Positions 1 through 64,000 of a stretch of DNA of 64,000 bases are shown one piece after another. Origin of the DNA: Armatimonadota bacterium (GTDB taxonomy: Bacteria; Armatimonadota; UBA5829; DSUL01); the NCBI GenBank assembly GCA_025998755.1, contig AP024674.1, forward strand, positions 3,054,162 through 3,118,161, read 5' to 3'. Position numbers and translations under genes: made by a program. Numbering within the stretch: the first letter of the stretch is position 1; every line of letters starts with the position of its first letter. The notes under the pieces were generated by a model. That model was not told the origin of the DNA. It was given only the letters and a program-made list of their open reading frames with translations, and ran no database searches.

Positions 1-558
1 GATACTCTGGGGGCGGATCTGGATCCGGCGGCTCTGGGATGGCATCTGGAGTCTGGAAACGCCCTGACCTTTGAAGTGGTGCCGCGCAGAATAGGAGACC
101 GGGGAGGAGGTCTGGCGCGTGTGAACGGCCGGGTCCGGCTTCTGGAAGGACTGGCTCAGCCCCGGGACGACGTGGAGCTGGATCTGCGGTTCTACAACAC
201 GCTGACAACGTGGGTGCAGATAGACGCCCTGTTGGACCTCTTCGGCCTGAGCCGCGAAGACCTGGCGGGGCCGCAGGAGATGATCGCAGCCGCGGTGCGG
301 GGCGTCGCCCAGAGGCTGCCCACCTACGTGACCATCAAGGATGTGAAGTATCGCTGGGGTCACGGTCAGGAGGATGTGTATCCAGTGGCGCAGTTCGAGA
401 AGCTGTGGGGTGACATGACCGCGCTTCCGGACCTGCGTTGCGGATATCTGGTGGTGCCCCGGATGCGGGGACAGCAGCTCAAGGATCCTGCTGAGCTAGA
501 CGCCTGGGCGGCGGATGGCAGCCGGGAGTATGTGGAGAGTCTCTGCGACTTTGCCTGA
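1..558 (+). CDS. UTP--glucose-1-phosphate uridylyltransferase-like protein, C-terminal part
   Basis: The reading frame is open from the first base, so the start lies outside the window; about 185 residues are visible. The text resembles the C-terminal half of UDPGP-type nucleotidyltransferases, which make UDP-sugars from UTP and sugar-1-phosphate. [13 protein letters not shown] segment precedes EGLAQP, then [13 protein letters not shown] (a typical FNTNxxW-like sugar-binding stretch), then [19 protein letters not shown] and [11 protein letters not shown]. The nucleotide-binding N-terminus is not visible, so the substrate cannot be stated. Any UDP-N-acetylhexosamine pyrophosphorylase relative is the main alternative. 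The family is likely, the exact reaction is inferred. Confidence 0.6.
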
Positions 559-588
559 TTCGGCGCGGCGACCGCACGGAGGACAGCG

Positions 589-981
589 TTGAACCCATTT
601 TTCTTCACAGCCGGAGCGTGCGCTGCCGCGGTGCTGCAGTGGCCCCTGATTGCGCTTCTGCAGAAGACGGAAAGCCTTCCCGGTGTGCTGGCGCTCACCG
701 CCGCGGCGCTTTTGCCTCCGTGGTTTGCTGCCTTGGCTGTTACGCGACGGGCGCATCCTGCGGGTGAATCGGCGGTTATCTCTCCGGCGGCCCTCAAAAT
801 GCTGCGGCTTGCAGGTTGGGGGTGGCTGGCCTTGTCAGCGCTGCGCATCTTCCTGACAGACTCACTTGCCCTGTCAGGTCCCGAGCCGGCGTTCTGGCTC
901 TGCCTGACCACAGCAATACCGCCTTACTGCGCGGCTCTCTGGCTGCGCATTTTCACACGGTCATGCCCGTACAATTGCTAG
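589..981 (+). CDS. small integral membrane protein of unknown function
   Basis: A 130-residue protein starting at TTG with a good GGAGGA ribosome binding site 6-7 nt upstream. It begins 30 nt after the preceding gene and is probably co-transcribed. The sequence shows about four hydrophobic segments (roughly residues 2-22, 31-52, 70-90 and 100-122) separated by short charged loops. I recognise no family or motif. No promoter is evident ahead of it. A short membrane subunit or a quality-control protein would both fit; no function is proposed. Confidence 0.55.
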   Translation: MNPFFFTAGACAAAVLQWPLIALLQKTESLPGVLALTAAALLPPWFAALAVTRRAHPAGESAVISPAALKMLRLAGWGWLALSALRIFLTDSLALSGPEPAFWLCLTTAIPPYCAALWLRIFTRSCPYNC

Positions 982-998
982 ATTTGCGTCCGGTCGGG

Positions 999-1027
999 TT
1001 GACACTGCAGGGGTAGAGAGTTACTGT
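999..1027 (+). promoter_or_regulatory. possible sigma70-type promoter for the PEP-CTERM pair
   Basis: TTGACA at 999-1004 is followed after 17 nt by TACTGT at 1022-1027 (3 of 6 matches to TATAAT). It would give an approximately 190-nt leader before the first PEP-CTERM gene. The -35 is perfect and the -10 is weak, so this is a tentative call. Confidence 0.35.
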
Positions 1028-1227
1028 TAGGTTACGGCGCAGTTTTGCGTCTGGAGAATGGTCGGATGCGCGGCAGCCTGCGGCGGGCTCTCTGAGCGAC
1101 GAGAGGGGACAAGATCGTCCGCCTCTGCGGATTCTGGTTGACTCTCAGCGCAGCCGCGCGACGGCGACCCGGACGCCGGACAGGCCGGGAAGCCAAAAAA
1201 GGAGACAGAGGAAAGGAAGAGGTAAAG

Positions 1228-1878
1228 ATGAGAAGGGTTCTGCTTCTAGCAGCCGCGATGGTCGTTGTGGGAAGCTCCGCCTTCGCGTCTCTCGTGAACG
1301 GCGACTTCTCCGCGGGGGAGGCCAACTGGACCCGCTGGGCTGCTCCGTGGAGCAGCGGCACGAACTGGGCCATTACCAGCAACGGTCCCACCGCTCCGGA
1401 GGCTACGGCCTCCCTGATTCCTGGCGGCCAGGGCAGCTTCGGTTGGTATCAGGTGTATGAGTGCCCCGTGGGCTGGGTGTCCACGGTGAACGGGTTCTGG
1501 TCCGGCGACATCGCCGGCGCGGGGTGGGCGGAGATCATGCTGTTCAGCGTGGCTCCCGGTACTCCGGATGCGGTCATCGTCAATAAGATTGACTCCGGTG
1601 CGGCGGCCGACATCGCCTTCAAGAAGGATTCCTGGGGGATGAATCCGCCCACCCAGTGGAGCTGGCAGGCGGTAGGCCTGAGCCCGATGCCTGGCGGCAA
1701 TGGCGGCATCGTCACCAGCCAGGGTTGGGTGGTCGTGGCCATCAAGCTGGGTTCCGTCAGCGGCCAGCCCGTATCCCTTTCCGTCGACAACCTGACTTCC
1801 TGCTGCGTTCCCGAACCCGCAAGCATTCTGGCCCTGTCCCTGGGCCTGGGAACGGTGCTCATTCGCCGCAGGAAATAG
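1228..1878 (+). CDS. PEP-CTERM sorting domain protein, copy 1
   Basis: A 216-residue secreted protein. The ATG at 1228 follows AGGAAGAGG and gives a clean signal peptide (MRRVLLLAAAMVVVGSSAFA); the longer upstream frame has no signal. The mature part starts with LVNGDFSAGEANWTRW, a motif common at the front of carbohydrate-binding-like jelly-roll domains. The last 25 residues are a PEP-CTERM tail: VPEPASILALSLGLG, a short hydrophobic helix and RRRK. In this system an exosortase cleaves the tail and passes the protein to the cell surface or matrix; no exosortase is in the window. Its neighbour at 1986 is a close paralogue. The ligand is unknown. Confidence 0.85.
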   Translation: MRRVLLLAAAMVVVGSSAFASLVNGDFSAGEANWTRWAAPWSSGTNWAITSNGPTAPEATASLIPGGQGSFGWYQVYECPVGWVSTVNGFWSGDIAGAGWAEIMLFSVAPGTPDAVIVNKIDSGAAADIAFKKDSWGMNPPTQWSWQAVGLSPMPGGNGGIVTSQGWVVVAIKLGSVSGQPVSLSVDNLTSCCVPEPASILALSLGLGTVLIRRRK

Positions 1879-1985
1879 AGAATGTGACTCGCGCCGCCCG
1901 GACGGCTGATTGCTGAAGATCTGCTATCCGGGCGGTGTGGAAATGACAGTGTCTTCCGTTTGAGAGAAAGACAGAGGTGAAGGGA

Positions 1986-2639
1986 ATGAAGAAGGTTCTT
2001 CTTCTTGCTGCATTGATGATTTTGATCGGAAGCTCCGCCTTCGCGGGTGCTCTGATCAACGGTGACTTCTCAGCAGGCGAGACAGGATGGACCCGCTGGT
2101 CTGCTCCGTGGAGCAACGGCATCAGCTGGGGAGTGACCACCGGCGGACCGACCCCGCCCGAGGGGACGCTGTCCATTGCCCAGGGCGGCCAGGGCAGCTT
2201 CGGCTGGTACCAGACCTTCAACTGCCCGGTGGGTTACTACGCGACGGTCAATGCGCTCTGGAATGGCGACATCGCCAGCGCCGGCTGGGCGGAAATCATG
2301 CTGTTCAGCGTGGCTCCCGGCACTCCGGACGCGGCCATCGTCAACAAGATTGACACCGGCGCGGCGTCTGACATCTCCTTCAAGAAGGACTCCTGGGGCC
2401 TGAATCCGCCGACCGCCTGGAGTTGGCAGCCTGCGGGCCTGAGCCCGCTGCCGACCGGCAACGGCGGAATGGTAGTGAGCCAGGGCGTGATGGTTGTGGC
2501 CATCAAGCTGGGTTCCGTCAGCGGCCAGCCGGTGTCCCTCTCGGTTGACAACGTGGTGGCTTGCTGCGTTCCCGAACCCGCAAGCATTCTGGCCCTGTCC
2601 CTGGGCCTGGGAACGGTGCTCATTCGCCGCAGGAAGTAA
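1986..2639 (+). CDS. PEP-CTERM sorting domain protein, copy 2
   Basis: A 217-residue paralogue of the preceding gene. ATG at 1986 lies 6-9 nt after AGGTGA; an in-frame GTG at 1977 overlaps that ribosome binding site and is less likely. It has the same plan: signal peptide, LINGDFSAGETGWTRW start, conserved core with GGQGSFGWYQ and WAEIMLFSVAPGTPDA, then VPEPASILALSLGLG, a hydrophobic helix and RRRK. The two proteins differ mostly in the middle. The 3-prime ends are identical in DNA for 74 nt. A perfect terminator follows at 2675, so the pair probably forms one transcript. Confidence 0.87.
   Translation: MKKVLLLAALMILIGSSAFAGALINGDFSAGETGWTRWSAPWSNGISWGVTTGGPTPPEGTLSIAQGGQGSFGWYQTFNCPVGYYATVNALWNGDIASAGWAEIMLFSVAPGTPDAAIVNKIDTGAASDISFKKDSWGLNPPTAWSWQPAGLSPLPTGNGGMVVSQGVMVVAIKLGSVSGQPVSLSVDNVVACCVPEPASILALSLGLGTVLIRRRK
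2562..2635 (+). repeat. 74-nt perfect direct repeat encoding the PEP-CTERM tail
   Basis: The DNA at 2562-2635 is identical to 1801-1874. Both encode the CCVPEP...RRRK tail of the tandem PEP-CTERM genes. The flanking codons differ at many third positions, so the identity is confined to the tail and points to recent duplication with gene conversion. Confidence 0.85.
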
Positions 2640-2674
2640 CAAACAGGACTGTTCCGCGTTCGACTGACTGACCG

Positions 2675-2719
2675 GACCGCCGCCGTGCTTTCACCAGCAT
2701 CGGCGGCGGTCGCTTTTTT
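2675..2719 (+). terminator. intrinsic terminator after the PEP-CTERM pair
   Basis: Perfect 11-bp arms at 2675-2685 (GACCGCCGCCG) and 2701-2711, an inner 4-bp extension TGCT/AGCA, and a run of six T at 2714-2719. This separates the PEP-CTERM transcript from the flagellar operon. Confidence 0.9.
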
Positions 2720-2869
2720 GCCTTCTCGCCTGCTGCCCCTAAAGGTTCCCGCCAGAGAGTCCGTTTGCTTTCATTGAGCGAGCTTCCGCCTGCGGCGGCG
2801 GGAGCGCACGGATTTCACGGAAGGACGCAGCGGGAACCGGCGCGACCGGTTCCTTTCGGAGGTCGCATT

Positions 2870-4750
2870 ATGCTTCAAGCGATGTTCAACGGAGTCTCCG
2901 GGGTCCAGGCGCATAAGACGGCGCTGGACATCATCGGAAACAACGTGGCCAACGTCAACACCATCGCCTTCAAGGCCAACAGGGTCGTCTTCAAGGATGC
3001 CATCTCTCAGACCCTTCGCCCGGCAACGCAACCCACCCAGACCGGTATCGGAGGGACCAACCCGTTCCAGGTGGGGCTGGGCGTCTCAGTGGGCTCCGCC
3101 GATCCGGACCTGAGGCAGGGCTCCATGCAGCCCACCAACAAAAGCACGGACGTAGCCATCGAGGGCAACGGATTCCTGATTACTAGCGACGGCTCGCAGA
3201 AGTATTACACCCGGGATGGTTCATTCTACATCGACTCCGCGGGCAACCTGGTCTCGACAGGAACCGGGCTCTATGTGCTGGGGTGGACCGCCGATCCGCA
3301 GACGGGGGCCATTGACACCACCCGACTGATCGAGCCTAGCTCCAGGATACAGATTTTCATCGGCCAAACCGCTCTTGCCCGCGCCACATCTCTGGTGGAG
3401 GTGGGCGGGAACCTGAACGCGGAAAGTTCTCCCGGCACGATGCAGCAGATGTCGGTGACGGTCTTCGACAGCCAGGGCGTCAAGCATCCACTGGTCATCA
3501 GTTTCGTGAAGACCAATCAGGATAGCAACTGGCTCTGGTTCGCGGATTCCCCGGAGCGCGCGCCCGCGACGCCGGCAACGCTGATTCCCGGTCCCACCTC
3601 GGCGGCGCAGGTGACCGGCACGCAGGACATCTCTGGCGGTATCTCCCTGGCCGCGCCTTCCAACCTGATCTTCCTGGATGGCAGCGGCAACACCATCGCC
3701 ACCGCCACTCTCACGAACGGGATGACTCCCAGTCAGGTGGTTGCGGCCATCGATACGGCGTTCGCCAGCGTTGCCCCTCCCTTGAAAGTGTCGGCATCAG
3801 TCAATGGGTCCGGGCGACTCGTGCTGACCAATACAACAGAGGGCTCCCAGAGCCTCATTCGGATCTCTCCGTCTTCGGACGCGGCCGCCCTGAGCGCCCT
3901 GGGCCTCAGCGCTGGCTCCACCTCCGGTTCCGGTAACTTCTTCCGGCCGCCCACGTCTCCGAACACGCTGACCATCAACGGTGTGACAATCAATATCCTG
4001 CCAACCGACACGGCGGCAACCGTGGCCCAGAAGATCAATGGGGCAGGTGCCGGCGTTACAGCCACCGCGACGAGCGGTAAGATCAGTCTGCAGTCGCTGG
4101 TGAAGGGCAGCGGGGGCAACATCTCCCTTTCCACGGGTCTGGGATACACTCTGCAGGACGTCTTCGGCGTGGGATACACCACCGTGGACGGCACCGGTGT
4201 GCCCATGGGCAGCGGCACCATCGGATTCGACGCCAACGGCAAGCCTCTGACCACCGACATCGGGGTGAGCCTGACGCTGGCCGCACCCCACGGGGCCATT
4301 AACCCGCTTGTGTTCCGGGTGAATCTGTCCAACATGAGCCAGCTGGCGGGCGCTCCCGACGTGCAGGCCCTCCGGCAGGACGGTCTGGCGCTGGGGACCC
4401 TGGAAAGCATCGCCATCGGCAAGGATGGCGTCATCTCCGGCCGGTTCACCAACGGAATCACCCAGTCGCTGGCGCAGCTTGCGATGGCGGACTTCCGCAA
4501 TCCTGCTGGTCTGACACGCGCCGGCAACAACCTGTGGCTGGAGAGCTCCAACTCCGGGCTGGCGCAGGTGGGAATCCCCTCCCTGGGAAGCCGCGGCCGC
4601 ATCACCGCGGGATTTGTTGAGCTTTCCAACGTGGACCTGCCAACGGAGTTCACGAACATGATCGTGGCGCAGCGTGGTTTCCAGGCGAACGCCCGGCTGA
4701 TCACGACGTCGGATGAGGTGCTGCAGGAGCTGGTCCAGCTCAAGCGGTGA
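2870..4750 (+). CDS. flgE: flagellar hook protein FlgE
   Basis: A 626-residue protein of the flagellar rod/hook family that polymerises into the hook outside the cell. ATG at 2870 follows GGAGG, and the N-terminus MLQAMFNGVSGVQAHKTALD with NNVANVNTIAFKANRV is the classic FlgE/FlgF/FlgG helix. STDVAIEGNGFLI lies near residue 95. The C-terminal helix contains LPTEFTNMIVAQRGFQANAR. Near residues 360-410 there is a hook-IN-like repeat (LTINGVTINILPTDTAATVA...ING). It is longer than the 400 residues of enteric FlgE, consistent with extra surface domains D2/D3. It is the first gene of the flagellar block; flgD and fliK are not visible upstream. Confidence 0.95.
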   Translation: MLQAMFNGVSGVQAHKTALDIIGNNVANVNTIAFKANRVVFKDAISQTLRPATQPTQTGIGGTNPFQVGLGVSVGSADPDLRQGSMQPTNKSTDVAIEGNGFLITSDGSQKYYTRDGSFYIDSAGNLVSTGTGLYVLGWTADPQTGAIDTTRLIEPSSRIQIFIGQTALARATSLVEVGGNLNAESSPGTMQQMSVTVFDSQGVKHPLVISFVKTNQDSNWLWFADSPERAPATPATLIPGPTSAAQVTGTQDISGGISLAAPSNLIFLDGSGNTIATATLTNGMTPSQVVAAIDTAFASVAPPLKVSASVNGSGRLVLTNTTEGSQSLIRISPSSDAAALSALGLSAGSTSGSGNFFRPPTSPNTLTINGVTINILPTDTAATVAQKINGAGAGVTATATSGKISLQSLVKGSGGNISLSTGLGYTLQDVFGVGYTTVDGTGVPMGSGTIGFDANGKPLTTDIGVSLTLAAPHGAINPLVFRVNLSNMSQLAGAPDVQALRQDGLALGTLESIAIGKDGVISGRFTNGITQSLAQLAMADFRNPAGLTRAGNNLWLESSNSGLAQVGIPSLGSRGRITAGFVELSNVDLPTEFTNMIVAQRGFQANARLITTSDEVLQELVQLKR

Positions 4751-4853
4751 CACCCTGAGCCGGGCCCGACCTGATAGCCGATAAACCATGGTGAGAATCT
4801 CCTGACCGGGAGCCGGGCCGCCGGCCCGGCTCCCTTCCAGCGCCGGTGAGCGG

Positions 4854-5075
4854 ATGATAGAGCTGACACGCATCAACGATTCCCCCCTGATGGTGAACCC
4901 CGACCTCATCGAGTTCATCGAGCAGACGCCGGACACGGTCATAAGCCTGACCACAGGGCGCAAGCTGATGGTCCGGGAGTCCGTGGAGGAGGTCGTGGAG
5001 CGGATCATCGCCTTCCGCAGAAGCATTAGCGGCGGTCCCTTGACGGCCACAAGGGAGAGCGGCCATGCGGCGTAA
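4854..5075 (+). CDS. flbD: FlbD-family flagellar protein
   Basis: A 73-residue protein matching the small FlbD family found between flgE and motA in many Firmicutes-type flagellar operons. It begins MIELTRINDSPLMVNPDLIE and continues EQTPDTVISLTTGRKLMVRES, the diagnostic pattern of this family. Its role is not well established; it is distinct from the Caulobacter regulator of the same name. It overlaps the motA start by 11 nt, suggesting translational coupling. Confidence 0.9.
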   Translation: MIELTRINDSPLMVNPDLIEFIEQTPDTVISLTTGRKLMVRESVEEVVERIIAFRRSISGGPLTATRESGHAA

Positions 5076-5940
5076 CACGCGGCGGGAGGTTATCGGCCCC
5101 CAGCGTCCGGGCAGGACGCGAGACGGGATTGTGGATCTGGCTACCATCGCTGGGCTGGCACTGGCGTGGGGAGCACTGCTCACGGCGCTCATTCTGGAGG
5201 GAGGACACCCCGCAGATCTGGTGCTGGTCTCTCCTCTGGTGCTCGTTCTGGGCGGAACGTTGGGAGCTACCTGCGTGACGGTGTCCCTGGAAGAGATCCG
5301 CAGGCTCCCCGCCTACCTGCGCCTGGGTTTGCGCGCTCCGTTGATGGATCCGCTGGCTGTCGTCAACACGATGGTTGACTTTGCGCGCCGCGCCCGGCAG
5401 GAGGGGATCCTGGGACTGGAAGCCAGCGCGCGCAGGCTGGAGAACCGCTTCATGCGCCGGGGTATCGAGCTGGTGGTGGACGGCACGCCGTCCGAGCTCA
5501 TCCGCGAAATTCTCGAGACAGACATCGCCTCCATGCTCCAGCGCCACCGCCGCGGAGCGGACCTGATGGCCACCGCCGGAGGATTCGCCCCCACCATGGG
5601 AATCATCGGGACGGTGATGGGGCTCATCCACATGTTAAAGAGCCTGAGCGAGCCCGGCAAGATGGGCCCGGCCATCGCGGCCGCGTTTCTGGCCACTCTC
5701 TACGGTGTAATGCTGGCCAACCTCTTCTTCCTGCCCATCAGCAACAAGCTGCGCTACCGCTCCGAACAGGAGGCGGCCATCTACGAGATGATCATCGAGG
5801 GCGTGCTGGCCATCCAGTCCGGAGACAATCCCAGGATGGTGCAGATGAAGATGCTGGCGTTCTTGTCCCCGGATCTTCAGAACCGGGCCGCGCGCCTTCG
5901 CGAAGAGAATCCCCGCGAGACGGAGAGACGGGCGGCCTGA
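5065..5940 (+). CDS. motA: flagellar motor stator protein MotA
   Basis: A 291-residue inner-membrane protein of the MotA/TolQ/ExbB proton-channel family. With MotB it forms the stator that turns ion flow into torque. Visible features are two N-terminal membrane segments (about residues 25-45 and 50-72), a charged cytoplasmic loop (about 75-170), and the channel helices GGFAPTMGIIGTVMGLIHML and GPAIAAAFLATLYGVMLANL. The start ATG at 5065 overlaps flbD. An extra 20-residue arginine-rich stretch precedes the first helix. Coupling ion cannot be decided from the sequence alone. Confidence 0.95.
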   Translation: MRRNTRREVIGPQRPGRTRDGIVDLATIAGLALAWGALLTALILEGGHPADLVLVSPLVLVLGGTLGATCVTVSLEEIRRLPAYLRLGLRAPLMDPLAVVNTMVDFARRARQEGILGLEASARRLENRFMRRGIELVVDGTPSELIREILETDIASMLQRHRRGADLMATAGGFAPTMGIIGTVMGLIHMLKSLSEPGKMGPAIAAAFLATLYGVMLANLFFLPISNKLRYRSEQEAAIYEMIIEGVLAIQSGDNPRMVQMKMLAFLSPDLQNRAARLREENPRETERRAA

Positions 5941-5943
5941 GAG

Positions 5944-6711
5944 ATGCGCGCCAGGCTGTCAGCGGGGAAACCGGCGGGTGAAGGAGGCCACGACAGCGGA
6001 GGGCCGATGCGCTGGCTGCTGACCTACGCTGACATGATCACCCTTCTGATGGCCTTCTTCATTATGCTCTACTCCATGTCCATCCTGAATCTGGCGCGCT
6101 TTCAGGAGGTTGCTCTCTCCATCCGCAGCGGTTTTGGCGAAGAGCACAAGGGCAGGGGGCTGACCGCCCAAGGAGCATCGAGAGGAGCAGGCATCAGACC
6201 GCTGGAGGCAGGGGGAAGTGTGGCGGGAGTTCCTTATTCCCTCATACGCGGCCTGAAAAGTGAGATCCAGCGTAAGGGGCTGGAGGGCAAAATCCTCCTG
6301 GGATCCGATGAGCGGGGGTTAGTCATCACTCTGCTCTCCGACCGCGTGCTTTTCCCGGTTGGGGAGGCGAGGATCCGGCCGGAGGCGCAGGAGATCCTCA
6401 AAGGGATCGCCTCTCTGATTCGCGAAACGCCCAACGATGTGCGCGTGGAAGGGCACACCTGCAGCCTGCCGGTGCGTTCCGGTCCGTTCGCCACAAACTG
6501 GGAGCTATCCACCGCCCGCGCTACAGAAGTGGTGCGGTTTCTCATTGAGTATGGCGTCCCTGCGAGGCGACTTTCCGCTGCGGGATATGCCGACCAGCAT
6601 CCGGCCGCTTCCAATGCCAGCGAGGCCAGCCGTGTCCGCAACCGCCGGGTGGAGATCGTCCTGCTGCGCCCGGTTGTGGGCGGAGATCCCTCGCCTTCCG
6701 TCCCGCGCTGA
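5944..6711 (+). CDS. motB: flagellar motor stator protein MotB
   Basis: A 255-residue protein with one N-terminal transmembrane helix and a C-terminal OmpA-like peptidoglycan-binding domain that anchors the stator to the wall. The ion-carrying aspartate is in the motif WLLTYADMITLLMAFF (Asp30 in this numbering). The OmpA domain (about 125-245) contains VRVEGHT, NWELSTARA and RVRNRRVEIVL. The position after EGHT, commonly Asp in this family, is Cys here. The gene starts 3 nt after the motA stop, so the two are co-translated. Confidence 0.95.
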   Translation: MRARLSAGKPAGEGGHDSGGPMRWLLTYADMITLLMAFFIMLYSMSILNLARFQEVALSIRSGFGEEHKGRGLTAQGASRGAGIRPLEAGGSVAGVPYSLIRGLKSEIQRKGLEGKILLGSDERGLVITLLSDRVLFPVGEARIRPEAQEILKGIASLIRETPNDVRVEGHTCSLPVRSGPFATNWELSTARATEVVRFLIEYGVPARRLSAAGYADQHPAASNASEASRVRNRRVEIVLLRPVVGGDPSPSVPR

Positions 6712-6850
6712 TTTTTCACCTCCCGGCATCGTTCCCCTGCAGGAGCAGCGCCTTCTTGCCGATAGATACGGCGAAGACCCGGCTGCGGGAATACGCTTCT
6801 CGCCCGCAAACCGGAAACCACCCGCGCAGGAAACCAAGAGGTATCGGCAC

Positions 6851-7327
6851 ATGAGACGAATGCTGAGCGGCAACAACGGCAAGATCCCCATCTTCATACT
6901 CGCCGGAGTCCTGGTGCTGGCGCTTGCCGGCACAGGGTTTTTCGTCCTGAAAGGCAAGGGCGGAGACGATAAACACAAGGAGGCTCCCCCTGAGCCGGAG
7001 CATCTGATGACGCTTGAGCCATTCATCCTGAACCTGGCTGACGCAGACTCGGCGCGCTATCTGAAGATGGAGGTCAGCCTGGGTGTCAAGGGTGAGGTTG
7101 CCGCTGCGGGAGGTGGCCACGGCGGTCACGGCGGGGGCGGCGAGGACCCGAAGGTAACGGTTATCCGGGACACCATCATCCGCGTCACCAGCAGCCACAC
7201 CTACCGCGAACTGCTGAGTGCTGAGGGCAAGGAGAAGCTCAAGAAAGAGATCAAGGAGGCCATCGAGCACGCCGTCAAGGACCTGGAAGTCTCGAACGTT
7301 TACTTCACCAGCTTTGCGATGCAATGA
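6851..7327 (+). CDS. fliL: flagellar basal body-associated protein FliL
   Basis: A 158-residue single-pass membrane protein that sits beside the stator in known systems. ATG at 6851 follows AAGAGG; a longer open frame upstream overlaps motB and lacks a ribosome binding site. Residues 12-35 are the membrane helix (PIFILAGVLVLALAGTGFF). The periplasmic domain has LMTLEPFILNLADADSARYLKM, VIRDTIIRVTSSHTYREL and KKEIKEAIEHAV. A glycine/histidine-rich loop (AAAGGGHGGHGGGGE, about residues 84-98) interrupts the domain. About 140 nt between motB and fliL hold no gene. Confidence 0.93.
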   Translation: MRRMLSGNNGKIPIFILAGVLVLALAGTGFFVLKGKGGDDKHKEAPPEPEHLMTLEPFILNLADADSARYLKMEVSLGVKGEVAAAGGGHGGHGGGGEDPKVTVIRDTIIRVTSSHTYRELLSAEGKEKLKKEIKEAIEHAVKDLEVSNVYFTSFAMQ

Positions 7328-7381
7328 CCGGGGCGGCAGGCCCCCGTGCGGCCTGCGCCGCTTGATTACGGAGAGGATAGA

Positions 7382-8377
7382 GTGTCTGGAATACTGTCTC
7401 AGGAGGAGATAGACGCCCTCCTTTCCGTCTATTCATCGGGTGGGGCGTCGCCGGGGAAGGCTGGCGAGGGCACCCGCTCGCGCGAGGTGCGGCTGTATGA
7501 CTTCGCGCACCCCGAGAAGTTCTCCAAGGAGCAGCTGCGGCAGCTGGAGGCGGTGCATAACAGCTTCGCATCGTCGCTGACCCATCGCCTTTCCGCAACC
7601 CTTCGCAGCACGCTGGAGGTCCGGCACACCACGCTGGACCAGTGCAGTTTCGAGGAGTATCTCAAGAGCATCCCCAACCCCACCCTTACGTCCACATTCA
7701 AGCTGGAACCGGCTGGGGTGAAGGCGGTCATTGAGGTCAACCCCAACATCGTCTTCGTGCTGGTGGACCTGATGACTGGGGGCTTCGGCGAGCCGAAGAT
7801 CACCAATCGGCCGGTGACACCCATCGAGCTGAAGCTGATGGAGAGTGTCCTGAAGACGGCGCTCTCGGAGTATCAGAGCGCCTGGGCGCAGTTCACAGAG
7901 GTCAAATGCTCGCTGGAGCGGGCGGGAAGCGATCAGATGGTGAACCCCATCGCCCGCCCGAAAGACCGGATGGTGAGCGTCTGCTTCGAGCTGCAGACCG
8001 CCTCGCAGGTGGGTCTAATCTCCCTGTGCATTCCCATCTCCGGCGTGGAGGCGCTGCTTTCATCGCTGGGTCAGAGAGGGGAGGCGGTTCAGAGCCGCGC
8101 GGATGAGCGGACGAAGATTGAGCAGCACCTGAAGGGCAGCCAGGTGGTGGCCACAGTGGTGCTGGGAACTGCCGGAGTCACGCTCCGGGACATCCTGGAT
8201 CTTGCTCCCGGCGATACGGTGCGTCTGGACCAGCCGGTGGACCGAGAGATACGACTGGCGGTGCAGGGGGTGCCCAAGTTTCACGCGGTCCCGGGCGTGC
8301 TGGGCCGCAAGCTGGCCGTGCAGCTGACGCGCACTGTGGGCCAGGACACGCAGGTTCTGGATAAAGAAGCCGCCTGA
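7382..8377 (+). CDS. fliM: flagellar motor switch protein FliM
   Basis: A 331-residue C-ring protein. GTG at 7382 after GGAGAGG gives the standard N-terminus SGILSQEEIDALLS, the CheY-phosphate binding peptide. The middle CheC-like domain includes FAHPEKFSKEQLRQLEAVH, LRSTLEVRHTTLDQCSFEEYL and LVDLMTGGFGEP, and the SpoA-type C-terminal domain covers about residues 245-320 (GSQVVATVVLGTAGVTLRDIL, LAPGDTVRLDQPV). Order and length match the family. The following gene is fliN, but only after an unusually long structured spacer. Confidence 0.95.
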   Translation: MSGILSQEEIDALLSVYSSGGASPGKAGEGTRSREVRLYDFAHPEKFSKEQLRQLEAVHNSFASSLTHRLSATLRSTLEVRHTTLDQCSFEEYLKSIPNPTLTSTFKLEPAGVKAVIEVNPNIVFVLVDLMTGGFGEPKITNRPVTPIELKLMESVLKTALSEYQSAWAQFTEVKCSLERAGSDQMVNPIARPKDRMVSVCFELQTASQVGLISLCIPISGVEALLSSLGQRGEAVQSRADERTKIEQHLKGSQVVATVVLGTAGVTLRDILDLAPGDTVRLDQPVDREIRLAVQGVPKFHAVPGVLGRKLAVQLTRTVGQDTQVLDKEAA

Positions 8378-8789
8378 ACCAGCCGAAGATTCCGCTGGAC
8401 CGTGCGGCAAATCCGCCGGTGCTCCCCGCAGAGGAGCAAGGGGAGCCCGGCAACCGGACAACAACCAGATATCACGGGTCAGGTGGGCGATCGAGCTCAA
8501 GATGACGCCGCCTGCCCGCCTCCTTCAAAGGGGGCGGGTCAGTGATACAACGGACATGACGTCCGCCCCACTTCAAGACCCGGCGCAGCATCCGAGCGCG
8601 CCCCGCCTTCCGGCCGGCGGCGCCTGACCTTCGCGCCGGGAAGACCCCGAGAAGTAGCAAAAACACGGCAACCGTAGAGACCGGGCTTCAAAGGTTCGGG
8701 AGCAGCCTGCCCAGCCGGCGGCCGCAGCCGCCGGAATCGCCAAGCTGTTCCCGCCCCGCCCGGCCGGTGCTGAGAGGGACAGACGTCGA
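8378..8789 (+). other. 412-nt hairpin-filled spacer between fliM and fliN
   Basis: No open frame of note lies here, yet inverted repeats fill most of it: 8379-8383/8394-8398 (CCAGC/GCTGG); 8404-8407/8413-8416; 8421-8427/8440-8446 (GCTCCCC/GGGGAGC); 8447-8450/8454-8457 (CCGG, loop CAA); a possible three-way junction with closing stem 8470-8475/8542-8547 (TATCAC/GTGATA) around 8480-8514 and 8515-8538; 8551-8555/8561-8565; 8665-8668/8672-8675 (ACGG, loop CAA); and a 10-bp stem 8697-8706/8744-8753 enclosing a perfect 8-bp hairpin 8715-8722/8727-8734. No T-run follows any stem, so it is not a simple terminator. It could be an untranslated regulatory RNA, a processed leader for fliN or an sRNA. GC-rich DNA forms hairpins by chance, which limits confidence. 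Confidence 0.4.
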
Positions 8790-9419
8790 ATGGGCGATCC
8801 GCTTTCGCAGGAAGAGATAGATCGTTTGCTGGCGCAAGCCGCCGGTGGAGGCGGTCAGCAGGAGCAACCGCAGGAGCCTCCGGCAGCTGGGGATCAAGAG
8901 TCCGCAGCGCCCCAAGGCGAGGCGGAGGCCACGCCGGAGCTGGAGGTCGTCAGCGAGCAGGGCGAGGCTGAGGAAGAGACTCCGGCCGCAACTCCGGCTC
9001 CGGAGCCCGAACCGCAGCCTGTGGCGCAGGCCGCCGCGTCCCGTCAGCCGAAGAAAGAGCCCTCCGTCCTCGGCGCCCGGACGTCCGCTCCCGCCGCGGC
9101 GGCCCAGAGCGTCCAGTTCGGTCCGCTTCCCGGCTCCGCGGCAGCTGTGGAGGGCGCGCCCCGGTCGCTGGATCTGTTGCTGGACATTCGCTTGCAGCTG
9201 ACAGCGGAGCTTGGGCGCAAGGAGATGACCATCCGGGAGGCGCTTTCGCTGGGGCCGGGATCGGTGCTGGAGCTGGACAAGATCGCCGGCGAGCCCGTGG
9301 ATCTTCTGGTTAACAACAAGCTTATCGCGCGTGGAGAGGTGGTGGTCATTGATGAGAACTTCGGCGTCCGCGTCACCGAGGTTGTCAGCCCCGAGGAAAG
9401 GATGGATCGCGTTGCGTAG
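8790..9419 (+). CDS. fliN: flagellar motor switch protein FliN
   Basis: A 209-residue protein. The C-terminal 75 residues are a complete SpoA domain: [59 protein letters not shown] and [12 protein letters not shown]. The N-terminus [15 protein letters not shown] copies the FliM CheY-binding peptide. Between them is a 110-residue linker rich in Ala, Pro, Glu and Gln that looks disordered. Typical FliN is about 100-140 residues, so this is long, but it lacks the CheC/CheX domain of FliY. Its end overlaps the start of fliO by 8 nt. Confidence 0.93.
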
Positions 9420-10413
9420 TCTGCGGATTCTGATTGTTGCTAGTTTCTTCGTGGCGGCTGCGCGCGTCTGCCTCGCCCAGGCGCACCGGCCTGCGGAGCC
9501 TCCCGTCGTTCATCCTGTCGCAACCGCGCCAGCGGCTCCGGCGCAGTCGGCGGCGACAACCCCCGTGGTGCGTCCGGAGGCGCGGCAGGGGGCGTCCTCC
9601 GCGACGGTTGCCGCGCCGGCTGCGGCTCCACAGCCCGCCTCCCAGCCCGCGCGCGTGAGCGGCCCAAGTGGCTGGAGACGGAGTACGGGCAGATCACATC
9701 TGCAGGGCGGGCGTGTCAGTCGGGTAGTTTCTTCCTCTGCCGAGCATCAGACGGCACCGCAGGCCGCTGGGTCCGCGCCCGCAGCACCCCAACCGGCCAT
9801 TGCCGCCCCGGCTGGCGGAGCTACGGCTGCCGCCCCGAAAGCCCCTGTCGAGCGACCCTCCTCATCCGCTTCCCAGAAAGGCAAGATTCAGGCGGATTCG
9901 CGGGGCGAAAATGGTCTGCGCCGCGCGCTGGGAATCGCGGGCAGCGTGGCAGGGCTGCTGGCGCGCCTGGCGCTTGTGCTGGCGCTGGCGTACCTCTCCA
10001 TCGTGGCGCTCAAGTTTCTTTACTCGCGCACGGGCCGGCCGCTGAAATTCGGCGAGCGTCTCCTTCAGGTGGAGGAGAGCGCTCCTCTTGGCGGAGGCGC
10101 GGCGGTGCATCTGGTGCGCATCGGCGAGCAGCGCTGGTTGGTCGGAACGGCGCAGGGGCAGGTGAACATCCTCTCCGAAGTGGGCGGCAAGGGCGAGGCC
10201 GTCGGCGCACCTCCTTCGCGTGAAGATGCGCCCTCGCTCTCCGGCTTGCTGAATCCGGGTCTGCTGCGCGAACTCACCGGCAAGGCGTCGCGGAAGACAG
10301 ATGTCCGGTTGGAAGCGGCATCTCCAGCCCGTGCCGTCTCAGGCGAGCTGCGCCAGACCAGCTCCTTCATTGATGAGATGCGCGCCCGCCTTCAGGCGGG
10401 ACGGTCCAGCTAG
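9412..10413 (+). CDS. fliO: flagellar biosynthesis protein FliO
   Basis: A 333-residue protein that helps assemble the FliP export ring. TTG at 9412, overlapping the fliN stop, gives a good signal peptide ([19 protein letters not shown]). A very long Ala/Pro-rich periplasmic stretch (about residues 25-165) follows, then one membrane helix (about 175-200) and the FliO domain: [40 protein letters not shown]. The tail after about residue 250 is charged and poorly conserved. Enteric FliO is near 120 residues; the length here comes from the low-complexity arm. Confidence 0.85.
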
Positions 10414-10439
10414 GAGGTCTGCGGAACGCGGGTCGGCCT

Positions 10440-11228
10440 ATGAAGCGCACTGTCCGGACATCGCGCAGATTGCGCCGGATCGCAGCCTGCCTTTCGTGGC
10501 TGGCGGCGCTTCTCGCCTGCGCCGCTCCCGCGCTAGCGCAGGCCGGCGGACCGCCCATCCCGCGGCTCTCCGTGTCTGTGGAGCCTGCCGGAAGCCCGGA
10601 AGAGGTCTCCTCCGCCGTCCAGCTGCTCCTGCTGCTGACGGTCCTGTCCGTCGCGCCGGCCATCCTGCTGATGTGCACCAGCTTTACTCGCATCGTCATC
10701 GTGCTTTCGCTGACGAGGAGCGCGCTGGGAACGCAGCAGGTGCCTCCCAACGCCGTGCTGCTGGGGCTGGCTCTTTTCCTGACCTTTTTCACGATGGGTC
10801 CCACCCTGGAGCGCGTCAACTCCGAGGCGGTACGCCCGTATCTGGAGCGGAAGATCACCTTCGACCAGGCGGTGGAGGCAGGGTCCAAACCGGTCCGCGA
10901 GTTCATGCTGCGCCAGGCGCGGGAGCAGGACATAGCGCTTTTTGTCAAGCTGGCCCGGCTGCCGCAGCCGAAGACCCCGGATGACATCCCGATGAACGTG
11001 CTTGCGCCCGCTTTCCTGATCAGCGAGCTCAAGACAGCTTTCACCATCGGGTTCGTGGTCTTCATTCCATTTCTTGTAATCGACATGGTGGTGAGCATCA
11101 CTTTAATGTCCATGGGCATGATGATGCTCCCCCCCGTAATCGTGAGCCTCCCGTTCAAGATCCTGCTTTTCGTGCTGGTGGACGGATGGCAGCTCATCGT
11201 CCAATCACTCTCGCTATCGTTCCGCTGA
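10440..11228 (+). CDS. fliP: flagellar export gate protein FliP
   Basis: A 262-residue inner-membrane protein of the FliP/SctR family, forming the pentameric export gate. It has a cleavable signal (residues 1-33, ending APALAQA), then LLLTVLSVAPAILLMCTSFTR, VLSLTRSALGTQQVPPNAVL and GLALFLTFFTMGPTLERVN. The C-terminal half has VLAPAFLISELKTAFTIGF and GMMMLPPVIVSLPFKILLFV. All of these are textbook FliP motifs. It begins 26 nt after fliO. Confidence 0.97.
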   Translation: MKRTVRTSRRLRRIAACLSWLAALLACAAPALAQAGGPPIPRLSVSVEPAGSPEEVSSAVQLLLLLTVLSVAPAILLMCTSFTRIVIVLSLTRSALGTQQVPPNAVLLGLALFLTFFTMGPTLERVNSEAVRPYLERKITFDQAVEAGSKPVREFMLRQAREQDIALFVKLARLPQPKTPDDIPMNVLAPAFLISELKTAFTIGFVVFIPFLVIDMVVSITLMSMGMMMLPPVIVSLPFKILLFVLVDGWQLIVQSLSLSFR

Positions 11229-11294
11229 CGGTCCAGTCAGGCGAGTTTGACGACGGGGCACAGGTCCCGGGAAAGGTTTTGAGGCCCGAGAACA

Positions 11295-11561
11295 ATGGAT
11301 GCCGCGGTTCTGAGTATGGGGCAGAAAGCCGTCTCGATGGCTCTCGTGCTATCCGCCCCCTTCCTGGTGACGGGGCTCGTGGTGGGACTTGTCATCAGCG
11401 TATTCCAGGCAGCCACGCAGATCCAGGAGATGACCATATCGTTTGTCCCGAAGATCGTTGCCGTGGTGCTTGCGGGGGTGGTGTTCGGTCCGTGGCTGCT
11501 GAAGGTGCTGGTTAGCTTCACCCGGGAGCTTCTGACGGGCATCCCGGATCTGGTGCGCTAG
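11295..11561 (+). CDS. fliQ: flagellar export gate protein FliQ
   Basis: An 88-residue two-helix membrane protein of the FliQ/SctS family. MSMGQ-like start (MDAAVLSMGQKAVSMALVLS), first helix with PFLVTGLVVGLVISVFQAAT, the conserved turn QIQEMTISFVPKIVAV, and a second helix VLAGVVFGPWLLKVLVSF. Length and order match the family exactly. It sits 66 nt after fliP and 20 nt before fliR. Confidence 0.96.
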   Translation: MDAAVLSMGQKAVSMALVLSAPFLVTGLVVGLVISVFQAATQIQEMTISFVPKIVAVVLAGVVFGPWLLKVLVSFTRELLTGIPDLVR

Positions 11562-11581
11562 GGAAGAAACAGGTCCGCCGT

Positions 11582-12355
11582 ATGCTGGAAGCCTGGACGG
11601 ACAATCTGGCGGGGAGCCTGCTGGTGCTGGCAAGGGTGGCAGGCATCTTCTCCGTAGCTCCCATCCTCGGCCACGCCCGCGTTCCGGCGCAGGTGCGCAT
11701 CATCCTGTCGGTGGGTCTGACCATGGCCGTTGCTCCGCTTGCGGGAGCTAGTCAGGAACTTCAGATGAGCAGGATCGAATACGTGGCGCTGCTCGCCCGT
11801 GAGGCGGCCATCGGACTGGCCATAGGCTATCTCTCCGTCCTGCTTATCAGCGCCGCGCAGACCGCGGGAGAGTTGGTGGACCACGAGATTGGGTTCGGCC
11901 TGTCGGGCATTGTGGACCCGGTGACCAACAATCAGATGCCCGTGATGGCCCGCTTCCTGCAGATGTTCGCCACAATGGTCTTCCTGGTCAGCGGGGCGCA
12001 CCACTGGCTGATCCGCGCCCTTGCGGACAGCTACCGGGTCATCGGGCCGGGAGCCGATGCCGAACTGGCCCGCGCGGCGGAGCCGGTGACCGCGGTCTTC
12101 GTCACAGTCTTTCTGACGGCGCTGAAGATCGCCGGACCGATTCTGGGCGTTCTTCTGCTTTGCGACATCTGTCTGGGGCTGGTGGCGCGCACCACTCCGC
12201 AACTCAACCTGCTGATGGTGGGCTTTCCGGTCAAGATCGGCATCGGGGTCGCTGCTGTGCTGGTGGCGCTTCCGGTCATCGGAGTGGTGCTTGCCCGCCT
12301 GATGACAGGCATCTACGGCGACGCAATGGCGCTCGCCAGGGCGATGGGGGGTTAG
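11582..12355 (+). CDS. fliR: flagellar export gate protein FliR
   Basis: A 257-residue membrane protein of the FliR/SctT family that completes the FliPQR gate. Recognisable stretches are LVLARVAGIFSVAPILGHAR, VPAQVRIILSVGLTMAVAP, REAAIGLAIGYLSVLLISAA and GELVDHEIGFGLSGIVDPVT. At least six hydrophobic segments are visible. The stop is 4 nt before the flhB GTG start, so translation is probably coupled. Confidence 0.95.
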   Translation: MLEAWTDNLAGSLLVLARVAGIFSVAPILGHARVPAQVRIILSVGLTMAVAPLAGASQELQMSRIEYVALLAREAAIGLAIGYLSVLLISAAQTAGELVDHEIGFGLSGIVDPVTNNQMPVMARFLQMFATMVFLVSGAHHWLIRALADSYRVIGPGADAELARAAEPVTAVFVTVFLTALKIAGPILGVLLLCDICLGLVARTTPQLNLLMVGFPVKIGIGVAAVLVALPVIGVVLARLMTGIYGDAMALARAMGG

Positions 12356-12359
12356 GATC

Positions 12360-13418
12360 GTGCCTCTGGAAGACAAGACCGAACCACCCACGGAGCACCG
12401 CCGGCGCGAGGCCCGCCAGAAAGGCCAGGTCTCCCGGAGCGTGGAGCTCTCTTCCAGCCTGGCGATGATCGCCGGGCTCGTGGCGCTGCGCTTCACAGGA
12501 CCGCACATCCTGGAGAACCTGCGGGAGGCATTCCGCATCGGTCTCACCGCCTGGCCCGCCCGGGATCTGACGCCGGAGCTGGCCCTGCAGCTGGGACTTG
12601 ATGCCGTGAAAGTGTCTATGGCCATCCTGCTGCCCATTCTGCTGACGGGCATGACGGTCGCCCTGGTGGGGACGGCGGCTCAGGTGGGGTTGGTCGTCTC
12701 GAGCGAGCCCATGGCCCTTCAGCTCTCGCGGCTGGATCCGGTGAAGGGCATCCAGCGGCTTTTCTCCAGACGCTCGCTCATCGAACTGGGCCGTTCGTTC
12801 ATCAAGATCCTGCTGGTGGGATACGTCATCTGGATCACCCTGCGGCAGGAATCCGCCCTGCTTGCAAGCCTGCCCGGCGCATCCTGGGACGCCATTGTCA
12901 AAGCTGTCGGGGCGGTGATGTGGAAGGTGGTGATCCGAGCAAGCGCGGTCATTCTGGTGATTGCGGCCTTCGACTACCTCATCCAGCGCCGCCAGCACGA
13001 ACAGGAGCTCCGGATGACAAAGCAGGAGCTGAAGGAAGAGCTCCGCCGTACGGAGGGAGACCCCACCACACGCTCCCGCATCCGCCAGATCATGCGCGAG
13101 ATGTCCATGAAGCGCATGATGAGCGACGTGCCGAAGGCCGATGTCGTGGTGGTGAACCCCACGCATATCGCCGTCGCCCTGCAGTACGATGCCCGCACCA
13201 TGGCCGCTCCGAAGGTGCTGGCCAAGGGTCAGAGGCTGATCGCCGAGAGGATCCGCGAGATCGCGGAGAAGCACGGTATACCCGTCATCCGCAACGTCAC
13301 TCTGGCCCGCAGCCTCTTCCGCAGTGTGGAAGTGGGTCAGGAAGTCCCTCTGGAGCTGTACCAGGCCGTCGCCGAGGTTCTGGCCGCCGTCTACCGCATG
13401 AAGGGACGAAGTCTCTGA
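12360..13418 (+). CDS. flhB: flagellar export switch protein FlhB
   Basis: A 352-residue membrane protein that controls the change from hook to filament export. The start is GTG. The N-terminus EDKTEPPTEHRRREARQKGQ is diagnostic. Four hydrophobic segments (about residues 30-50, 80-105, 140-165, 180-205) precede the cytoplasmic domain with KEELRRTEGDPTTRSRIRQI. The self-cleavage motif NPTH is present at residues 266-269 (VVVNPTHIAVALQYD), and KVLAKGQRLIAERIREIA follows. Complete, with no odd features. Confidence 0.97.
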   Translation: MPLEDKTEPPTEHRRREARQKGQVSRSVELSSSLAMIAGLVALRFTGPHILENLREAFRIGLTAWPARDLTPELALQLGLDAVKVSMAILLPILLTGMTVALVGTAAQVGLVVSSEPMALQLSRLDPVKGIQRLFSRRSLIELGRSFIKILLVGYVIWITLRQESALLASLPGASWDAIVKAVGAVMWKVVIRASAVILVIAAFDYLIQRRQHEQELRMTKQELKEELRRTEGDPTTRSRIRQIMREMSMKRMMSDVPKADVVVVNPTHIAVALQYDARTMAAPKVLAKGQRLIAERIREIAEKHGIPVIRNVTLARSLFRSVEVGQEVPLELYQAVAEVLAAVYRMKGRSL

Positions 13419-13439
13419 TGCCTGTGAGGGATGACTGCC

Positions 13440-15506
13440 ATGCGTGAGTCCGGCGCTAAACAGCAGGGGATGATCTCCACGGACCTGGTGGCCGCTGTAG
13501 GGGCGGTGCTCATCGTCGGGATGATGGTCATCCCGCTGCCGGGATGGATGCTGGATGTGCTGCTCAGCCTGAACATCACGATGGCGCTCACCATCCTGCT
13601 GATGACGATGTACACCGTCCGCCCGCTGGACTTCTCCAGCTTCCCGTCGCTGCTGTTGATCGTCACGTTGTTCCGGCTGGCCCTGAACATCGCGGCCACA
13701 CGCCTCATTCTGCTGCACGCGGAGGCCGGGGCGGTCATTCACGCTTTCGGCTCCGTGGTGGTGGGCGGAAACTATGTGGTGGGTCTGGTGGTGTTCATCA
13801 TCCTGGTCATCATCCAGTTCGTGGTCATCACCAACGGCGCCGGCCGCGTCGCGGAGGTGGCCGCCCGGTTCACGCTGGATGCCATGCCCGGAAAGCAGAT
13901 GGCCATTGACGCCGACCTGAATGCCGGGCTCATAGACGAGGCTCAGGCCCGCGCCCGGCGCGAGAAGGTGGCTCAGGAGGCAGATTTCTACGGCGCGATG
14001 GACGGTGCCAGCAAGTTCGTCCGCGGAGACGCCATCGCCGCGGTGGTGATGATCATCATCAATATCCTGGGCGGGTTCACGGTGGGCATCCTGCAGCACA
14101 AGATGGACCTGGCCACCGCCCTGCAGACCTACACCCTGCTGACCATCGGTGAAGGGCTGGTGACGCAGATCCCCGCGCTGCTCATCTCCACGGCCACCGG
14201 TCTTATCATCACCCGCGCTTCTTCGGATGTGAACCTGGGCCGGAGCATGGTGGGCCAGATCCTGGCGCAGCCGAAAGCCATCGCCACGGCGGCCGGCGTG
14301 TTCCTGGCGCTGGGACTGGTGCCCGGGATCCCCAAAGCACCCTTCCTGCTGGTGGGGACCCTGACCGGGTTGTTCGCGATGGTCATCAGCAAACCGCCCG
14401 AGGCTCCGCCCGCCGAGGAGAAGAAGACCGAGGCTCCCAAAGCCCCGGAGAACCTGGCGTCGCTGGTGGGGGTGGACCCGCTGGTGGTGGAGATCGGGTA
14501 CGGTCTGATCTCTCTTGCGGACCGCACACAGGGCGGAGACCTGCTGGACCGCATCACCGCGCTGCGGCGTCAGCTGGCTTCCGAGTCCGGTTTCGTGGTG
14601 CCTCCCATAAGGGTGCGGGACAATCTGCAGCTGCGCCCCACCGAGTATGTCTTCCGGCTAAAGGGCGTGGAGGTTGCGCGTGGCGAGGCCTATCCGGGGC
14701 AGCTTCTGGCCATGAACCCCGCCGGAGGATCGCTGGATCTGCCGGGGCTGCGCACGAAGGAACCCGCGTTCGGACTGCCGGCTGTCTGGATCGCCGAGCA
14801 GGACCGCAGCGTGGCCGAGTCGCTGGGCTGCACGCTGGTGGATTGTACCACAGTGATCATAACCCACCTTTCCGAGGTCATCCGCTCGAACGCGGGCGAG
14901 ATACTCTCGCGGCAAGATGTGCAGGCTGTGCTGGATTCCGTCAAGGAGCGGGCCCCGGTGGTGGTGGAGGAGCTGGTGCCCGGTCTGCTGACGGTGGGCG
15001 AGGTGCAGAAGGTCATCGCCCGGCTGCTGGACGAGCGCGTGGACGTGCGCGACATGGTGACCATCATGGAGTGTCTGGCGGACTGGGCGCGTCTGACCAA
15101 GGATACCGATATCCTGGTGGAGCGCGTCCGCGAGCGCCTGGCAAGGCAGATCACCCGGCAGCACCTGGAGGCGGATGGACGGCTGTATGTCTTCACCGTG
15201 GATCCGAAGCTGGAGAAGCTGCTCTCCGAGTCCGTCCGCCAGACCGAGAACGGCCCGCGCTGCATCATAGACCCCTCCCTGCTGCAGCGGCTGCTGCTGG
15301 CCACCCGCGACTGCATGGAGAAGATGGCCCGCGAGGGGCGTCAGCCGATCGCGCTGGTGTCCCCTCCGGTGCGGCTGCATTTCAGAAGGCTTGTGGAACG
15401 CAACTTCCCGCAGCTTGTGGTGCTGTCCTACAACGAGATCGCTGCGGGGGTGAACATCGAATCGCTGGGAATGGTGAGCGTCGAATATGAAGATCAGGAA
15501 GTTTGA
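13440..15506 (+). CDS. flhA: flagellar export protein FlhA
   Basis: A 688-residue membrane protein forming the nonameric export ring. I chose ATG 13440 because GAGGG lies 9 nt upstream; an in-frame ATG at 13431 directly abuts that motif. The N-terminal 300 residues hold eight hydrophobic segments with the FHIPEP signatures: TLFRLALNIAATRLILLHAE, DAMPGKQMAIDADLNAGLID and QEADFYGAMDGASKFVRGDA. A linker with EEKKTEAPKAPEN leads to the cytoplasmic domain that docks export chaperones (VDPLVVEIGYGLISLAD, EILSRQDVQAVLDSVKE, SPPVRLHFRRLVERNFPQLV). Its end overlaps flhF by 20 nt. Confidence 0.97.
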   Translation: MRESGAKQQGMISTDLVAAVGAVLIVGMMVIPLPGWMLDVLLSLNITMALTILLMTMYTVRPLDFSSFPSLLLIVTLFRLALNIAATRLILLHAEAGAVIHAFGSVVVGGNYVVGLVVFIILVIIQFVVITNGAGRVAEVAARFTLDAMPGKQMAIDADLNAGLIDEAQARARREKVAQEADFYGAMDGASKFVRGDAIAAVVMIIINILGGFTVGILQHKMDLATALQTYTLLTIGEGLVTQIPALLISTATGLIITRASSDVNLGRSMVGQILAQPKAIATAAGVFLALGLVPGIPKAPFLLVGTLTGLFAMVISKPPEAPPAEEKKTEAPKAPENLASLVGVDPLVVEIGYGLISLADRTQGGDLLDRITALRRQLASESGFVVPPIRVRDNLQLRPTEYVFRLKGVEVARGEAYPGQLLAMNPAGGSLDLPGLRTKEPAFGLPAVWIAEQDRSVAESLGCTLVDCTTVIITHLSEVIRSNAGEILSRQDVQAVLDSVKERAPVVVEELVPGLLTVGEVQKVIARLLDERVDVRDMVTIMECLADWARLTKDTDILVERVRERLARQITRQHLEADGRLYVFTVDPKLEKLLSESVRQTENGPRCIIDPSLLQRLLLATRDCMEKMAREGRQPIALVSPPVRLHFRRLVERNFPQLVVLSYNEIAAGVNIESLGMVSVEYEDQEV

Positions 15507-16563
15507 AGCGGACACACTGCGCGAGGCTATGGAGCAGGCCCGCCGGGAGCTGGGTGACAACGCCGTCATCCTGAACACGCGCGAGGTGCGTCCTCTGCCC
15601 GGCGCGCGGACCGGAGGGCGGCCGCGGGTGGAGTTGGTGGCCGCGGTGGACACGGGACCGGCGGTGCTTACCGGCCCGGAGCCGCCTGCGCCGCGTGAGG
15701 CAGAGACGGGACGGGATCAGGAAGCATCGCCGGCTCTGGCCGCCGAAGTGGCCGCCCTACGGGAAGCCCTGGTCTCTCTGGTGGGAGAGGGCGTGCTGGT
15801 GGCTCACACGAAAGCGGCTCCCGGTCCCGAGCGCAGAATGCGGGACGCAGGCGTGGATGCAGCTCTGGCCGGGCAGATCGCCCGGTCGCTTCAGGAATGC
15901 TCTTCGCCCGAAGAGGCCGCTGCGCAGTGGGAATGCCTGTTCTCCTGCGCTCCGCCGTCGCTGCCCGAAAGCGGGCCGGCTGTCTGGGCGCTGGTGGGTC
16001 CGACAGGAGCGGGCAAGACCAGCTGCGCCGCCCGTCTGGCCGCAGCCTACCGGTTCCGGGAGAAGCGCTCCGTGGCGCTCATCTCCTGCGACGGGGTGCG
16101 CATCGGGGCGCCGGAGCAGCTCCAGCGCATCGCCTCCACCATGGGAACTCCCTTTGAGCTGTGCCTGGATGCATCCTCGCTCTCGGAGGCCCTGGACCGC
16201 TGCTCCTCGCACGATATCGTTCTGGTGGACACCCCCGGGGGCCCGCCGCGCGACGATGGCTTTCTGAAGGGTCTGCGGTCGCTCCTTAGAGACGGCCGCA
16301 TCAGTGCGCACCTGGTGCTGCCCGCCAACATCTCCTGCGAGGCTCGCAGAATCGCCGTGGAGGCGTTCTCGGCGCTGGATCCGCAGCGGGTCATCTTGAC
16401 CAAGCTGGACGAAGCAGGCAGCAGCATCCCTCTGCTGGCCATCTCTCAGGAGATTCCGGCCGCCGTGTCCTTCGTCTCTGAGGGACAGGAGCTTGCCGGA
16501 GGACTGATGCCCGCAGACGCCCGGTCTCTTGCGCTGCGGGTGATGGAGGAGCTCATGGGATGA
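15487..16563 (+). CDS. flhF: flagellar SRP-like GTPase FlhF
   Basis: A 358-residue SRP-family GTPase that sets flagellum number or position in known bacteria. The N-terminal B domain starts MKIRKFEADTLREAMEQARR. The G domain (about 165-358) has the P-loop GPTGAGKTSCAARLA, a CDGVRIGAPEQLQRIA segment in place of the usual DTYRxAAxEQL, a DTPGG G3 motif in place of DTAG, and LTKLDEAGS (G4). The G2 and G3 substitutions are slightly unusual. It overlaps flhA by 20 nt. The usual partner flhG does not follow; a small membrane protein does. Confidence 0.92.
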   Translation: MKIRKFEADTLREAMEQARRELGDNAVILNTREVRPLPGARTGGRPRVELVAAVDTGPAVLTGPEPPAPREAETGRDQEASPALAAEVAALREALVSLVGEGVLVAHTKAAPGPERRMRDAGVDAALAGQIARSLQECSSPEEAAAQWECLFSCAPPSLPESGPAVWALVGPTGAGKTSCAARLAAAYRFREKRSVALISCDGVRIGAPEQLQRIASTMGTPFELCLDASSLSEALDRCSSHDIVLVDTPGGPPRDDGFLKGLRSLLRDGRISAHLVLPANISCEARRIAVEAFSALDPQRVILTKLDEAGSSIPLLAISQEIPAAVSFVSEGQELAGGLMPADARSLALRVMEELMG

Positions 16564-16600
16564 GCAAAGCGGGAGTACAGACGGGCGGAGGAAGGCAAAG

Positions 16601-16837
16601 GTGAACGAAATGCGCTCGCTTTACGCGTGGATCGGTACCATGCTCGCCACCTGCTGCTTTGCCGTGACGCTATTCGTCTGCGTGTCAGGGGGCCAGGATC
16701 TGCTGATCTCCGTCCTGAAGTCCATCGCCGTTTTCTTCGCAGTCCGCTACGTGGCGGGGGTATTCGGCGGGCTGGTGCTGTCTCTGGAGCAGGGGAGCAG
16801 GAGCGAGACTCCCGCCCCGGGTGAGGATGCCGGCTGA
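16601..16837 (+). CDS. 78-residue two-helix membrane protein of the flagellar operon
   Basis: A small protein starting at GTG, in line with the operon, with its stop codon overlapping the fliA start (TGATG). Two hydrophobic segments are clear: about residues 8-28 (WIGTMLATCCFAVTLFVCVS) and 33-58 (LLISVLKSIAVFFAVRYVAG). The short tail is acidic and Pro-rich. I do not recognise a family. The exact coupling to fliA and its place where flhG normally lies make a flagellar role likely, but this is inferred from position only. Confidence 0.65.
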   Translation: MNEMRSLYAWIGTMLATCCFAVTLFVCVSGGQDLLISVLKSIAVFFAVRYVAGVFGGLVLSLEQGSRSETPAPGEDAG

Positions 16838-17622
16838 TGGCTGTCACCACACGGACCGTTGACGCGCGCGATCTCTGGACGCGCTACAAAAGACAGGGCG
16901 ACGAAAACGCCCGCCTGGAGCTGATCGAGCGTTACGCTTATCTGGCGCGAGCGGGGGCCGAGCGGCTGCGCCTGCCGCCGCATGCCGCGTTTTCGCAGGA
17001 CGATCTTTACGGGTACGCCGTCCTGGGACTGATAGACGCCATCGAGAAATTCGACCCGGACAAGGGAAAGCCGTTCGAGGCGTATGCGCCGGTGCGCATC
17101 AGGGGGGCCATCTCCGACGCTTTGAGAGGCCTGGACTGGTTGCCCCGCTCGGTCCGTCAGAACGAGACCCGTCTTCGGGAGGCTATGGCGCGGATCGAGA
17201 TGCGCGAAGGACGCTCGGCCACCGACGCGGAGCTTTGCGCCGAACTCGGCATGAGCGAAGACGAGCTGGGGGATCTGTTGCAGGCGGCTAACGCATCGGC
17301 ACAGCAGAGTCTGGAAGAGATCATTTCCGAACTGGGAGACCTCAATTTTGCGGGGGTGGGCGCCGATAATTCCGGTACGGACCCCGAGCGGGCGGCGGAG
17401 AACTCGCAGGTCCGGCGGCTTCTGGTGGAGGCGATCGAAGAGCTGCCGGAAAACGAGAAGACCGTCATCAGTCTGTATTACTTCGAGGACCTGACGCTCA
17501 AGGAGATCGGCCGCGTGCTGGGGGTGACGGAGTCCCGGGCCTGTCAGTTGCACACCCGGGCGGTGCTGAAGCTGCAGACCCGGCTGGCCTGCTGGCTTGA
17601 TGTGATGTTCATGGCGGCGTAG
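16837..17622 (+). CDS. fliA: flagellar sigma factor FliA/SigD (sigma28 family)
   Basis: A 261-residue sigma factor that directs RNA polymerase to late flagellar genes. It contains region 2 (LIERYAYLARAGAERLRLPP, DDLYGYAVLGLIDAIEKFDP, GKPFEAYAPVRIRGAISDAL), the hallmark DWLPRSVR turn of the FliA/WhiG group, region 3 (AELCAELGMSEDELGDLLQA) and region 4 with a helix-turn-helix (LPENEKTVISLYYFEDLTLK, EIGRVLGVTESRACQLHTRA). The start overlaps the upstream small gene. An anti-sigma FlgM is not visible in the window. Confidence 0.96.
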   Translation: MAVTTRTVDARDLWTRYKRQGDENARLELIERYAYLARAGAERLRLPPHAAFSQDDLYGYAVLGLIDAIEKFDPDKGKPFEAYAPVRIRGAISDALRGLDWLPRSVRQNETRLREAMARIEMREGRSATDAELCAELGMSEDELGDLLQAANASAQQSLEEIISELGDLNFAGVGADNSGTDPERAAENSQVRRLLVEAIEELPENEKTVISLYYFEDLTLKEIGRVLGVTESRACQLHTRAVLKLQTRLACWLDVMFMAA

Positions 17623-17683
17623 CGCCCCGCCAAGGCGAAGCGGGACCGCGCCGCAGGTGCGATTGCCGACAGGACCGGCAGCC

Positions 17684-17884
17684 ATGTTGATCAGGCCGAC
17701 AGATGTTTCGCCTCCGCTGCCGCCCCTTACAGGGGTCAGCGGATCCAGCCGGTCAATGGACCGGGACGCCCGCGAGCGTTCGCCGCTGGGCGGGCGGGGC
17801 CACACCGGCGACGAAGCCGAAGGGGACGAGAAGGGCGCGAAGGACAGCGCTCCCCCTGAGCATATCATTGACGAGACCGCCTGA
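17684..17884 (+). CDS. small polar protein between fliA and the swrB-like gene
   Basis: A 66-residue hydrophilic protein. ATG at 17684 begins MLIRPTDVSPPLPPLTG; an in-frame GTG lies 27 nt earlier without a better ribosome binding site. The middle is charged (Arg/Asp/Glu/Gly) and ends PPEHIIDETA. I recall similar short proteins starting with RPxDxQ-like text downstream of sigD in clostridial flagellar operons, but cannot confirm homology. It has no membrane segment. Base composition matches its neighbours. The assignment as a real gene rests on position and reading frame. Confidence 0.5.
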   Translation: MLIRPTDVSPPLPPLTGVSGSSRSMDRDARERSPLGGRGHTGDEAEGDEKGAKDSAPPEHIIDETA

Positions 17885-17930
17885 AAGGGACAGCAGCGCG
17901 GGCTTCGGCTCAAGGAGAACGAGGTCAACA

Positions 17931-18443
17931 ATGGATACCTATCAGCTCACGGTCTACGCTCTGATCGCGGGATTCGTGCTGATCTTCTGGAAAGCGGCCC
18001 AGTGGGCCATGACCAGCGCCAGAGCCGCGCGGGATTCGGAATCGCTCACCCCGGCGGACCTGATGGCGCTGCAGGAGGCGTGCGAGGGGCTGATCTCCGA
18101 TCTCAGGGAGGTGGCCGACGACGCCACCGCGCGGGTGAACCTGGCTGTCGCGAAGGCTGAGATCGTGCTGGAAAAACTTGCGCAGACGGTCCCGGTGGAC
18201 GCTGTGCTGGCGCGGGCGGAGGTGGGCCATCCCGCCGTTGACGCCCCAGAGGAGGAGCTTTCGCAGCCTGCGCCTGCGGAAGTGGACCTTGCGGGCATCC
18301 AGGATCCCGTGGAGCGCGTCTACCGTCTGGCGGATCTTGGACACTCCTGTGAGGAGATCGCCCGGATGGAGAACCGGTCTCCAGGGGAGGTCCGGCTCAT
18401 CCTCGACCTGCGCAATCTTCAGATGGAAAGCCAGGCCGCCTGA
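17931..18443 (+). CDS. SwrB-like (DUF6115-type) flagellar membrane protein
   Basis: A 170-residue protein. ATG at 17931 follows AAGGAGAACGAGG. It has one N-terminal membrane helix (about residues 5-28, TVYALIAGFVLIFWKAAQW), a helical region likely to be coiled (about 40-95, EACEGLISDLREVADDATAR), a Pro/Ala linker, and a C-terminal helix-turn-helix-like stretch VYRLADLGHSCEEIARMENR then SPGEVRLILDL. This architecture and position directly after the flagellar sigma gene match SwrB (YlxL) of Bacillus subtilis, which promotes maturation of the basal-body export apparatus. The family link is from memory of the C-terminal motif; function is inferred. Confidence 0.7.
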   Translation: MDTYQLTVYALIAGFVLIFWKAAQWAMTSARAARDSESLTPADLMALQEACEGLISDLREVADDATARVNLAVAKAEIVLEKLAQTVPVDAVLARAEVGHPAVDAPEEELSQPAPAEVDLAGIQDPVERVYRLADLGHSCEEIARMENRSPGEVRLILDLRNLQMESQAA

Positions 18444-18507
18444 ACGCCGTGCCACCACGGCCTGCTGCGGCCTTTCCAAATATGAACGCCGATACCATCC
18501 CTGCTCC

Positions 18508-18551
18508 GGGCCGCCCTGCGGACAGATCCTGAACGCCGGGCGGCCCTTTTT
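18508..18551 (+). terminator. terminator closing the flagellar operon
   Basis: Perfect 9-bp arms GGGCCGCCC (18508-18516) and GGGCGGCCC (18538-18546) followed by TTTTT (18547-18551). The T-run touches the stop codon of the convergent TPR gene. Confidence 0.85.
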
Positions 18552-19567
18552 CATCGGGCGGAGGGAGCCGCACCTGCATCCATGCTTCTCTGAATCCGCA
18601 GAGCCTGCTCCGCGTCCTCCATGCGTCCCATCTTTCGCAAGAGATAACCCTTCTGCCCGTAAAGAGATGCGTTTCCCGGGTCCAGGGTTATCACCCGGTC
18701 CAGCAGTTCAAGCGCTCGATGCAGATCTCCACCGGACTCCGCCAGGGCATACAGCAGGTGCAGGCTGCGCGCCGTCGCGGGGCGGCGTTGCAGGGAAGCG
18801 GTCACGAATCCGGAAGCGTCCCCGAAGGCCAGGATGCTCCGTGCAATGGCCTCCGTCCGGAGGGGATAGCCGGTGTCCACTGCTGCAAGCCATGCCTGCA
18901 GCGCCTGATCACGCTCTCCCAGCGACCAGCGGGCCTCCCCTTCGCGCATCCGCCAGAGCCACGCGCCAGAGGGATCCAGGGAAGCCAGCCGGTCCAGAAC
19001 CGCAATCTGCCGCCGGCGGTCTCCGGCCTCCGCGTACGCCTCAGCCAGGAACCTCAGGGGACGGCAGTCGCCGGGCGAGGAACGCAACTGCCGCTCCCGG
19101 CGCTGGATCTCCGCCGCAAGGGTGCCCGCTTCCCGATAAGCGCGCGCAAGACAGGCATAGGCGTCCTGGTTTTCCGGCTCAAGGCTGGTCGCTTTTTCGA
19201 GATCCGCGATGGCTGACTCGTGCGCGCCGAGCGAGATCTGGACCGCGCCCGTGACGTTGTAGAGACGCGCGCGCGTTTGAGGCGCGGTCTCCCTGGCCAA
19301 AGACTTGCTCTGTTCAATGGCCTGAAGGGCCTCCTCGGGGCGGTTCAACAGCACATTGGACTGCGCTACTCCGGCAAGCGCCGCCACATTGCCCGGATCC
19401 TGCTCCGAAGCCTGCTGAAACTCTTCGAGCGCGCGGGGGTACCTGGTTGTTACGCACCAACAGCGCCCCAATGCGCACCTTCGCGTCCGAGCGTGTCTCC
19501 GGGATTGCTTCTGCCGCCCGGTAGCAACGCATTGCATCATCCATGCGTCCCAGCCTGGCGTATGCAT
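18551..19567 (-). CDS. TPR-repeat protein, C-terminal part (downstream of a frameshift)
   Basis: The longest open frame here runs 18551-19567, but real TPR text starts only near 19440 with YPRALEEFQQASEQDPGNV, directly continuing the TPR repeat in the other frame of the gene ending upstream. Residues after that hold further tetratricopeptide repeats (RPEEALQAIEQSK, HESAIADLEKATSLEPENQD, HRALELLDRVITLDPGNASL). The piece upstream of 19440 in this frame is not TPR-like. See the 5-prime part for the full interpretation. Confidence 0.75.
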   Translation of the reverse strand: MHTPGWDAWMMQCVATGRQKQSRRHARTRRCALGRCWCVTTRYPRALEEFQQASEQDPGNVAALAGVAQSNVLLNRPEEALQAIEQSKSLARETAPQTRARLYNVTGAVQISLGAHESAIADLEKATSLEPENQDAYACLARAYREAGTLAAEIQRRERQLRSSPGDCRPLRFLAEAYAEAGDRRRQIAVLDRLASLDPSGAWLWRMREGEARWSLGERDQALQAWLAAVDTGYPLRTEAIARSILAFGDASGFVTASLQRRPATARSLHLLYALAESGGDLHRALELLDRVITLDPGNASLYGQKGYLLRKMGRMEDAEQALRIQRSMDAGAAPSAR

Positions 19568-20243
19568 CGCCCAGCCACAGTCTGGCCTGAGCGTTCATCG
19601 GCTCAGTTTCCAGTACCGCTTCCAGAAGGTTGGCGGCTCGGGGCGGATCTGAATCCAGCACGGCGATGGCCAGCCCCACCCGGGGCTTCGTCCAGCGGGG
19701 AGCCAGGGCGCTGGCCTTGATGTACCACTCTTCGGCGCATTTCAGATCCCCTGAGAGCTGGCAGGCATCCGCCAGGAGATTCGCCAGTACAGCGTTGCTG
19801 GGATGCTTGTGGACCGCGTCACGGAGAAGCTGCAAAGACGTATCGGGTCCTGCGCGCTCTGGCGTCTTCGGGGTCGACAGGACCAGCGGCCGGGGCGTCT
19901 TCAAGCCGCGCTGCACGGCCGAGTTCTCGGCCGAGTCGCGCAGTCTGCGCACCACACCTGCGCCGGGGAACATCCGCAAGACAGCGTCCAGGTGCGGGAT
20001 GGCGCGCACTGGATCCTTCATCTGCAGAAGAGTCACCGCCAACGCCAGACGAAGCCCCGCGTCCCCCGGCGCGGATTCCACCTTTCGCTCCAGCAACCGG
20101 GCGGCCCGCGGATAATCGCCCCGGGCGAAGGTAGCGTCCGCGTCTGCCGGCGGATTCTCGCGCATCGGTGCTGCACCGCTCACCCCGCCCGCTGCAACTG
20201 CGGCCAGAATCAACAGTATCAGCGCCCTGCAAGGAAACTTCAT
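19314..20243 (-). CDS. TPR-repeat secreted protein, N-terminal part (gene frameshifted near 19440)
   Basis: This frame starts at ATG 20243 with a signal peptide (MKFPCRALILLILAAVAAGG) and TPR repeats of about 34 residues: ATFARGDYPRAARLLERKVE, ADACQLSGDLKCAEEWYIKA, LWLGDAYARLGRMDDAMRCY. Near 19440 the repeat text stops at VRIGALLVRNNQ and continues in another frame with YPRALEEFQQASEQDPGN, so one extra base (or two missing) lies in or near a run of five C on the minus strand. The intact gene would span 18551-20243, about 563 residues. It follows the sigma/anti-sigma pair by 6 nt and is probably in their operon. A sequencing error or a true inactivating mutation are both possible. Confidence 0.8.
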   Translation of the reverse strand: MKFPCRALILLILAAVAAGGVSGAAPMRENPPADADATFARGDYPRAARLLERKVESAPGDAGLRLALAVTLLQMKDPVRAIPHLDAVLRMFPGAGVVRRLRDSAENSAVQRGLKTPRPLVLSTPKTPERAGPDTSLQLLRDAVHKHPSNAVLANLLADACQLSGDLKCAEEWYIKASALAPRWTKPRVGLAIAVLDSDPPRAANLLEAVLETEPMNAQARLWLGDAYARLGRMDDAMRCYRAAEAIPETRSDAKVRIGALLVRNNQVPPRARRVSAGFGAGSGQCGGACRSSAVQCAVEPPRGGPSGH

Positions 20244-20249
20244 AGTGTG

Positions 20250-21170
20250 TCAGTAATCCAGGATGGTCCTGGCGCGCCCGTCCGGCGAGGTATAGACCAT
20301 CTCCAGCGCCCGCGCGCTCTCTTCCAGTTCATCCGGCGCGGGGGCAAGTCCGGCGCTCATCTCTACGCCGCCGGTCCACGCCGCGGCCGGACCTTCGGCC
20401 GGCGGCTCGGCCAAAAGCAGTCCTTCGCCCCGTTTTTCGTGATCTGATACCACTCTGGAGCGCAGATGGAAATCTCGCGCTATCCCTGCGGCCTCTGCGT
20501 CCGCATGCCCCCCGCGTCCCTCCTCGGTCACAGATGCATCTGGGAGGGACCACGCCACCCTTGCAGCAGGCGGGGCTTCAGGAACCGGACGCCTCGGGGC
20601 TGCGCGGTCGGATTTGAGTGATGGCTTGACGGAGGAGCTCCCCGCAACCGGCGGTGATGCGACAGGAACCTTCGCTTGCGCCCAGGGAGACTTCTCTTCT
20701 GCCGCAAAAGACCGCTTCTTTTCCGGTTGTGCGCTGCGTTGGGATCGGCGGGTCTGAGGCGGCGAATCCTCTTGAGGAGCAACGCTTCGGAGCGCGACCG
20801 GTGGCGAATCAAGTCCCTCCTGCGGCGTGAACGTCCCGAGTGTGAAATACCCCGCGATCGCCAGCGCCGCTGCTGCAGAGCTGGTTGCCACTCCCCGGAT
20901 CAAAGGTCGCCGCGACGGGAGATGTCTCCGGGCGGAGGATGCCAGGATCCGCTCCCGCACGCCCTCCCACGCAGAAGGAGCAGGGTCAGCGAGAGGAACG
21001 CGGGCGCGGCCGAAGATGCGACCCGCTTCGCGCAGGTCTTCCAGCTCGGCCGCGCAGGCGGGGCATCGCTCCAGGTGGCCGCTGAGAGCGCGAGAGCGCT
21101 TTTCGTCCAGCGCCCCGGCGGCTTCCTGCATCAGTATGTGTCTGGCCCTGCGGCAGTTCATCTCTGACAT
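20250..21170 (-). CDS. zinc-finger anti-sigma factor
   Basis: A 306-residue membrane protein. The N-terminus has the zf-HC2/ZAS motif: Cys6, then HLERCPAC with His32, Cys36 and Cys39. A hydrophobic segment follows at about residues 88-108 (GVATSSAAAALAIAGYFTLG). The C-terminal 190 residues are extracytoplasmic, low-complexity, rich in Pro, Ser, Ala and Arg. It starts 4 nt after the ECF sigma gene, the standard arrangement in which the anti-sigma factor holds its partner at the membrane until a signal arrives. The signal is unknown. Confidence 0.87.
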   Translation of the reverse strand: MSEMNCRRARHILMQEAAGALDEKRSRALSGHLERCPACAAELEDLREAGRIFGRARVPLADPAPSAWEGVRERILASSARRHLPSRRPLIRGVATSSAAAALAIAGYFTLGTFTPQEGLDSPPVALRSVAPQEDSPPQTRRSQRSAQPEKKRSFAAEEKSPWAQAKVPVASPPVAGSSSVKPSLKSDRAAPRRPVPEAPPAARVAWSLPDASVTEEGRGGHADAEAAGIARDFHLRSRVVSDHEKRGEGLLLAEPPAEGPAAAWTGGVEMSAGLAPAPDELEESARALEMVYTSPDGRARTILDY

Positions 21171-21174
21171 CGTC

Positions 21175-21807
21175 CTAGGCGTCCGGTTGTCCTCCGCGCG
21201 CTTCCGGAGCTCCGTCGTCGCCCCGGAGATCCCGCAACTCCTGCTTCAACTTCTTGCAAGCGTAGTGGAGCCGAGACCAAACCGTTCCCACCGAGCAGCC
21301 CATCATCCGCGCGATCTCCTCACACGGATGCTCCTCGAAGTAATACAGTACCACTGTCATCCTGTGGTTGTCCGAGAGGTTCTGCAGGGCGCGCCGGACG
21401 GCTTCCCGCTCCTCCGCCGATGCCGCCTGCTCGAACGGCTGTCCCGTCGCGTCCGCCGCCAGCCGCTGGGCGGTCCCGCTCTCCGGGTCGTCCAGCGAGA
21501 CCTGCCCGTGACGCCTCATGTGGCGGATGCGCTTGAGGGTAGCGTTCACGGCTATGCTATGAAGCCACGTGGAGAATCGGGCATCGCCCCGGAACCTCTG
21601 GAGCCCCTGCCACGCCGAAACGAACACCTCCTGCACCACGTCCTCGGCGTCGTCAGGCGAGGTGATCATACGCGTGACGATGCCCTGCACCGTCCGCTCG
21701 TGACGCCGCACCAGCTCGCCGAAGCTGTCCAGATCGCCGCTGCGCGCCTTTTGCACCAGAGCGGCGTCGGCTTCTTCGAGCTGCCGTGTCCCGGTGGACG
21801 GGCTCAC
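21175..21807 (-). CDS. ECF-type RNA polymerase sigma factor
   Basis: A 210-residue sigma70-family protein with regions 2 and 4 only. Region 2: LVRRHERTVQGIVTRMITSP, DDAEDVVQEVFVSAWQGLQR and FSTWLHSIAVNATLKRIRHM. Region 4: LQNLSDNHRMTVVLYYFEEH, PCEEIARMMGCSVGTVWSRL. A 50-residue linker separates them. It is the first gene of a minus-strand operon with its zinc-finger anti-sigma factor and a TPR protein, suggesting control of an envelope or surface response. I cannot assign an ECF subgroup. Confidence 0.93.
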   Translation of the reverse strand: MSPSTGTRQLEEADAALVQKARSGDLDSFGELVRRHERTVQGIVTRMITSPDDAEDVVQEVFVSAWQGLQRFRGDARFSTWLHSIAVNATLKRIRHMRRHGQVSLDDPESGTAQRLAADATGQPFEQAASAEEREAVRRALQNLSDNHRMTVVLYYFEEHPCEEIARMMGCSVGTVWSRLHYACKKLKQELRDLRGDDGAPEARGGQPDA

Positions 21808-21969
21808 CTGCTCCCTCGACCCTCTGTCCCGCGCGGGTGCGGTGGCGCTTTCAGCGGCCTGCAGCAGATCTGGCCCTCCTTGCTGTCCGGTCTCTGCAAG
21901 TTTAGACCCTTCAACAGAGGCGGCCCTTCAATGCGGCGCGCGCCAGAATGTGCATTGCGCGTGGCCGGC

Positions 21970-22299
21970 TCAGCCGGCGTCTGCCGCATCTCCAGCCGCC
22001 GGCGCATCGGGATGATGCCGCGGGTTGAGCAGGCGCAACACGGGCTGGCCGGTCCTTAGCGATTCCAGAATTTCCGGGAGATCCTCCGTCCCGACCGCCT
22101 CATACCAGTGGCCTTCCGGGTAGACCACCACATTCGGGCCGCGTCCGCACTGCCCCAGGCAACCGCAGTTATTGATGCGTACCGGCAGTCCGGCTTCCTT
22201 CGCCATGGCTTTCAGTATGTCCCGCACCTGCTGGCTGCCGCGGTTGGGGCAGTCTTTCCCCGTGGTGCAGACGAACACGTGACGTTCATACAGGGGCAT
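21970..22299 (-). CDS. thioredoxin-like [2Fe-2S] ferredoxin
   Basis: A 109-residue protein. ATG at 22299 follows GGGAGG; a much longer open frame upstream is antisense to the transporter gene and is rejected. The sequence RHVFVCTTGKDCPNRGSQQV, then NNCGCLGQCGRGPNVVVYPE and HWYEAV is the pattern of small (2Fe-2S) ferredoxins of the NuoE/thioredoxin-like fold, with four cysteines as cluster ligands (VCTTGKDC and CGCLGQC). It probably acts as a soluble electron carrier; partner unknown. The Pro/Ala/Asp-rich tail is not conserved in the family. Confidence 0.82.
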   Translation of the reverse strand: MPLYERHVFVCTTGKDCPNRGSQQVRDILKAMAKEAGLPVRINNCGCLGQCGRGPNVVVYPEGHWYEAVGTEDLPEILESLRTGQPVLRLLNPRHHPDAPAAGDAADAG

Positions 22300-22398
22300 C
22301 CCGTCAACTCCCTCCCGGCCCGGTCTGGGCCTTTTGCCCGCATTGTACTCCCCAGCGAGCGATATCCGCGAATCTGGCAGGCAAACGGGCGCTGCATC

Positions 22399-22404
22399 TA
22401 CAAT
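22399..22404 (+). promoter_or_regulatory. -10 box of a possible leaderless promoter for the AEC transporter
   Basis: TACAAT (5 of 6 to TATAAT) lies 12 nt before the ATG at 22417, and no Shine-Dalgarno sequence is present. That spacing fits a transcript beginning very near the start codon. No good -35 is seen. The same spacing occurs at ftsE. Confidence 0.35.
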
Positions 22405-22416
22405 CCCTTCCAGACA

Positions 22417-23325
22417 ATGGAGACCTTTGCACCCGTCCTGTCCGTGTTTCTTCTGCTGTTCACGGGAGTGCTGCTGCGGAAGCTGAATGTCCTCCAGCAG
22501 TCCGATGGCCGCGTCATCAACTCCCTGATCATCTACGCCACGGTTCCGGCCCTGGCGTTCGGCATCTTTTATGGACAGAAACTGTCCTGGACGCTGGCGT
22601 TGGTGGTGCTGGCGGGTAATGTGGCGAATATCGTCAGCCTTGTTGTCGCGCGGCAGGTTGCGCGGCCGTTGAGGTTGTCCCGTCCGCAGACCGGCGCATT
22701 CATGATGGCCGCCAGTTTTGGAAATACCACTTTCATGGGGATCCCTGTGGTGGATGCGGCGTTCCACGGGGATCCGCAGGCGCTGGTGGTGGCGATGATG
22801 TACAGCGAACTCGCCATGTCGCTGCCCGTCTACACTCTGGGGCTCTGGCTGGCGTCGAAGTACGGAGGCAGCCACGCTTCCATCCGCGATGTTGTCTCAC
22901 CGCGCCGTCTGCCCGCCATCCCGGCGATGGCTCTGGGAGCCCTGCTCACTCCACTGGCCATCCCGGACGCCATCACCGGAGCGCTGGAGCGGCTGGGCGC
23001 CTGCACCCTGCCGCTTGCGATGATCAGCGTGGGGTTGATGCTTTCAGCCCGGTCGTTCGAGGGGAACCGGGGGCCCATCCTGGTGGCGGCGGCGATGAAG
23101 CTGTTTTGCATGCCGGTCATCATGTATGCCATACTGACGCTGTTCGGAGTGCACGGGCTGGCGCGGCAGGTGACTCTGCTGCAGGCCGGGATGCCCGTCT
23201 CCATCATCGCCGGAGTGATGGCCGCGCGCGGCGGCTCGGACGGGCCTTTCGTGGCGGCGGTCACGCTGGTCACCACACTGGGATCCGTGGTGAGCTTGCC
23301 GCTTCTTCTCACGATCATCCGATGA
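22417..23325 (+). CDS. AEC (auxin efflux carrier) family transporter
   Basis: A 302-residue inner-membrane carrier. The N-terminus METFAPVLSVFLLLFTGVLL and the motif FGNTTFMGIPVVDAAF (conserved NxxFxGxP turn) identify the AEC family, which exports or imports small organic acids. Ten hydrophobic segments can be counted. PLAMISVGLMLS and QVTLLQAGMPVSIIAGVMA are also typical. The earlier open frame to 22108 is antisense to the ferredoxin and lacks signals. The stop overlaps the pcrA ATG (ATGA). Substrate unknown. Confidence 0.85.
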   Translation: METFAPVLSVFLLLFTGVLLRKLNVLQQSDGRVINSLIIYATVPALAFGIFYGQKLSWTLALVVLAGNVANIVSLVVARQVARPLRLSRPQTGAFMMAASFGNTTFMGIPVVDAAFHGDPQALVVAMMYSELAMSLPVYTLGLWLASKYGGSHASIRDVVSPRRLPAIPAMALGALLTPLAIPDAITGALERLGACTLPLAMISVGLMLSARSFEGNRGPILVAAAMKLFCMPVIMYAILTLFGVHGLARQVTLLQAGMPVSIIAGVMAARGGSDGPFVAAVTLVTTLGSVVSLPLLLTIIR

Positions 23326-25505
23326 CGGACATCCTTGCCGGGCTCAATCCGCCTCAGAGAGAAGCCGTGACCCATCCGGGAGGACCGCTTCTGGTCTTTG
23401 CCGGAGCGGGGAGCGGCAAGACGCGCGTCCTGACGCACCGGGTGGGCTGGCTGATCCAGCAGGGGCTGGCGCGACCGGATCAGATCCTGGCCGTCACGTT
23501 CACCAACCGCGCAGCCCGCGAGATGAAGGAGCGCATAGAGGCTCTGTTGGGGGAGCGATCTGCCAGCGAGGTGTGGGCGGGAACGTTCCACTCCACCTGC
23601 GCCAGGCTGTTGCGGATGTCCGGCGAGAAGATCGGACTGGACCGCAACTTCGTCATCTTCGACGATGAAGATCAGATCCGCCTGATCAAGGAGTGCCTGC
23701 ACGAACTGAACATCCCCGAGCGCAGCTATCCGGCGCGCGGTGTGCTGTCCGCCATCAGCCACGCCAAGGAGAAACTGCTTGACCCGGATACTTACCTCCG
23801 GAAGCACTCCGGCGTGTATGAGGAGACGGTTGCCGGAGTGTGGCGGCTGTATGCGCGCAAACTCCGCGAGATGCGCGCGCTGGACTTCGACGACCTCATT
23901 GTGTTTGCGGTGCGCCTGCTGGAGGAGCGCCAGGATGCGCGCGATCAGTACCAGCGCAGGTTCCGCCACGTCCTGGTGGATGAGTATCAGGACATCAACT
24001 ACTCCCAGTATCGCTTCGTGGAGCTGCTGGCGCAGGAGCACCGCAACATCACGGTGGTGGGTGATGACGATCAGTCCATCTACTCGTGGCGTGGAGCGGA
24101 CATCAGCATCATCCTGAACTTCGAAAGGGATTTCCCTGACGCTCACGTGGTGAAGCTGGAGCAGAACTACCGCTCGACGCAGATTATCCTGGACGCCGCG
24201 CACGAGGTGGTGAGCGCGAACGAGGGGCGCGCGGAGAAGAGGCTGTGGACGGAGAATGGTCCGGGCAGCCCGCTCACCCTTTGGGAGGCCGCTGACGAGC
24301 AGCACGAAGCCGATCTGGTGGCCCAGGCCATCCAGGAGCAGATAGCAAAAGGCCGCCGGCCATCGGACTTCGCCGTGCTCTACCGCACCAACGCGCAGTC
24401 CCGCCCGTTTGAAGAGGTGTTCATGCACCGGCGCATCCCGTACCGCATCATCGGGGGCGTGCGGTTCTGGGAGCGCAAAGAGGTCAAGGACATCGTTGCC
24501 TACCTGCGCCTGGTGGCCAACAGCGCGGACAATATCAGCTTCAAGCGGATCGTGAACGTGCCGACGCGCGGAATCGGAGCCGCTTCCGTGGCGCATCTCG
24601 AGGAGACCGCGGCAGCGAAGGGGATCAGCGTCTATGAAGCGGCACGCGACCGGGATGCGGTGGCCAACCTTCAGCCCAAGGCGGCGCGCGCTCTGCGGGA
24701 GTTCGTGGATCTGATCGAGGGGCTGAGGGCCAGTGCGGCGGAGCTGCCGGTGAGCGACCTGATGATGGAGACCCTCGAGCGTACCGGCTACCTGCGTGAG
24801 CTGGAAAGCGAGCGCACCTTGGAAGCCCGCGGTCGCGTCGAGAACCTGCAGGAACTGGTCTCGGTGGCCGCCCTGTTCGATACTCAGGCGGAGGATACTT
24901 CTCTGGAGGCGTTCCTGGCTCAGGTGGCGCTGGTGAGCGACGTGGACAGCCTGGACGATCGCGCTGACAGCGTGGTGCTGATGACGTTGCACTCCGCCAA
25001 GGGCCTGGAGTTCCCGGTGGTATTTATGACCGGCCTGGAGGAAGGCATCTTTCCGCACTCCCGCTCACTGACGGAACCGCGTCAGCTGGAAGAGGAGCGC
25101 CGGCTGTGCTACGTGGGGATGACCCGGGCGAAGGAGGAGTTGCACTTCACCTACGCCTTCCGTAGGATGGCCTACGGGATGAGCGCGCGCTCCACCCTTT
25201 CCCGCTTCGTGAAGGAGATCCCGGCGGTATACTTCGCCGAAGGCCAGGCACCCTCCGCCGTGACGGACGGATGGGCGGCCGCCGCGTCCCGTATACGCAC
25301 CGTGGTGACCAACAACAGTGATTCCCCGTTCCGGGAAGGGGACAGAGTCACTCATCCGAAGTTCGGGACCGGTGTGGTCATCAGCGCCAGCGGCCGGGGG
25401 GACGAAGCGCAGGTGACGGTCATGTTTGCGGGTGGCGTGGGGCTCAAGAAGCTGCTGCTCGCTTACGCGAAGCTGGAAAAGGCGGGCAACGGGGCGGCAG
25501 GTTGA
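23322..25505 (+). CDS. pcrA: ATP-dependent DNA helicase PcrA/UvrD
   Basis: A 727-residue superfamily 1A 3-prime to 5-prime helicase for DNA repair and plasmid or conflict processing. Q motif NPPQREAV (Gln12), Walker A GAGSGKT (residues 28-34), AVTFTNRAAREMKERIEALL (Ia), VDEYQDINYSQYR (Walker B), VVGDDDQSIYSWRGAD (III), KLEQNYRST (IV), VVLMTLHSAKGLEFPVVFMT (V) and CYVGMTRAKEEL (VI) are all present. The tail FREGDRVTHPKFGTGVVISA is the KOW-like Tudor domain that binds RNA polymerase. ATG at 23322 overlaps the AEC stop. Complete. Confidence 0.95.
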   Translation: MTDILAGLNPPQREAVTHPGGPLLVFAGAGSGKTRVLTHRVGWLIQQGLARPDQILAVTFTNRAAREMKERIEALLGERSASEVWAGTFHSTCARLLRMSGEKIGLDRNFVIFDDEDQIRLIKECLHELNIPERSYPARGVLSAISHAKEKLLDPDTYLRKHSGVYEETVAGVWRLYARKLREMRALDFDDLIVFAVRLLEERQDARDQYQRRFRHVLVDEYQDINYSQYRFVELLAQEHRNITVVGDDDQSIYSWRGADISIILNFERDFPDAHVVKLEQNYRSTQIILDAAHEVVSANEGRAEKRLWTENGPGSPLTLWEAADEQHEADLVAQAIQEQIAKGRRPSDFAVLYRTNAQSRPFEEVFMHRRIPYRIIGGVRFWERKEVKDIVAYLRLVANSADNISFKRIVNVPTRGIGAASVAHLEETAAAKGISVYEAARDRDAVANLQPKAARALREFVDLIEGLRASAAELPVSDLMMETLERTGYLRELESERTLEARGRVENLQELVSVAALFDTQAEDTSLEAFLAQVALVSDVDSLDDRADSVVLMTLHSAKGLEFPVVFMTGLEEGIFPHSRSLTEPRQLEEERRLCYVGMTRAKEELHFTYAFRRMAYGMSARSTLSRFVKEIPAVYFAEGQAPSAVTDGWAAAASRIRTVVTNNSDSPFREGDRVTHPKFGTGVVISASGRGDEAQVTVMFAGGVGLKKLLLAYAKLEKAGNGAAG

Positions 25506-25554
25506 ACCCGTGATACAGCGCGCAGGAGGCAGGCCGCCCGGCGGATAACCACTA

Positions 25555-25574
25555 CCCCGGCCGGACGGCCGGGG
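25555..25574 (+). other. GC hairpin between pcrA and the oxidoreductase gene
   Basis: Perfect 8-bp arms CCCCGGCC (25555-25562) and GGCCGGGG (25567-25574) with a 4-nt loop. There is no T-run, so it may be a weak terminator, a processing site or chance. Confidence 0.4.
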
Positions 25575-25641
25575 CGAGGCTCCGCCGCGCTCGCCGCAGC
25601 CGGCGGACCGGAAACTTCGAGGAAAGAGGACTGCAAGACAA

Positions 25642-26691
25642 GTGGCCAAGAAGATCAAGCTCGCGTTCATAGGCGCCGGGGGCATTGCGCGTGGCGCTCA
25701 CATGCCTCCCCTCCAGAAGATGGACGACGTGGAAGTCGTCGCTATCGCCGACGTCAGCGAAGAGGCGGCCCGCCAGGCGGCCGACCTGTTCGAGGGCAAG
25801 CCGAAGGTCTATTCTGACTACCGCGACATGCTCAAGAACGAGAAGCTGGACGCGGTGGACATCTGCACCCCCAACCTGTATCACAAACAGCCGACCATTG
25901 ACGCACTGAAAGCCGGGCTGCACGTCATCGTGGAGAAGCCGATCGCGATGAACGCGAAAGAGGCGAAGGCCATGGTGCAGGCGGCGCGGGAGAACAACCG
26001 CAAGCTGATGGTGGCGCAGTGTCAGCGCTTCCGGCCGGATGTTCAGCTGTTGAAGAAGATGATTGACGCGGGCGAACTGGGCGAAATCTATTATGCCCGC
26101 GTCTGGGCCCTGCGCCGGCGCGGCGTGCCCGCATGGGGGGTGTTCATTGAGAAGGACAAGCAGGGCGGAGGTCCGATGATTGACCTCGGGGTCCACATGC
26201 TGGACATGGCCCTGTATCTGATGGGCCATCCGAAGCCTGTGGCGGTGTCCGGGCAGTGCTACACCAAGTTTGGAAGGCGCAAGGGTATCTTCAACCCGTG
26301 GGGCGAGTGGGATCCCGAAAAATACACTGTTGAAGACTACGCGGCCGGCTTCGTGCGCTTCGACAACGGGGCCACCCTGTCCATCGAAGCGAGCTTCGTG
26401 GCCAACATCCGAAAGGATGAGTTCAACGTCACGCTCCTTGGTACGGAGGGTGGCTCGGATATTGATCCGTTCCGTATCTATACGGAGCGCCATCAGCGGG
26501 TCATCGTGGAAGAGCCTACCATGCTGCCGCAGGTCAATACCTACGAGGCGGAGTTGAAGGAGTTCTTCGCAGCCATCCGTGAAGACCGGGATCCGCTGGT
26601 GACCGGCGAGCAGGCTCTGATGACCCAGCTTATCCTGGACGGGGTCTATGAGTCCAGCGAGAAGGGTAAGGAGATCCTCATCAAAGCCTGA
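25642..26691 (+). CDS. Gfo/Idh/MocA family oxidoreductase
   Basis: A 349-residue NAD(P)-dependent sugar or inositol dehydrogenase-type protein. GTG start. Rossmann domain: LAFIGAGGIARGAHMPPLQK, VVAIADVSEEAA; the motif VEKPIAMNAKEAKAM contains the catalytic EKP. The C-terminal domain has GGGPMIDLGVHMLDMALYLM, where the Asp/His pair matches active-site residues of the family. No signal peptide, so cytoplasmic. The next gene is an MFS transporter 36 nt downstream, suggesting uptake and oxidation of one compound. Substrate unknown. Confidence 0.92.
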   Translation: MAKKIKLAFIGAGGIARGAHMPPLQKMDDVEVVAIADVSEEAARQAADLFEGKPKVYSDYRDMLKNEKLDAVDICTPNLYHKQPTIDALKAGLHVIVEKPIAMNAKEAKAMVQAARENNRKLMVAQCQRFRPDVQLLKKMIDAGELGEIYYARVWALRRRGVPAWGVFIEKDKQGGGPMIDLGVHMLDMALYLMGHPKPVAVSGQCYTKFGRRKGIFNPWGEWDPEKYTVEDYAAGFVRFDNGATLSIEASFVANIRKDEFNVTLLGTEGGSDIDPFRIYTERHQRVIVEEPTMLPQVNTYEAELKEFFAAIREDRDPLVTGEQALMTQLILDGVYESSEKGKEILIKA

Positions 26692-26726
26692 CGGCTCTCA
26701 TTGACGCACGGGGAAGCGGGCACGCT

Positions 26727-28067
26727 ATGGCGTGTGCGCTTCCCCCGTGTTCCCCGGAGAGAACGGCCACGCAGACTCGCGCTTCCGCAACCGGCACCTT
26801 TGCAGAAGAGATGAAAGATTGTCCGGACGGATGGATCCGTCCTGTGCTGCCTCTGGCCGTCATTTGCTGCCTGGCGGAGCTGAGCTACGCCGTCGTCAAC
26901 GTGCTGGCCATCCCGGCCTACATCTCCAAGGGGGTGGGGTTGGGCGCTCACGTTGGAACCATCATGGGCGCGTTCCTGCTGGCCGAGGCGCTGGGACGAC
27001 CGGGCCTGGGAGCCCTGAGCGATATGTTCGGTCGCAAGCCGTTGATGGTGGCGGGGCCTCTGATGAGCGGCGCGGCGTCTCTGCTGCTTCTCAGTACCGT
27101 CAACCCCTTTCTGCTGGTGGCGGTGCGCATCCTGGACGGCCTGGGGGCGGCGGCTTTCTGGCCGGCCATCTTCGCAGCAGTGGGGGACGCAACAGCAGGC
27201 CGTCACCGCAGTACCGGCATGAGCGTCCTGAACGTCTCGTACATGATCGGACTGGCGTTCGGCCCCCTGGTGGGGGGATGGGTCAACAGCCTGGCCAGCT
27301 CCCCCGGCAACCCCAGCTACAGCGCTGCGTTTTATCTCTCGGCTGGTCTGTTCTCATTGACGGCAGTTGCGGCGCTGGCGTTCGTGCGCGGAGGGCGGCC
27401 GGGACAGGCTGCCTCACGCCCGGGAAGTTTGATCGAAGAGCGCTGGACGGGCCTGAGGCCGATGCTTCAGGCGGCCGTGATGGTGTGGCGGCTTCTCATT
27501 ATCGCGTTCACCACGTTTCTGGGGATCGGGATGCTGATCCCGGTCGTCGAGTTGTATGCGCTGGACCGGTTCGGCATTGATCAGAAGACATTCGGATCGC
27601 TTTTTCTGGTTCCAGCGGCGCTGATCGGGCTGCTGGCGGTGCCGCTGGGAAGGCTGGGCGACCGGTGGGGACGGCTGAGATCTGTGCGCGTGGGAGTATT
27701 CCTGTGTGGAGTTTCGCTCTGGTGCGTCCCTGTTGTGCCCTCCTATCATATTCTGGCCGGAGGAGCGCTTATTGTGGGGGTGGGGTTTCTGCTGGCGTTC
27801 CCGGCGTGGATGGCGCTGTTGACCGAAGTGGTGGGAGAAGAACAGCGGGGCTCTGTGCTGGGAGCCGCCGGGATGGCGCAGGGCTTCGGGGCGATCCTGG
27901 GCGCTGTGCTCGGCGGGCGGCTTTATCACGCCGATGGACCGATCCTCGGCATCCACCAGCACGATTTTCCCATCTACACTGCCGCCGCCTGCTTGCTGCT
28001 CTCGTTTGTGCTGACGATGCTGTTTGTACGCGAGCCGGCGCAACGATCCTCGCCAGAAGCAGCCTGA
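26727..28067 (+). CDS. MFS transporter
   Basis: A 446-residue major facilitator superfamily carrier. Two possible starts: ATG 26727 (used here) and ATG 26811, which would remove 28 residues without a hydrophobic segment; the second gives the better family length. Twelve membrane segments are visible. The loop 2-3 signature is present as GALSDMFGRKPLMVAG and again after the central loop as LGRLGDRWGRLRSVR. Loop 6-7 (about residues 225-245) is charged. It probably works with the upstream oxidoreductase. Substrate unknown; a drug or sugar efflux carrier are both possible. Confidence 0.88.
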   Translation: MACALPPCSPERTATQTRASATGTFAEEMKDCPDGWIRPVLPLAVICCLAELSYAVVNVLAIPAYISKGVGLGAHVGTIMGAFLLAEALGRPGLGALSDMFGRKPLMVAGPLMSGAASLLLLSTVNPFLLVAVRILDGLGAAAFWPAIFAAVGDATAGRHRSTGMSVLNVSYMIGLAFGPLVGGWVNSLASSPGNPSYSAAFYLSAGLFSLTAVAALAFVRGGRPGQAASRPGSLIEERWTGLRPMLQAAVMVWRLLIIAFTTFLGIGMLIPVVELYALDRFGIDQKTFGSLFLVPAALIGLLAVPLGRLGDRWGRLRSVRVGVFLCGVSLWCVPVVPSYHILAGGALIVGVGFLLAFPAWMALLTEVVGEEQRGSVLGAAGMAQGFGAILGAVLGGRLYHADGPILGIHQHDFPIYTAAACLLLSFVLTMLFVREPAQRSSPEAA

Positions 28068-28101
28068 AGGGAAGCGGCACACCGGGCTTTCCCGCCGGCT
28101 C

Positions 28102-28130
28102 TTGCGCGGAGACGGCGCTGCTGGTATTAT
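28102..28130 (+). promoter_or_regulatory. extended -10 promoter for the LysM protein
   Basis: TTGCGC at 28102-28107, a 17-nt spacer, then TATTAT at 28125-28130 preceded by TGG (extended -10 pattern TGn). Transcription would start near 28137, giving a leader of about 50 nt. Confidence 0.45.
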
Positions 28131-28185
28131 CTACTGACCCGGCAGGGATGCCCGGGAGGGGTGCAGAAGGAGTGATGCGGGGGTT

Positions 28186-29241
28186 ATGAGTTTGCTCAGG
28201 CAGGTCCATTCCATCATTCCCGGCGCGGCGCTCGCCGCTGCAGTGCTCCTGTCGCTTTGCAGTCCCTGCCCGTCCGCCCCTTCCGGATCGCCCGACGCGA
28301 AGCTGCAGTCCTACACGGTGTATTACCTCAAGCGGGGGGAAGGGCTTGCGGACGTCGCGAAAAAGTACGGCGTGCCTCTGGGGGAGATCATCCGGCTGAA
28401 CCGTTCCCGTCTTCCCGACCCAAAGAACCCGGACCGCGTGTTTGTAGGGATGGCGGTGCGGGTGCCCGTACCGAAGGAAAAGATCGGCAAGCCTGCGGCT
28501 CCTGACAAGACCGTTCCTCCGCTTCCTTCCCCTGCGGCTCCCGCGGCTCCCAGAACCGCCGCGCCGCCGGCAAAGGAGGCTCCTTCTCCGGCCAAGGAAG
28601 CTCCATCTCCTCCTGCTGCTCGTGAAAAGGCCACGCCCTCCCCGTCTGTCCCAGAGAAACCGGCTGTTCCTGACGCGGCGGAAAAACCGGTGGCCGAGCC
28701 TGCCGCCCCGGAGCCCGTGCCAGACGAGCGCATCTTCCCAGAAGACAAGACGCTCGAGAACATCAGCCCGGAGGCCCGTCGGCTGGCTGAGGCGGCGGCA
28801 AAGACAGGGCCTTCGCTTCAGGGACCGTGGGTCTATGTTTTGCTGGGAGCCCTCGCGCTTCTGGTACTGGCCGGGCTCTGGATGCTGATCTCCTTCCGCA
28901 GGGCGTTGAGGGAGATCTCGGGAGGCGCGGCCGCTGTGCGCGGGGGAGCTCGGGACACGGGCGAGCTGATGCTGGTGGCCGCTCGCAACCTGGGCCGCAA
29001 CAGCCGCCTGTTCTGGTTCAAGGCCGGGGATCGGGATGTGTTTGTCTCCACCGGGGCTGAGACCCGAATATTGCTGCCCGAAGAGGAGCGCAGGCAGGAG
29101 GAGTCCGGCCGTCAGGCGGAAGAGATTCGGCCTGCGGCAGCCCGGGTCTCCTCGGGTCGGCGGCCAAGAAAGTCCCCGCCGCAGGAACCCCCCGGTCCGG
29201 CGGAGGGTGATGCCTCCTCGCCTCGGCAGCCTGAAAATTGA
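28186..29241 (+). CDS. LysM-domain membrane protein
   Basis: A 351-residue protein. The N-terminus has a signal-like hydrophobic segment (about residues 8-28). Next is one LysM domain (about 44-98: SYTVYYLKRGEGLADVAKKY, GVPLGEIIRLN, VFVGMAVRVPVP), which usually binds peptidoglycan or chitin. A Pro/Ala/Lys-rich linker (about 100-195) leads to a membrane helix (about 214-236, WVYVLLGALALLVLAGLWML) and a basic tail. The topology places LysM outside. It may anchor a complex to the wall. No family beyond LysM is recognised. Preceded by its own promoter. Confidence 0.75.
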   Translation: MSLLRQVHSIIPGAALAAAVLLSLCSPCPSAPSGSPDAKLQSYTVYYLKRGEGLADVAKKYGVPLGEIIRLNRSRLPDPKNPDRVFVGMAVRVPVPKEKIGKPAAPDKTVPPLPSPAAPAAPRTAAPPAKEAPSPAKEAPSPPAAREKATPSPSVPEKPAVPDAAEKPVAEPAAPEPVPDERIFPEDKTLENISPEARRLAEAAAKTGPSLQGPWVYVLLGALALLVLAGLWMLISFRRALREISGGAAAVRGGARDTGELMLVAARNLGRNSRLFWFKAGDRDVFVSTGAETRILLPEEERRQEESGRQAEEIRPAAARVSSGRRPRKSPPQEPPGPAEGDASSPRQPEN

Positions 29242-29283
29242 GGCGCATCTCCCTCCAGGCCGCATTTGGAGGATTCTGCTGCC

Positions 29284-30327
29284 TTGACCCCTGACCAACT
29301 GCCGGAGCGCATCGAGGACGTCTTTCAACTGGAGGAGCTGCTCAGCCGTCCGGATGACGCTCTGGTGGAGTGCTTCCGCCGTCTGAAGGGCGATATCCTG
29401 GTGCTGGGCGCTGGGGGCAAGATGGGACCCACCCTGGCGCGCATGGCCCGGCGTGCAAGCGATGCGGCCGGATCGGCCCGGCGTGTGATGGCGGTGTCGC
29501 GCTTCTCGCAGCCGGAGGCGCGACGCTCACTGGAGGAGCATGACGTAGAGGCCATCCCCTGCGATCTGTTGGACCGCCGGCAGGTTCAGGAGCTCCCGGA
29601 CGCTGAGAATGTGGTGTTCATGGCCGGGATGAAATTCGGCACCACCGGCAACGAGGCGCTTACCTGGGCGATGAACACCCTGCTTCCCGCCCTGGTGTGC
29701 GAGCGCTTCCCGGATGCGCGTTTCTGCGTGTTCTCCACCGGCAACGTTTACGGCCTGACTCCGGTGGCCGGTGGAGGTTCGCGCGAGGACGACCCTCTGC
29801 ACCCGGAGGGCGAATACGCCATGAGCGCCCTGGGAAGGGAGCGCATTTTCGAGTATTTCAGCCGCACCACCGGCTGCCGGGCTTCCATCATCCGGCTGAA
29901 CTACGCCGTGGAGATGCGCTACGGCGTGCTGCACGATATCGCCTGCAGGATCCGGGATGGCGCTGAGGTGGATGTCTCCATGGGCTATGTGAACGTCATC
30001 TGGCAGGCGGATGCCAGCAGCATGGCCCTGCGGTCCCTGGATCTCGCCTCTTCCCCGCCCCTTGTCCTGAACGTCACCGGGCCGGAGATCCTCTCCGTAC
30101 GCAAGACAGCGGAACAGTTTGCCCGCCTGATGGACCGTGCCGTGCGGTTCCGAGGGCAGGAAAGTTCGGATGCCCTGCTCAGCAACGCCGGACTTGCCTT
30201 CCAACGGTTTGGCAGGCCACGGGTCTCTGCGGACTATGTGATCCGCTGGACGGCGGACTGGGTGGGACGGGGCGGAGCGTCTCTGGGAAAGCCGACTCAC
30301 TTCGAAGAGCGCGATGGAAAGTTTTGA
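29284..30327 (+). CDS. NAD-dependent epimerase/dehydratase family protein
   Basis: A 347-residue extended SDR-type protein. I prefer TTG 29284, with GGAGG 11 nt upstream, over TTG 29266, which overlaps that site. The Rossmann motif is ILVLGAGGKMGPTLARMARR (GxxGxxG). VVFMAGMKFGTTGN and CVFSTGNVYGLTPV are typical strand-4/5 text. The active-site region reads EYAMSALGRERIFEYF: Tyr is present but the usual Lys of YxxxK is Ala. Reaction unknown. It overlaps the DapA-like gene by 14 nt, so both probably act on one substrate. Confidence 0.78.
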   Translation: MTPDQLPERIEDVFQLEELLSRPDDALVECFRRLKGDILVLGAGGKMGPTLARMARRASDAAGSARRVMAVSRFSQPEARRSLEEHDVEAIPCDLLDRRQVQELPDAENVVFMAGMKFGTTGNEALTWAMNTLLPALVCERFPDARFCVFSTGNVYGLTPVAGGGSREDDPLHPEGEYAMSALGRERIFEYFSRTTGCRASIIRLNYAVEMRYGVLHDIACRIRDGAEVDVSMGYVNVIWQADASSMALRSLDLASSPPLVLNVTGPEILSVRKTAEQFARLMDRAVRFRGQESSDALLSNAGLAFQRFGRPRVSADYVIRWTADWVGRGGASLGKPTHFEERDGKF

Positions 30328-31378
30328 CTTCAGGCGCACACTTCGGAGAGGAGTAGTCATCCCTGCGTCTCCCCTGGCGCTGGATTCCCGGAGAAAGCTG
30401 GACGAGCGCCGACAGCGGGCGCTGTGGCGTTACTATTCCGATGCGGGAGCCGGTGGGATCGCGGTGGGGGTGCACACCACCCAGTTCGCCATCCGCGACC
30501 CGCAGATCGGTCTGCTCCGGCCGCTTCTGGAGCTTGCGGCGGATGAGATGGACCGGCTGGATGGAGGGCGTAAGGAGCCCCTGGTGCGCATCGCCGGAAT
30601 CTGCGGTCGGACGGATCAGGCGATCCGCGAGGCGGAGCGGGCGGCAGCTCTGAGATTCCACGCCGGGCTACTCAGCCTGGCAGCCCTGAAGGACGCTGGT
30701 GAGCCGGAGCTGATCCGCCATTGCCGCGCCGTAGGCGAGGTTATCCCCGTCGTGGGGTTCTATCTGCAGCCCGCCGTGGGTGGGCGGGTTCTGCCCTACA
30801 CTTTCTGGAGGGCGTTCGCGGAGATCCACTCTGTCGTTGCCGTCAAAATTGCACCGTTCAACCGGTATCAGACGCTGGATGTCATCCGGGCGGTAGTCGA
30901 GGCGGGGCGTGAAGACATCGCTCTCTACACAGGCAATGATGATTCCATCGTGCACGATCTGATTACGCCCTTTGTCCTGACGCGCAACGGTCGGCGCGTG
31001 GAGCGCCGCATCGTCGGCGGCCTGCTGGGGCATTGGAGCGTCTGGACGCGCCGGGCGGTGGATCTACTTCTCGAATGCCACGCTGCCTGCCGGCCGGAAG
31101 GCCGCGGACGACTGCCGGACCTTCTGGCTCGCGCTCATCAGATCACGGACTGCAACGCAGCTTTTTTCGACGCTGCCAACGGGTTCCGGGGTTGCATCGC
31201 GGGCATTCACGAGGTGCTCCGTCGCCAGGGATTGCTGGAAGGCGTATGGTTGCTGGACCCTGGGGAGCGCCTGAGCCCCGGTCAGCAGCACGAGATCGAA
31301 CGCGTCTGCCGCGCCTACCCGCACCTGTCCGACGACGAATTCGTCCAGCAGAACCTGGACCGCTGGCTGCAAGATTGA
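30314..31378 (+). CDS. dihydrodipicolinate synthase (DapA)-like aldolase
   Basis: A 354-residue protein with a DapA/NAL (beta/alpha)8 pattern: RRGVVIPASPLALDSRRKLD, GAGGIAVGVHTTQF, the Tyr segment IPVVGFYLQPAVGG and the Schiff-base lysine segment HSVVAVKIAPFNRYQT. The family usually has about 290 residues; here the C-terminal 60 residues are extra. The threonine pair after GVH replaces the GTTGE text of DapA, so lysine synthesis is unlikely and an aldolase for a sugar acid is more likely. It is translationally coupled to the upstream epimerase. Confidence 0.75.
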   Translation: MESFDFRRTLRRGVVIPASPLALDSRRKLDERRQRALWRYYSDAGAGGIAVGVHTTQFAIRDPQIGLLRPLLELAADEMDRLDGGRKEPLVRIAGICGRTDQAIREAERAAALRFHAGLLSLAALKDAGEPELIRHCRAVGEVIPVVGFYLQPAVGGRVLPYTFWRAFAEIHSVVAVKIAPFNRYQTLDVIRAVVEAGREDIALYTGNDDSIVHDLITPFVLTRNGRRVERRIVGGLLGHWSVWTRRAVDLLLECHAACRPEGRGRLPDLLARAHQITDCNAAFFDAANGFRGCIAGIHEVLRRQGLLEGVWLLDPGERLSPGQQHEIERVCRAYPHLSDDEFVQQNLDRWLQD

Positions 31379-31387
31379 ACCGGCCGA

Positions 31388-32185
31388 CTACTGGACCTGC
31401 CGGACCACCGCCAGAAGCTCCTTCGCGGGCATCACCACCATGAAATAGCTGGGACCTCTTCCTGCGGCGCCGGCCACGCGCCGGTATAGATGCATTCCCA
31501 CGATCTTCCCGTCGGGAGTCAGGGCCAGCGCACCCACATCCGTATCCTCACCGGAGGGCGAATAGGGAACGAAATACATTTTCCGCGGCTTTGTGAAGAT
31601 GCCCTTTACCTTCTCCAAACCCGCCACCGCGATCCAGCTTCCTTCCTTTCCCAGACGCGATACCAGCAGCAAATCATCCAGCAGCCCCACGTCCGTCGAC
31701 GCTGAGAGATCCACATACGGCAGCGATCCGGGGATCTGGGCGCGCGGTTTCAGAACGGCGATGTCCAGGTCGCGATCGCGGATGGCCACCTCCGCCGGGA
31801 CCTCACTGCCGTCGGAAAGGCGGACTGTGATGCTCTTGAGTTCGGCGGTGAAGCTCATCTGTTCAGACTGTTCGCCCATCTGCTTCATATACTCCGCATA
31901 CATATCCGAGGGGTCCACGGCCGACAGACTGACCAGCACCAGACCGGACGGGCTTACCACGATGCCCGTGCACTCGTTCTCCTGCTCCTCCTGACTCGCC
32001 TCCCTCCCTCCGAAGGATGTTTTCATGGAGGCCACGGACTTTACGGAGACCACCGCCGGCTCGTGTTTCGCCACCACTGCTACGGCACCGACCGTGTTTT
32101 CGGCCTCAGCCGAAGCCCCCGGCGGTGCTACGACTGATGCCGCCAGCAAGCACGCTGCAGCAAGACCCGGGACTGACCTGCTCAT
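31388..32185 (-). CDS. secreted trypsin-fold protein lacking catalytic residues
   Basis: A 265-residue exported protein. ATG at 32185 follows GGAGAGGAG; upstream frame extension to 32317 has no signal peptide. Residues 1-27 are a signal peptide (GLAAACLLAASVVAPPGASA). The body resembles DegP/HtrA-type domains: CTGIVVSPSGLVLVSLSAVD, SITVRLSDGSEVPAEVAIRD, RDLDIAVLKPR. The position of the catalytic His (usually TNAHV) reads SLSAV and the Ser motif (GNSGGP) reads DTDVGALAL, so both residues are missing while the Asp motif RDLDIAVL remains. It is therefore probably not a protease. No PDZ domain. A substrate-binding or chaperone role is an inference. Confidence 0.7.
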   Translation of the reverse strand: MSRSVPGLAAACLLAASVVAPPGASAEAENTVGAVAVVAKHEPAVVSVKSVASMKTSFGGREASQEEQENECTGIVVSPSGLVLVSLSAVDPSDMYAEYMKQMGEQSEQMSFTAELKSITVRLSDGSEVPAEVAIRDRDLDIAVLKPRAQIPGSLPYVDLSASTDVGLLDDLLLVSRLGKEGSWIAVAGLEKVKGIFTKPRKMYFVPYSPSGEDTDVGALALTPDGKIVGMHLYRRVAGAAGRGPSYFMVVMPAKELLAVVRQVQ

Positions 32186-32240
32186 CTGGATGACACTCCT
32201 CTCCGTGGAAGCCCGCGGGGCGCTTCTCACGATACGTTCT

Positions 32241-32711
32241 TTACGCTCCAGCGCCGCGGTCTCCTGCGGAGCCCTGGTGGTGGGCGCCGCGGCGCAGACG
32301 GAAGTATTCCTCAACAAACTGCTTTTGCCTGGCCGTCTGCGGAAGTCCCACCCGCTCGAAGGCTTCCTCGAGGGAATCCTGCCGGAGGCTCAGCCAGGCC
32401 GCAGCCACCGTGCGGCTCCGGCCGATCCCCGCGTAACAGTGGACGTAGATGGGGAGCCTCTGATCCGCCCAGGCATCCATGTCCTCTCTCATGCTGTCCA
32501 TCTGTTCGACGGAAGGTACGGAGAAGTCTTCCACCTCCTCCGTCCGATGCGCCATCCCCGCATCCCGGATGGCTTCAGCCGTCAGGAACGCCACCGGGTG
32601 CAAAGAGAGCACGGCTCTGATTCCCTCGCGTATCAGCCGCTCCACGTCCTCACGGGTGCGGGGCAAAGAGCCGACCGCAAGCAAGCCCGGCATTGCCCAT
32701 TGCAGGTCCAT
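32241..32711 (-). CDS. dual-specificity protein phosphatase-like protein
   Basis: A 156-residue cytoplasmic protein. ATG at 32711 follows GAGAGGAGG. It contains the cysteine phosphatase loop HCYAGIGRSRT (CX5R, Cys92), preceded by LPIYV and followed by AAAWLSLRQDSLEEAFERV. The general-acid position is probably in the segment EEVEDFSVPSVEQMDSM. The N-terminus AMPGLLAVGSLPRTREDVER matches small DSP/tyrosine phosphatases. The 56-nt gap to the secreted protease-fold gene suggests possible co-transcription. Substrate unknown. Confidence 0.83.
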   Translation of the reverse strand: MDLQWAMPGLLAVGSLPRTREDVERLIREGIRAVLSLHPVAFLTAEAIRDAGMAHRTEEVEDFSVPSVEQMDSMREDMDAWADQRLPIYVHCYAGIGRSRTVAAAWLSLRQDSLEEAFERVGLPQTARQKQFVEEYFRLRRGAHHQGSAGDRGAGA

Positions 32712-32888
32712 GATCGCGCCTCCTCTCGCCAGACCTCGTAAACTTAACAGTTTCATGCTTGACACAAATGACGTATCTTGTGGCATGGAGTACAGGTCTT
32801 GCATTTCTTGCAGTGACCTGTCGAAGTGCTTTGGCGCGGGGTTCGACCGCTTCTCAGCCCCGAGCTGTAATACGGGAGGCTTCAGAAA

Positions 32889-35723
32889 ATGTTTCCTTGC
32901 AGAGTTCGAACTCTCCTCTTGCTGACCCTCGCGTTGGCGCTCAGCGGGGCAACAGTCGCGCACAGCCAGATCCAGGTCATCCGTAATGGCTCATTTGACG
33001 CAGGCATGGATGGCTGGATGGTCTCCCCGGATCTCTTTCCGTGGAACCCTCTGCAGTCGGCGGATGACAACCGTTTCGTCACGCTCACACCGCCAAACTG
33101 GAGTTACACCGGGCTGGTGCTTTTCCAGAACATGAACGTTACAAATGCTGCCGGAAAGACGGCAGTTGTTTCCGTGGACATCCAGTCCGGCGGCTCCGGG
33201 CCCGGAGCGTCCATCGCCGTCTGGCTGGAGTATGTGGATCCGATGGGCAAAATCCGTCGGGCCCGCGTGTTCGGTGTGGAGAACCCCACCTCGCCGGGAT
33301 GGGTCACGCGGCAGGTAAACTATGCCATCCCTTCAGACGCCGTCAAGATCATCCGCTTCGGCCTGGTGCGGGAGGACTACGGCGACTTCCAGATTGACAA
33401 CGTCAGCATGCTCATTCCGGGCGTAACCCTCGGAACGGTGCCGGTGATCACGTCCGTAACGCCCGGCGCCGGTCCCTACGGTACCGAGGTCACCATCTCG
33501 GGATCCGGGTTCGGCGCCTCGCAGGGGACCGGCTCCGGTGTGGAGGTCGGAGGCTCTTCGCACGGGGTGGCCGTGCTGAGCTGGTCGGATACGCAAATCC
33601 GCGTGCGCATCTCCGACCCCGCCTCCAGCGGAGCCTTGGTGGTCACGAATGCCTATGTCGCTTCGGATGGTGTGTTTCCATTCTCGGTGACGTCGCCGCA
33701 CTACACGGTGAAGATGCAGGACGTCCAGTTCCGCGTCATCAAGGGGGTCAAGAAAAGAATCCTGGTGCGGGTGGACTTCCAGAATGGCTTCAGCACCGCC
33801 GGAGGGGTGAACTTCAGCGTCCCGGAGGCGCCGGCAGGGGTTGTGCGGTTCACTCCCGTGCCGGTCAAGGCTCGCGGCGGAACGGTCCTCGTGCTGGACA
33901 CATCGAGCCTTACGCCAGGCACCTACGAATGGACGTTGCAAGCGACGGATGGGACGCTTCTTCCCAGAGTCGTTCCGTTCGCGCTCCACGTGCTGACCAT
34001 GAGCAGTCTCGAGCTCTATGAAAGCGAAGAGTCCAATACTCCGCTCACACAGATTGTGGCAACTTCGCAGGGGAAGGTTCAGATCTACGGACGCCTCACG
34101 GCCTCGGACGGAATGCCGGCCGAGATAGATGAGGCCGATGTCCAGGTGACTTCCGACAATCCGAGCGTCTTCGCGGTTTACCGCGACGTCTGGGAGGGTT
34201 TCCAGTTCCTGGCGGTGGACAATGGGACCACCACGCTGACAGCCACCTTCCCGGACGGCTACAGCAAGCAGTATCCCGTCTCAGTGACCGTACCGGATTC
34301 CCCGAAGATCCTGTCCGTGGGCGCCACGCCTCCGGTGGTGGACAACTCTGGCACGCAGACCATCACGCTTTTTGCCGAAGGCACTACACCACTGGCAGGC
34401 GTGAGCTGGGACATCCCGATAGACGGGTGGCCGGAGGGCGACTTCTACGACGGCGGCCGCCGCTACTCCGGAACCGCAAAGCTCCAGGAAGGGTGCAACC
34501 CGGGAATCTACTTTGTCACCACCGGGAACCCTTACGGCTCTCCCTACCGTGTTGGGGCCCTGCAGGTGGTGAACGCTCCCTCCCGCGGGATGATCAAGGG
34601 CAAAGCTTTCGCCATGGATTCCGAAGGACCTCCGGAGGTGTTCGGCACGCTGGAGCTGTACTCCGCTCCAGGCGTCATCGCTCAGACCGTAGAGATCTGG
34701 GGTTTTGAAAGCGGAGGAGGTTTTACGGCGTCCTACATCCAGCCGGGCACCTACCGCCTGCGGTTCGTGCCGTCCTTCGGCATGAGCCCGCAGTGGTATG
34801 CGCTGGCGGACAGCTATGAGGACGCTGTCCCCGTTACGGTGACCGCCGGCGGGGTGGTGGAGGACGTGTACTTTTTCCTGTTCAGAGAGCCGGAGCATCC
34901 TCCGGTCGTGGTGGCCACCACGCCGCCGTCCGGAGCCACCTTTGCAGGCGTGACGGATCCCATCGTGGTCACGTTCAGCCGCTCGATGGATCCCTCTTCG
35001 CTGCAGCCGAATTCCTTCGAACTCCGCAACAGCCACGGACAGCCCGTCGAGGGCGATGTGCAGATCAACTTCAATGAGCTCGTCTTCACGCCGGCCTATG
35101 CCCTGGCCAGTGGCGAATGGTATACTGCAACGGTCAGGCAAGGCCTCAGGTCCGAGGACGGCCTGGAGCTTCAGGAGGATTATGTCTGGCAGTTCCGGAC
35201 CGGCTCCAACCGAAACGGAGAGCTGAAACAACTGGAGGACGGCAGCTATGTCTCGCTGAACGGAAAGGCTCTTTACAAGATCGGCGCCGGATTCGCTTAC
35301 ATCGAAGAGCCGGACCGCTCCAGCGGCATACGCCTCGAAGGCTTCATCTCGGGTAACGAGACCTCGCTCATCAATGTGAGGGGGACCCTGCAGACCTCGC
35401 AAGGCGGAGAGCGTTACATCCTCGTGGACTCCTACAACATCGTCGGCACCATCACCGTGGAACCCGTGTTCGTCAATCAGCGGAACCTGGCGGGTGCCAT
35501 GCTGGACGGTATCTATGTGCGGGCGGCAGGCATGGTGTTGGCCGACGGACTTTCGGAATACGAGTTCTTGATGACGGACGGCGCGAGCGTTGCGCCGGTG
35601 CGCGTCAAGACCGAGATGCCGCACGGCCTGAGCGCGGGAAGTTATGTCCAGGTGCGCGGAGCTGCCGGACGCGACGGCGGCCGCGTGATCTATGCCAAGC
35701 AGGTGCAGGCTCTGGAGCTCTGA
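32889..35723 (+). CDS. large secreted multi-domain protein with IPT/TIG and Ig-like domains
   Basis: A 944-residue exported protein. ATG at 32889 follows GGGAGG and gives a signal peptide (TLLLLTLALALSGATVAHSQ). Residues 30-170 start with VIRNGSFDAGMDGWMV and look like a carbohydrate-binding jelly-roll domain. An IPT/TIG domain follows at about 185-275 (PVITSVTPGAGPYGTEVTIS). Later Ig-like stretches come at about 390-520, and an SbsA/Big_5-type domain at about 675-770 (VVATTPPSGATFAGVTDPIV). The final 150 residues look OB-fold-like. There is no PEP-CTERM tail or membrane anchor. Role unknown; adhesion or polymer binding is plausible. Confidence 0.8.
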   Translation: MFPCRVRTLLLLTLALALSGATVAHSQIQVIRNGSFDAGMDGWMVSPDLFPWNPLQSADDNRFVTLTPPNWSYTGLVLFQNMNVTNAAGKTAVVSVDIQSGGSGPGASIAVWLEYVDPMGKIRRARVFGVENPTSPGWVTRQVNYAIPSDAVKIIRFGLVREDYGDFQIDNVSMLIPGVTLGTVPVITSVTPGAGPYGTEVTISGSGFGASQGTGSGVEVGGSSHGVAVLSWSDTQIRVRISDPASSGALVVTNAYVASDGVFPFSVTSPHYTVKMQDVQFRVIKGVKKRILVRVDFQNGFSTAGGVNFSVPEAPAGVVRFTPVPVKARGGTVLVLDTSSLTPGTYEWTLQATDGTLLPRVVPFALHVLTMSSLELYESEESNTPLTQIVATSQGKVQIYGRLTASDGMPAEIDEADVQVTSDNPSVFAVYRDVWEGFQFLAVDNGTTTLTATFPDGYSKQYPVSVTVPDSPKILSVGATPPVVDNSGTQTITLFAEGTTPLAGVSWDIPIDGWPEGDFYDGGRRYSGTAKLQEGCNPGIYFVTTGNPYGSPYRVGALQVVNAPSRGMIKGKAFAMDSEGPPEVFGTLELYSAPGVIAQTVEIWGFESGGGFTASYIQPGTYRLRFVPSFGMSPQWYALADSYEDAVPVTVTAGGVVEDVYFFLFREPEHPPVVVATTPPSGATFAGVTDPIVVTFSRSMDPSSLQPNSFELRNSHGQPVEGDVQINFNELVFTPAYALASGEWYTATVRQGLRSEDGLELQEDYVWQFRTGSNRNGELKQLEDGSYVSLNGKALYKIGAGFAYIEEPDRSSGIRLEGFISGNETSLINVRGTLQTSQGGERYILVDSYNIVGTITVEPVFVNQRNLAGAMLDGIYVRAAGMVLADGLSEYEFLMTDGASVAPVRVKTEMPHGLSAGSYVQVRGAAGRDGGRVIYAKQVQALEL

Positions 35724-35753
35724 CGCCGGGCTGAGCATTCACAACGAAAGCAG

Positions 35754-35787
35754 GGCCGGGACCCCGGTGGTCCCGGCCCGTTTCTGC
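35754..35787 (+). terminator. intrinsic terminator after the Ig-like protein gene
   Basis: Perfect 11-bp arms GGGCCGGGACC (35754-35764) and GGTCCCGGCCC (35770-35780), 5-nt loop, then GTTTCT. The T-run is short and interrupted, so termination may be partial. Confidence 0.75.
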
Positions 35788-35800
35788 TTCGAGGTGTCTC

Positions 35801-35860
35801 AACTGAGAGGGAAGAGTCATGACCCCTGTAAGGTCTCAGTTGGAACCCCTGTTGCAGGGG
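35801..35860 (+). other. two adjacent hairpins in the long spacer after the Ig-like gene
   Basis: The 465-nt stretch 35724-36188 holds no gene. After the terminator, CAACTGAG (35801-35808) pairs with CTCAGTTG (35835-35842) across a 26-nt loop, then CCCCTG (35846-35851) pairs with CAGGGG (35855-35860) with a TTG loop. A further perfect 8-bp hairpin GCGTTCCC/GGGAACGC lies at 36139-36146/36161-36168, directly before the ribosome binding site of the next gene. These could be structured leader elements. Function unknown. Confidence 0.4.
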
Positions 35861-35888
35861 CTAAAACTCAGCCCTCAGCACCTCTAAG

Positions 35889-35903
35889 GTAATGGTCCAT
35901 TAC
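35889..35903. promoter_or_regulatory. 15-bp perfect palindrome, candidate operator
   Basis: GTAATGG-T-CCATTAC: 7-bp arms around a single T. It lies 286 nt before the Tat oxidoreductase gene and roughly one -35 distance before a TATAGA at 35917-35922. This is a plausible regulator-binding site for the following gene; the binding protein is unknown. Confidence 0.45.
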
Positions 35904-36188
35904 GCACCACCTCCTTTATAGAGTGGTTGGTTTGTCCGGCCGGCCCGCCCGATGGCGGACCTTCCGCAGGGTGGGGCGAAGCCGCACTCCTGCCATGGCT
36001 AACATTCGCGCGTGCTCCAGGATTCCCCTCCTGTCTGAAAGATTATCGGCAGGACGGCGTTGTTCCACTCGCGCAGGAAACCGCAGGAATGCAGGAGAAG
36101 GTTAGTGGATACGTGGGCAGGCTTTCGGACGTCTTCCGGCGTTCCCCCGCGGCGTCCGTTGGGAACGCAAAAAGAAGGAGCGATAGCG

Positions 36189-37628
36189 ATGAGCAAGATT
36201 TCAAGGCGCAGGTTTCTGGAGAGCACCGCAGCCCTGATGGCGGCGGCCGCGGCTCCGGCCCCGCTGCGGGCGGCATCAAGCAGGCGGCGCCGGGTCAGCC
36301 CTAACGAGAAGCTCCGCGTGGGCTGTGTGGGCTTCAACAGCCGGGGCATGAGCCACGTGGGCGCGTTCGCAGGGATGGACGATGTGGAGGTGGTAGCCCT
36401 CTGCGATGTGGATACCGCCACCTTCGACAAGGCGCTGCGGGTGTTCATCACGCGCGACCTTCCCGAGCCCCGAACCTATCAGGACATGCGGGAGATGCTG
36501 GACAAGGAGAACCTTGACATCGTCTCCATCGCCACCACCAATCACTGGCACGCTCTGCAGTCCATCTGGGCAATGCAGGCCGGATGCGACGTGTACGTGG
36601 AGAAGCCGGCCAGCCATAACATCTTCGAGGGGCGCAAGATGGTGGAGGCGGCGCGGAAATACGGCCGCATCTGCCAGGTGGGGACGCAGAGCCGCGCCAA
36701 CCCCGGCATAAGGGAAGCCATCGCCTATCTGCACGCGGGAAATCTGGGCAAGATCCGCCTGGCCCGAGGCCTCTGCTACAAGAAGCGTGACAGCATCGGA
36801 CGGGTCTCATCGCCGCAGGAGCCGCCTCCCACGGTGGACTACGACATCTGGCTGGGTCCTGCTCCCAAGAAAGCGGTGATGCGGCAGAAGTTCCACTACG
36901 ACTGGCACTGGCAGTGGGACTACGGAAATGGCGACCTGGGCAACCAGGGCTCGCACGAGATGGATAAAGCGCGCTGGGGGCTGAACAAGCACCACCTGCC
37001 CTACTCAGTCACCACGGTGGGAGGGCGGTTCGGCTATCGGGATGACGGAGAGACCCCCAACACGGAGCTCAGCATCTTCGACTACGGCGACTGCAAACTG
37101 ATCTTCGAGGTGCGCGGCCTGAACACGCCGGACCTGATGGGTGTAAAGATCGGCAATATCTGGTACGGCGAAGAGGGCATCCTCGTCGCTCCCAGCTATA
37201 GCTCGGCCTTCGTCCTGGACAACGACGGGAAAAAGGTGAAGGAGTTCACAGGGACCGGTGACCACTTCCGCAACTTCGTGGACGTGGTGCGCAGCCGCAG
37301 GCTCCAGGATCTCTACTGCGACGTGGAAGAGGGGCACCTCTCCGCGGCTCTGTGCCACATGGCCAATATCAGCTATCTGCTGGGAACGCAGCAGCCGTTC
37401 AGCGTGGCTCCCGGCATTGTCCGCGAGGACGGCGACGCGGCCGAGGCGCTGGAGCGCTTCAAGGAGCACCTGGCGAGCAACAACATCAACCTGGAGCGTT
37501 GGTCTTACCGGGTGGGTCCGACCCTGCGGTTCGACCCGCGCCGGGAGCGCTTCGTCAACAACGACCGGGCCAATCGTCTGATGACCCGTGACTACCGCGA
37601 GCCCTACGTGGTTCCGGAACAGGTCTAG
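36189..37628 (+). CDS. Tat-exported Gfo/Idh/MocA family oxidoreductase
   Basis: A 479-residue protein. ATG at 36189 follows AAGGAG. The N-terminus MSKISRRRFLESTAALMAAA is a twin-arginine signal (SRRRFLE), so the folded enzyme with its cofactor probably crosses the inner membrane. Rossmann text LRVGCVGFNSRGMSHVGAFA and VVALCDVDTATFDKAL follow, then the EKP motif YVEKPASHN and the long C-terminal domain with WLGPAPKKAV, YDWHWQWDYGNGDLGNQG and HEMDKARWGL. This subfamily (glycosidase-like GH109-type relatives included) is common in Planctomycetes and Armatimonadetes. Substrate unknown. Confidence 0.9.
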   Translation: MSKISRRRFLESTAALMAAAAAPAPLRAASSRRRRVSPNEKLRVGCVGFNSRGMSHVGAFAGMDDVEVVALCDVDTATFDKALRVFITRDLPEPRTYQDMREMLDKENLDIVSIATTNHWHALQSIWAMQAGCDVYVEKPASHNIFEGRKMVEAARKYGRICQVGTQSRANPGIREAIAYLHAGNLGKIRLARGLCYKKRDSIGRVSSPQEPPPTVDYDIWLGPAPKKAVMRQKFHYDWHWQWDYGNGDLGNQGSHEMDKARWGLNKHHLPYSVTTVGGRFGYRDDGETPNTELSIFDYGDCKLIFEVRGLNTPDLMGVKIGNIWYGEEGILVAPSYSSAFVLDNDGKKVKEFTGTGDHFRNFVDVVRSRRLQDLYCDVEEGHLSAALCHMANISYLLGTQQPFSVAPGIVREDGDAAEALERFKEHLASNNINLERWSYRVGPTLRFDPRRERFVNNDRANRLMTRDYREPYVVPEQV

Positions 37629-37654
37629 CAGCCAGACGAACGGCCCAAGGAGTC

Positions 37655-37683
37655 AGCGGGGTGCGCCGCAGGCGCGCCCCGCT
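37655..37683 (+). terminator. terminator between convergent oxidoreductase and comF genes
   Basis: AGCGGGGTGCGCC (37655-37667) pairs with GGCGCGCCCCGCT (37671-37683) with one T-G pair and a GCA loop; CTGTTTC follows on the plus strand. The hairpin may also serve the minus-strand gene. Confidence 0.65.
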
Positions 37684-37698
37684 CTGTTTCGGGAGGGC

Positions 37699-38460
37699 TC
37701 AGAGATTCCGGGCCAGCGCCAGCAGCCGGACGCCGGAGGCGCCGGCTGAGCGGAGAAGCTCGGCGACCGCAGTGGCCGTTGCGCCCGTGGTGACCACATC
37801 ATCCACCACCAGCACCCTGCGCCCCGAGACACTGTCCGCGTCGCGGCTGAGAGTGTAGATCTTCCGGGCATTTTTCAGGCGTTCTTCCCGCGAAAGCCCC
37901 ACCTGCCGGCGGCCCGGCAGACGGCGCAGAGGAGACACAAGTGGGACGCCCAGATGCCGTGCCACCCGCGCGGCCAGTTCACGGGAATGCTCGAAGCCAA
38001 GCCTCCAGCGGCGCAGGAAATGCCCCGGGACCGCCGCCACGCAGTCCACCTCTCGCCAGACCACGGATGCTTTGTCCAGCCAGTCCGTCAGATACTTCCC
38101 CAGCTCATCAGCCAGGACGCGCATCCCGTCGTATTTGTAGCAGTGGATGACCGCACGCCACGCGCCGTCATATAGGGCCACCTGACGCATCGCATCGCAC
38201 GCGGATGCCCGCAGCCAAGGGGCTTCGCCGCAGTCCGGGCAGGATGAGCGGGTATCAGGACGGCCGCAACGGTAGCAGCAGGGGAGTTCCACCGGCGTGA
38301 TGGTCTGGCGGCACTCTTCACAGAAAAAGAGCGAACCCACCCTCTCGCAGACGCAGCATTTCGGCGGCCACAGCAGATCCGCCAGTCCGGCCAGAACGGC
38401 ACTGGTGGTTGTCCATGCTGTCGAAATAAGACGGGCCGAACCGCTGGCGGCGTCAGGCAT
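37699..38460 (-). CDS. comF: ComF-family phosphoribosyltransferase-like protein
   Basis: A 253-residue protein of the ComF/GntX family, linked to DNA uptake in competent bacteria. The N-terminal zinc-finger region shows paired cysteines: WPPKCCVCERVGSLFFCEEC, LPCCYRCGRPDTRSSCPDCG. The C-terminal half is PRTase-like, with VDCVAAVPGHFLRRW and the PRPP-binding loop RRVLVVDDVVTTGATATAVA. The start ATG overlaps the LOG gene stop by 8 nt. Cellular role here is inferred. Confidence 0.9.
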   Translation of the reverse strand: MPDAASGSARLISTAWTTTSAVLAGLADLLWPPKCCVCERVGSLFFCEECRQTITPVELPCCYRCGRPDTRSSCPDCGEAPWLRASACDAMRQVALYDGAWRAVIHCYKYDGMRVLADELGKYLTDWLDKASVVWREVDCVAAVPGHFLRRWRLGFEHSRELAARVARHLGVPLVSPLRRLPGRRQVGLSREERLKNARKIYTLSRDADSVSGRRVLVVDDVVTTGATATAVAELLRSAGASGVRLLALARNL

Positions 38461-39010
38461 GGCCTTCGCCGTAGGCGTCGATGTAGGCGAGCGCGTCTTC
38501 CGGGAAGGGCGCGAAGTGATACAGGGAACGCGACTCTTCCCTTGCAAAGCGCTCTCGGTAGATGTGGTCGAACAACTCCTTGAGAGGGTCGTAAAATCCG
38601 GCGGTGTCTAGGAACACCACGGGGTGATCCAGAATGTGGAGCTGTTTCAGGGTCACGATCTCAAGGATCTCCTCCAGCGTTCCGAAGCCCCCCGGAAGAG
38701 CGATGAACGCGTCGGCCAGACTCTCCATCACGGCCTTACGCTCACGCAGGTCCCTCGTGACGATCAGCTCGTCCGCTTCTTCGTAGCAGATGCCTTCTTT
38801 GCGCATATACTGTGGGATGACGCCCACCACCCTGCCGCCTCCGGCGTGAACCGCGCGGGCCGCCTCGCCCATCAAGCCGATGCATCCCGCGCCGAAGATA
38901 AGCGTATCGCCGCGGGACGCCATCAACTCGCCCAGCCGCCGGGCTGCCTGGAAATAGCACTCAGCCACTAGATCGCTGGAAGAGCTGTAAACACAGATGC
39001 TTCTGCCCAT
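38453..39010 (-). CDS. LOG family protein (TIGR00730-type Rossmann fold)
   Basis: A 185-residue protein. It starts MGRSICVYSSSSDLVAECYF and contains LIFGAGCIGLMGEAARAVHA, VIPQYMRKE, ERKAVMESLADAFIALPGGF and GTLEEILEIVTLKQL. The PGGFGTLEE motif defines the LOG (lysine decarboxylase-like) family of nucleotide 5-prime-monophosphate phosphoribohydrolases. The arginine of the partner motif is present in ERKAVM. Its end overlaps comF. Substrate is likely a purine nucleotide monophosphate by family. Confidence 0.9.
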   Translation of the reverse strand: MGRSICVYSSSSDLVAECYFQAARRLGELMASRGDTLIFGAGCIGLMGEAARAVHAGGGRVVGVIPQYMRKEGICYEEADELIVTRDLRERKAVMESLADAFIALPGGFGTLEEILEIVTLKQLHILDHPVVFLDTAGFYDPLKELFDHIYRERFAREESRSLYHFAPFPEDALAYIDAYGEGHA

Positions 39011-39170
39011 GGGACGCTCCTTTCGGGACGAACGTCTGCCGCGCTTTTCCCGGCAGTCTGGTTCGCGCCGGACACGCTGGGGCGGCTCATCAGAAACCTT
39101 AGGACCGCGCGTGCGTTTCTCCTGCCGCGCCGTTCTCCTGTGCGCCGGCTTGTGAAAGGAGCTTGGTCTT

Positions 39171-40385
39171 CTACCAGACCAGTCCGTGAGTACCCTTCCA
39201 GCGGTGATCCTCGAACGGCCGGTTGTGGATGCCCAGCCAGATGTCCGTCAGGTCGCTTTCGCTCTTCAGGAGGAACATCAGGGAGTAGGCGCTGGTGCGC
39301 ATGTTGACGCATCGCCTGCCGCCGATGTCGGGCCGGCTCCCCTCGTAGCGACCCTTGACGCCACCGTCCAGACAGGGGTCTCCAGCGTTCAGAAACTGGG
39401 TGGCCAGCACCTTTCCTAGGGCACGGTCCGCGCATTGCAGGAGTTCCGGCTCGCCCAGAATGGTTCCAATGTCCCGGCAGAGCATCCCGCCCACCGGCGC
39501 CGCCGACGGATGCCGTCCGCCGGCGAAGCCACCGTCTTCGTCCTGCACCGACGCCAGCCATCGGGCGAACAGGGCAGCCTTCCGGATATAGGAATCGTCA
39601 CCGAACAGGCGGCTGGCGGCGATCATCATGGCTCCTCCGAAGTCGTCGTTCAGCGCGTGTTGGTGCTCGGTGGGATCCTCGCCCGGTCTCGGAGAGGTGA
39701 TGCAGTTCGTGAAGGGATCCCGCTCCAGAATCAACTGGCCGCTTTCCGTGATGAAATCGTCCCGGTAGATCTGGGCGATGGGAGCCAACCCCCGCTCGAT
39801 GTATTTCTGGTCGCCCGTGAGCATGAACAGATCGTGCAGAAACAGCCCGGCGCCGGACTGGAAGGATCCTCGGGAGTAGAAGTTCTCCAAGGAAGGGTCC
39901 ATGTAGACGGCGTACAGCGGCCAGCCTCGATACATTCCCTTCTCCACCAGCCAGTCCCCGAACAATCGCGCGCCCCGAAGGTAGACCTCCTGACCGGTGG
40001 CCTCCGCCAGCCACACCAGTCCCCACGCAGCGCTCGTGGCGTCCCGCGGAGCGAACTCGATGGACTGAGGTGTGATCTCCCGAATGGCTCCGAAATGCGG
40101 ATCGTCCCTGTCCATCACCTGCAGGGAGAGGATGTAGCGTCCCGCCAACTCGGCCCCGCGGAGATACTGCTCCTCGCCCGTGCGCTTCCACATCGCGAGC
40201 AGCCCGCACAGGAACGATCCCGTCATCCAGTTTCCGGTGAGGACCTTCTCGCCGGTGTCTGCGTCATAGAAACGGATGCTGCGGCCGCGGTTCGCATCGA
40301 ACCGGTCCGTCACCTGGTTGCGCAGCATCCAGCCGGCCAGCAGCCGGGCGCGCTCGAGAAGCAGGTTCCTGTCGTGAACGGTCAT
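39171..40385 (-). CDS. alpha/alpha-barrel-like protein of unknown function, probable glycosidase fold
   Basis: A 404-residue cytoplasmic protein. ATG at 40385 follows GAGGAG. The text repeats helical pairs typical of six-hairpin barrels: TGNWMTGSFLCGLLAMWKRT, SAAWGLVWLAEATGQEVYLR, GSFQSGAGLFLHDLFMLTGD, FGGAMMIAASRLFGDDSYIR. Such folds belong to glycoside hydrolases and related enzymes, but I see no family-specific catalytic motif. It follows the propeller-type gene at 40399 by 13 nt and is probably in its operon. Confidence 0.65.
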   Translation of the reverse strand: MTVHDRNLLLERARLLAGWMLRNQVTDRFDANRGRSIRFYDADTGEKVLTGNWMTGSFLCGLLAMWKRTGEEQYLRGAELAGRYILSLQVMDRDDPHFGAIREITPQSIEFAPRDATSAAWGLVWLAEATGQEVYLRGARLFGDWLVEKGMYRGWPLYAVYMDPSLENFYSRGSFQSGAGLFLHDLFMLTGDQKYIERGLAPIAQIYRDDFITESGQLILERDPFTNCITSPRPGEDPTEHQHALNDDFGGAMMIAASRLFGDDSYIRKAALFARWLASVQDEDGGFAGGRHPSAAPVGGMLCRDIGTILGEPELLQCADRALGKVLATQFLNAGDPCLDGGVKGRYEGSRPDIGGRRCVNMRTSAYSLMFLLKSESDLTDIWLGIHNRPFEDHRWKGTHGLVW

Positions 40386-40398
40386 TTTCTCCTCGCCG

Positions 40399-41862
40399 TC
40401 AGGGATACACTGCGAACAGGCGGGTCGCCCGGCTCTCCAGAAGTAGCCTGACTGTCTGCCCCGCGAGGTTGCTCAAGTCCGCACGGCCATTCCATCGGAC
40501 CGGCATCCGGGTGCTGTTTCCCTGGATGCGCCCGCACTCTTCCAGGGTGCATCCATCCACGGGTGCTCCGTCCTCTCGGAGCAGGGCGGCTCGCGCCACA
40601 CCGCTTGCCGATGTGTCGATGTTCAGGCAGAGCCCGGGCGAACGCAGCCGGAAGGGACGCGTCACCAGCCGCCCCCCGGTGTAAGAGCTTTCCGCACATA
40701 CGAACCCGTCCATCCGCTGTTCCAGACGCAGGGCGATCGGGTCGCCGTAATGCGTCTCGTGGACCACCCTGACATCTTTGTCTGTCCGGCCTTCCCCGTG
40801 GCTGCGACGGCTACCTACGTAGTACTGATGCACGCGGCCGTCGCCTGGGACCATCCCGGCCAGCATGTGCATCATCTTGGATGCCGGGCCGTCCGGCAGG
40901 TCCAGCCGCACGTACGGATCCCGGAGATCGCGATTCCAGCACACTCCGTCCCGGCTGCTGGCAAACTGGATGTCCAGCAATCCGTCATTGATAAACTGTC
41001 CCTCGGGCGGCCAGGGGTAGGTGAAGTAGAAGCTGGGGAAGGCCACGTAGACGTCCGGAAGGTAATGCACCACCGCCGCCTGGTACAATCCGCCCTGCTC
41101 CGGGTCATTTTCGTCGCAGGCAAGCACGATGGGAAGCTCGCGGTTCAGGCGGCGGATGCCTCTCCACTCGGTATTGAGCCACTTGGGCTGAGGCTCCCAA
41201 GGGTCCGGTGCGTCCTCATCAACGGGAATAGGCTTCGAAAGGTCTGCCGTCTCCGCCATTACGACGCAGCGAGTGCCCGGCATTGGAGGGATCCCGCGGC
41301 TCCTGTCCCAGCCCCGCGTATAGATGCGGTAACGCCGGGCGCGCTCATCGTAGAACGCAGTCATATGGTTGTCCAAGATGAACCGCAGCAGATGTCCCGG
41401 CTGGCGCGTGAAGCGGATGCCATCCGGCGAGGTGAAGAGGAACATCCCACCCTGAGAGGGCGAGTGCGCCACCAGCTTGAAGCGTGACTCATCCGGCGCA
41501 GCGGGGTCCACGAAGACGCAGCTCTCGTTGAATGGATGATTCTGGACATCCACCAGATTGTTCCGGCGATGGCCGTTGAACTCCACCGATCCCACCTCCG
41601 GGCGCTCCCATTGGACGCCGTCGCGGGACACGGCAAAAGCCATGCAGTGGCGCCCGTCCGGCAGCGTCACCTCGTAGTACAGTCGGAACTCGTCCTCCAC
41701 CCTTAGGATGCTGCTGCCACGCACACCGCCCAGCTCCCAGTCCTCTTCCACCACCAGGCAAGGGCCGCGCTTCACCGGAGAATGCAGGCACAGGCGGATG
41801 CCTTCGGCATCTTCCCAGTCGCCGCGTTCCAGGAAAAGAATCCGTCCGTCATCGAATACCAA
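40399..41862 (-). CDS. beta-propeller protein resembling GH43/GH32-type glycosidases
   Basis: A 487-residue protein starting at TTG 41862. No signal peptide. Repeated blade-like text is visible: EFRLYYEVTLPDGRHCMAFA, RFKLVAHSPSQGGMFLFTSP, DGIRFTRQPGHLLRFILDNH, VHQYYVGSRRSHGEG. The five-bladed fold is common in GH43/GH32/GH130-type enzymes. The C-terminal 110 residues form a separate beta domain. It is transcribed from the divergent promoter at 41948-41956. Reaction and substrate unknown; a relative of proteins from Planctomycetes-type sugar clusters is likely. Confidence 0.65.
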   Translation of the reverse strand: MVFDDGRILFLERGDWEDAEGIRLCLHSPVKRGPCLVVEEDWELGGVRGSSILRVEDEFRLYYEVTLPDGRHCMAFAVSRDGVQWERPEVGSVEFNGHRRNNLVDVQNHPFNESCVFVDPAAPDESRFKLVAHSPSQGGMFLFTSPDGIRFTRQPGHLLRFILDNHMTAFYDERARRYRIYTRGWDRSRGIPPMPGTRCVVMAETADLSKPIPVDEDAPDPWEPQPKWLNTEWRGIRRLNRELPIVLACDENDPEQGGLYQAAVVHYLPDVYVAFPSFYFTYPWPPEGQFINDGLLDIQFASSRDGVCWNRDLRDPYVRLDLPDGPASKMMHMLAGMVPGDGRVHQYYVGSRRSHGEGRTDKDVRVVHETHYGDPIALRLEQRMDGFVCAESSYTGGRLVTRPFRLRSPGLCLNIDTSASGVARAALLREDGAPVDGCTLEECGRIQGNSTRMPVRWNGRADLSNLAGQTVRLLLESRATRLFAVYP

Positions 41863-41921
41863 AGCAGGGTGATCTCCGGGCTGTTTCTGAAGGATTTCGC
41901 GGGGAAGTTCCGCTTCCCCTC

Positions 41922-41956
41922 TTGAAATGGTGGAGAAAGGTGGTATTATTATACCA
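41922..41956. promoter_or_regulatory. divergent promoter pair with palindromic operator
   Basis: Plus strand: TTGAAA (41922-41927), 16-nt spacer, TATTAT (41944-41949). Minus strand: a perfect TATAAT at 41953-41948, preceded by TGG (extended -10). Both -10 boxes sit inside the palindrome TGGTAT-TATT-ATACCA (41941-41956). A regulator bound there would block the propeller gene (minus) and the prepilin gene (plus) together. The downstream leaders are about 75-85 nt. Confidence 0.6.
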
Positions 41957-42030
41957 TTCCGCGAGACGGCCCTGCGGCACCCCTGCTGCCGGTCCGCTGG
42001 GTTCTTGCAAGCGAGAAAGGGGGCATCGAG

Positions 42031-42738
42031 TTGAAGCGCACCAGGCCATCTGGCTTCACATTGATCGAGTTGCTAGTGGTCATTGCCATCATCGCCATCC
42101 TGGCGGCCATCCTCTTTCCGGTGTTCGCCAACGCCCGGGCACGCTCTCGCACTGCCCGATGCGCGGCCCATCAGAAGGAGCTGATGCAATCGGTGATGAT
42201 GTATATGGACGACTACAAGGACCGCCTCCCCAGCTACCAGTATCTGAGCTGGCGCGGGGACCTTCCGCCGCTTTACTTCCCTTACGTGAAGGACCATAAC
42301 ATCACCATCTGCTCCGAGAAGATGGCCTATGCGTGGAATGAGTGCCTGGTGGATTGGCCGCTGGCGTCGGATTTCTACGCAGACAGGCGCGGAGGGACTC
42401 CGGAACTGCAGGTCCACCCGCCGCTCTACGTGCTGCCTCCCCAGAGCAAGGGTCGGCCTATGAGCACCATCCACTCTCCTGCCGCCACGCCGGCCTTTAT
42501 GTGCTCATTTCGGCACCACGTGGGTCCGGACGGGAGGGCTCGCGGCTACGGTTGGGGGGCAGATGACGCCATCAATCCCAGCCGGATGCTGAACAATCAC
42601 CAGGGCGGTGCGAACTACGCCTTTCTGGACGGGCATGTTCAGTGGTACCGCCCCCAGAACGCCAAAATCCTGATGCCCACGAAGGGATTGGACTACGATG
42701 GGGACGGCACGTTCGGAGACGAGACGGTGATGCGTTGA
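42031..42738 (+). CDS. prepilin-type N-terminal methylation domain protein
   Basis: A 235-residue pseudopilin-like protein with TTG start after AAAGGGGG. The N-terminus RTRPSGFTLIELLVVIAIIA is a classic class III prepilin signal: cleavage after Gly and methylation of the new Phe are expected. The rest (RTARCAAHQKELMQSVMMYM) and the C-terminal segment NHQGGANYAFLDGHVQWYRP match the DUF1559-like or H-X9-DG group common in Planctomycetes and Armatimonadetes. The sulfatase gene overlaps its stop (TGATG). It is likely to be part of a surface pseudopilus or secreted product; function uncertain. Confidence 0.88.
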   Translation: MKRTRPSGFTLIELLVVIAIIAILAAILFPVFANARARSRTARCAAHQKELMQSVMMYMDDYKDRLPSYQYLSWRGDLPPLYFPYVKDHNITICSEKMAYAWNECLVDWPLASDFYADRRGGTPELQVHPPLYVLPPQSKGRPMSTIHSPAATPAFMCSFRHHVGPDGRARGYGWGADDAINPSRMLNNHQGGANYAFLDGHVQWYRPQNAKILMPTKGLDYDGDGTFGDETVMR

Positions 42739-44135
42739 TGAGCCGCGAGGCCACTCTATCCCGCCGGCGTTTCGTTCAGGGTGCGACAGCCGCCGCTGCA
42801 CTTCCCCTGTTCGGGATTCGTGCGAGGGCAGGGGAGCGTCCCCCGAACTTTGTTTTCATCCTGACGGACGACCAGCGCCACGACACGCTGAGCTGCACCG
42901 GGCATCCCTTCCTGCACACTCCCCGGCTGGATCGCCTGGCGCGGGAAGGCGCCTTGTTTGAGAATGCCTTTGTCACAACGGCTCTCTGCTCGCCCAGCCG
43001 CGCCAGTTTTCTGACCGGGCAGTACGCCCATCGCCACGGGGTGCGGGACAACAATACACCGTTTCCGGCAGACGCCCGGACATTCCCGAGCATTCTACGG
43101 GAGCACGGCTACCGCACGGCGTTCATCGGCAAGTGGCATATGGGCACCCAGGAGGGCCCGCAGCCCGGTTTCGATCACTGGGTCTCGTTTCCCGGCCAGG
43201 GTGTGTACCGCAACCCTTTGCTTAACATCAACGGGGAAACGAAGCGCGTCCCCGGATATATCACCGACATCCTGACCGACCTCGCGGTGCAATGGCTGCG
43301 GGAGCAAGCTGCGGGGCCGTTCTGTCTGTATCTGTCCCATAAGGCTGTGCATTCGGATTTCATCCCGGCGCACCGGCACTCGGGACTCTTCACGGACACG
43401 GTTCTCGAGCCTCCCGCCTCCATCCACGATACGCTTGAGGGCAAGCCAGAGTGGCTGCGGCAGGTCAAGCGCGCAGGGCCGGGAGCAGAATACCAAGAGA
43501 TGGCGCAGCTGGTGCGCAACTACTGCCGCTGCCTGGTGGCGGTGGATGAGAGTGTTGGGCGAGTCATGCGGACGCTGCAGGACGGGGGCGTTCTGGATAG
43601 CACGCTGGTGGCGTTCGCGGGCGACAACGGCTTTTTCTTCGGCGAGCACGGGCTAGGCGACAAGCGCGCGATGTACGAGGAGGCTATCCGCATCCCGCTC
43701 CTGATGCATTTCCCGGCTCTCATCCGTCCCGGCTTGCGGGTCCGCGAGATGGCCCTGAACATTGACCTGTGCCCCACATTCCTGGACCTGGCGAGTGTGC
43801 CAGTTCCCGAAGGCGTGCAGGGACGTTCGCTTCGTCCTCTCCTTGGCGGGCGCAATATCTCATTGCGGGATGAGTTCCTCTACGAGTATGACTGGGAGCC
43901 GGATGCGAGGCGCCGGCCAGCGATTCGGGGTGTCCGCACTCGAAGATGGAAATACATCGAATATCCCGGCACCGCCAACATTCCGGAGTTGTACGACCTT
44001 GGCACCGATCCGCTGGAGCTGCACAACATCGCGTATTTTCAGCCCGGAACCCGCGTTGAGCAAGAGATGAAGGAGCGATTGCGCCGCTTGACGCAGGGAA
44101 CTCCGCCCCCACGCACCGGTCCGGCAAATACCTGA
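42738..44135 (+). CDS. Tat-exported sulfatase
   Basis: A 465-residue alkaline phosphatase-superfamily arylsulfatase-type enzyme. ATG 42738 overlaps the prepilin stop. The N-terminus has a twin-arginine signal (SRRRFVQGATAAAALPLFG). PNFVFILTDDQRHDT gives the metal-binding Asp pair. CSPSR (Cys84) is the formylglycine site used by the maturation enzyme; its sulfatase-modifying factor is not in the window. FIGKWHMG carries further active-site residues, and the second metal site includes AFAGDNGFF. Likely acts on sulfated polysaccharides outside the inner membrane, in line with the nearby glycosidase-like genes. Confidence 0.93.
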   Translation: MSREATLSRRRFVQGATAAAALPLFGIRARAGERPPNFVFILTDDQRHDTLSCTGHPFLHTPRLDRLAREGALFENAFVTTALCSPSRASFLTGQYAHRHGVRDNNTPFPADARTFPSILREHGYRTAFIGKWHMGTQEGPQPGFDHWVSFPGQGVYRNPLLNINGETKRVPGYITDILTDLAVQWLREQAAGPFCLYLSHKAVHSDFIPAHRHSGLFTDTVLEPPASIHDTLEGKPEWLRQVKRAGPGAEYQEMAQLVRNYCRCLVAVDESVGRVMRTLQDGGVLDSTLVAFAGDNGFFFGEHGLGDKRAMYEEAIRIPLLMHFPALIRPGLRVREMALNIDLCPTFLDLASVPVPEGVQGRSLRPLLGGRNISLRDEFLYEYDWEPDARRRPAIRGVRTRRWKYIEYPGTANIPELYDLGTDPLELHNIAYFQPGTRVEQEMKERLRRLTQGTPPPRTGPANT

Positions 44136-44139
44136 CTCC

Positions 44140-44249
44140 CCTCAGGCAGGAACGAGCCTGCCAGATGAGGAAATAAGCCCTTTGCGGGAAGCCAGTCCCG
44201 CAGGCTCTCGGAACACGGCCGCCCCCCGCTCCGGTTCTTCGAGGCGGCC
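44140..44249 (+). other. three-hairpin leader ahead of cfa
   Basis: The 132-nt gap before the cfa gene shows three consecutive stems: GGCAGG/CCTGCC (44145-44150/44157-44162) with outer CCTCA/TGAGG; TGCGGGA/TCCCGCA (44183-44189/44196-44202); and GGCCGCC/GGCGGCC (44217-44223/44243-44249), the last placed just before the ribosome binding site. It could be a leader controlling Cfa translation. The first stem may instead end the sulfatase transcript. Confidence 0.35.
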
Positions 44250-44267
44250 GGGGAAGGAGGCGCCGCG

Positions 44268-45389
44268 ATGCCTGGACAGGAACTCAGGTCTCTCGTTACG
44301 GAAGCGCTCAGGACGGCCGGGATCGAGGTCGGAGGCGACCGTCCGTGGGATGTGCAGGTCCACGACGATGAGGTGTTCGCGTTCCTCATCCACGGAGACA
44401 CGCTCGCGCTGGGCGAAGCGTATATGGCCGGGGAATGGGACTGCGACCGTATCGACGAGCTGGTCTACCGGCTGTTGACGTCGGGCCTTGCCTCTTCGGT
44501 GCGCAGGGACATCCGCACCATGCTTATCGCCTTGCGCGCCCGGTTCGCAAACCCCGGCCGCAGGTCCCGCGCATTCGATGTGGGCCGGCGGCACTACGAT
44601 ATCGGCAACGATCTGTACCGCGCCATGCTGGACCGCCGGATGGTGTACTCCTGCGCCTACTGGAAGGACGCCACAAATCTGGACGAAGCCCAGGAGGCCA
44701 AGCTGGATCTGGTCTGCCGGAAGCTCGGTCTGAAGCCCGGCATGAAGGTCCTGGACATTGGCGGCGGCTGGGGCAGTTTCGCGAAGTTCGCGGCGGAGCG
44801 CTACGGCGTAAGCGTCGTGAACATCACGGTTTCACAGCGGCAGGTGGAGCTGGCGAACGAGCTGTGCCAGGGGTTGCCTGTCGAGAACCGCCTGATGGAC
44901 TACCGCGATGTGGAAGGACGCTTCGACGCCATCGTCTCCATCGGGATGTTCGAACACGTCGGGGCGCGCCACTACCGGATCTTCTTCGAAAAAGCGCATC
45001 AGTGTCTGGAGGACGGTGGGCTGTTCCTGCTGCATACCATCGGATCTAACCTGTCCTCGCACTCCTGCGATCCCTGGGTGGAGAAGTACATCTTCCCGAA
45101 CTCAATGATCCCCTCGCTGGAGCAGATCGGGCGGGGTCTGGAAGGGCTTTTCGTGGTGGAGGATCTTCACAACATCGGCGCCCACTATGACCGCACCCTG
45201 CTCTCCTGGTACGACAATTTCATGGCGCACTGGGAGGAGCTCAAGCACAGCTACTCTCACGAGTTCCGGCGGATGTGGCGGCTGTATCTGCTGGGAAGTG
45301 CGGGATCGTTCCGGGCGCGGCGGATGCAGGTGTGGCAGATTGTGCTTTCCAAGGAAGGTGTTCCCGGCGGTTATCAATCCATCCGGTAG
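44268..45389 (+). CDS. cfa: cyclopropane-fatty-acyl-phospholipid synthase
   Basis: A 373-residue SAM-dependent methyltransferase that adds a methylene bridge to unsaturated membrane lipids. ATG at 44268 follows AAGGAGG. Family motifs: HYDIGNDLYRAMLDRRMVYS, SCAYWKDATNLDEAQEAKLD, the SAM-binding LDIGGGWGSFAKFAAERYGV, and SIGMFEHVGARHYRIFF with the active-site Glu-His. The segment YIFPNSMIPSLEQI and the bicarbonate-pocket tyrosine region SWYDNFMAHWEEL are present. Complete and typical in length. Confidence 0.95.
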   Translation: MPGQELRSLVTEALRTAGIEVGGDRPWDVQVHDDEVFAFLIHGDTLALGEAYMAGEWDCDRIDELVYRLLTSGLASSVRRDIRTMLIALRARFANPGRRSRAFDVGRRHYDIGNDLYRAMLDRRMVYSCAYWKDATNLDEAQEAKLDLVCRKLGLKPGMKVLDIGGGWGSFAKFAAERYGVSVVNITVSQRQVELANELCQGLPVENRLMDYRDVEGRFDAIVSIGMFEHVGARHYRIFFEKAHQCLEDGGLFLLHTIGSNLSSHSCDPWVEKYIFPNSMIPSLEQIGRGLEGLFVVEDLHNIGAHYDRTLLSWYDNFMAHWEELKHSYSHEFRRMWRLYLLGSAGSFRARRMQVWQIVLSKEGVPGGYQSIR

Positions 45390-45410
45390 GCCCTTCTGCT
45401 GGTGAAGGGT

Positions 45411-45447
45411 AAGGAGCCCCAGCCGCGCTACCGGGGCCCCTTGTTCT
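45411..45447 (+). terminator. bidirectional terminator between cfa and a PEP-CTERM gene
   Basis: AAGGAGCCCC (45411-45420) pairs with GGGGCCCCTT (45433-45442) with one A-C mismatch, followed by TTGTTCTT. It serves the convergent cfa and PEP-CTERM genes. Confidence 0.7.
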
Positions 45448-45481
45448 TCAGGTTGCTTATGTCAAGCCGTCTCGCCAGGCG

Positions 45482-46183
45482 TCAGGCGCTGCGGCGGCGG
45501 ATCGCACCGAAGAGGCTGGCCAGGCCAACGCCCAGCGCGACCATGCTGCCCGGTTCGGGAATGAGCGTGCCGGTTACCGTGACATCGTCAAAACGCCAGG
45601 TGCCGCTGTTGCCCAGGGTACTGGTGGAACGAGACGGCAGGTACTCGCCTGCCACAGGATCCACCGAGGCGGCCACGCGGAACGCGAAAGACGGGTTGTC
45701 GTTCACGGCGGCGATGGCAGACAGATCAAACTCCTGGGGGAACCAGGTGTCACCGGCTGTAGCCGTGTAAGTGGCGAAGTCCACCCAGCCGCTGCCCGTG
45801 TTGTACTGGAACACCGCGGTGTTCGGGGCGGTGTTGCTGAAGCGGTGGGCATAGCTCACCTTGATATCCTGGTAGCCGGTCGTAGGCGCGAAGAACTCAA
45901 TCCAGCGGGTCTTCGGCTCGGGGTTGGTGGGCGTGATCGGCAGGGTCAGTCCGGCAAACGGGACAGTGTTGTAACCGCGGCCGGACGTGCCGGTAGGGGC
46001 TCCCGCATAGCCGCCCGCGAACGTGGCAGTGATGCCCGGAGCCAGGGTGATGGAAGGCGAACCCACCAGAGCCACGGCCGGAGCGGTGGTGTCCCCTTCG
46101 AACGTCCACTGAGTGATGGTCTCGGACGCGAAGGACGCGGATGCCGCCAGCAGCACAAGAACGGCGGCGAGCAGTCTTCTCAT
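45482..46183 (-). CDS. PEP-CTERM sorting domain protein, third in the window
   Basis: A 233-residue secreted protein. ATG at 46183 follows AAAGGAG. A signal peptide (MRRLLAAVLVLLAASASFAS) precedes a beta-rich body: ITQWTFEGDTTAPAVALVGS, GYQDIKVSYAHRFSNTAPNT, FAFRVAASVDPVAGEYLPSR. It ends in a PEP-CTERM tail (IPEPGSMVALGVGLASLFGA, then RRR). Unrelated in sequence to the two at 1228-2639 apart from the tail, so the sorting system handles several cargo types. It is divergent to the large Ig-like protein at 46451. Confidence 0.87.
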   Translation of the reverse strand: MRRLLAAVLVLLAASASFASETITQWTFEGDTTAPAVALVGSPSITLAPGITATFAGGYAGAPTGTSGRGYNTVPFAGLTLPITPTNPEPKTRWIEFFAPTTGYQDIKVSYAHRFSNTAPNTAVFQYNTGSGWVDFATYTATAGDTWFPQEFDLSAIAAVNDNPSFAFRVAASVDPVAGEYLPSRSTSTLGNSGTWRFDDVTVTGTLIPEPGSMVALGVGLASLFGAIRRRSA

Positions 46184-46450
46184 TGTCTTCTCTCCTTTCG
46201 ACGTGTATCGGCCAGGCTGGCCAGGAAGAGCCCCCAGGTGCCAGGCCGACGATGACAAGCATTTCCATGGTGCCCCCCGTAGATTGCGTCTGGACTGCCC
46301 CTTGCTCAAGGAAATGTTACGAGTTCGTCAGCTTCGGTCCCCCCAGGCATCCCTGCCGCGAGGGCGGGGTGTGAAACGGCTCCGGGGGAGTGGAACAACC
46401 TGAGCGGAGAGAGCGGCTCCGTCCAGTTTTCCGCTCATGGAGGGTTCCTG

Positions 46451-49096
46451 ATGAAAAAGGCGGGGTGGAGAATCGTGGCTGCCTTGGCGGCAGCGGCGCT
46501 GGCGACGTTCGCGCGCGGCTCTGCGGCCGCGCCGGAAGTATCGGCGGCCACTGCTCGGCTGCTGCAGGACTATATGCGTCCCTGGACGGCTCCCACTCAG
46601 GCTGACCCGGTTGTGTTGTTCGGGTTCACTTGCTACAACGATCCTGGCGGAACGCGTTGGTGCCAGATGCTGGACGGAGGATACACCTCTCTGAAGGCTT
46701 TCGGCTCGAAGGATCCGGTCCCTGCGACCTACCACTTCTGGTATCGGGCTCATGTGCGTCCCATCTTTGGTTGGGAGCGCTCGTTTGCCGATGGCAGGGA
46801 ATGGCTGGAACGGGAACGGACGAATGGGATGAAGCCTCTTCAGGCGGGAGAAGGCGCGCTGCTGGATGAGCAGGCACTGAGGTGTCTGGCATATCGCGGC
46901 CCCCTGTATCTGGAAGTCAGCCTGTACTTGGATTGGATGCTGAAGGCTGGATCTGATGTCTACGAATGGTCCACTGCCCTGAGGCAGGAATGGCCTGCAC
47001 CGTATCTGGGGCTGGCTTCGCCGGATTCCATAACCGCACAGAAAGACGCCTACTTGAAGGAGGCTCCCCAGGTCCTTGAAAAGCTGGTCCGGGACATTCT
47101 GGAAGCGGCCCCTGTGGGCGGGGGAAAGCAGGCGCAGGCCCCGGCCGCGACGACGCCCCTCCTGAAGTTAACCGCCACGCCGTCCGCCCTCTGGGCTGAC
47201 GGAAGCGGCAAGAGCACAATCCGTCTGGAAGCGCGGGACGCTCAAGGCCACCCGGTGAAGGGCGAGTTTCCAGTGGAATGCTCACGGGGCAAGCTGAGCC
47301 ACGTAAAGCTCATTACGGATGCCTCGGGGGTGGCTACGGCGCAGTATACAGCACCGGCGGAGGGGCCGGGGGAGGATACCGTTGTCGTCAGAGCGCCGGA
47401 CGGAAGCTCAGCAAAGGTCTCCGTCACCCTTGGCGGCATCCTTCTTAAGCCCGCCGGCGGAGAGCTGGGAGCGCTTTTCGGGGACGGGAAAAGCTCGGCG
47501 GAGCTCCTGGTGGCTTGCGTGAACCCGGCCGGGAAACCTCTTCCCGGAACGAAGGTGAAGCTGTTTGCCGACGAACGTGAGCTGCCTGCCCGGGGACGGC
47601 TCAGCAGCGACAGTGTAACGGCGGGGGCAGACGGCACAGCACGGTTTGCCTACACTGCTCCGAACGTTTACTCAGGCAACACGGCCTTCAAGCGAGGGGA
47701 CGCATATATCACCGCTGTCGCGAGCGTCGGCAATCCTCCCCGCCCCGTCCGTTCGGTCTGGCGTGTGCCGCTGTATGCGGGCGAGGTCTATGTGCTGGAG
47801 GTGTCCAAACCCGCGTTCCGCCGGCTGGAAGGATTCCGGGTTCCCGCCCCCGCGCGCAATGGCGTTCTGGCGGGGACGGTTCTGGCGCGGATGCCCGGTG
47901 GGCAGAATGCTCCGCTTCGGGGGGCGCTGCTTCGCCTCAGCAGTTCGGATGGGACTTTGCTGGGAACGGGGAAGAGCGATGCCTCCGGGCGTTTCCGCTT
48001 CGAGTTTGTCGGCGACCGGATGAGCACGGAGGGGCGCGAGATGGAGCTGACGGAGCCCCTACTACTGGAGCTGGAAGAGGACCTGATGCGCATCGCCGGC
48101 GAGTGGGCGCGGGATCTGGAGTTCTTCGGGAGGAAGGGCTATGACGTCTCGGCCATGCAGGAGTTCGCCTCAGAGCTGCCCGGCAGGCTTGCCGCCAGCA
48201 CGGAAGGCAATCCCGACCGGCTGCTAGACACGGACTATCTCGCCTACTCCGCTATGCGCTTGTGCGCCCTGTGCCGGTATCTGAAGCTGCTGGACGAACG
48301 TCAGGAAGAGTCTGCTGGGTGGTTCTCCGAGAGCCTGAAGAACGCCAGTACCGTTGTGACGGATACTCTGAAGCTCTCGGAGATGCTTCGCAAGGGCGCG
48401 CAAAACCGGCTGAAGGAGCGTTTCAGCCCTCAGCAGTGGCAGGCCTTCGAGGAAAGTCTGCTCAAGCTTTTTGCGAAGCTCGTCGCAGAGCAGTTCCAGA
48501 AGGGCGTAGACGCCGCGAAAGCTGTGAACGTCGATACAGAGGTCCCCGAGCTGTTCACAGGGTTTGGCTCGGACTTCCTGGTGAAGAAGGGGGTGGAGGG
48601 GTTTTCAGCAACGGTGAAGGAAGGCTTCGTGGCCTCCGGACGGAGCTCCACCCGCAGGATGCTGGTCCAGTGGGGGACGCGAGGGGTGACGGGGACGCTT
48701 CCGCAGTCAGAGGGCCAGGCCGGGATCTCTGAGGCGAAGGAGACACTAACCTCATACGAGGCGCGTCACAACCGCCTGAATCTGGACAACCTGGACCGCG
48801 AACTGTATCGCCTGGACGCAAAGCTTTTCGTGGACACGCTCATCAAGGGGCCTTTCATCTATGCCAACCTGAAGAAGCTCGCCGCGGATCCGGACGTGGC
48901 CCGAAAGATCTCGGAGTTGGACGTCACGGCGCTGGAGAACATTCAGGATGCGCTGAAAGATGCGGCCGAGCCCGTGACCAACGTGTTCAACGCTTTTGAC
49001 CTGATGTTCCAGAGCTATCAGGGCTACCAGTGGGTGGCGGACTTCCTGGAAGCCGAACGCGTAAAACAGCAGGTCGCCGACTCTATCTTCCGCTAG
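46451..49096 (+). CDS. large secreted protein with invasin-like Ig domain
   Basis: An 881-residue protein. A signal peptide (about residues 1-27, ending GSAAA) precedes an N-terminal region of about 200 residues without recognised domain (VVLFGFTCYNDPGGTRWCQM). A bacterial Ig-like domain 1 (invasin type) follows at about 235-330: LTATPSALWADGSGKSTIRL, DASGVATAQYTAP; a second similar repeat covers about 335-440 (LFGDGKSSAELLVACVNPAG). A carboxypeptidase-regulatory-like fold near 470-530 (GLSSSDGTLLGTGKSDASGR-like text) precedes a mostly helical C-terminal half. No anchor seen. Function unknown. Confidence 0.72.
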   Translation: MKKAGWRIVAALAAAALATFARGSAAAPEVSAATARLLQDYMRPWTAPTQADPVVLFGFTCYNDPGGTRWCQMLDGGYTSLKAFGSKDPVPATYHFWYRAHVRPIFGWERSFADGREWLERERTNGMKPLQAGEGALLDEQALRCLAYRGPLYLEVSLYLDWMLKAGSDVYEWSTALRQEWPAPYLGLASPDSITAQKDAYLKEAPQVLEKLVRDILEAAPVGGGKQAQAPAATTPLLKLTATPSALWADGSGKSTIRLEARDAQGHPVKGEFPVECSRGKLSHVKLITDASGVATAQYTAPAEGPGEDTVVVRAPDGSSAKVSVTLGGILLKPAGGELGALFGDGKSSAELLVACVNPAGKPLPGTKVKLFADERELPARGRLSSDSVTAGADGTARFAYTAPNVYSGNTAFKRGDAYITAVASVGNPPRPVRSVWRVPLYAGEVYVLEVSKPAFRRLEGFRVPAPARNGVLAGTVLARMPGGQNAPLRGALLRLSSSDGTLLGTGKSDASGRFRFEFVGDRMSTEGREMELTEPLLLELEEDLMRIAGEWARDLEFFGRKGYDVSAMQEFASELPGRLAASTEGNPDRLLDTDYLAYSAMRLCALCRYLKLLDERQEESAGWFSESLKNASTVVTDTLKLSEMLRKGAQNRLKERFSPQQWQAFEESLLKLFAKLVAEQFQKGVDAAKAVNVDTEVPELFTGFGSDFLVKKGVEGFSATVKEGFVASGRSSTRRMLVQWGTRGVTGTLPQSEGQAGISEAKETLTSYEARHNRLNLDNLDRELYRLDAKLFVDTLIKGPFIYANLKKLAADPDVARKISELDVTALENIQDALKDAAEPVTNVFNAFDLMFQSYQGYQWVADFLEAERVKQQVADSIFR

Positions 49097-49227
49097 CGCC
49101 TTCTTTTCGCCTCGGGGTGGTTGAGCCATCCAGCGGGGCGGGATGACCCGAAACCGTGGATGCGATCCGCGTGGTCTTGACATTCTCGATTGAGACCGCG
49201 CTTCTCGCCTATTGCTCCAGGCGACAG

Positions 49228-49250
49228 GGGCCGCCCCGTTGGGGCGGCCC
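49228..49250. other. perfect GC hairpin after the Ig-like gene
   Basis: GGGCCGCCCC (49228-49237) pairs with GGGGCGGCCC (49241-49250) over a GTT loop. It lies between convergent genes and has no T-run on either side, so it is a weak or Rho-assisted terminator at best. Confidence 0.5.
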
Positions 49251-49309
49251 ACTCCAACGCTGACTTCCGAACCTCTAGAACTCGCTGGCGGAACGGGCCT
49301 GAGAGGGGC

Positions 49310-50308
49310 TCAGAGACGAGCGATGAGGGCGTCGGTCATCTCTCGGGTGCCCGCCGAGCCTCCCAGGTCGGGTGTCAGCGATTTTCCGTCGCTCAGCAGG
49401 CTCAGGACTGCCGCATTCAGCCTATCGGCCGCGTCCTTCTCGCCGACATGCTCCAACATCAACCGCGCGGAAAGGATTAGCCCCAGGGGATTGGCCAGAT
49501 TCTTCCCCGCGATGTCCGGAGCGCTGCCGTGGACGGCCTCGAACATGACCGTCTTCTTCCCGTAGTTTGCTCCGGGCACCACACCCACTCCGCCCACAAG
49601 GCCGGAGCAGAGCTCCGAGACGATGTCCCCATACAGGTTCTCCATCAGGAGGACGTCGAATCGGGTGGGGTCCACAACAAGCTGCATGCAGACGTTGTCT
49701 ATGATCAGTTCGTTGTATTCAATATCACCGTACTCGCGGGCCACCTTGCGGGCGCATTCCAGGAACAGCCCGTCCGTCAGCTTCATGATGTTGGCCTTAT
49801 GCACGGCGGTCACCTTCCGGCGGCCGTGAGCACGGGCATACTCGAACGCGAAGCGTGCGATCCGGCTGGACGCCTTTTCCGTGCAGATCTTGAGTGATTC
49901 GGCCACACCCGGCACCACCAGGTGCTCCAGCGCGGAGTATAGCCCCTCCGTGTTCTCCCGCACCACTACGATGTCCACGTTCTCGAAGCGGGATTTCACC
50001 CCGGGGAGGCTCCGGACCGGGCGAAGCGAGGCGTAGAGGTCCAGTCCTTTTCTCAGGGTCACGTTCGGGCTGGGAAAACCGCCGCCAATGGGAGTGGATG
50101 CCGGCCCCTTCAGAGCTACCCCCAGCTCCTTGATGCGGTCGAGAACCTCGTCCGGCACGGGTTTACCGTGCTTTGAAAACGCTGCCGCTCCGACCTCCAG
50201 CGGTTCCCATTCTATTTCGACTCCCAGGCTTTCGATGACCCGGACGGTGGCTTCTGTGACCTCCGGCCCGATCCCGTCCCCGGGGATCAGCGCTATCCGT
50301 TTTGCCAA
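49310..50308 (-). CDS. NAD-dependent isocitrate/isopropylmalate dehydrogenase family enzyme
   Basis: A 332-residue oxidative decarboxylase. TTG 50308 has GGAGG 11-14 nt upstream and gives the correct start (AKRIALIPGDGIGPEVTEAT). Substrate-binding text: YASLRPVRSLPGVKSRFENV, VVRENTEGLYSALEHLVVPG, KASSRIARFAFEYARAHGRR, KVTAVHKANIMKLTDGLF, YNELIIDNVCMQLVVDPTRF, FEAVHGSAPDIAGKNLANPL. The pattern TEGLYSALEH with IDNVCMQLV fits NAD-type isocitrate dehydrogenase best; homoisocitrate or isopropylmalate activity cannot be ruled out. Citrate-cycle role inferred. Confidence 0.88.
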   Translation of the reverse strand: MAKRIALIPGDGIGPEVTEATVRVIESLGVEIEWEPLEVGAAAFSKHGKPVPDEVLDRIKELGVALKGPASTPIGGGFPSPNVTLRKGLDLYASLRPVRSLPGVKSRFENVDIVVVRENTEGLYSALEHLVVPGVAESLKICTEKASSRIARFAFEYARAHGRRKVTAVHKANIMKLTDGLFLECARKVAREYGDIEYNELIIDNVCMQLVVDPTRFDVLLMENLYGDIVSELCSGLVGGVGVVPGANYGKKTVMFEAVHGSAPDIAGKNLANPLGLILSARLMLEHVGEKDAADRLNAAVLSLLSDGKSLTPDLGGSAGTREMTDALIARL

Positions 50309-50330
50309 CTGCTCTTCTTCCTCCGTTGCG

Positions 50331-51086
50331 TCACGGCTTCGCGTCCGTGACGTCCTCGATGATGGGAATGACCGGCGCAAGGGGCGCCGCGACAGGCTCT
50401 TCGGGCTTTGCCGGCTGCGTGGCGGCGGGCGGCTGCGGTGCAGCAGCGCTGTCTGGCTCCTCGGATAGGTCAGACTCCCCCGCAGCCGGCGCGGCTGGCG
50501 GCACTGGTGGAGCGGGCTCAGCGGCGCTCTCAGGAACGCTCGTCTCCTCCGCAGTCAGGAAAGCTGGCGGGGGAGCCTCCAGAGCATACTCCCACCTTAC
50601 GGCTGCGTTCACCACGTGCCCGGCAGGAAGCTCAAGGTGCTTCCCTTTTACGAACAGGCCTCCCACAGCGCCGATAGGTCCGAGCACGGCCACGCCTCCC
50701 ACGGCTGCCCCGGCGGCGTAACCCACGCGCTGCAGCCTTTCGCGGTCCCAGGGCATGAGGTCTACCATCTTGCCGTCCACCGCGCGGACGCTCCCAAACT
50801 GCAGTGAGATGCGGCCGCTCCGTCCAAAACCGCCAGGCCTTCCGACGTCGGTGATGATGGCCTCCACGGGTTCCCCTTTGCGGATCACCAGCCTCGTGCC
50901 CACCCAGACATCGTCTGCCACTCGGAAGGCCACCCTGTCGCCTTCGGCAGCCTCACGGGTTGTCAGGGGCGCTTCCAGGGCAAGAGGCACCACAGTCCCC
51001 TGGGGAAGGCGCACCAGCTCTGCCGCCTGCCCGAAAGTTGGAAACAGGAGGACGGCAAAAATAACAAGCATCCTTGCTCTGGTCAT
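50331..51086 (-). CDS. secreted protein of unknown function with Pro/Ala-rich tail
   Basis: A 251-residue protein. ATG at 51086 follows AAGGAG; a signal peptide (LVIFAVLLFPTFGQAAE) precedes a beta-rich body of about 130 residues (LPQGTVVPLALEAPLTTREA, VAFRVADDVWVGTRLVIRKG, EAIITDVGRPGGFGRSGRIS). A Gly-rich hydrophobic patch at about 120-150 (GYAAGAAVGGVAVLGPIGAV) could insert into a membrane. The last 80 residues are Pro/Ala/Glu repeats. I recognise no specific family, though the body recalls small beta-barrels that sense surface polymers. It sits 22 nt before the isocitrate dehydrogenase gene. Confidence 0.6.
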   Translation of the reverse strand: MTRARMLVIFAVLLFPTFGQAAELVRLPQGTVVPLALEAPLTTREAAEGDRVAFRVADDVWVGTRLVIRKGEPVEAIITDVGRPGGFGRSGRISLQFGSVRAVDGKMVDLMPWDRERLQRVGYAAGAAVGGVAVLGPIGAVGGLFVKGKHLELPAGHVVNAAVRWEYALEAPPPAFLTAEETSVPESAAEPAPPVPPAAPAAGESDLSEEPDSAAAPQPPAATQPAKPEEPVAAPLAPVIPIIEDVTDAKP

Positions 51087-51125
51087 GCTGAGAACTCCTT
51101 TCCTTGCACCAATTTCTGAAGCCCC

Positions 51126-51731
51126 TTAGCGGTCTGCCAGTTGCTGCTCCTGCGGCTCTGCCGAGAGCTTCCAGCGCAGGCCAGCCAACTCCAGCAGCGG
51201 CTGCAGCTTCACTGTTCCCTCCAGCTCGCCTGCCTGCACCAGCCAGCCGGTGCGTCCATCCTGCTGGCGGGCCACCCGCAGCCCGAATAGCGACTTACCC
51301 TGAGAACCGGAATACACCAGGATGGTCTCGCCCTTCTGGGTATCCACCCGGCGAAGCACCCTGCTCATTCCGCGGTTCGCCGGGATGCGAGTGTAAAAGC
51401 CGACGATCTGCTGGGGATCGGCGCTGCCCGCAACGCTCATCTGCACGAAATTCACCTGCCGGACCCCTTCCAGAGCCCGCGAAACGTTCTGCAGCACGGT
51501 CTCGCGCCACTGAGCGGGTGTTTGCTTGAGCAGAGTCCGGGCCAGCTCCGTGGCATACGGAAGCAGATCCTCGGAGGTGAGCGTCAGCTCAACCTCAACA
51601 CTTCCTCCGGGATAATAGGGAATAGGTGGAGGAGTTGCCGCAGCGACAGGCTGCGGCGTCGCTACGGTGGCCGCGACGGCAAGCGACGTCAGCGACGCGG
51701 CCAGCATCAGACCCGTCAACAGGCTTTTCAA
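51126..51731 (-). CDS. secreted protein of unknown function
   Basis: A 201-residue exported protein starting at TTG 51731 with GAAGGAGGTG upstream. A signal peptide (LLTGLMLAASLTSLAVAATV) precedes a Pro-rich stretch and an alpha/beta body: VEVELTLTSEDLLPYATELA, LEGVRQVNFVQMSVAGSADP, IVGFYTRIPANRGMSRVLRR, GLRVARQQDGRTGWLVQAGE. No catalytic motif or known family is recognised. It precedes the 50331 gene by 39 nt, so both secreted unknowns may be co-expressed. Confidence 0.6.
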   Translation of the reverse strand: MKSLLTGLMLAASLTSLAVAATVATPQPVAAATPPPIPYYPGGSVEVELTLTSEDLLPYATELARTLLKQTPAQWRETVLQNVSRALEGVRQVNFVQMSVAGSADPQQIVGFYTRIPANRGMSRVLRRVDTQKGETILVYSGSQGKSLFGLRVARQQDGRTGWLVQAGELEGTVKLQPLLELAGLRWKLSAEPQEQQLADR

Positions 51732-51830
51732 CCGCTCGGCACCTCCTTCGCAGGGCTTTGCGGCCCGCCCTCAGGACGGGCCGCTACATTCTACCCATCA
51801 GGCAGGTCCGCGACAACGAGCCCCTGGCCA

Positions 51831-52271
51831 TCAGGAAACAGGCTGCGGCAACTCCGAGGTGCAATACGGACAGCGCCGCGCAGCCAGAGGAATGGACGAG
51901 CAGCAGAACGGACAATCCTTCTGTGTCGCTTCCTCCGCCCCAGCTTTCCGGATTTTGTTGGTTGCCTTCACCACCAGAAAAACTGCCCAGGCGATGATCA
52001 CAAAGCTGATGATGGAGTTCAGGAAAAGGCCGTAGTTCAGAGTGGGCGCTCCCGCCGTCCGCGCCGCCGCCAGTGACTCATAGCCCTTGCCGGACAGGTC
52101 TATGAACAGGTTGGCAAAATCCACCTTGCCGAGCACAAGCCCGATCGGCGGCATGAGGACATCTTCGACAAACGAGTTGACGATCTTCCCGAACGCCGCT
52201 CCAATGACGATTCCCACCGCCAGATCCACCACATTGCCGCGGGCGATGAAATCCCGGAATTCCTTAAGCAT
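51831..52271 (-). CDS. mscL: large-conductance mechanosensitive channel MscL
   Basis: A 146-residue inner-membrane channel that opens under membrane tension and protects against osmotic shock. It has the first helix [20 protein letters not shown], the conserved [20 protein letters not shown], the periplasmic loop and the second helix [20 protein letters not shown]. The C-terminus carries a zinc-ribbon-like motif [18 protein letters not shown], a common add-on in this family. ATG 52271 was chosen because the longer frame upstream lacks family text. Confidence 0.94.
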
Positions 52272-52471
52272 TTCTGGCCGCTCCTTCCTCTCCAGCAAAT
52301 TTATCTTCGCCGGAATGGTTCCTCAGTTGTTCTTCTGCGGTGTCCTCTCCGAGTCCTGCCTTACGCTGACAGGATGCGCGCGACAGGAAACGCCGACGGG
52401 GATGTGGAAGCGGATCCCTGCTGCGGTCGGCTCTCTCCAGCGCGGGGCCGGTCGCCGGAGGTGACCCTGTG

Positions 52472-54265
52472 ATGGCTTCTCAGGACGTTTCCGGGGGGAC
52501 AGAAGGCTGTCCGCTGGTTGTGTGCCTTGCCGACGAGCCCGTCCCGAACGCGGGCCGGACATCGGCCTATCATTCCTACCTCGTCGAGATCCTGCAGCAC
52601 GCAGGTCTGTTCTTCTCCACCGTGCCTTCATCAGACCTCACATCGGCTCTGTCGGATGCGTCCATTCTGTTGACCTGCGGGGAGGCAACTCCGCCGGATG
52701 ATGTGCGCGAGGCGATCCGCCAATGGGTGCTGGGCGGTGGAAGCTGGATCAGCGTCGCTGGACTCTGGAACCTGGAAGGTCTCTTCGGCGTGCGTCCCCG
52801 GCCTTCCGTCACGCAGTCTTCTTTCGCAGCCGGCACGGTCTCCATGGGAGAAGGCTACCTGGAGCCTGTGGATACAGGGCATCCGGTAACGGCGGGTGTT
52901 GACGGTCCGCTCCACTTCTTCAATGGACGAGCGGTTGAGGAGGCCGGTTGCCGTGTGCTCGCGCACGCGCTCGACGCCCATCAGAGGGGAGTGACGGGTC
53001 CGGCCCTTACGGAGAACCGTACCGGAGCCGGACGCTGTCTGCTGATCGCGCCGGATCTGACCGGCACGGTGGTCCGCATTCAGCAGGGAATTGCTATCAC
53101 CCGCGACGGAGTTCCGGCGCCAGACGGGTCGGCTCCGGTCTCGGACGGCGTTCTGAAGAGCGATGACGGACTGGTTCTGGACTGGGACTTCGACCGTGAG
53201 GAAATCCCCGGCGTCCCCGGTCTGCGCGCTTTTCTTCGACCGGTAGCCGACCTGTGGCGCGACCTGCTCATCCGTGCCATCCTGGACTGCGCTGCAGCGT
53301 CAGACGTCGCGCTGCCCCTCGTGTGGTTCCATCCCGAAGGACGGGAGGCGATTGCCCATATGTCCAACGACACGGATCTGAGCGATCCAGACTGCGCGGA
53401 GGAGATGCTGAAAACGCTGGCGGAAGCAGGCGTCCGCAGCACCTGGTGCAACATCCTCCCGCCTTATCCGCCCACGATCATCGATGCCTTGAAGCAGGCT
53501 GGCCACGAGGCGGCCATGCACTTTGATGCCATTTCAGAGGGCTGTGGCTGGAGCAAAGAGGAGTTCCTGCGGCAGCACGACGAGATCAGCCGGGCTCTGG
53601 GCAATTCCCCGGTCAGCAACAAGAACCACTATCTGCGGTGGGAAGGTGATACGGAGTTCTTCGAGTGGCTGGCCGCGGCAGGCGTCACGCTGGACCAGAG
53701 CAAGGGGGCGTCCAAAACGGGGGCGGCCGGTTTCAACTTCGGCACCTGCCATCCCTACTTTCCGATAGCGCCGGACGGACGTATCTTGGACGTGCTTGAG
53801 TTGACCACTCCCACGCAAGACCTGGTGGTATTCGCCCCCGAGGAGCTGGTGGACGTTCTGATCCCCCGCGTTCGGGAGGTCTACGGGGTGTTGCATCTGC
53901 TGTTCCATCCCGCCCACATCAAGAAGCCGACCGTCCGCCAGGCGCTCCTTTCGGCTGTGCGGAAGGCCCGGGAGGCCGGCATGGAGTGGTTCACTGCGGC
54001 CGAGATCTCCCGGTGGGAGCGCTCCAGGCGGCAGATCAGATGGAGCAAGTATGAGACAGAGCAGGGCGAGGTTTCCGTCCGGGTCACGGCGGGTGCGCCT
54101 CTTGAGCGTGCCGCGCTGATGTGGCTGGCTCCTTCTGGTGGAGAGCTTCTTCTGGACGGCGGACCCTGCGCGAGCTTCGTGACGGAGCGGTGGGGGCGCC
54201 GATTCGTGGGGTGCATTGTGGACTTGAAGCCCGGACGTCCCGTGCGCTTCCAGCTACGTGGATGA
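52472..54265 (+). CDS. protein with GATase-like and polysaccharide-deacetylase-like domains
   Basis: A 597-residue protein. ATG 52472 has GGAGGTG 8 nt upstream. Residues 10-180 look like a ThuA/GATase-type fold (SYLVEILQHAGLFFSTVPSS, ILLTCGEATPPDDVREAIRQ, ISVAGLWNLEGLFGV). Residues 290-500 resemble polysaccharide deacetylases with a divergent start (IAHMSNDTDLSDPDCAEEML, EAGVRSTWCNILPPYPPTII, EAAMHFDAISEGCGWSKEEF). HMSNDTD replaces the usual FTFDDGP. The C-terminal 100 residues are a beta domain. No signal peptide. It is 13 nt before the aminotransferase gene, suggesting a sugar-modification pathway. Confidence 0.6.
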   Translation: MASQDVSGGTEGCPLVVCLADEPVPNAGRTSAYHSYLVEILQHAGLFFSTVPSSDLTSALSDASILLTCGEATPPDDVREAIRQWVLGGGSWISVAGLWNLEGLFGVRPRPSVTQSSFAAGTVSMGEGYLEPVDTGHPVTAGVDGPLHFFNGRAVEEAGCRVLAHALDAHQRGVTGPALTENRTGAGRCLLIAPDLTGTVVRIQQGIAITRDGVPAPDGSAPVSDGVLKSDDGLVLDWDFDREEIPGVPGLRAFLRPVADLWRDLLIRAILDCAAASDVALPLVWFHPEGREAIAHMSNDTDLSDPDCAEEMLKTLAEAGVRSTWCNILPPYPPTIIDALKQAGHEAAMHFDAISEGCGWSKEEFLRQHDEISRALGNSPVSNKNHYLRWEGDTEFFEWLAAAGVTLDQSKGASKTGAAGFNFGTCHPYFPIAPDGRILDVLELTTPTQDLVVFAPEELVDVLIPRVREVYGVLHLLFHPAHIKKPTVRQALLSAVRKAREAGMEWFTAAEISRWERSRRQIRWSKYETEQGEVSVRVTAGAPLERAALMWLAPSGGELLLDGGPCASFVTERWGRRFVGCIVDLKPGRPVRFQLRG

Positions 54266-54278
54266 AGGGAGACGAGGA

Positions 54279-55553
54279 ATGCCGCCTGCGCCGACTGACA
54301 CCGATATCAACTTGGACCCCTCGCAGATCCCGGCCATCGCCGGAGGCGAGCCGCTCTGCCGCGACGGCTTCCAGCGCCGCCCGAGATACGGTGACGAGGA
54401 GCTCAAGTTGCTCAAGGAGGCGCTGGAGCAACAGACGCTTTTCTACGCTCAGGGGCGGATGGTGTCGCGGATGGAGGAGCGCTTCTGCCGGATGATCGGC
54501 AGCAGGCACGCCGTGGCCACCAGCAGCGGCACGGCGGCCATCCACTGCGCGCTGATGGCCGCCGGCATCTCGCCGGGCGATGAGGTGATCACCTCGCCCA
54601 TCACGGATATGGGCACGGTGGTTCCCATCCTCTGGCAGGGAGCCATTCCCGTGTTCGCCGATGTAGATCCGGAAAGCTGCGCCATCACGCCCGATTCTGT
54701 CAGTGCCGTGCTGACTCCCCGCACCAGGGCTGTACTGGCCGTCCACCTGTGGGGAAATGCCTGCGACCTGGACGGCCTGGCCAGGCTCTGCGCGGAGCGC
54801 AATATCATTCTCATCGAAGATTGCGCTCAGGCGTTCGGGTGCGCCTTTCGGGCAAGAAGTGTGGGGACGGTCGGGGCCATCGGCTGCTTCAGCCTCAATG
54901 AGTTCAAGCATATCTCCTGCGGAGACGGCGGGATCGCCGTGACCTCAGACCCGGAGCTCGCCCGCCGCCTGCGCCTGGCGACGGACAAATGCTACGGGCG
55001 CGCCGCCGAGGGGGCGTTGCGGCTGGCGTTCTTCCTGGCGAACAACTACCGCATGACCGAACTGCAGGGAGCAGTCGCCCTGGCGCAGATGGAGAAGCTG
55101 GACGACATCGTGGCCCGTCGGCGCAAGTGGTGCAGCGGGTTGCTTCAGGGATTGCAGGAGGTTCCCGGGCTTCGGCTTCCCCGCCCCACTGCGGAGTGTG
55201 ATCCCAGCTGGTGGTTCTTCCCATTGCGCGTGATCCCGCAGGAGCTTGGCTGCGGCCCGGACGAGTTCGCCGCCGCGCTCCGCGCGGAGGGTGTGCCTGC
55301 AAGCGCCCGCTACATCGGCCAGTGCGTCTACGAGTATCCTCTGTTCCGCGATCACAGCGCCTTTGAGAGAGGATCGCACCCGTTCTCGGTCTTCGACTAC
55401 CGCAAGGGGCTGTGCCCGGAAGCGGAGGCGTGGCTTGAGACGGTGGTGAATATCGCCATCAATGAGGCGTATACCGCGGCCGACCTGGACGCCTGCGTGC
55501 GCGCTGTGAGCCGCGTGGGGCGATGGTTGGCCGCCCATTCCGCATCGGCGTGA
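54279..55553 (+). CDS. DegT/DnrJ/EryC1/StrS family aminotransferase
   Basis: A 424-residue PLP-dependent sugar aminotransferase-type protein. ATG 54279 has AAGGGAGA 6 nt upstream. Typical text: AVATSSGTAAIHCALMAAGI, GDEVITSPITDMGTVVPILW, PDSVSAVLTPRTRAVLAVHL, ILIEDCAQAFGCAFRARSVG, and the Schiff-base lysine in FSLNEFKHISCGDGG, which matches FSFxxxKxxxxGEGG of the family. PLP phosphate-site residues are present. It probably makes an amino sugar, or acts as a dehydratase-like relative, with the upstream deacetylase-like gene. Confidence 0.88.
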   Translation: MPPAPTDTDINLDPSQIPAIAGGEPLCRDGFQRRPRYGDEELKLLKEALEQQTLFYAQGRMVSRMEERFCRMIGSRHAVATSSGTAAIHCALMAAGISPGDEVITSPITDMGTVVPILWQGAIPVFADVDPESCAITPDSVSAVLTPRTRAVLAVHLWGNACDLDGLARLCAERNIILIEDCAQAFGCAFRARSVGTVGAIGCFSLNEFKHISCGDGGIAVTSDPELARRLRLATDKCYGRAAEGALRLAFFLANNYRMTELQGAVALAQMEKLDDIVARRRKWCSGLLQGLQEVPGLRLPRPTAECDPSWWFFPLRVIPQELGCGPDEFAAALRAEGVPASARYIGQCVYEYPLFRDHSAFERGSHPFSVFDYRKGLCPEAEAWLETVVNIAINEAYTAADLDACVRAVSRVGRWLAAHSASA

Positions 55554-55616
55554 TCCGTTCCGGCTGCGTCGAAGAGACCTTCAATGGACGGCCCCGGTGA
55601 CGGCCCCAGCTCGCCC

Positions 55617-55665
55617 ACCGGCCGGAATCCAATCGCGCCCATTCCGGTATTTCTGCCGGTTTTTT
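55617..55665 (+). terminator. terminator after the aminotransferase gene
   Basis: Nested stem: ACCGGC (55617-55622) pairs with GCCGGT (55655-55660), and CCGGAAT (55622-55628) pairs with ATTCCGG (55641-55647), followed by TTTTTT (55660-55665). Confidence 0.75.
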
Positions 55666-55796
55666 GCCCCTCTTGCCTGATTCCGGCGAACAAATCGCAT
55701 TGCAGAAGCGTCACTACGGTATCCCTTCAGATGGGAGGTCTTCCGGCCGAAACCTTTTCAGGCGGCGGCCCGTTAGATTTCCTGAGAGTTGAGGGT

Positions 55797-55833
55797 GTTT
55801 GACGAGCGCAACCGTCGCAGTAGTTGCTCAAAC
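55797..55833 (+). other. bulged hairpin in the 383-nt spacer before the GreA-like gene
   Basis: The stretch 55554-55936 has no gene. Besides the terminator it holds GTTTGA plus GCAAC (55797-55802, 55808-55812) pairing with GTTGC plus TCAAAC (55823-55833), with a 5-nt bulge on one side. It lies about 104 nt before the GreA-like gene and could be a leader or a regulator-binding site. No convincing promoter was found. Confidence 0.35.
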
Positions 55834-55936
55834 GTCAGCGGCGCTCGTGGAATATTGCAGGCAAGTGGCGCAATCAGAATGCGTGGTTGGCTGGCCCTGA
55901 CGGAAGCGAGCTGACGGAAAAAAGGAGGATGCGCAG

Positions 55937-56425
55937 ATGAAAAAGCAGCGTGAAGAGTCAGAGATCCTCCTCTCGCCCGGTGGACTCAGAAAGCTCAAAG
56001 ATGAGCTCGAGCGGCTGAAGACGGTCGATCGCAAGCGTGTTGCCGAGAGGATCCGCGACGCCAAAGGTTTCGGGGAATTCCTCGAAAACTCCGAATATGA
56101 AGAGGCCAAAAACGAACAGGCCTACATCGAGGGACGCATTGAGGAGTTGACGGCCATCCTTCGGCACGCGTCTGTCATTGACGAAGAGGGTATCCCTGTG
56201 GATCACGTGGGCATAGGCTCTGTGGTCCGCGTCCGGGATCTGTCCGCGATGGAGGAATGGGAGTGCAGGGTCGTGGGTTCCTTTGAGAGTGACCCGTCCG
56301 AAGACTGCATCTCCAATGAGTCTCCCATTGGGGCAGCCCTCATGGGGTGCAAGGTCGGTGACGTCGTGGAGGTGCGTGTTCCGGCCGGGACTCTGCGTCT
56401 CGAGATCATAGATATTCACCGGTAG
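55937..56425 (+). CDS. divergent GreA/GreB-family transcription elongation factor
   Basis: A 162-residue protein with AAGGAGG before its ATG. An N-terminal coiled coil (LLSPGGLRKLKDELERLKTV, DRKRVAERIRDAKGFGEFLE, NSEYEEAKNEQAYIEGRIEE) and a C-terminal FKBP-like domain (VGIGSVVRVRDLSAMEEWEC, ISNESPIGAALMGCKVGDVV) match the Gre family. The coiled-coil tip reads GEFLEN where GreA has GDLSEN; acidic residues are kept but the motif has drifted. A canonical greA lies at 62563, so this is a second, diverged copy. It probably acts in the RNA polymerase channel; precise role unknown. Confidence 0.85.
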   Translation: MKKQREESEILLSPGGLRKLKDELERLKTVDRKRVAERIRDAKGFGEFLENSEYEEAKNEQAYIEGRIEELTAILRHASVIDEEGIPVDHVGIGSVVRVRDLSAMEEWECRVVGSFESDPSEDCISNESPIGAALMGCKVGDVVEVRVPAGTLRLEIIDIHR

Positions 56426-56463
56426 TCCGGGCGCTCCGGCGTCCGGCCCAGGGGCAAGGACAA

Positions 56464-56512
56464 GAAGGGCCCCGCGGAAGGCTATTGGCTTGCCGCGGGG
56501 CCCTTGTGTTTC
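56464..56512 (+). terminator. terminator after the GreA-like gene
   Basis: Perfect 11-bp arms GGGCCCCGCGG (56467-56477) and CCGCGGGGCCC (56493-56503), flanked by AAG/CTT and followed by TTGTGTTT. Serves both convergent genes. Confidence 0.85.
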
Positions 56513-56524
56513 TGCTCTACAAGC

Positions 56525-57400
56525 TCAGATGGTGACGCTCTCGACGGGTTCACAGCGTCCCGAGGCCATTGAGCGGTCAATGGCCGAAAGGACGGCCACG
56601 GGAGTCAGCATCTCCTCCGGCGTCAGATCGTTCTTGCCGGTCTTGATCATCCGCAGATACGCCTCCAGCCCCCTTAGATACAGTCCTCGGTAATCCAGCC
56701 GGCCGTGCAGGGAGCCGTTTTCCCCGTAGAACCCCCATCCGAAGCCGCCTTTGTATCCCTGCATCAGGTGAAGAGTGACGCACGGACCACCGCCTGCATA
56801 CATCACCGTGGCCAGATGGCTGTTCCCCGTGCCCCGGTGGAAGGTTACACTTTCGGCGCCGGGCCCAAGAGCTCCAACCATCATCTCGCACTGGTGCACC
56901 CCGTAGAAAAACACACCCCCGTACTCGCTCTCGATGCTGCAAGGGCCGGAGAAATCAGCAGCCAGGATGGGTTCCAGACGCTTGCGCGCCTGGATCACCC
57001 TCTGGAAACCGTGCGCGTAGCGCACGCACGAATACGACGTGACGATAACCTTCTTCTTACGCGCCAGCTGCAGCAGCTCCCGCCCCTCCTCCACAGTGTA
57101 AGAGAAAGGCTTGTCCACAAAAACGTGAATCCCTGCCTCCACCAGCGGGGTGGCCGCCGGGACGTGATACTTCGCGTGGCGATGGTCCACGATGGCGGCG
57201 TCTATCTTGCCGATCATCTCCTCCGGGCTCTGGACGATCTCAGGGATCAGGCACCTCTCCGCCACCTTGCGGGTGTGTTCCGGTTCCTCTCCCCACAGCG
57301 CCACCACGCGCGCCCCGGGCAATGTCTTGCGGACATTCAGGATCTTGGCGAATGCGGCGGTGTGACTGTTTTCGCTGCCGACGATGCCGATGCGTAACAT
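56525..57400 (-). CDS. Gfo/Idh/MocA family oxidoreductase
   Basis: A 291-residue NAD(P)-binding protein, shorter than usual (330-380). Rossmann start MLRIGIVGSENSHTAAFAKI; VVALWGEEPEHTRKVAERCL; DAAIVDHRHAKYHVPAATPL; and VFVDKPFSYTVEEGRELLQL, where the family EKP is DKP. The C-terminal domain is reduced: EYGGVFFYGVHQCEMMVGAL holds a His like the catalytic one. There is no signal peptide. Transcribed alone, convergent to the GreA-like gene. It is the third member of this family in the window. Confidence 0.87.
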   Translation of the reverse strand: MLRIGIVGSENSHTAAFAKILNVRKTLPGARVVALWGEEPEHTRKVAERCLIPEIVQSPEEMIGKIDAAIVDHRHAKYHVPAATPLVEAGIHVFVDKPFSYTVEEGRELLQLARKKKVIVTSYSCVRYAHGFQRVIQARKRLEPILAADFSGPCSIESEYGGVFFYGVHQCEMMVGALGPGAESVTFHRGTGNSHLATVMYAGGGPCVTLHLMQGYKGGFGWGFYGENGSLHGRLDYRGLYLRGLEAYLRMIKTGKNDLTPEEMLTPVAVLSAIDRSMASGRCEPVESVTI

Positions 57401-57479
57401 GACTTGTTTGCGACTCCTCGCGACGATAATCTCTGATTCTGATATAGCGAAGATCCAGCCGGAAACCGGCCTTCCCGTC

Positions 57480-58121
57480 TCAGTCCCCGAAGAAGTATTT
57501 CAGCACCGCTCGTGCCACTGCCTGCCCCACGAGAGACTGGAATGACGCCTGCTTCAGCAGTTCCCGCTCGCGGGGATTGGTGTGGAACAGGATCTCGATC
57601 AGGCAGGAAGGGCAGCGCGGCGTGTGCAGCATCCGGAGGCGGTGCCAGTGTTCCCGGACACCCCTGTCTTGGACTTCGGGATACACAGAGCGGATGGCCT
57701 GAAGCACGTGACCCTGCACCCTTTCCGCCAGACGTTTCGAATCCTCCAGACGGTAGGGGAGATTTGCCAGTTCCTCGGCGGAGAGATGTGTCCGGCCCGT
57801 ATAAAACGTCCAGGTGCCGCCGCCCGGCGTGCCGTCCGCAGTGGCGTCCGAGTGCAGTGCCACCAGGCAATCGCAGGCCAGCCGGTTGGTCAGAGCCGCC
57901 TCAGAGTCCAGATCGGAGGGTGCATCCTGAGACTCCCGGCTGATGAACGCCTCCACACGGCCGTCCTCATCCAGTGCTTTGCGGGCCTCAACGGCGAAGA
58001 GCCAGAGGTTCTTCCCTTCGTTGTAAAGCTCTCGCCCCTCATCATCCAATATGCGGTTGCCGTACTGGCACGACGGGTTCAGCATCACCCTTGGCCGCCG
58101 CAAGGCTTCCTCCTTTCCCAT
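57480..58121 (-). CDS. N-acetylmuramoyl-L-alanine amidase-like protein (Amidase_3 fold)
   Basis: A 213-residue protein whose ATG overlaps the M23 gene stop (TGATG). The text RVMLNPSCQYGNR, ELYNEGKNLWLFAVEARKAL, CDCLVALHSDATADGTPGGG and PSCLIEILFHTNPRERELLK follows the zinc-amidase plan: Glu in NEGKN, His in ALHSD and Glu in IEILFH are kept. The first His of DPGHGG is absent; NPSCQ recalls the SPSNQxGN variant of some phage and clostridial amidases. There is no signal peptide by eye, which is odd for a wall enzyme. It would cut the stem peptide from peptidoglycan, and the operon implies activation by FtsEX. Confidence 0.75.
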   Translation of the reverse strand: MGKEEALRRPRVMLNPSCQYGNRILDDEGRELYNEGKNLWLFAVEARKALDEDGRVEAFISRESQDAPSDLDSEAALTNRLACDCLVALHSDATADGTPGGGTWTFYTGRTHLSAEELANLPYRLEDSKRLAERVQGHVLQAIRSVYPEVQDRGVREHWHRLRMLHTPRCPSCLIEILFHTNPRERELLKQASFQSLVGQAVARAVLKYFFGD

Positions 58122-59245
58122 CACAGCGGGTTCACCGGCTGACCATTGCGGCGCACCTCCCAATGGAGATGCGGCCCGGTGGACCACCCCGTGCTGCCCA
58201 CCCTGCCGATCACCTGTCCCTGGGACACCTCCTGTCCCACGCGCACCGACACCGACGAGCAGTGGGCATAGAGCGTGGAGACACCCCCGCCATGGTCTAT
58301 CGCCACCGTGTAGCCGTAGGCATCCATCCATCCGGCGATGATGACTGTCCCGGCGGCCGCGGCCCGGATTGGCGTGCCACTCGGAGCGGCGATGTCCACG
58401 CCGGTGTGCAGCTTGGTCTTCCTCAGGATGGGATGGTAGCGCATTCCGAATCCGGAAGTGATGCGGCCGCTGACGGGCCGGATGAACCCTCCCGTGAAGG
58501 CGGTCGCCAGTCTGCGCCTGCCTTCCGGCGTCTCCTGCATCCGCCGGATCATCGCTGCGATGCGCCGGGACTGACGGATCAGCTCGTCCAGGTGCCTCTC
58601 ATAGGCCACGCGATCCCGCCGGATGGCGTCATACTGCGCCCGCTGCATCCACGCCAGCTCACGCTCCTGCTGCTCCTGGGAAGCAAGCCGCGCCTGCAGC
58701 CCGTTGATCTGCATCACCTTGCGGCGCTGGGCTTCCTGCCGGCGCCGGATCTCGTTGCGGGACTCCCGGATCTCCTCCAGCAAGCGAAGGTCGCTTTCCA
58801 CGATCTGCTGGATCATCTTGGTGCGGGTAAGGGCGCTCCAAGTATCCTGCGTTGTCACGAGCGCCACCAGATAGGTGGGAGGCGGACACTTGTAAGCATC
58901 CTCCAGCCGCTGCGTCAGTGCGCGGCGCTTTTCATACAGGCGGGCCTCCATCCTCCCGAGCTCTGCCGAGATGGAGTGGAGCTGTCCGCGCGAGCGATGC
59001 AACTGCCTGCGGGTCTCCGCCAGGCTCAGGCGAGTGTCGTTCAGCTGCCGTTGCGTCTGAAAGAATTGGCTGCGCGCCATCCGCTCGCGCCGTCGTGCCT
59101 CCGCAAGTTGGGACCGCACCGCCTGGATGCGCTGCTGAACCGAGCCCAACTTCCGGTTGAACTCCGTAACACTCTGAGGAAACGCGACCGTCGAAACAGC
59201 CAGCAGACCGGCGGCCACCGCCGCCGCGTGGCGTCCTGCCCTCAT
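58121..59245 (-). CDS. EnvC-like murein hydrolase activator / M23 peptidase
   Basis: A 374-residue exported protein. ATG 59245 overlaps the ftsX stop (ATGA). It starts with a signal peptide (about 1-24), then about 215 residues of coiled coil (RKLGSVQQRIQAVRSQLAEA, RLSLAETRRQLHRSRGQLHS) and a C-terminal LytM/M23 domain (about 255-374: PVSGRITSGFGMRYHPILRK, KLHTGVDIAAPSGTPIRAAA, STGPHLHWEVRRNGQPVNPL). The zinc ligands HxxxD and HxH are all present, so unlike enteric EnvC the domain may be an active endopeptidase. The coiled coil is the part that contacts FtsX in known systems. Confidence 0.9.
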   Translation of the reverse strand: MRAGRHAAAVAAGLLAVSTVAFPQSVTEFNRKLGSVQQRIQAVRSQLAEARRRERMARSQFFQTQRQLNDTRLSLAETRRQLHRSRGQLHSISAELGRMEARLYEKRRALTQRLEDAYKCPPPTYLVALVTTQDTWSALTRTKMIQQIVESDLRLLEEIRESRNEIRRRQEAQRRKVMQINGLQARLASQEQQERELAWMQRAQYDAIRRDRVAYERHLDELIRQSRRIAAMIRRMQETPEGRRRLATAFTGGFIRPVSGRITSGFGMRYHPILRKTKLHTGVDIAAPSGTPIRAAAAGTVIIAGWMDAYGYTVAIDHGGGVSTLYAHCSSVSVRVGQEVSQGQVIGRVGSTGWSTGPHLHWEVRRNGQPVNPL

Positions 59246-60150
59246 TGCGCTGCGGCCTCCAGGGAGCTTTCCTTCAGATAGCGTCTGATGGAAAGATAGC
59301 TGGACAAAGCCCCGAGCCCCAGCCCGGCCGCCATCAGCAAGGCGGCCAGCTGCCACGGAGCTACCCCGCTGTCCAGGAACCGCGTGATGCTCTGCAGGTC
59401 GCCCGTCAGCGCCTCCAGGTAGGCGCCGGCCAGCCGGATGAGCACCAGCGCCAGCACCGCCCCCGCTCCGGCCAGCAGCATTCCTTCCAGCAGGAACGGA
59501 AACCGGATGAACGAGGGCCTTGCCCCCACCAGACGCATGATGGAGACCTCGCGCCGCCGGGCGTAGATGCCCAGCCGGATGGTGTTTCCGATGATGAACG
59601 CGCTGCCCAGGAACAGCACCACCGTGGCCACCGCGCCTGCAATGCCGACCACGCGCGCTAGCCCAGTGAAGAAGCGCACCTCGTTCTGCCGCCAGAGGAT
59701 GTCGTCCACCTCCGGAAGGTTGCGGATCCGGTTCTGCAGATCCCTTCCCATCCGGGGATCAGACATCCGGATTTTGAAGGAATCCAGGGCGGGATTGTAC
59801 AGCACGTCATCCATGCTGATTTCTTGCCCCAGCGAGCGTTTGAACTCCTGCCAGCCGCGCTCCTTGGAGATGAACGTCACGCTGGCGACCCCGGGCATGG
59901 CGGCCAGCGTTTCCTTCAACTTGCTGACCCGATCGGGAGGGGTGCCGCGCTTGACGTAGACGGCCATGTCGAACTCCTGGGGCAGCCTCTCGCAGGCGCG
60001 GTGCACAGCGATGGCAGTGAGCGCGAACCCCGCGGATATCGCCAGGCTGACCCCGGCCGTCAGCACGGCCGCTATGGCCATCAGGCGGTTGCGCCGGATG
60101 TTCGCCAGCGCCTCGATTACCAGGAACTCAACGCTGGACGGATTCAGCAT
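59242..60150 (-). CDS. ftsX: cell division ABC transporter permease FtsX
   Basis: A 302-residue inner-membrane protein with four helices: about 25-47, 175-198, 220-245 and 268-290. The large periplasmic loop between the first two (about 48-170, FDMAVYVKRGTPPDRVSKLK, LAAMPGVASVTFISKERGWQ, ALDSFKIRMSDPRMGRDLQN) is the FtsX hallmark that contacts EnvC/peptidoglycan hydrolases. VVLFLGSAFIIGNTIRLGIY and RREVSIMRLVGA are typical. Its ATG overlaps the ftsE end by 23 nt. Confidence 0.95.
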   Translation of the reverse strand: MLNPSSVEFLVIEALANIRRNRLMAIAAVLTAGVSLAISAGFALTAIAVHRACERLPQEFDMAVYVKRGTPPDRVSKLKETLAAMPGVASVTFISKERGWQEFKRSLGQEISMDDVLYNPALDSFKIRMSDPRMGRDLQNRIRNLPEVDDILWRQNEVRFFTGLARVVGIAGAVATVVLFLGSAFIIGNTIRLGIYARRREVSIMRLVGARPSFIRFPFLLEGMLLAGAGAVLALVLIRLAGAYLEALTGDLQSITRFLDSGVAPWQLAALLMAAGLGLGALSSYLSIRRYLKESSLEAAAQ

Positions 60151-60823
60151 GGTAGTACGCTCTCTGCTCGTCGCGAGCGATGCCGTTCAGATCCAGAGCG
60201 ACCACCCTCCTGCGCATCCGGTTCACCATCTCGCTGTCATGAGTGGACATCAGCACCGTGGAGCCCCGCAGGTTGATCCGCTCCAGCAGTTGCATTATCT
60301 CCCAGGATGTATCCGGGTCCAGGTTGCCCGTCGGCTCGTCCGCCAGCAGAATGGGAGGGTCCGTGACCAGCGCCCGGGCGATGGCCGTCCGCTGCTGCTC
60401 CCCGCCGGAAAGCTGGGACGGGAAGGAGTCGCACCGGTGCGTCAGCCCCACCAGCTCCAGAAACTCCGGCACACGTCTGCGGATCTGGCGCGCCGATGCT
60501 CCAGTGACGCGGAGAGCGAACGCGATGTTCTCCCAAACCGTCCTGTCCGGCAGCAGGCGGAAGTCCTGGAACACCACGCCCACCTTGCGCCGCAGCCGCC
60601 AGACCTCCCCGTCCGGGATGGCTCCCACGTCCTGCCCGTCCACCAGCACGGTTCCCTCCGTTGGGACCTCTTCGCGGTAGATCAGTTTCAGCAGGCTGGA
60701 TTTCCCCGTCCCGGTCGGCCCCACGATGAAGACGAATTCCCCTTTCTCCACACGGAGGTTTATCCCGCGCAGTGCCAAAACTCCATTGGGATAGATGAGG
60801 GAAACGCCGCGGAACTCGATCAT
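60128..60823 (-). CDS. ftsE: cell division ATP-binding protein FtsE
   Basis: A 231-residue ABC ATPase that drives FtsX conformational change. Start [20 protein letters not shown]; Walker [10 protein letters not shown] (residues 35-43); Q-loop VVFQDFRLL; signature [15 protein letters not shown]; Walker B with [15 protein letters not shown]; switch His in STHDSEM. All are standard. No Shine-Dalgarno precedes ATG 60823 and a good promoter lies 12 nt upstream, so the mRNA may be leaderless. It is first in the ftsEX-M23-amidase operon. Confidence 0.96.
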
Positions 60824-60835
60824 GACAGCCAGGTC

Positions 60836-60864
60836 AGTATGCCAGATTCCCGGATGCCCGTCAA
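60836..60864 (-). promoter_or_regulatory. promoter for ftsE, possibly leaderless
   Basis: On the minus strand TTGACG (60864-60859), a 17-nt spacer, and CATACT (60841-60836; 4 of 6). The -10 ends 12 nt before the ftsE ATG, which lacks a ribosome binding site, so transcription probably starts very near the start codon. Confidence 0.5.
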
Positions 60865-60919
60865 CGCGCCGCAGCCGCATTCCGGCGCGCCTAGCCAGCA
60901 GGGTCGGGAGGCGCTCCGG

Positions 60920-62401
60920 ATGACGCTGCCAGCCCGTCTGATGCTGGGAGCGGCCGGCGGAGCGGCGTTCGGCGCGTCACAGATCATGGTGGATTACGGC
61001 GCGCTGGTGTGGCTCTCCTTCGTGCTGCTGGGATTGGCCTTCGGCGGCGCCTCGAGACGTCAGGCCGCTTCGAGCGTGCTGGTTTGGACGCTGATTGGCT
61101 ATGGCGCTGGACTCTGGTGGGTCACCGTGTTCGGCCTGCTGCCCTGGGCCATTCTAACGCTATGGCAGGCGGCGTTCCTCGCTCCTGCGGGGCTGGTTGC
61201 CGGAGGATTGCGCGGGGGCGGCCGTCCGTTTGCCGCTGCGGCCGGAGTGGCGGCAATGGTGGCGCTGGGAGAATGGCTGGCGGGTAGCGGTCCGGCCGGT
61301 ATCGCGATGGCCACCGCCTCCGGGCCCCTGGCCCGCAATCTGGCCGCAGTGCAATGGGCTTCGGTGTTCGGTGCACCCGGCCTGTCGTTCCTTGTGGCCT
61401 TCTGCGGGCTGGCGGCTGGTCTTTCTCTTGTCTCACGCAGGCCGGGGGCGTTCGTGACGGGCCTCGCCTTGCCGGGGATCCTGCTGGTCGCCGGTTGGGC
61501 GCTGCGTGAGACTGCGCCGCCTGCACGAGGGCATCTCAAAGTGGCAGCGGCACAGGGCATGACCGCACCCGGCTTTGAGAAGCCCCTCCCGCCGCGAGAG
61601 ACCTTGCAGGTGTATTTCGAACTGTCGGCGCGTGCGCGGATGGAGCACGGAGCGAAACTGGTTCTCTGGCCGGAGACCGCCTGCCCGGGGCTGCCCTTCC
61701 AGGACGAGCCACTTCTGGAAGCGCTCAAGTCCGCGTTCCGCGAGCTGGGAATGGCGGCCATCATCGGCGCTCAGAACAGTCCGCAAGAGCCGGGCTCGGA
61801 CCCTTCTCCGAGGAATGTGGCTCTGGGCATCAGCCGAGAAGGGCGTGTTGATGGGGCCTATGAAAAGCAGCGTCTGGTGCCCTTCGGTGAGTATGTGCCT
61901 TCGGGCCGCTTGAGCGGACTGGCGCGGCTGTGGCGTGGAGACGCCCGGGACTACCGGCCCGGCGGCCGCTGGCCGCCCATGCCTCTAGAGGGAGCGCGGA
62001 TCGGCGTGCTGATCTGCTCCGAGACCATGTTCACCCATCTGGCGGCGCTGCGCGTCCGGGAAGGAGCCACGCTGCTTGCAGTGTTGAGCAACGACAGCTG
62101 GTTCGGCCGCGGCCCGGCGACGGAGCAGCTGGCACGGACCTGCATTCTGCGGGCGGTGGAGTTCCGGCGGTCGCTGGCCAGAAGCGCAGAGTCGGGGTAT
62201 TCCCTCATGATCGCTCCTGACGGACGGATCGTGGCGCAATCCGCGCTGATGCGGCGGTGTGTCGTGGCGGCCTCACTGCCGATCGTGGATGGGCTGAGCA
62301 TTTACTCCCGACTGCTTCCGGGTCTTCCGTTGATCCTCACGGCGGTGGCTGTGGCGGCTTTCGCCGTCTGTGGCGCGCGAGATAATGCCGGAAACCGGTA
62401 A
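60920..62401 (+). CDS. lnt: apolipoprotein N-acyltransferase
   Basis: A 493-residue inner-membrane enzyme that adds the third acyl chain to lipoproteins. I prefer ATG 60920, after GGGAGG, because the first membrane helix begins there; in-frame ATGs at 60839 and 60854 add only polar residues. The N-terminal 200 residues contain several hydrophobic segments. The nitrilase domain has the catalytic triad Glu252 (LVLWPETACPG), Lys316 (YEKQRLVPFGEYVP) and Cys366 (IGVLICSETMF); LLAVLSNDSWFG and RSAESGYSLMIAPDGR are also typical. Presence of Lnt supports a double-membraned cell. Divergent to ftsE. Confidence 0.93.
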   Translation: MTLPARLMLGAAGGAAFGASQIMVDYGALVWLSFVLLGLAFGGASRRQAASSVLVWTLIGYGAGLWWVTVFGLLPWAILTLWQAAFLAPAGLVAGGLRGGGRPFAAAAGVAAMVALGEWLAGSGPAGIAMATASGPLARNLAAVQWASVFGAPGLSFLVAFCGLAAGLSLVSRRPGAFVTGLALPGILLVAGWALRETAPPARGHLKVAAAQGMTAPGFEKPLPPRETLQVYFELSARARMEHGAKLVLWPETACPGLPFQDEPLLEALKSAFRELGMAAIIGAQNSPQEPGSDPSPRNVALGISREGRVDGAYEKQRLVPFGEYVPSGRLSGLARLWRGDARDYRPGGRWPPMPLEGARIGVLICSETMFTHLAALRVREGATLLAVLSNDSWFGRGPATEQLARTCILRAVEFRRSLARSAESGYSLMIAPDGRIVAQSALMRRCVVAASLPIVDGLSIYSRLLPGLPLILTAVAVAAFAVCGARDNAGNR

Positions 62402-62432
62402 GCGCCGTTCTGCGTCATGGGAAATGCTGCTG

Positions 62433-62461
62433 TTGACGGACAGTGCTACTTACGCTAAAAG
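62433..62461 (+). promoter_or_regulatory. promoter for greA
   Basis: TTGACG (62433-62438), 17-nt spacer, TAAAAG (62456-62461; 4 of 6). It leaves a leader of about 95 nt before the ATG. Confidence 0.45.
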
Positions 62462-62562
62462 GATTCACCGGTTTTCCTGGGGTGCCGATTGAAGCCTGGT
62501 TTCCCTGACGAAGGAAAGCCGCACTGCGCCACACCGGCGCCGGGAACAGAGGGACTTGCCAG

Positions 62563-63039
62563 ATGCAGATCCGCCTGACAAGCGCCGCCATTAAGAAGAT
62601 CCAGGACGAGCTTGCTTTTCTCGAGTCGCGCGAGCGGCCCAGGGTCGCTGAGCGTATCAAGCAGGCGCGCGGCTACGGAGACCTGAGCGAGAATTACGAA
62701 TATCACGCGGCGAAGGAGGAGCAGGGCTTTCTTGAGGCCCGCATCCGGGAACTGCGCGCGGTGCTCAGCCGCGCCCAGGTGGTGGATGTTGACTCCCTTG
62801 CGGAAGGAGTCGTCGGGCTGGGCACGAAGGTCCGCGTCCGCCACCGTGAGTTCGACATGGAAGAGGAGTATACCATCGTCACGATGGTGGACGCCGACCC
62901 GGGAAGCAACAGGATCAGTGAACAGTCGCCCATTGGCAAGGCACTGATGGGTGCAAAGGTCGGCGATGTGGTGGAATACCGCGCGCCCGCCGGAGTCCAG
63001 ACGCTTGAAGTCTTGAGCGTGGAGCCTGCCGACGTCTGA
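62563..63039 (+). CDS. greA: transcription elongation factor GreA
   Basis: A 158-residue factor that rescues backtracked RNA polymerase. [20 protein letters not shown]; then [20 protein letters not shown] and [20 protein letters not shown], with the acidic tip DLSEN that positions the catalytic magnesium; the C-terminal domain has [40 protein letters not shown] and [13 protein letters not shown]. Standard length and motifs. The diverged paralogue is at 55937. Confidence 0.96.
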
Positions 63040-63083
63040 AACGGCCGCTCCGGCCCTCGGCCGTCTCCGAGGAGAAAACAGCC

Positions 63084-63266
63084 ATTAATGCCCTGATCGT
63101 CTACCATTCCCTTTACGGACACATTCACCGGATGGCTGAGGCCGTGGCCGAGGGCGTGCGGTCAGTTCCCGGCGCGCAGGCCCATCTCCGCCGCGTTCCC
63201 GAAACGCTACCGGAGGAAGTTCTGGAGAAGATGGGGGCGCTGGAGGCACAGTCGGCCATGCGGTAG
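63084..63266 (+). pseudogene. truncated WrbA/NAD(P)H:quinone oxidoreductase fragment
   Basis: Sixty residues in one frame: [59 protein letters not shown], then a stop. This is the flavodoxin-fold N-terminus of the WrbA family, with the FMN phosphate loop SLYGHI. The normal length is about 200 residues. The only possible start is ATT at 63084, placed 9 nt after GAGGAG, so the start may be a mutated ATG or a rare ATT. Similarity ends where the minus-strand glycoside-hydrolase fragment begins, so both genes are broken at one junction. Confidence 0.72.
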
Positions 63267-63421
63267 AACAGAATGGGGTCCCAGACCATCCTGTCGTATC
63301 CCCACCACTCCATTGGGGTGGGGTTCATCCCGAAGATCAGGGGCCGGTCGTTCGCGGCAGGCACGGCGCTCGCGGCGAGGATGGCCGCGCAACACAGCAC
63401 GGCCACCACGCAGGCCTTCAT
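63250..63421 (-). pseudogene. N-terminal fragment of a secreted TIM-barrel-like protein
   Basis: From ATG 63421 the minus strand encodes a signal peptide (MKACVVAVLCCAAILAASAV) and [34 protein letters not shown], the start of a glycosidase-type barrel. After MAD the frame reads into the reverse of the wrbA fragment and has no more family-like text (open to 63125). Thus only about 57 residues of the gene remain. It lies in tandem with the C-terminal part of a related protein at 63548. Confidence 0.65.
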
Positions 63422-63547
63422 CGCCTTCGCGATGGCGGTTCTCCTTCTGTTTCGCAGGCTCGCAGGCTAGGGGGTACATCTCCCCCTTATTCCACGATAC
63501 CGCAGCCGGCCCCCGGGGTCAAGCGCGAGGACGGAGGATGTCTCAGG

Positions 63548-64000
63548 TCACTCCGGGCAGGCGGTTCGCGCGCCTTCGTTCCAGTACCAGACAAACCAGT
63601 CCGCCAGCACGTCGTGATCGAAGCTCCTCCAGCCGCCCCACGCAGCCTGGCATCCCTGCTGATATAGAGTCACGCCCAGCACGTAAGGATCTTTGCGCAG
63701 TTCGCAGTCGTGCCACTTCAGCCAGTCCACGTACTTGCGCCAGGATCCCCGGGCTTTCCAGCCGCTGTGCTCCGCGTCACCGTATTCATCCACGCCGCCT
63801 TCGGTGAGCAGCAAAGGCAGATCCGCGAGGTCCGCATACTCTCCCGTGAATCCCCGGTACCAGAACCGGTAGCGGTGGGAGTAATGCTGCTCGATCTCCA
63901 GATCCTTGGTGTACTTGATGGTGTAAGAATGGTATGCCAGCGCTCCTCCGGCCTTCTTTGCGGCACGAAGCGCCGGGGCGAACTGCAGGATCTTGGCCAG
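63548..64000 (-). CDS. glycoside hydrolase-like protein, C-terminal part
   Basis: Open to the window end, 150 residues visible, start outside. The text LAKILQFAPALRAAKKAGGA, YHSYTIKYTKDLEIEQHYSH, RYRFWYRGFTGEYADLADLP, then LLLTEGGVDEYGD and YVLGVTLYQQGCQ looks like the end of a TIM barrel, with LLTEGG likely carrying the nucleophile Glu as in GH5/GH39-type enzymes. It ends in CPE and has no anchor. No frameshift is seen in this part. Substrate unknown. Confidence 0.68.
   Translation of the reverse strand: MAKILQFAPALRAAKKAGGALAYHSYTIKYTKDLEIEQHYSHRYRFWYRGFTGEYADLADLPLLLTEGGVDEYGDAEHSGWKARGSWRKYVDWLKWHDCELRKDPYVLGVTLYQQGCQAAWGGWRSFDHDVLADWFVWYWNEGARTACPE

Follow-up and report, generated by a model that had tools for sequence, protein, structure and literature searches.

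Flagellar switch proteins are required in fixed, unequal amounts, with solved C-rings giving a FliM:FliN ratio of 34:102 in Salmonella (PMC11087270) and of 1:3 in Thermotoga (PMC4832279). As the C-ring of well-studied bacteria takes up about three times as much FliN as FliM, a separate control of fliN would be useful. In Shigella the same need is met by Spa33, with more FliN-like than FliM-like subunits; however, in this case alternative translation inside one gene is used and no leader RNA is involved (PMC4832279). Among structured RNAs, the c-di-GMP riboswitches (GEMM-I and c-di-GMP-II) are leaders with a multi-stem core and conserved loop letters that precede flagellar or motility genes, and the flg-Rhizobiales RNA motif (RF01736), a candidate structured RNA whose name suggests flagellar genes, is listed for the Rhizobiales (PMC2864571). 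The open-access literature yielded no comparable flagellar leader and no leader RNA that sets the FliM:FliN ratio. In this study, we describe a spacer between fliM and fliN that may well be a lineage-specific, cis-acting structured 5' or internal leader RNA for the stretch of the operon that comprises fliN, fliO and fliP.

The stretch of DNA analysed here (the window; 64,000 nt of an Armatimonadota genome, contig AP024674.1) holds part of a flagellar gene cluster with flbD, motility stator-like genes, fliL, fliM, fliN, fliO and fliP, together with fliQ, fliR, flhB, flhA and the genes for an SRP-type GTPase and a sigma factor. The fliM gene (7382–8377, + strand; Pfam FliM, 6.6e-47, and FliMN_C) lies in a frame open from 7346, and we propose GTG 7382 as its start on the basis of GGAGAGGA just before it. 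The fliN gene (8790–9419, + strand; Pfam FliMN_C, 3.3e-26) is preceded by a likely Shine–Dalgarno region, GAGGGAC, at 8774–8780 on the same strand. With the fliM stop at 8377 and the fliN start at 8790, exactly 412 nt lie in between (8378–8789, + strand), and it is this spacer that we propose to be the fliN leader. The window's genome (G000) was compared with one other genome of the same genus (G001), in which the spacer has a gap-free homologue, with a genome from another genus of the same family (G002) and with a further genome of the family that is 80% complete (G003). A preliminary description of the locus had stated that the spacer holds no gene, and this was borne out: all frames contain stops, and the substitutions relative to G001 show no codon periodicity (15/14/12). 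A decayed or hidden gene is ruled out, since no open frame runs through the spacer and periodicity is absent; a 64-aa frame on the minus strand is probably retained merely through conservation of the DNA. The folding comparison that had been proposed at the same time was carried out, and the spacer folds at -201.4 kcal/mol as against -172.9 (SD 6.3) for dinucleotide shuffles (z -4.55), with 0 of 100 shuffles equalling it. An Rfam search with the window and the G000, G001 and G002 loci gave no match at the gathering cut-off, and the best sub-threshold matches (E ≤ 10) were eukaryotic or due to chance, none of them being credible. A displaced RNase P RNA is ruled out, as this RNA sits elsewhere in G000, G001 and G002, and so is a displaced 6S RNA, which sits elsewhere in G000 and G002. 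The presence of one copy per genome, and of none in phages, plasmids or viral contigs, rules out a mobile element or repeat.

In the alignment with G001, the spacer is 90% identical without a gap across the 412 nt, and its divergence is uneven, with 18 of 78 nt changed at 8378–8455, three of 135 (2.2%) in the core at 8456–8590, six of 87 at 8591–8677 and 14 of 112 at 8678–8789. The conserved block at 8456–8677 (+ strand) has nine changes in 222 nt. Divergence from G001 for comparison is 19% at fliM third codon positions and 13.8% in other spacers, the latter taken from a rough gene call and probably including some coding sequence. Three or fewer changes per 135 nt are found in only 0.4% of stretches of that length when the 13.5–17 kb segment is left out. 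The core differs from G001 at three neighbouring positions, all inside the loop of a hairpin, P3, at 8525–8528, and nine of the pairs predicted in the G000 fold are broken in G001, compared with 14 expected by random placement (P 0.018). The changes in the spacer avoid stems, and the constraint goes far beyond that of the surroundings. Elsewhere in the window, the segment at 13535–17045 (flhA, the SRP-type GTPase gene and part of a sigma factor gene) is 98% identical to G001, most other aligned segments being 83–91% identical, and could reflect a recent exchange or an assembly effect. Divergence from G001 is also lowered in the intergenic stretches 35724–35939 (7.4%) and 19568–19802 (7.7%), which are possible regulatory regions, and the N-terminal prepilin segment at 42052–42139 (GFTLIELLVVIAIIAILAAILFPVFA) has more than 20 similar copies in G001, that is, a large prepilin-type family.

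Model matches and local alignment with G002 delimit a core common to G000, G001 and G002 at 8475–8582, which like all its parts is given here on the + strand. It is predicted to be closed by P1, composed of P1a (CGGGUC/GACCCG, 8475–8480/8577–8582) and P1b (GUGG/CCAC, 8483–8486/8568–8571) with a predicted internal loop, AG/UUCAA, between them. Next come the predicted P2 (GCGAUC-GAGCUCAA-GAU-GA-CGC, 8487–8492/8501–8503+8506–8508), the P3 hairpin (8515–8524/8529–8538, loop 8525–8528), which is a variable arm, and the predicted P4 (GGAC-AUGAC-GUCC, 8552–8555/8561–8564). The P2 loop, GA bulge and 3' strand make up the sequence GCUCAAGAUGACGCC at 8495–8509, which is identical in the three genomes, and the P4 hairpin CGGACAUGACGUCCG with CCCCACUU (8551–8576) is near-invariant, reading CGGACA.GA.GUCC.CCCCACUU. 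In G002, P1 is formed by CGGGUCUGGUGGG/CCCCACUUGAGACCUG, both strands being kept despite 34 nt more separation, an additional hairpin precedes P2, and P3 is a 36-nt hairpin of different sequence, the P3 hairpins of both genomes folding much better than shuffled sequence (z -5.0 in G002, -4.5 in G000). The structural model is based on three sequences, of which two are closely related, and contains a single true compensatory change. This change, the only complete one, falls outside the core, which is nearly invariant and shows almost no covariation. P1 does not appear in the minimum-energy fold; imposing the core fold costs 1.7 kcal/mol in G000, 0.4 in G001 and 7.5 in G002.

The genome from the second genus is informative for the association with fliN. 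In G002, fliM and fliN are on different contigs, with fliL-fliM on one (G002:C29 (L041)) and fliN-fliO-fliP on the other (G002:C16 (L048)), which indicates that, within the family, fliM and fliN have been either separated or brought together. In several relatives from a different family, the gene before fliN seems to be fliL instead. A divergent glyS gene (glycyl-tRNA synthetase) adjoins fliN in G002, the two sharing a spacer of roughly 500 nt, and therefore the fliN operon of this genome needs its own promoter within that spacer. The counterpart of the 8475–8582 core shares the strand of fliN and precedes the gene by about 210 nt, and GCTCAAGATGACGCC and CGGACACGATGTCCACCCCACTTGAGACC are found there in the order and on the strand seen in the window. 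The local alignment scores 53, compared with a shuffle mean of 28 and maximum of 50, and 0 of 2000 shuffles reach it. Using a covariance model made from G000 and G001 only, the G002 site ranked first after the model's own sequences (23 bits, E 0.011) in a search of 191 kb that contained about 25 further fliM/fliN loci, and a sequence-only model likewise picked it up; run over the whole G002 genome, the G000 and G001 model did not report the site, which was presumably stopped at the first filter. Model R1 includes an edited G002 sequence, from which the extra hairpin and 6 nt were removed and in which two N were placed, and model R2 was built without G002, which avoids circularity. The three-sequence model found one confident site each in G000, G001 and G002 and no further element among 291 genomes of the phylum. 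In the 80% complete G003 genome, fliM, fliN and the element are all absent, and in other families of the class the spacers upstream of fliN are short and lack the element. A scan of genome contigs with FliN returned unrelated bacteria only, and weak DNA matches of 25–36 nt in other families were judged to be chance. The element, which G002 retains upstream of fliN with fliM located elsewhere, therefore seems tied to fliN and not to the fliM-fliN junction. The view of the preliminary description that the spacer contains an uncharacterised structured RNA is well supported by the lack of an Rfam match, the strong non-coding constraint and the homologue in a second genus; the two outcomes named there as speaking against it, a fold no better than shuffled sequence and stems lost while the flanking genes are kept, were not what we observed.

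All helices listed in that description can be drawn in the window sequence, and conservation then separates them. The junction placed at 8470–8547 has a closing stem, UAUCAC/GUGAUA, that is invariant in G001 and has no counterpart in G002, and the closing stem common to all three genomes is instead P1, at 8475–8582. Of the 3' stem-loop at 8697–8753 (+ strand), the base of the outer stem is kept in G001 and the inner part is lost: pairs 8705/8745, 8706/8744, 8710/8739, 8717/8732 and 8722/8727 are broken, and the inner hairpin at 8711–8737 is short of two pairs. Two short hairpins with the same CAA loop had been thought to show a compensating change in their closing pair; we reject them as homologous copies, as there is no sign of homology and one of the loops, 8451–8453, is unconserved, reading CGC in G001. 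A 5' hairpin that had not been singled out, with a 12-bp stem (GCCGG.GCUCCCC/GGGGAGC.CCGGC, 8415–8451, + strand) and a fast-changing apical loop, retains every changed pair in G001, with 8421/8446 altered on both sides from G-C to A-U and 8425/8442 and 8417/8449 from C-G to U-G.

A conserved structure is thus found 5' of fliN, on its strand, in G000, G001 and G002, with differing adjacency to fliM, as is characteristic of a cis-regulatory leader. Since the element keeps fliN, its strand and its closeness to the gene, we consider a cis-acting fliN leader likelier than a separate small RNA, a DNA control region or an element for mRNA stability. The approximately 220 conserved nt, the compact fold, the single copy per genome and the position in the spacer beside glyS in G002 would fit an independent small RNA gene that has a promoter of its own, acts elsewhere and precedes fliN for historical reasons. 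However, fliN is the constant neighbour, in the same orientation, across two genera with differing upstream neighbours, and a scan for simple promoter-like and terminator-like sites, flagellar sigma factors lying outside its scope, found none on the + strand of the window spacer; we regard such a gene as unlikely. It might also be that the transcript is cleaved between fliM and fliN and that protective stems lengthen the life of the fliN part, which would agree with the strong hairpins at both spacer ends, with a stem at 8415–8451 that is kept in G001 as its apical loop changes, and with the unequal need for FliM and FliN (PMC11087270, PMC4832279). A plain protective stem would nevertheless not need GCUCAAGAUGACGCC to be invariant across genera, and the element is kept even where fliN heads its own operon, as in G002, and a processing role appears to us likewise improbable.

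Control could also be exerted at the DNA level, if the conserved block held a promoter of the fliN operon or sites for an activator, with folding as a by-product of GC-rich dyads. The fliN promoter of G002 must fall in the same spacer, P4 and UAUCAC/GUGAUA double as DNA dyads, and the core is conserved in sequence with pairs that hardly vary. Against this, changes avoid the predicted pairs and one pair is altered on both sides, P3 of G002 is still a hairpin with a different sequence, and the P1 strands are both retained at the greater distance, which leaves this explanation with quite a small chance. Finally, stable folds come cheaply at the 68% GC of the spacer, and the counterpart spacers fold at z values of only -2.8 (G001) and -2.5 (G002), as might be seen if the spacer were functionless, being either ordinary GC-rich sequence or a decayed gene. 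With core divergence sixfold below that of the roughly called other spacers, 412 nt without gaps and a cross-genus homologue, we consider this extremely improbable.

If the spacer is a fliN leader, it would be transcribed together with fliN, fold as drawn and act in cis on fliN and the genes behind it. The predicted folds point to two competing forms, in which the P1b 5' strand GGUGGG would pair either with CCCAC at 8568–8572 or with a local partner, which is GCCGCCU in G000 and GCCACC in G002; the predicted energies of both forms are close in G000 and G001, but not in G002, which suggests a two-state element. One could speculate that a protein or small ligand, by binding to the P2 and P4 motifs, decides between the forms, and that this choice might be relayed to the fliN ribosome-binding site through complementarity with P4. 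The P4 3' strand GUCC is complementary to GGAC of the fliN Shine–Dalgarno region in both genera, and this pairing has partial probability in the predicted ensemble (G000 and G002). Constrained folding with a forced core gave no clear opening of the Shine–Dalgarno region, and for want of such a release of the ribosome site we do not take a P4-to-Shine–Dalgarno switch beyond a hypothesis.

These observations are compatible with a leader acting on or with the fliN operon in the control of the FliM:FliN ratio, and a conserved leader travelling with fliN would be a concrete control point. Being an orphan with an invariant core, from a lineage that has been poorly sampled, the RNA is in addition a candidate for a new ligand- or protein-binding class. 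It is possible, though rather doubtful, that this RNA represents a riboswitch or protein-sensing leader class that is new and confined to the family. Its P1–P4 core, built around the invariant GCUCAAGAUGACGCC loop and the GGACA.GA.GUCC hairpin, would then respond to a motility signal or to free switch-complex protein and adjust fliN (with fliO and fliP) independently of fliM. The proposed leader shares with the c-di-GMP riboswitches its position, multi-stem core and conserved loop letters; unlike them, it has no Rfam match at gathering and no credible one at E ≤ 10, and the conserved letters and helices of GEMM differ from those of its core. With the flg-Rhizobiales motif it shares the confinement to one bacterial group, but it does not match that family in Rfam and comes from an unrelated lineage. 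By role only, it is like the autogenous leaders of the ribosomal protein type, in which a conserved structured core precedes the gene for a part of an assembly of fixed stoichiometry.

Follow-up and report, generated by a model that had tools for sequence, protein, structure and literature searches.

The closest described relatives of the element reported here are the bidirectional sigma-70 promoters that share a -10 region, for which the portions of PMC10268837 on start geometry give 18 bp as the most frequent spacing between the two transcription starts, and those of PMC12825309 add 10 and 23 bp as further common spacings. The section of the latter source on acrA/acrR also describes how AcrR lowers both RNAs at the bidirectional promoter that these two genes share. 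A literature search that combined Armatimonadetes or Armatimonadota with transcription start sites or promoters found nothing. Here we describe a comparable arrangement in a 64-kb stretch of DNA (64,000 nucleotides, referred to as the window) from an Armatimonadota bacterium, in which a palindrome is probably the core of an ordinary bidirectional sigma-A promoter serving a glycan/sulfatase cluster.

The 16-base palindrome, TGGTATTATTATACCA, lies between two divergent gene clusters and is symmetric at 14 of its 16 positions, with perfect 6-bp arms flanking TATT (Table 1). A sequence-only reading of the window had proposed that one palindrome covers both -10 boxes of divergent promoters, within a range (41922-41956) that begins at the plus-strand -35 TTGAAA, and this description is correct. 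Both the plus-strand TATTAT and a perfect minus-strand TATAAT with an extended -10 are present, and the genes are laid out as had been supposed, the propeller-like gene on the minus strand and the prepilin gene followed by the sulfatase gene on the plus strand. The opposite-strand hexamers overlap (41944-41949 on plus, 41948-41953 on minus). In a promoter scan of positions 40000-44000 the plus promoter reached 10 of 12 matches, with the TG, and no further promoter-like site was seen in the gap between the divergent genes; the minus TGG-TATAAT has no -35-like hexamer at a spacing of 16-18. From the predicted starts the leader would measure 75 nt on the prepilin side and 79 nt on the propeller side. 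The two predicted starts are 15 bp apart, a geometry that places an A at each of them and that does not include the T at -18. The plus strand also offers an alternative TATTAT hexamer at 41947-41952, from which the predicted start would be 41959 (a C) and the spacing 18 bp, with the T at -18 present on one strand as read by hand.

Table 1. Genes and predicted promoter elements around the palindrome (window coordinates).
Feature	Position	Strand	Basis or remark
404-aa protein downstream of the propeller gene	39171..40385	-	weak six-hairpin glycosidase resemblance
Propeller-like protein, 487 aa, TTG start	40399..41862	-	weak profile match, beta-1,2-mannan phosphorylases
Predicted -35 of the prepilin promoter, TTGAAA	41922..41927	+	16 bp ahead of TATTAT
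Palindrome, arms TGGTAT and ATACCA around TATT	41941..41956		sequence
Predicted extended -10 of the prepilin promoter, TGG-TATTAT	41941..41949	+	promoter scan; predicted start A 41956
Predicted extended -10 of the propeller promoter, TGG-TATAAT	41948..41956	-	predicted start A 41941
Prepilin-like protein, TTG start	42031..42738	+	N-terminal methylation motif and H-X9-DG motif
Sulfatase (PF00884)	42735..44135	+	overlaps the prepilin gene end

The propeller-like protein shows no significant Pfam family, and its match to the profile of beta-1,2-mannan phosphorylases is weak (E 6e-8 over about 50 residues), as is the resemblance of the 404-aa protein to six-hairpin glycosidases (E 0.008). The TTG start of the propeller gene is supported because six homologues (five in relatives and one paralogue) have their start codon at the corresponding residue.

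The palindrome alone is not remarkable because inverted repeats of such size are common, with 40 of the 6-N4-6 form in the window; its promoter content is. Among these repeats TGGTATTATTATACCA is by far the most AT-rich (12/16, the next being 9/16), and TATAAT occurs a single time in the 64 kb, both strands counted, inside the palindrome. The form TGnTATnAT is found twice on the plus strand and once on the minus strand, and an opposed pair of TGnTAnnnT sites no more than 40 bp apart is found only once, against about 0.09 expected by a hand calculation from the 9 sites on the plus strand and 16 on the minus strand. The exact TGGTATN4ATACCA is likewise present once in the window, where shuffles allowing up to 2 mismatches give an expectation of 0.22. 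The sequence-only reading had looked to further copies across the genome, and the search returned one exact copy in 3.29 Mb and no second. Near matches with up to 2 mismatches were not enriched in the genome (28 versus 30 for the control), and a regulon was rejected after five of 27 near matches had been read in context, three of them in long ORFs and two between ORFs. The same genome gave 52 prepilin matches, nearly all through the N-terminal segment. A common prepilin promoter was also rejected, as the palindrome is found only at the window's gene among 38 N-terminus rows from 30 loci of this genome; two of the prepilin rows, which represent one gene seen in two loci, carry TGGTATAAT without the palindrome. 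Elsewhere in the host (G000:C1 about 2940858-2941688; L095 1859-2689) translations repeat IIAHRRNGGGYN with variable stretches between, in what looks like a CRISPR array.

In the bidirectional promoter that we favour, two extended -10 boxes on opposite strands would share two hexamer bases, so that RNA polymerase could load in either orientation: toward the prepilin-sulfatase pair with the aid of the TTGAAA -35, or toward the propeller operon with nothing more than the perfect extended -10. Both promoters would be active from starts at or near those predicted, and loading one way would presumably exclude the other, leaving the two arms to compete for one entry point. The palindrome would then result from the -10 boxes themselves, with no need for a dedicated repressor. 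Boxes whose hexamers share two bases in this way form the self-complementary TGNTATNATNATANCA, and therefore a palindrome need not mean a repressor. This is a trap, because a palindrome over two -10 boxes resembles an operator, yet extended -10 boxes that overlap in this way are bound to be palindromic, and therefore what can inform on a repressor is confined to the free positions and to the sequence outside the boxes. Here 12 of the 14 symmetric positions belong to the extended -10 consensus, which leaves the G and C at positions 3 and 14 as the sole symmetric pair outside it. The genome's best match to RpoD shares with E. coli sigma-70 the residues Q437, T440, W433, W434, R451, H455 and E458, which we take to be those that recognize the -10 and extended -10 elements. 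As a separate observation, the window itself contains a match to the C-terminal family of RpoD (E 4.9e-18, G000:C1:3071163-3071741), at about 17002-17580 on the plus strand within the ORF 16837-17622 (coordinates converted by hand), and an alternative sigma-70-family factor is found about 25 kb from the palindrome.

Several points count against a bidirectional promoter. The predicted 15-bp spacing is not among the common spacings, unless the alternative hexamer (18 bp) is used. The related element in G019, described below, keeps both arms despite a separate promoter and need not be the main -10 there, and the comparable prepilin orthologue of G002 is, by its upstream sequence, without such a promoter.

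Across the phylum, the double box TGNTATNATNATANCA was found at 44 sites in 31 of 291 genomes, versus 10 for the reversed pattern (binomial p 1.7e-6). Using crude ORF calls (the longest non-overlapping ORFs), 21 of these sites fall in ORFs and 23 outside, where random positions give 91% and 9%; the 23 comprise 9 divergent, 12 tandem, 1 convergent and 1 at an edge, so that divergent sites make up 9/44 against 3.7% of random positions. AT-rich intergenic DNA inflates the intergenic share and explains part of this placement. The excess of the double box suggests that bidirectional promoters are in use in this little-studied lineage. The free positions 3 and 14 are complementary in 9/44 sites where 11.6 are expected, so that the sites in general show no symmetry outside the boxes themselves. 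With a 124-aa ORF over the L081 site judged spurious by eye, every one of the five G3/C14 sites is intergenic (5/5 versus 18/39, p 0.05); uncorrected, 4/5 are (p 0.35). If that one ORF call is so corrected, the tendency counts against a promoter-only reading. The L081 intergenic region (1580-1690) also contains a stretch of about 28 bases, GGGGAGGGCGAGGCGCCTGCCGAGCCGA, present twice.

The arms TGGTAN6TACCA without a fixed -10 centre were not enriched in 61 genomes (78 versus 112 in the control). For the stricter TGGTATTATNNTACCA there are 8 sites, spread over 7 of the 291 genomes, and none for its control. Apart from the window and its G019 counterpart, these sites have unrelated neighbours: Rrf2 and hcp-like genes (two genomes), a response regulator, a symporter that faces an oxidoreductase, an FmdB-like gene and a region with a prepilin gene further off, several of these gene names being ones that we presume from the sequence.

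Close orthologues of the prepilin gene were found only in G002, G003 and G019 among the 291 genomes searched, the matches in ten further genomes being far weaker (E 1e-10 to 1e-13). The G003 contig ends inside the gene, and the G002 orthologue has neither the palindrome nor a TATAAT-like hexamer within 400 bases. In G019, which belongs to another family of the class, TGGTATTATACTACCA stands about 67 nt before the prepilin start, identical at 14/16 positions, and again lies between divergent genes, with a BNR-repeat gene opposite. When 90 distinct stretches upstream of prepilin genes are scored for the palindrome, the window reaches 16 and G019 14, followed by two others at 13; the rest score at most 12, most of them 8-11. 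The expectation of the sequence-only reading that the palindrome would precede orthologues is thus borne out at one of the two comparable prepilin loci (G019 and not G002) and at none of the six loci read for propeller homologues. G001 (same genus, 69% complete) gave no match to the intergenic stretch among the matches listed; those matches cover only the prepilin N-terminus, and its propeller contig begins at residue 283. As to gene content, G019 (L046 5925-7480) has two tandem prepilin orthologues and then a URO-D family protein, opposite the BNR-repeat gene.

A possible, if rather unlikely, alternative is that a dimeric repressor encoded elsewhere binds TGGTA-N6-TACCA, shuts both promoters and so links the glycan and sulfatase genes. 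An inverted repeat does overlap the core promoter, and the 14/16 copy before the G019 prepilin pair ranks second of the 90 upstream stretches, after the window itself. At that single locus a consensus promoter, TTGACA-N17-TATAAC, stops 5 bases short of the palindrome, which therefore would lie over the likely start region, where operators lie; a -10 there could do without the right arm, unless TGG-TAGTAT serves as the minus box. Positions 3 and 14 stay symmetric in G019, which would suit a repressor, and the two changes fall at positions 10 and 11. These we take to be weakly conserved positions of the minus -10, and therefore a conserved two-way promoter explains the changes too. Against a repressor stand the genome without a second exact copy or an excess of near matches (a single-target regulator would be compatible with this), the lack of any transcription factor among the 16 window proteins scanned, the arms that alone are not enriched in the 61 genomes, and the comparable orthologue in G002 without the site.

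The occurrence of TGGTATTATAATACCA directly before an Rrf2 regulator gene in G146 and G070 also speaks for an operator. Rrf2 itself, however, was ruled out as the regulator, since G019 has no Rrf2 by PF02082. In G016, TGGTAATGTAATACCA precedes an Rrf2 gene, and in all three genomes Rrf2 is adjoined by a gene that we presume to be hcp-like. These elements, TGGTATTATAATACCA (L078 and L079, 1501-1516) and TGGTAATGTAATACCA (L086, 3395-3410), before or at the Rrf2 starts, form a candidate Rrf2 operator in the phylum in their own right. UxuR-like operators have the form TGGTATACCA, and such a site was rejected for its shorter spacing. It is doubtful, in our estimation, that the palindrome is a conserved operator-promoter, in which the two extended -10 boxes would double as the site of an undescribed candidate regulator that links a pseudopilin with the carbohydrate-processing genes opposite it in at least two families of this uncultured class.

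It is highly improbable that only one strand holds a real promoter, most likely plus with its -35, the minus TATAAT being incidental and transcription of the propeller operon beginning elsewhere: the minus box does stand without a -35, and divergent RNA is often non-coding at the bidirectional promoters covered in the relevant part of PMC10268837, but the box is a perfect TGG-TATAAT, the sole TATAAT in 64 kb, placed ahead of a homologue-supported start in a gap that yielded no other promoter-like site.

Under a bidirectional promoter, the locus would join the prepilin-sulfatase pair to the glycan operon via one predicted shared entry point. Judged by gene content, the two arms plausibly belong to a single functional cluster, because G011 (L012) has a sulfatase, a propeller orthologue and a second sulfatase in succession on one strand, the second sulfatase being 56% identical to that of the window. 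Shared control is plausible because the window has glycan and sulfatase functions on both sides of one promoter core. The sequence-only reading had gone further, to one bound repressor that would shut off both the propeller gene and the prepilin-sulfatase pair as a compact switch for the cluster. Anything bound to the palindrome, RNA polymerase included, would block both directions, and the arms may well form such a cluster; the repressor itself is unsupported, with no site family in the genome and no regulator among the 16 window proteins scanned.

That proposal shares its logic with AcrR at acrA/acrR, where, as far as the relevant section of PMC12825309 goes, one repressor acts on both RNAs of a shared promoter. 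Unlike the window, in which none of the 16 proteins scanned is a transcription factor, that system has a known repressor, encoded by one of the two genes. The nearer likeness is to the bidirectional sigma-70 promoters with a shared -10, as characterized in the pertinent parts of PMC10268837 and PMC12825309: the palindrome has the same opposed and overlapping -10 boxes, the near-symmetric AT-rich core, the A at each start (here predicted) and a divergent direction of transcription. It differs from them in that its starts are predicted to lie 15 bp apart (18 bp if the alternative hexamer is used), and in that both boxes are extended -10s, which lengthens the symmetry.
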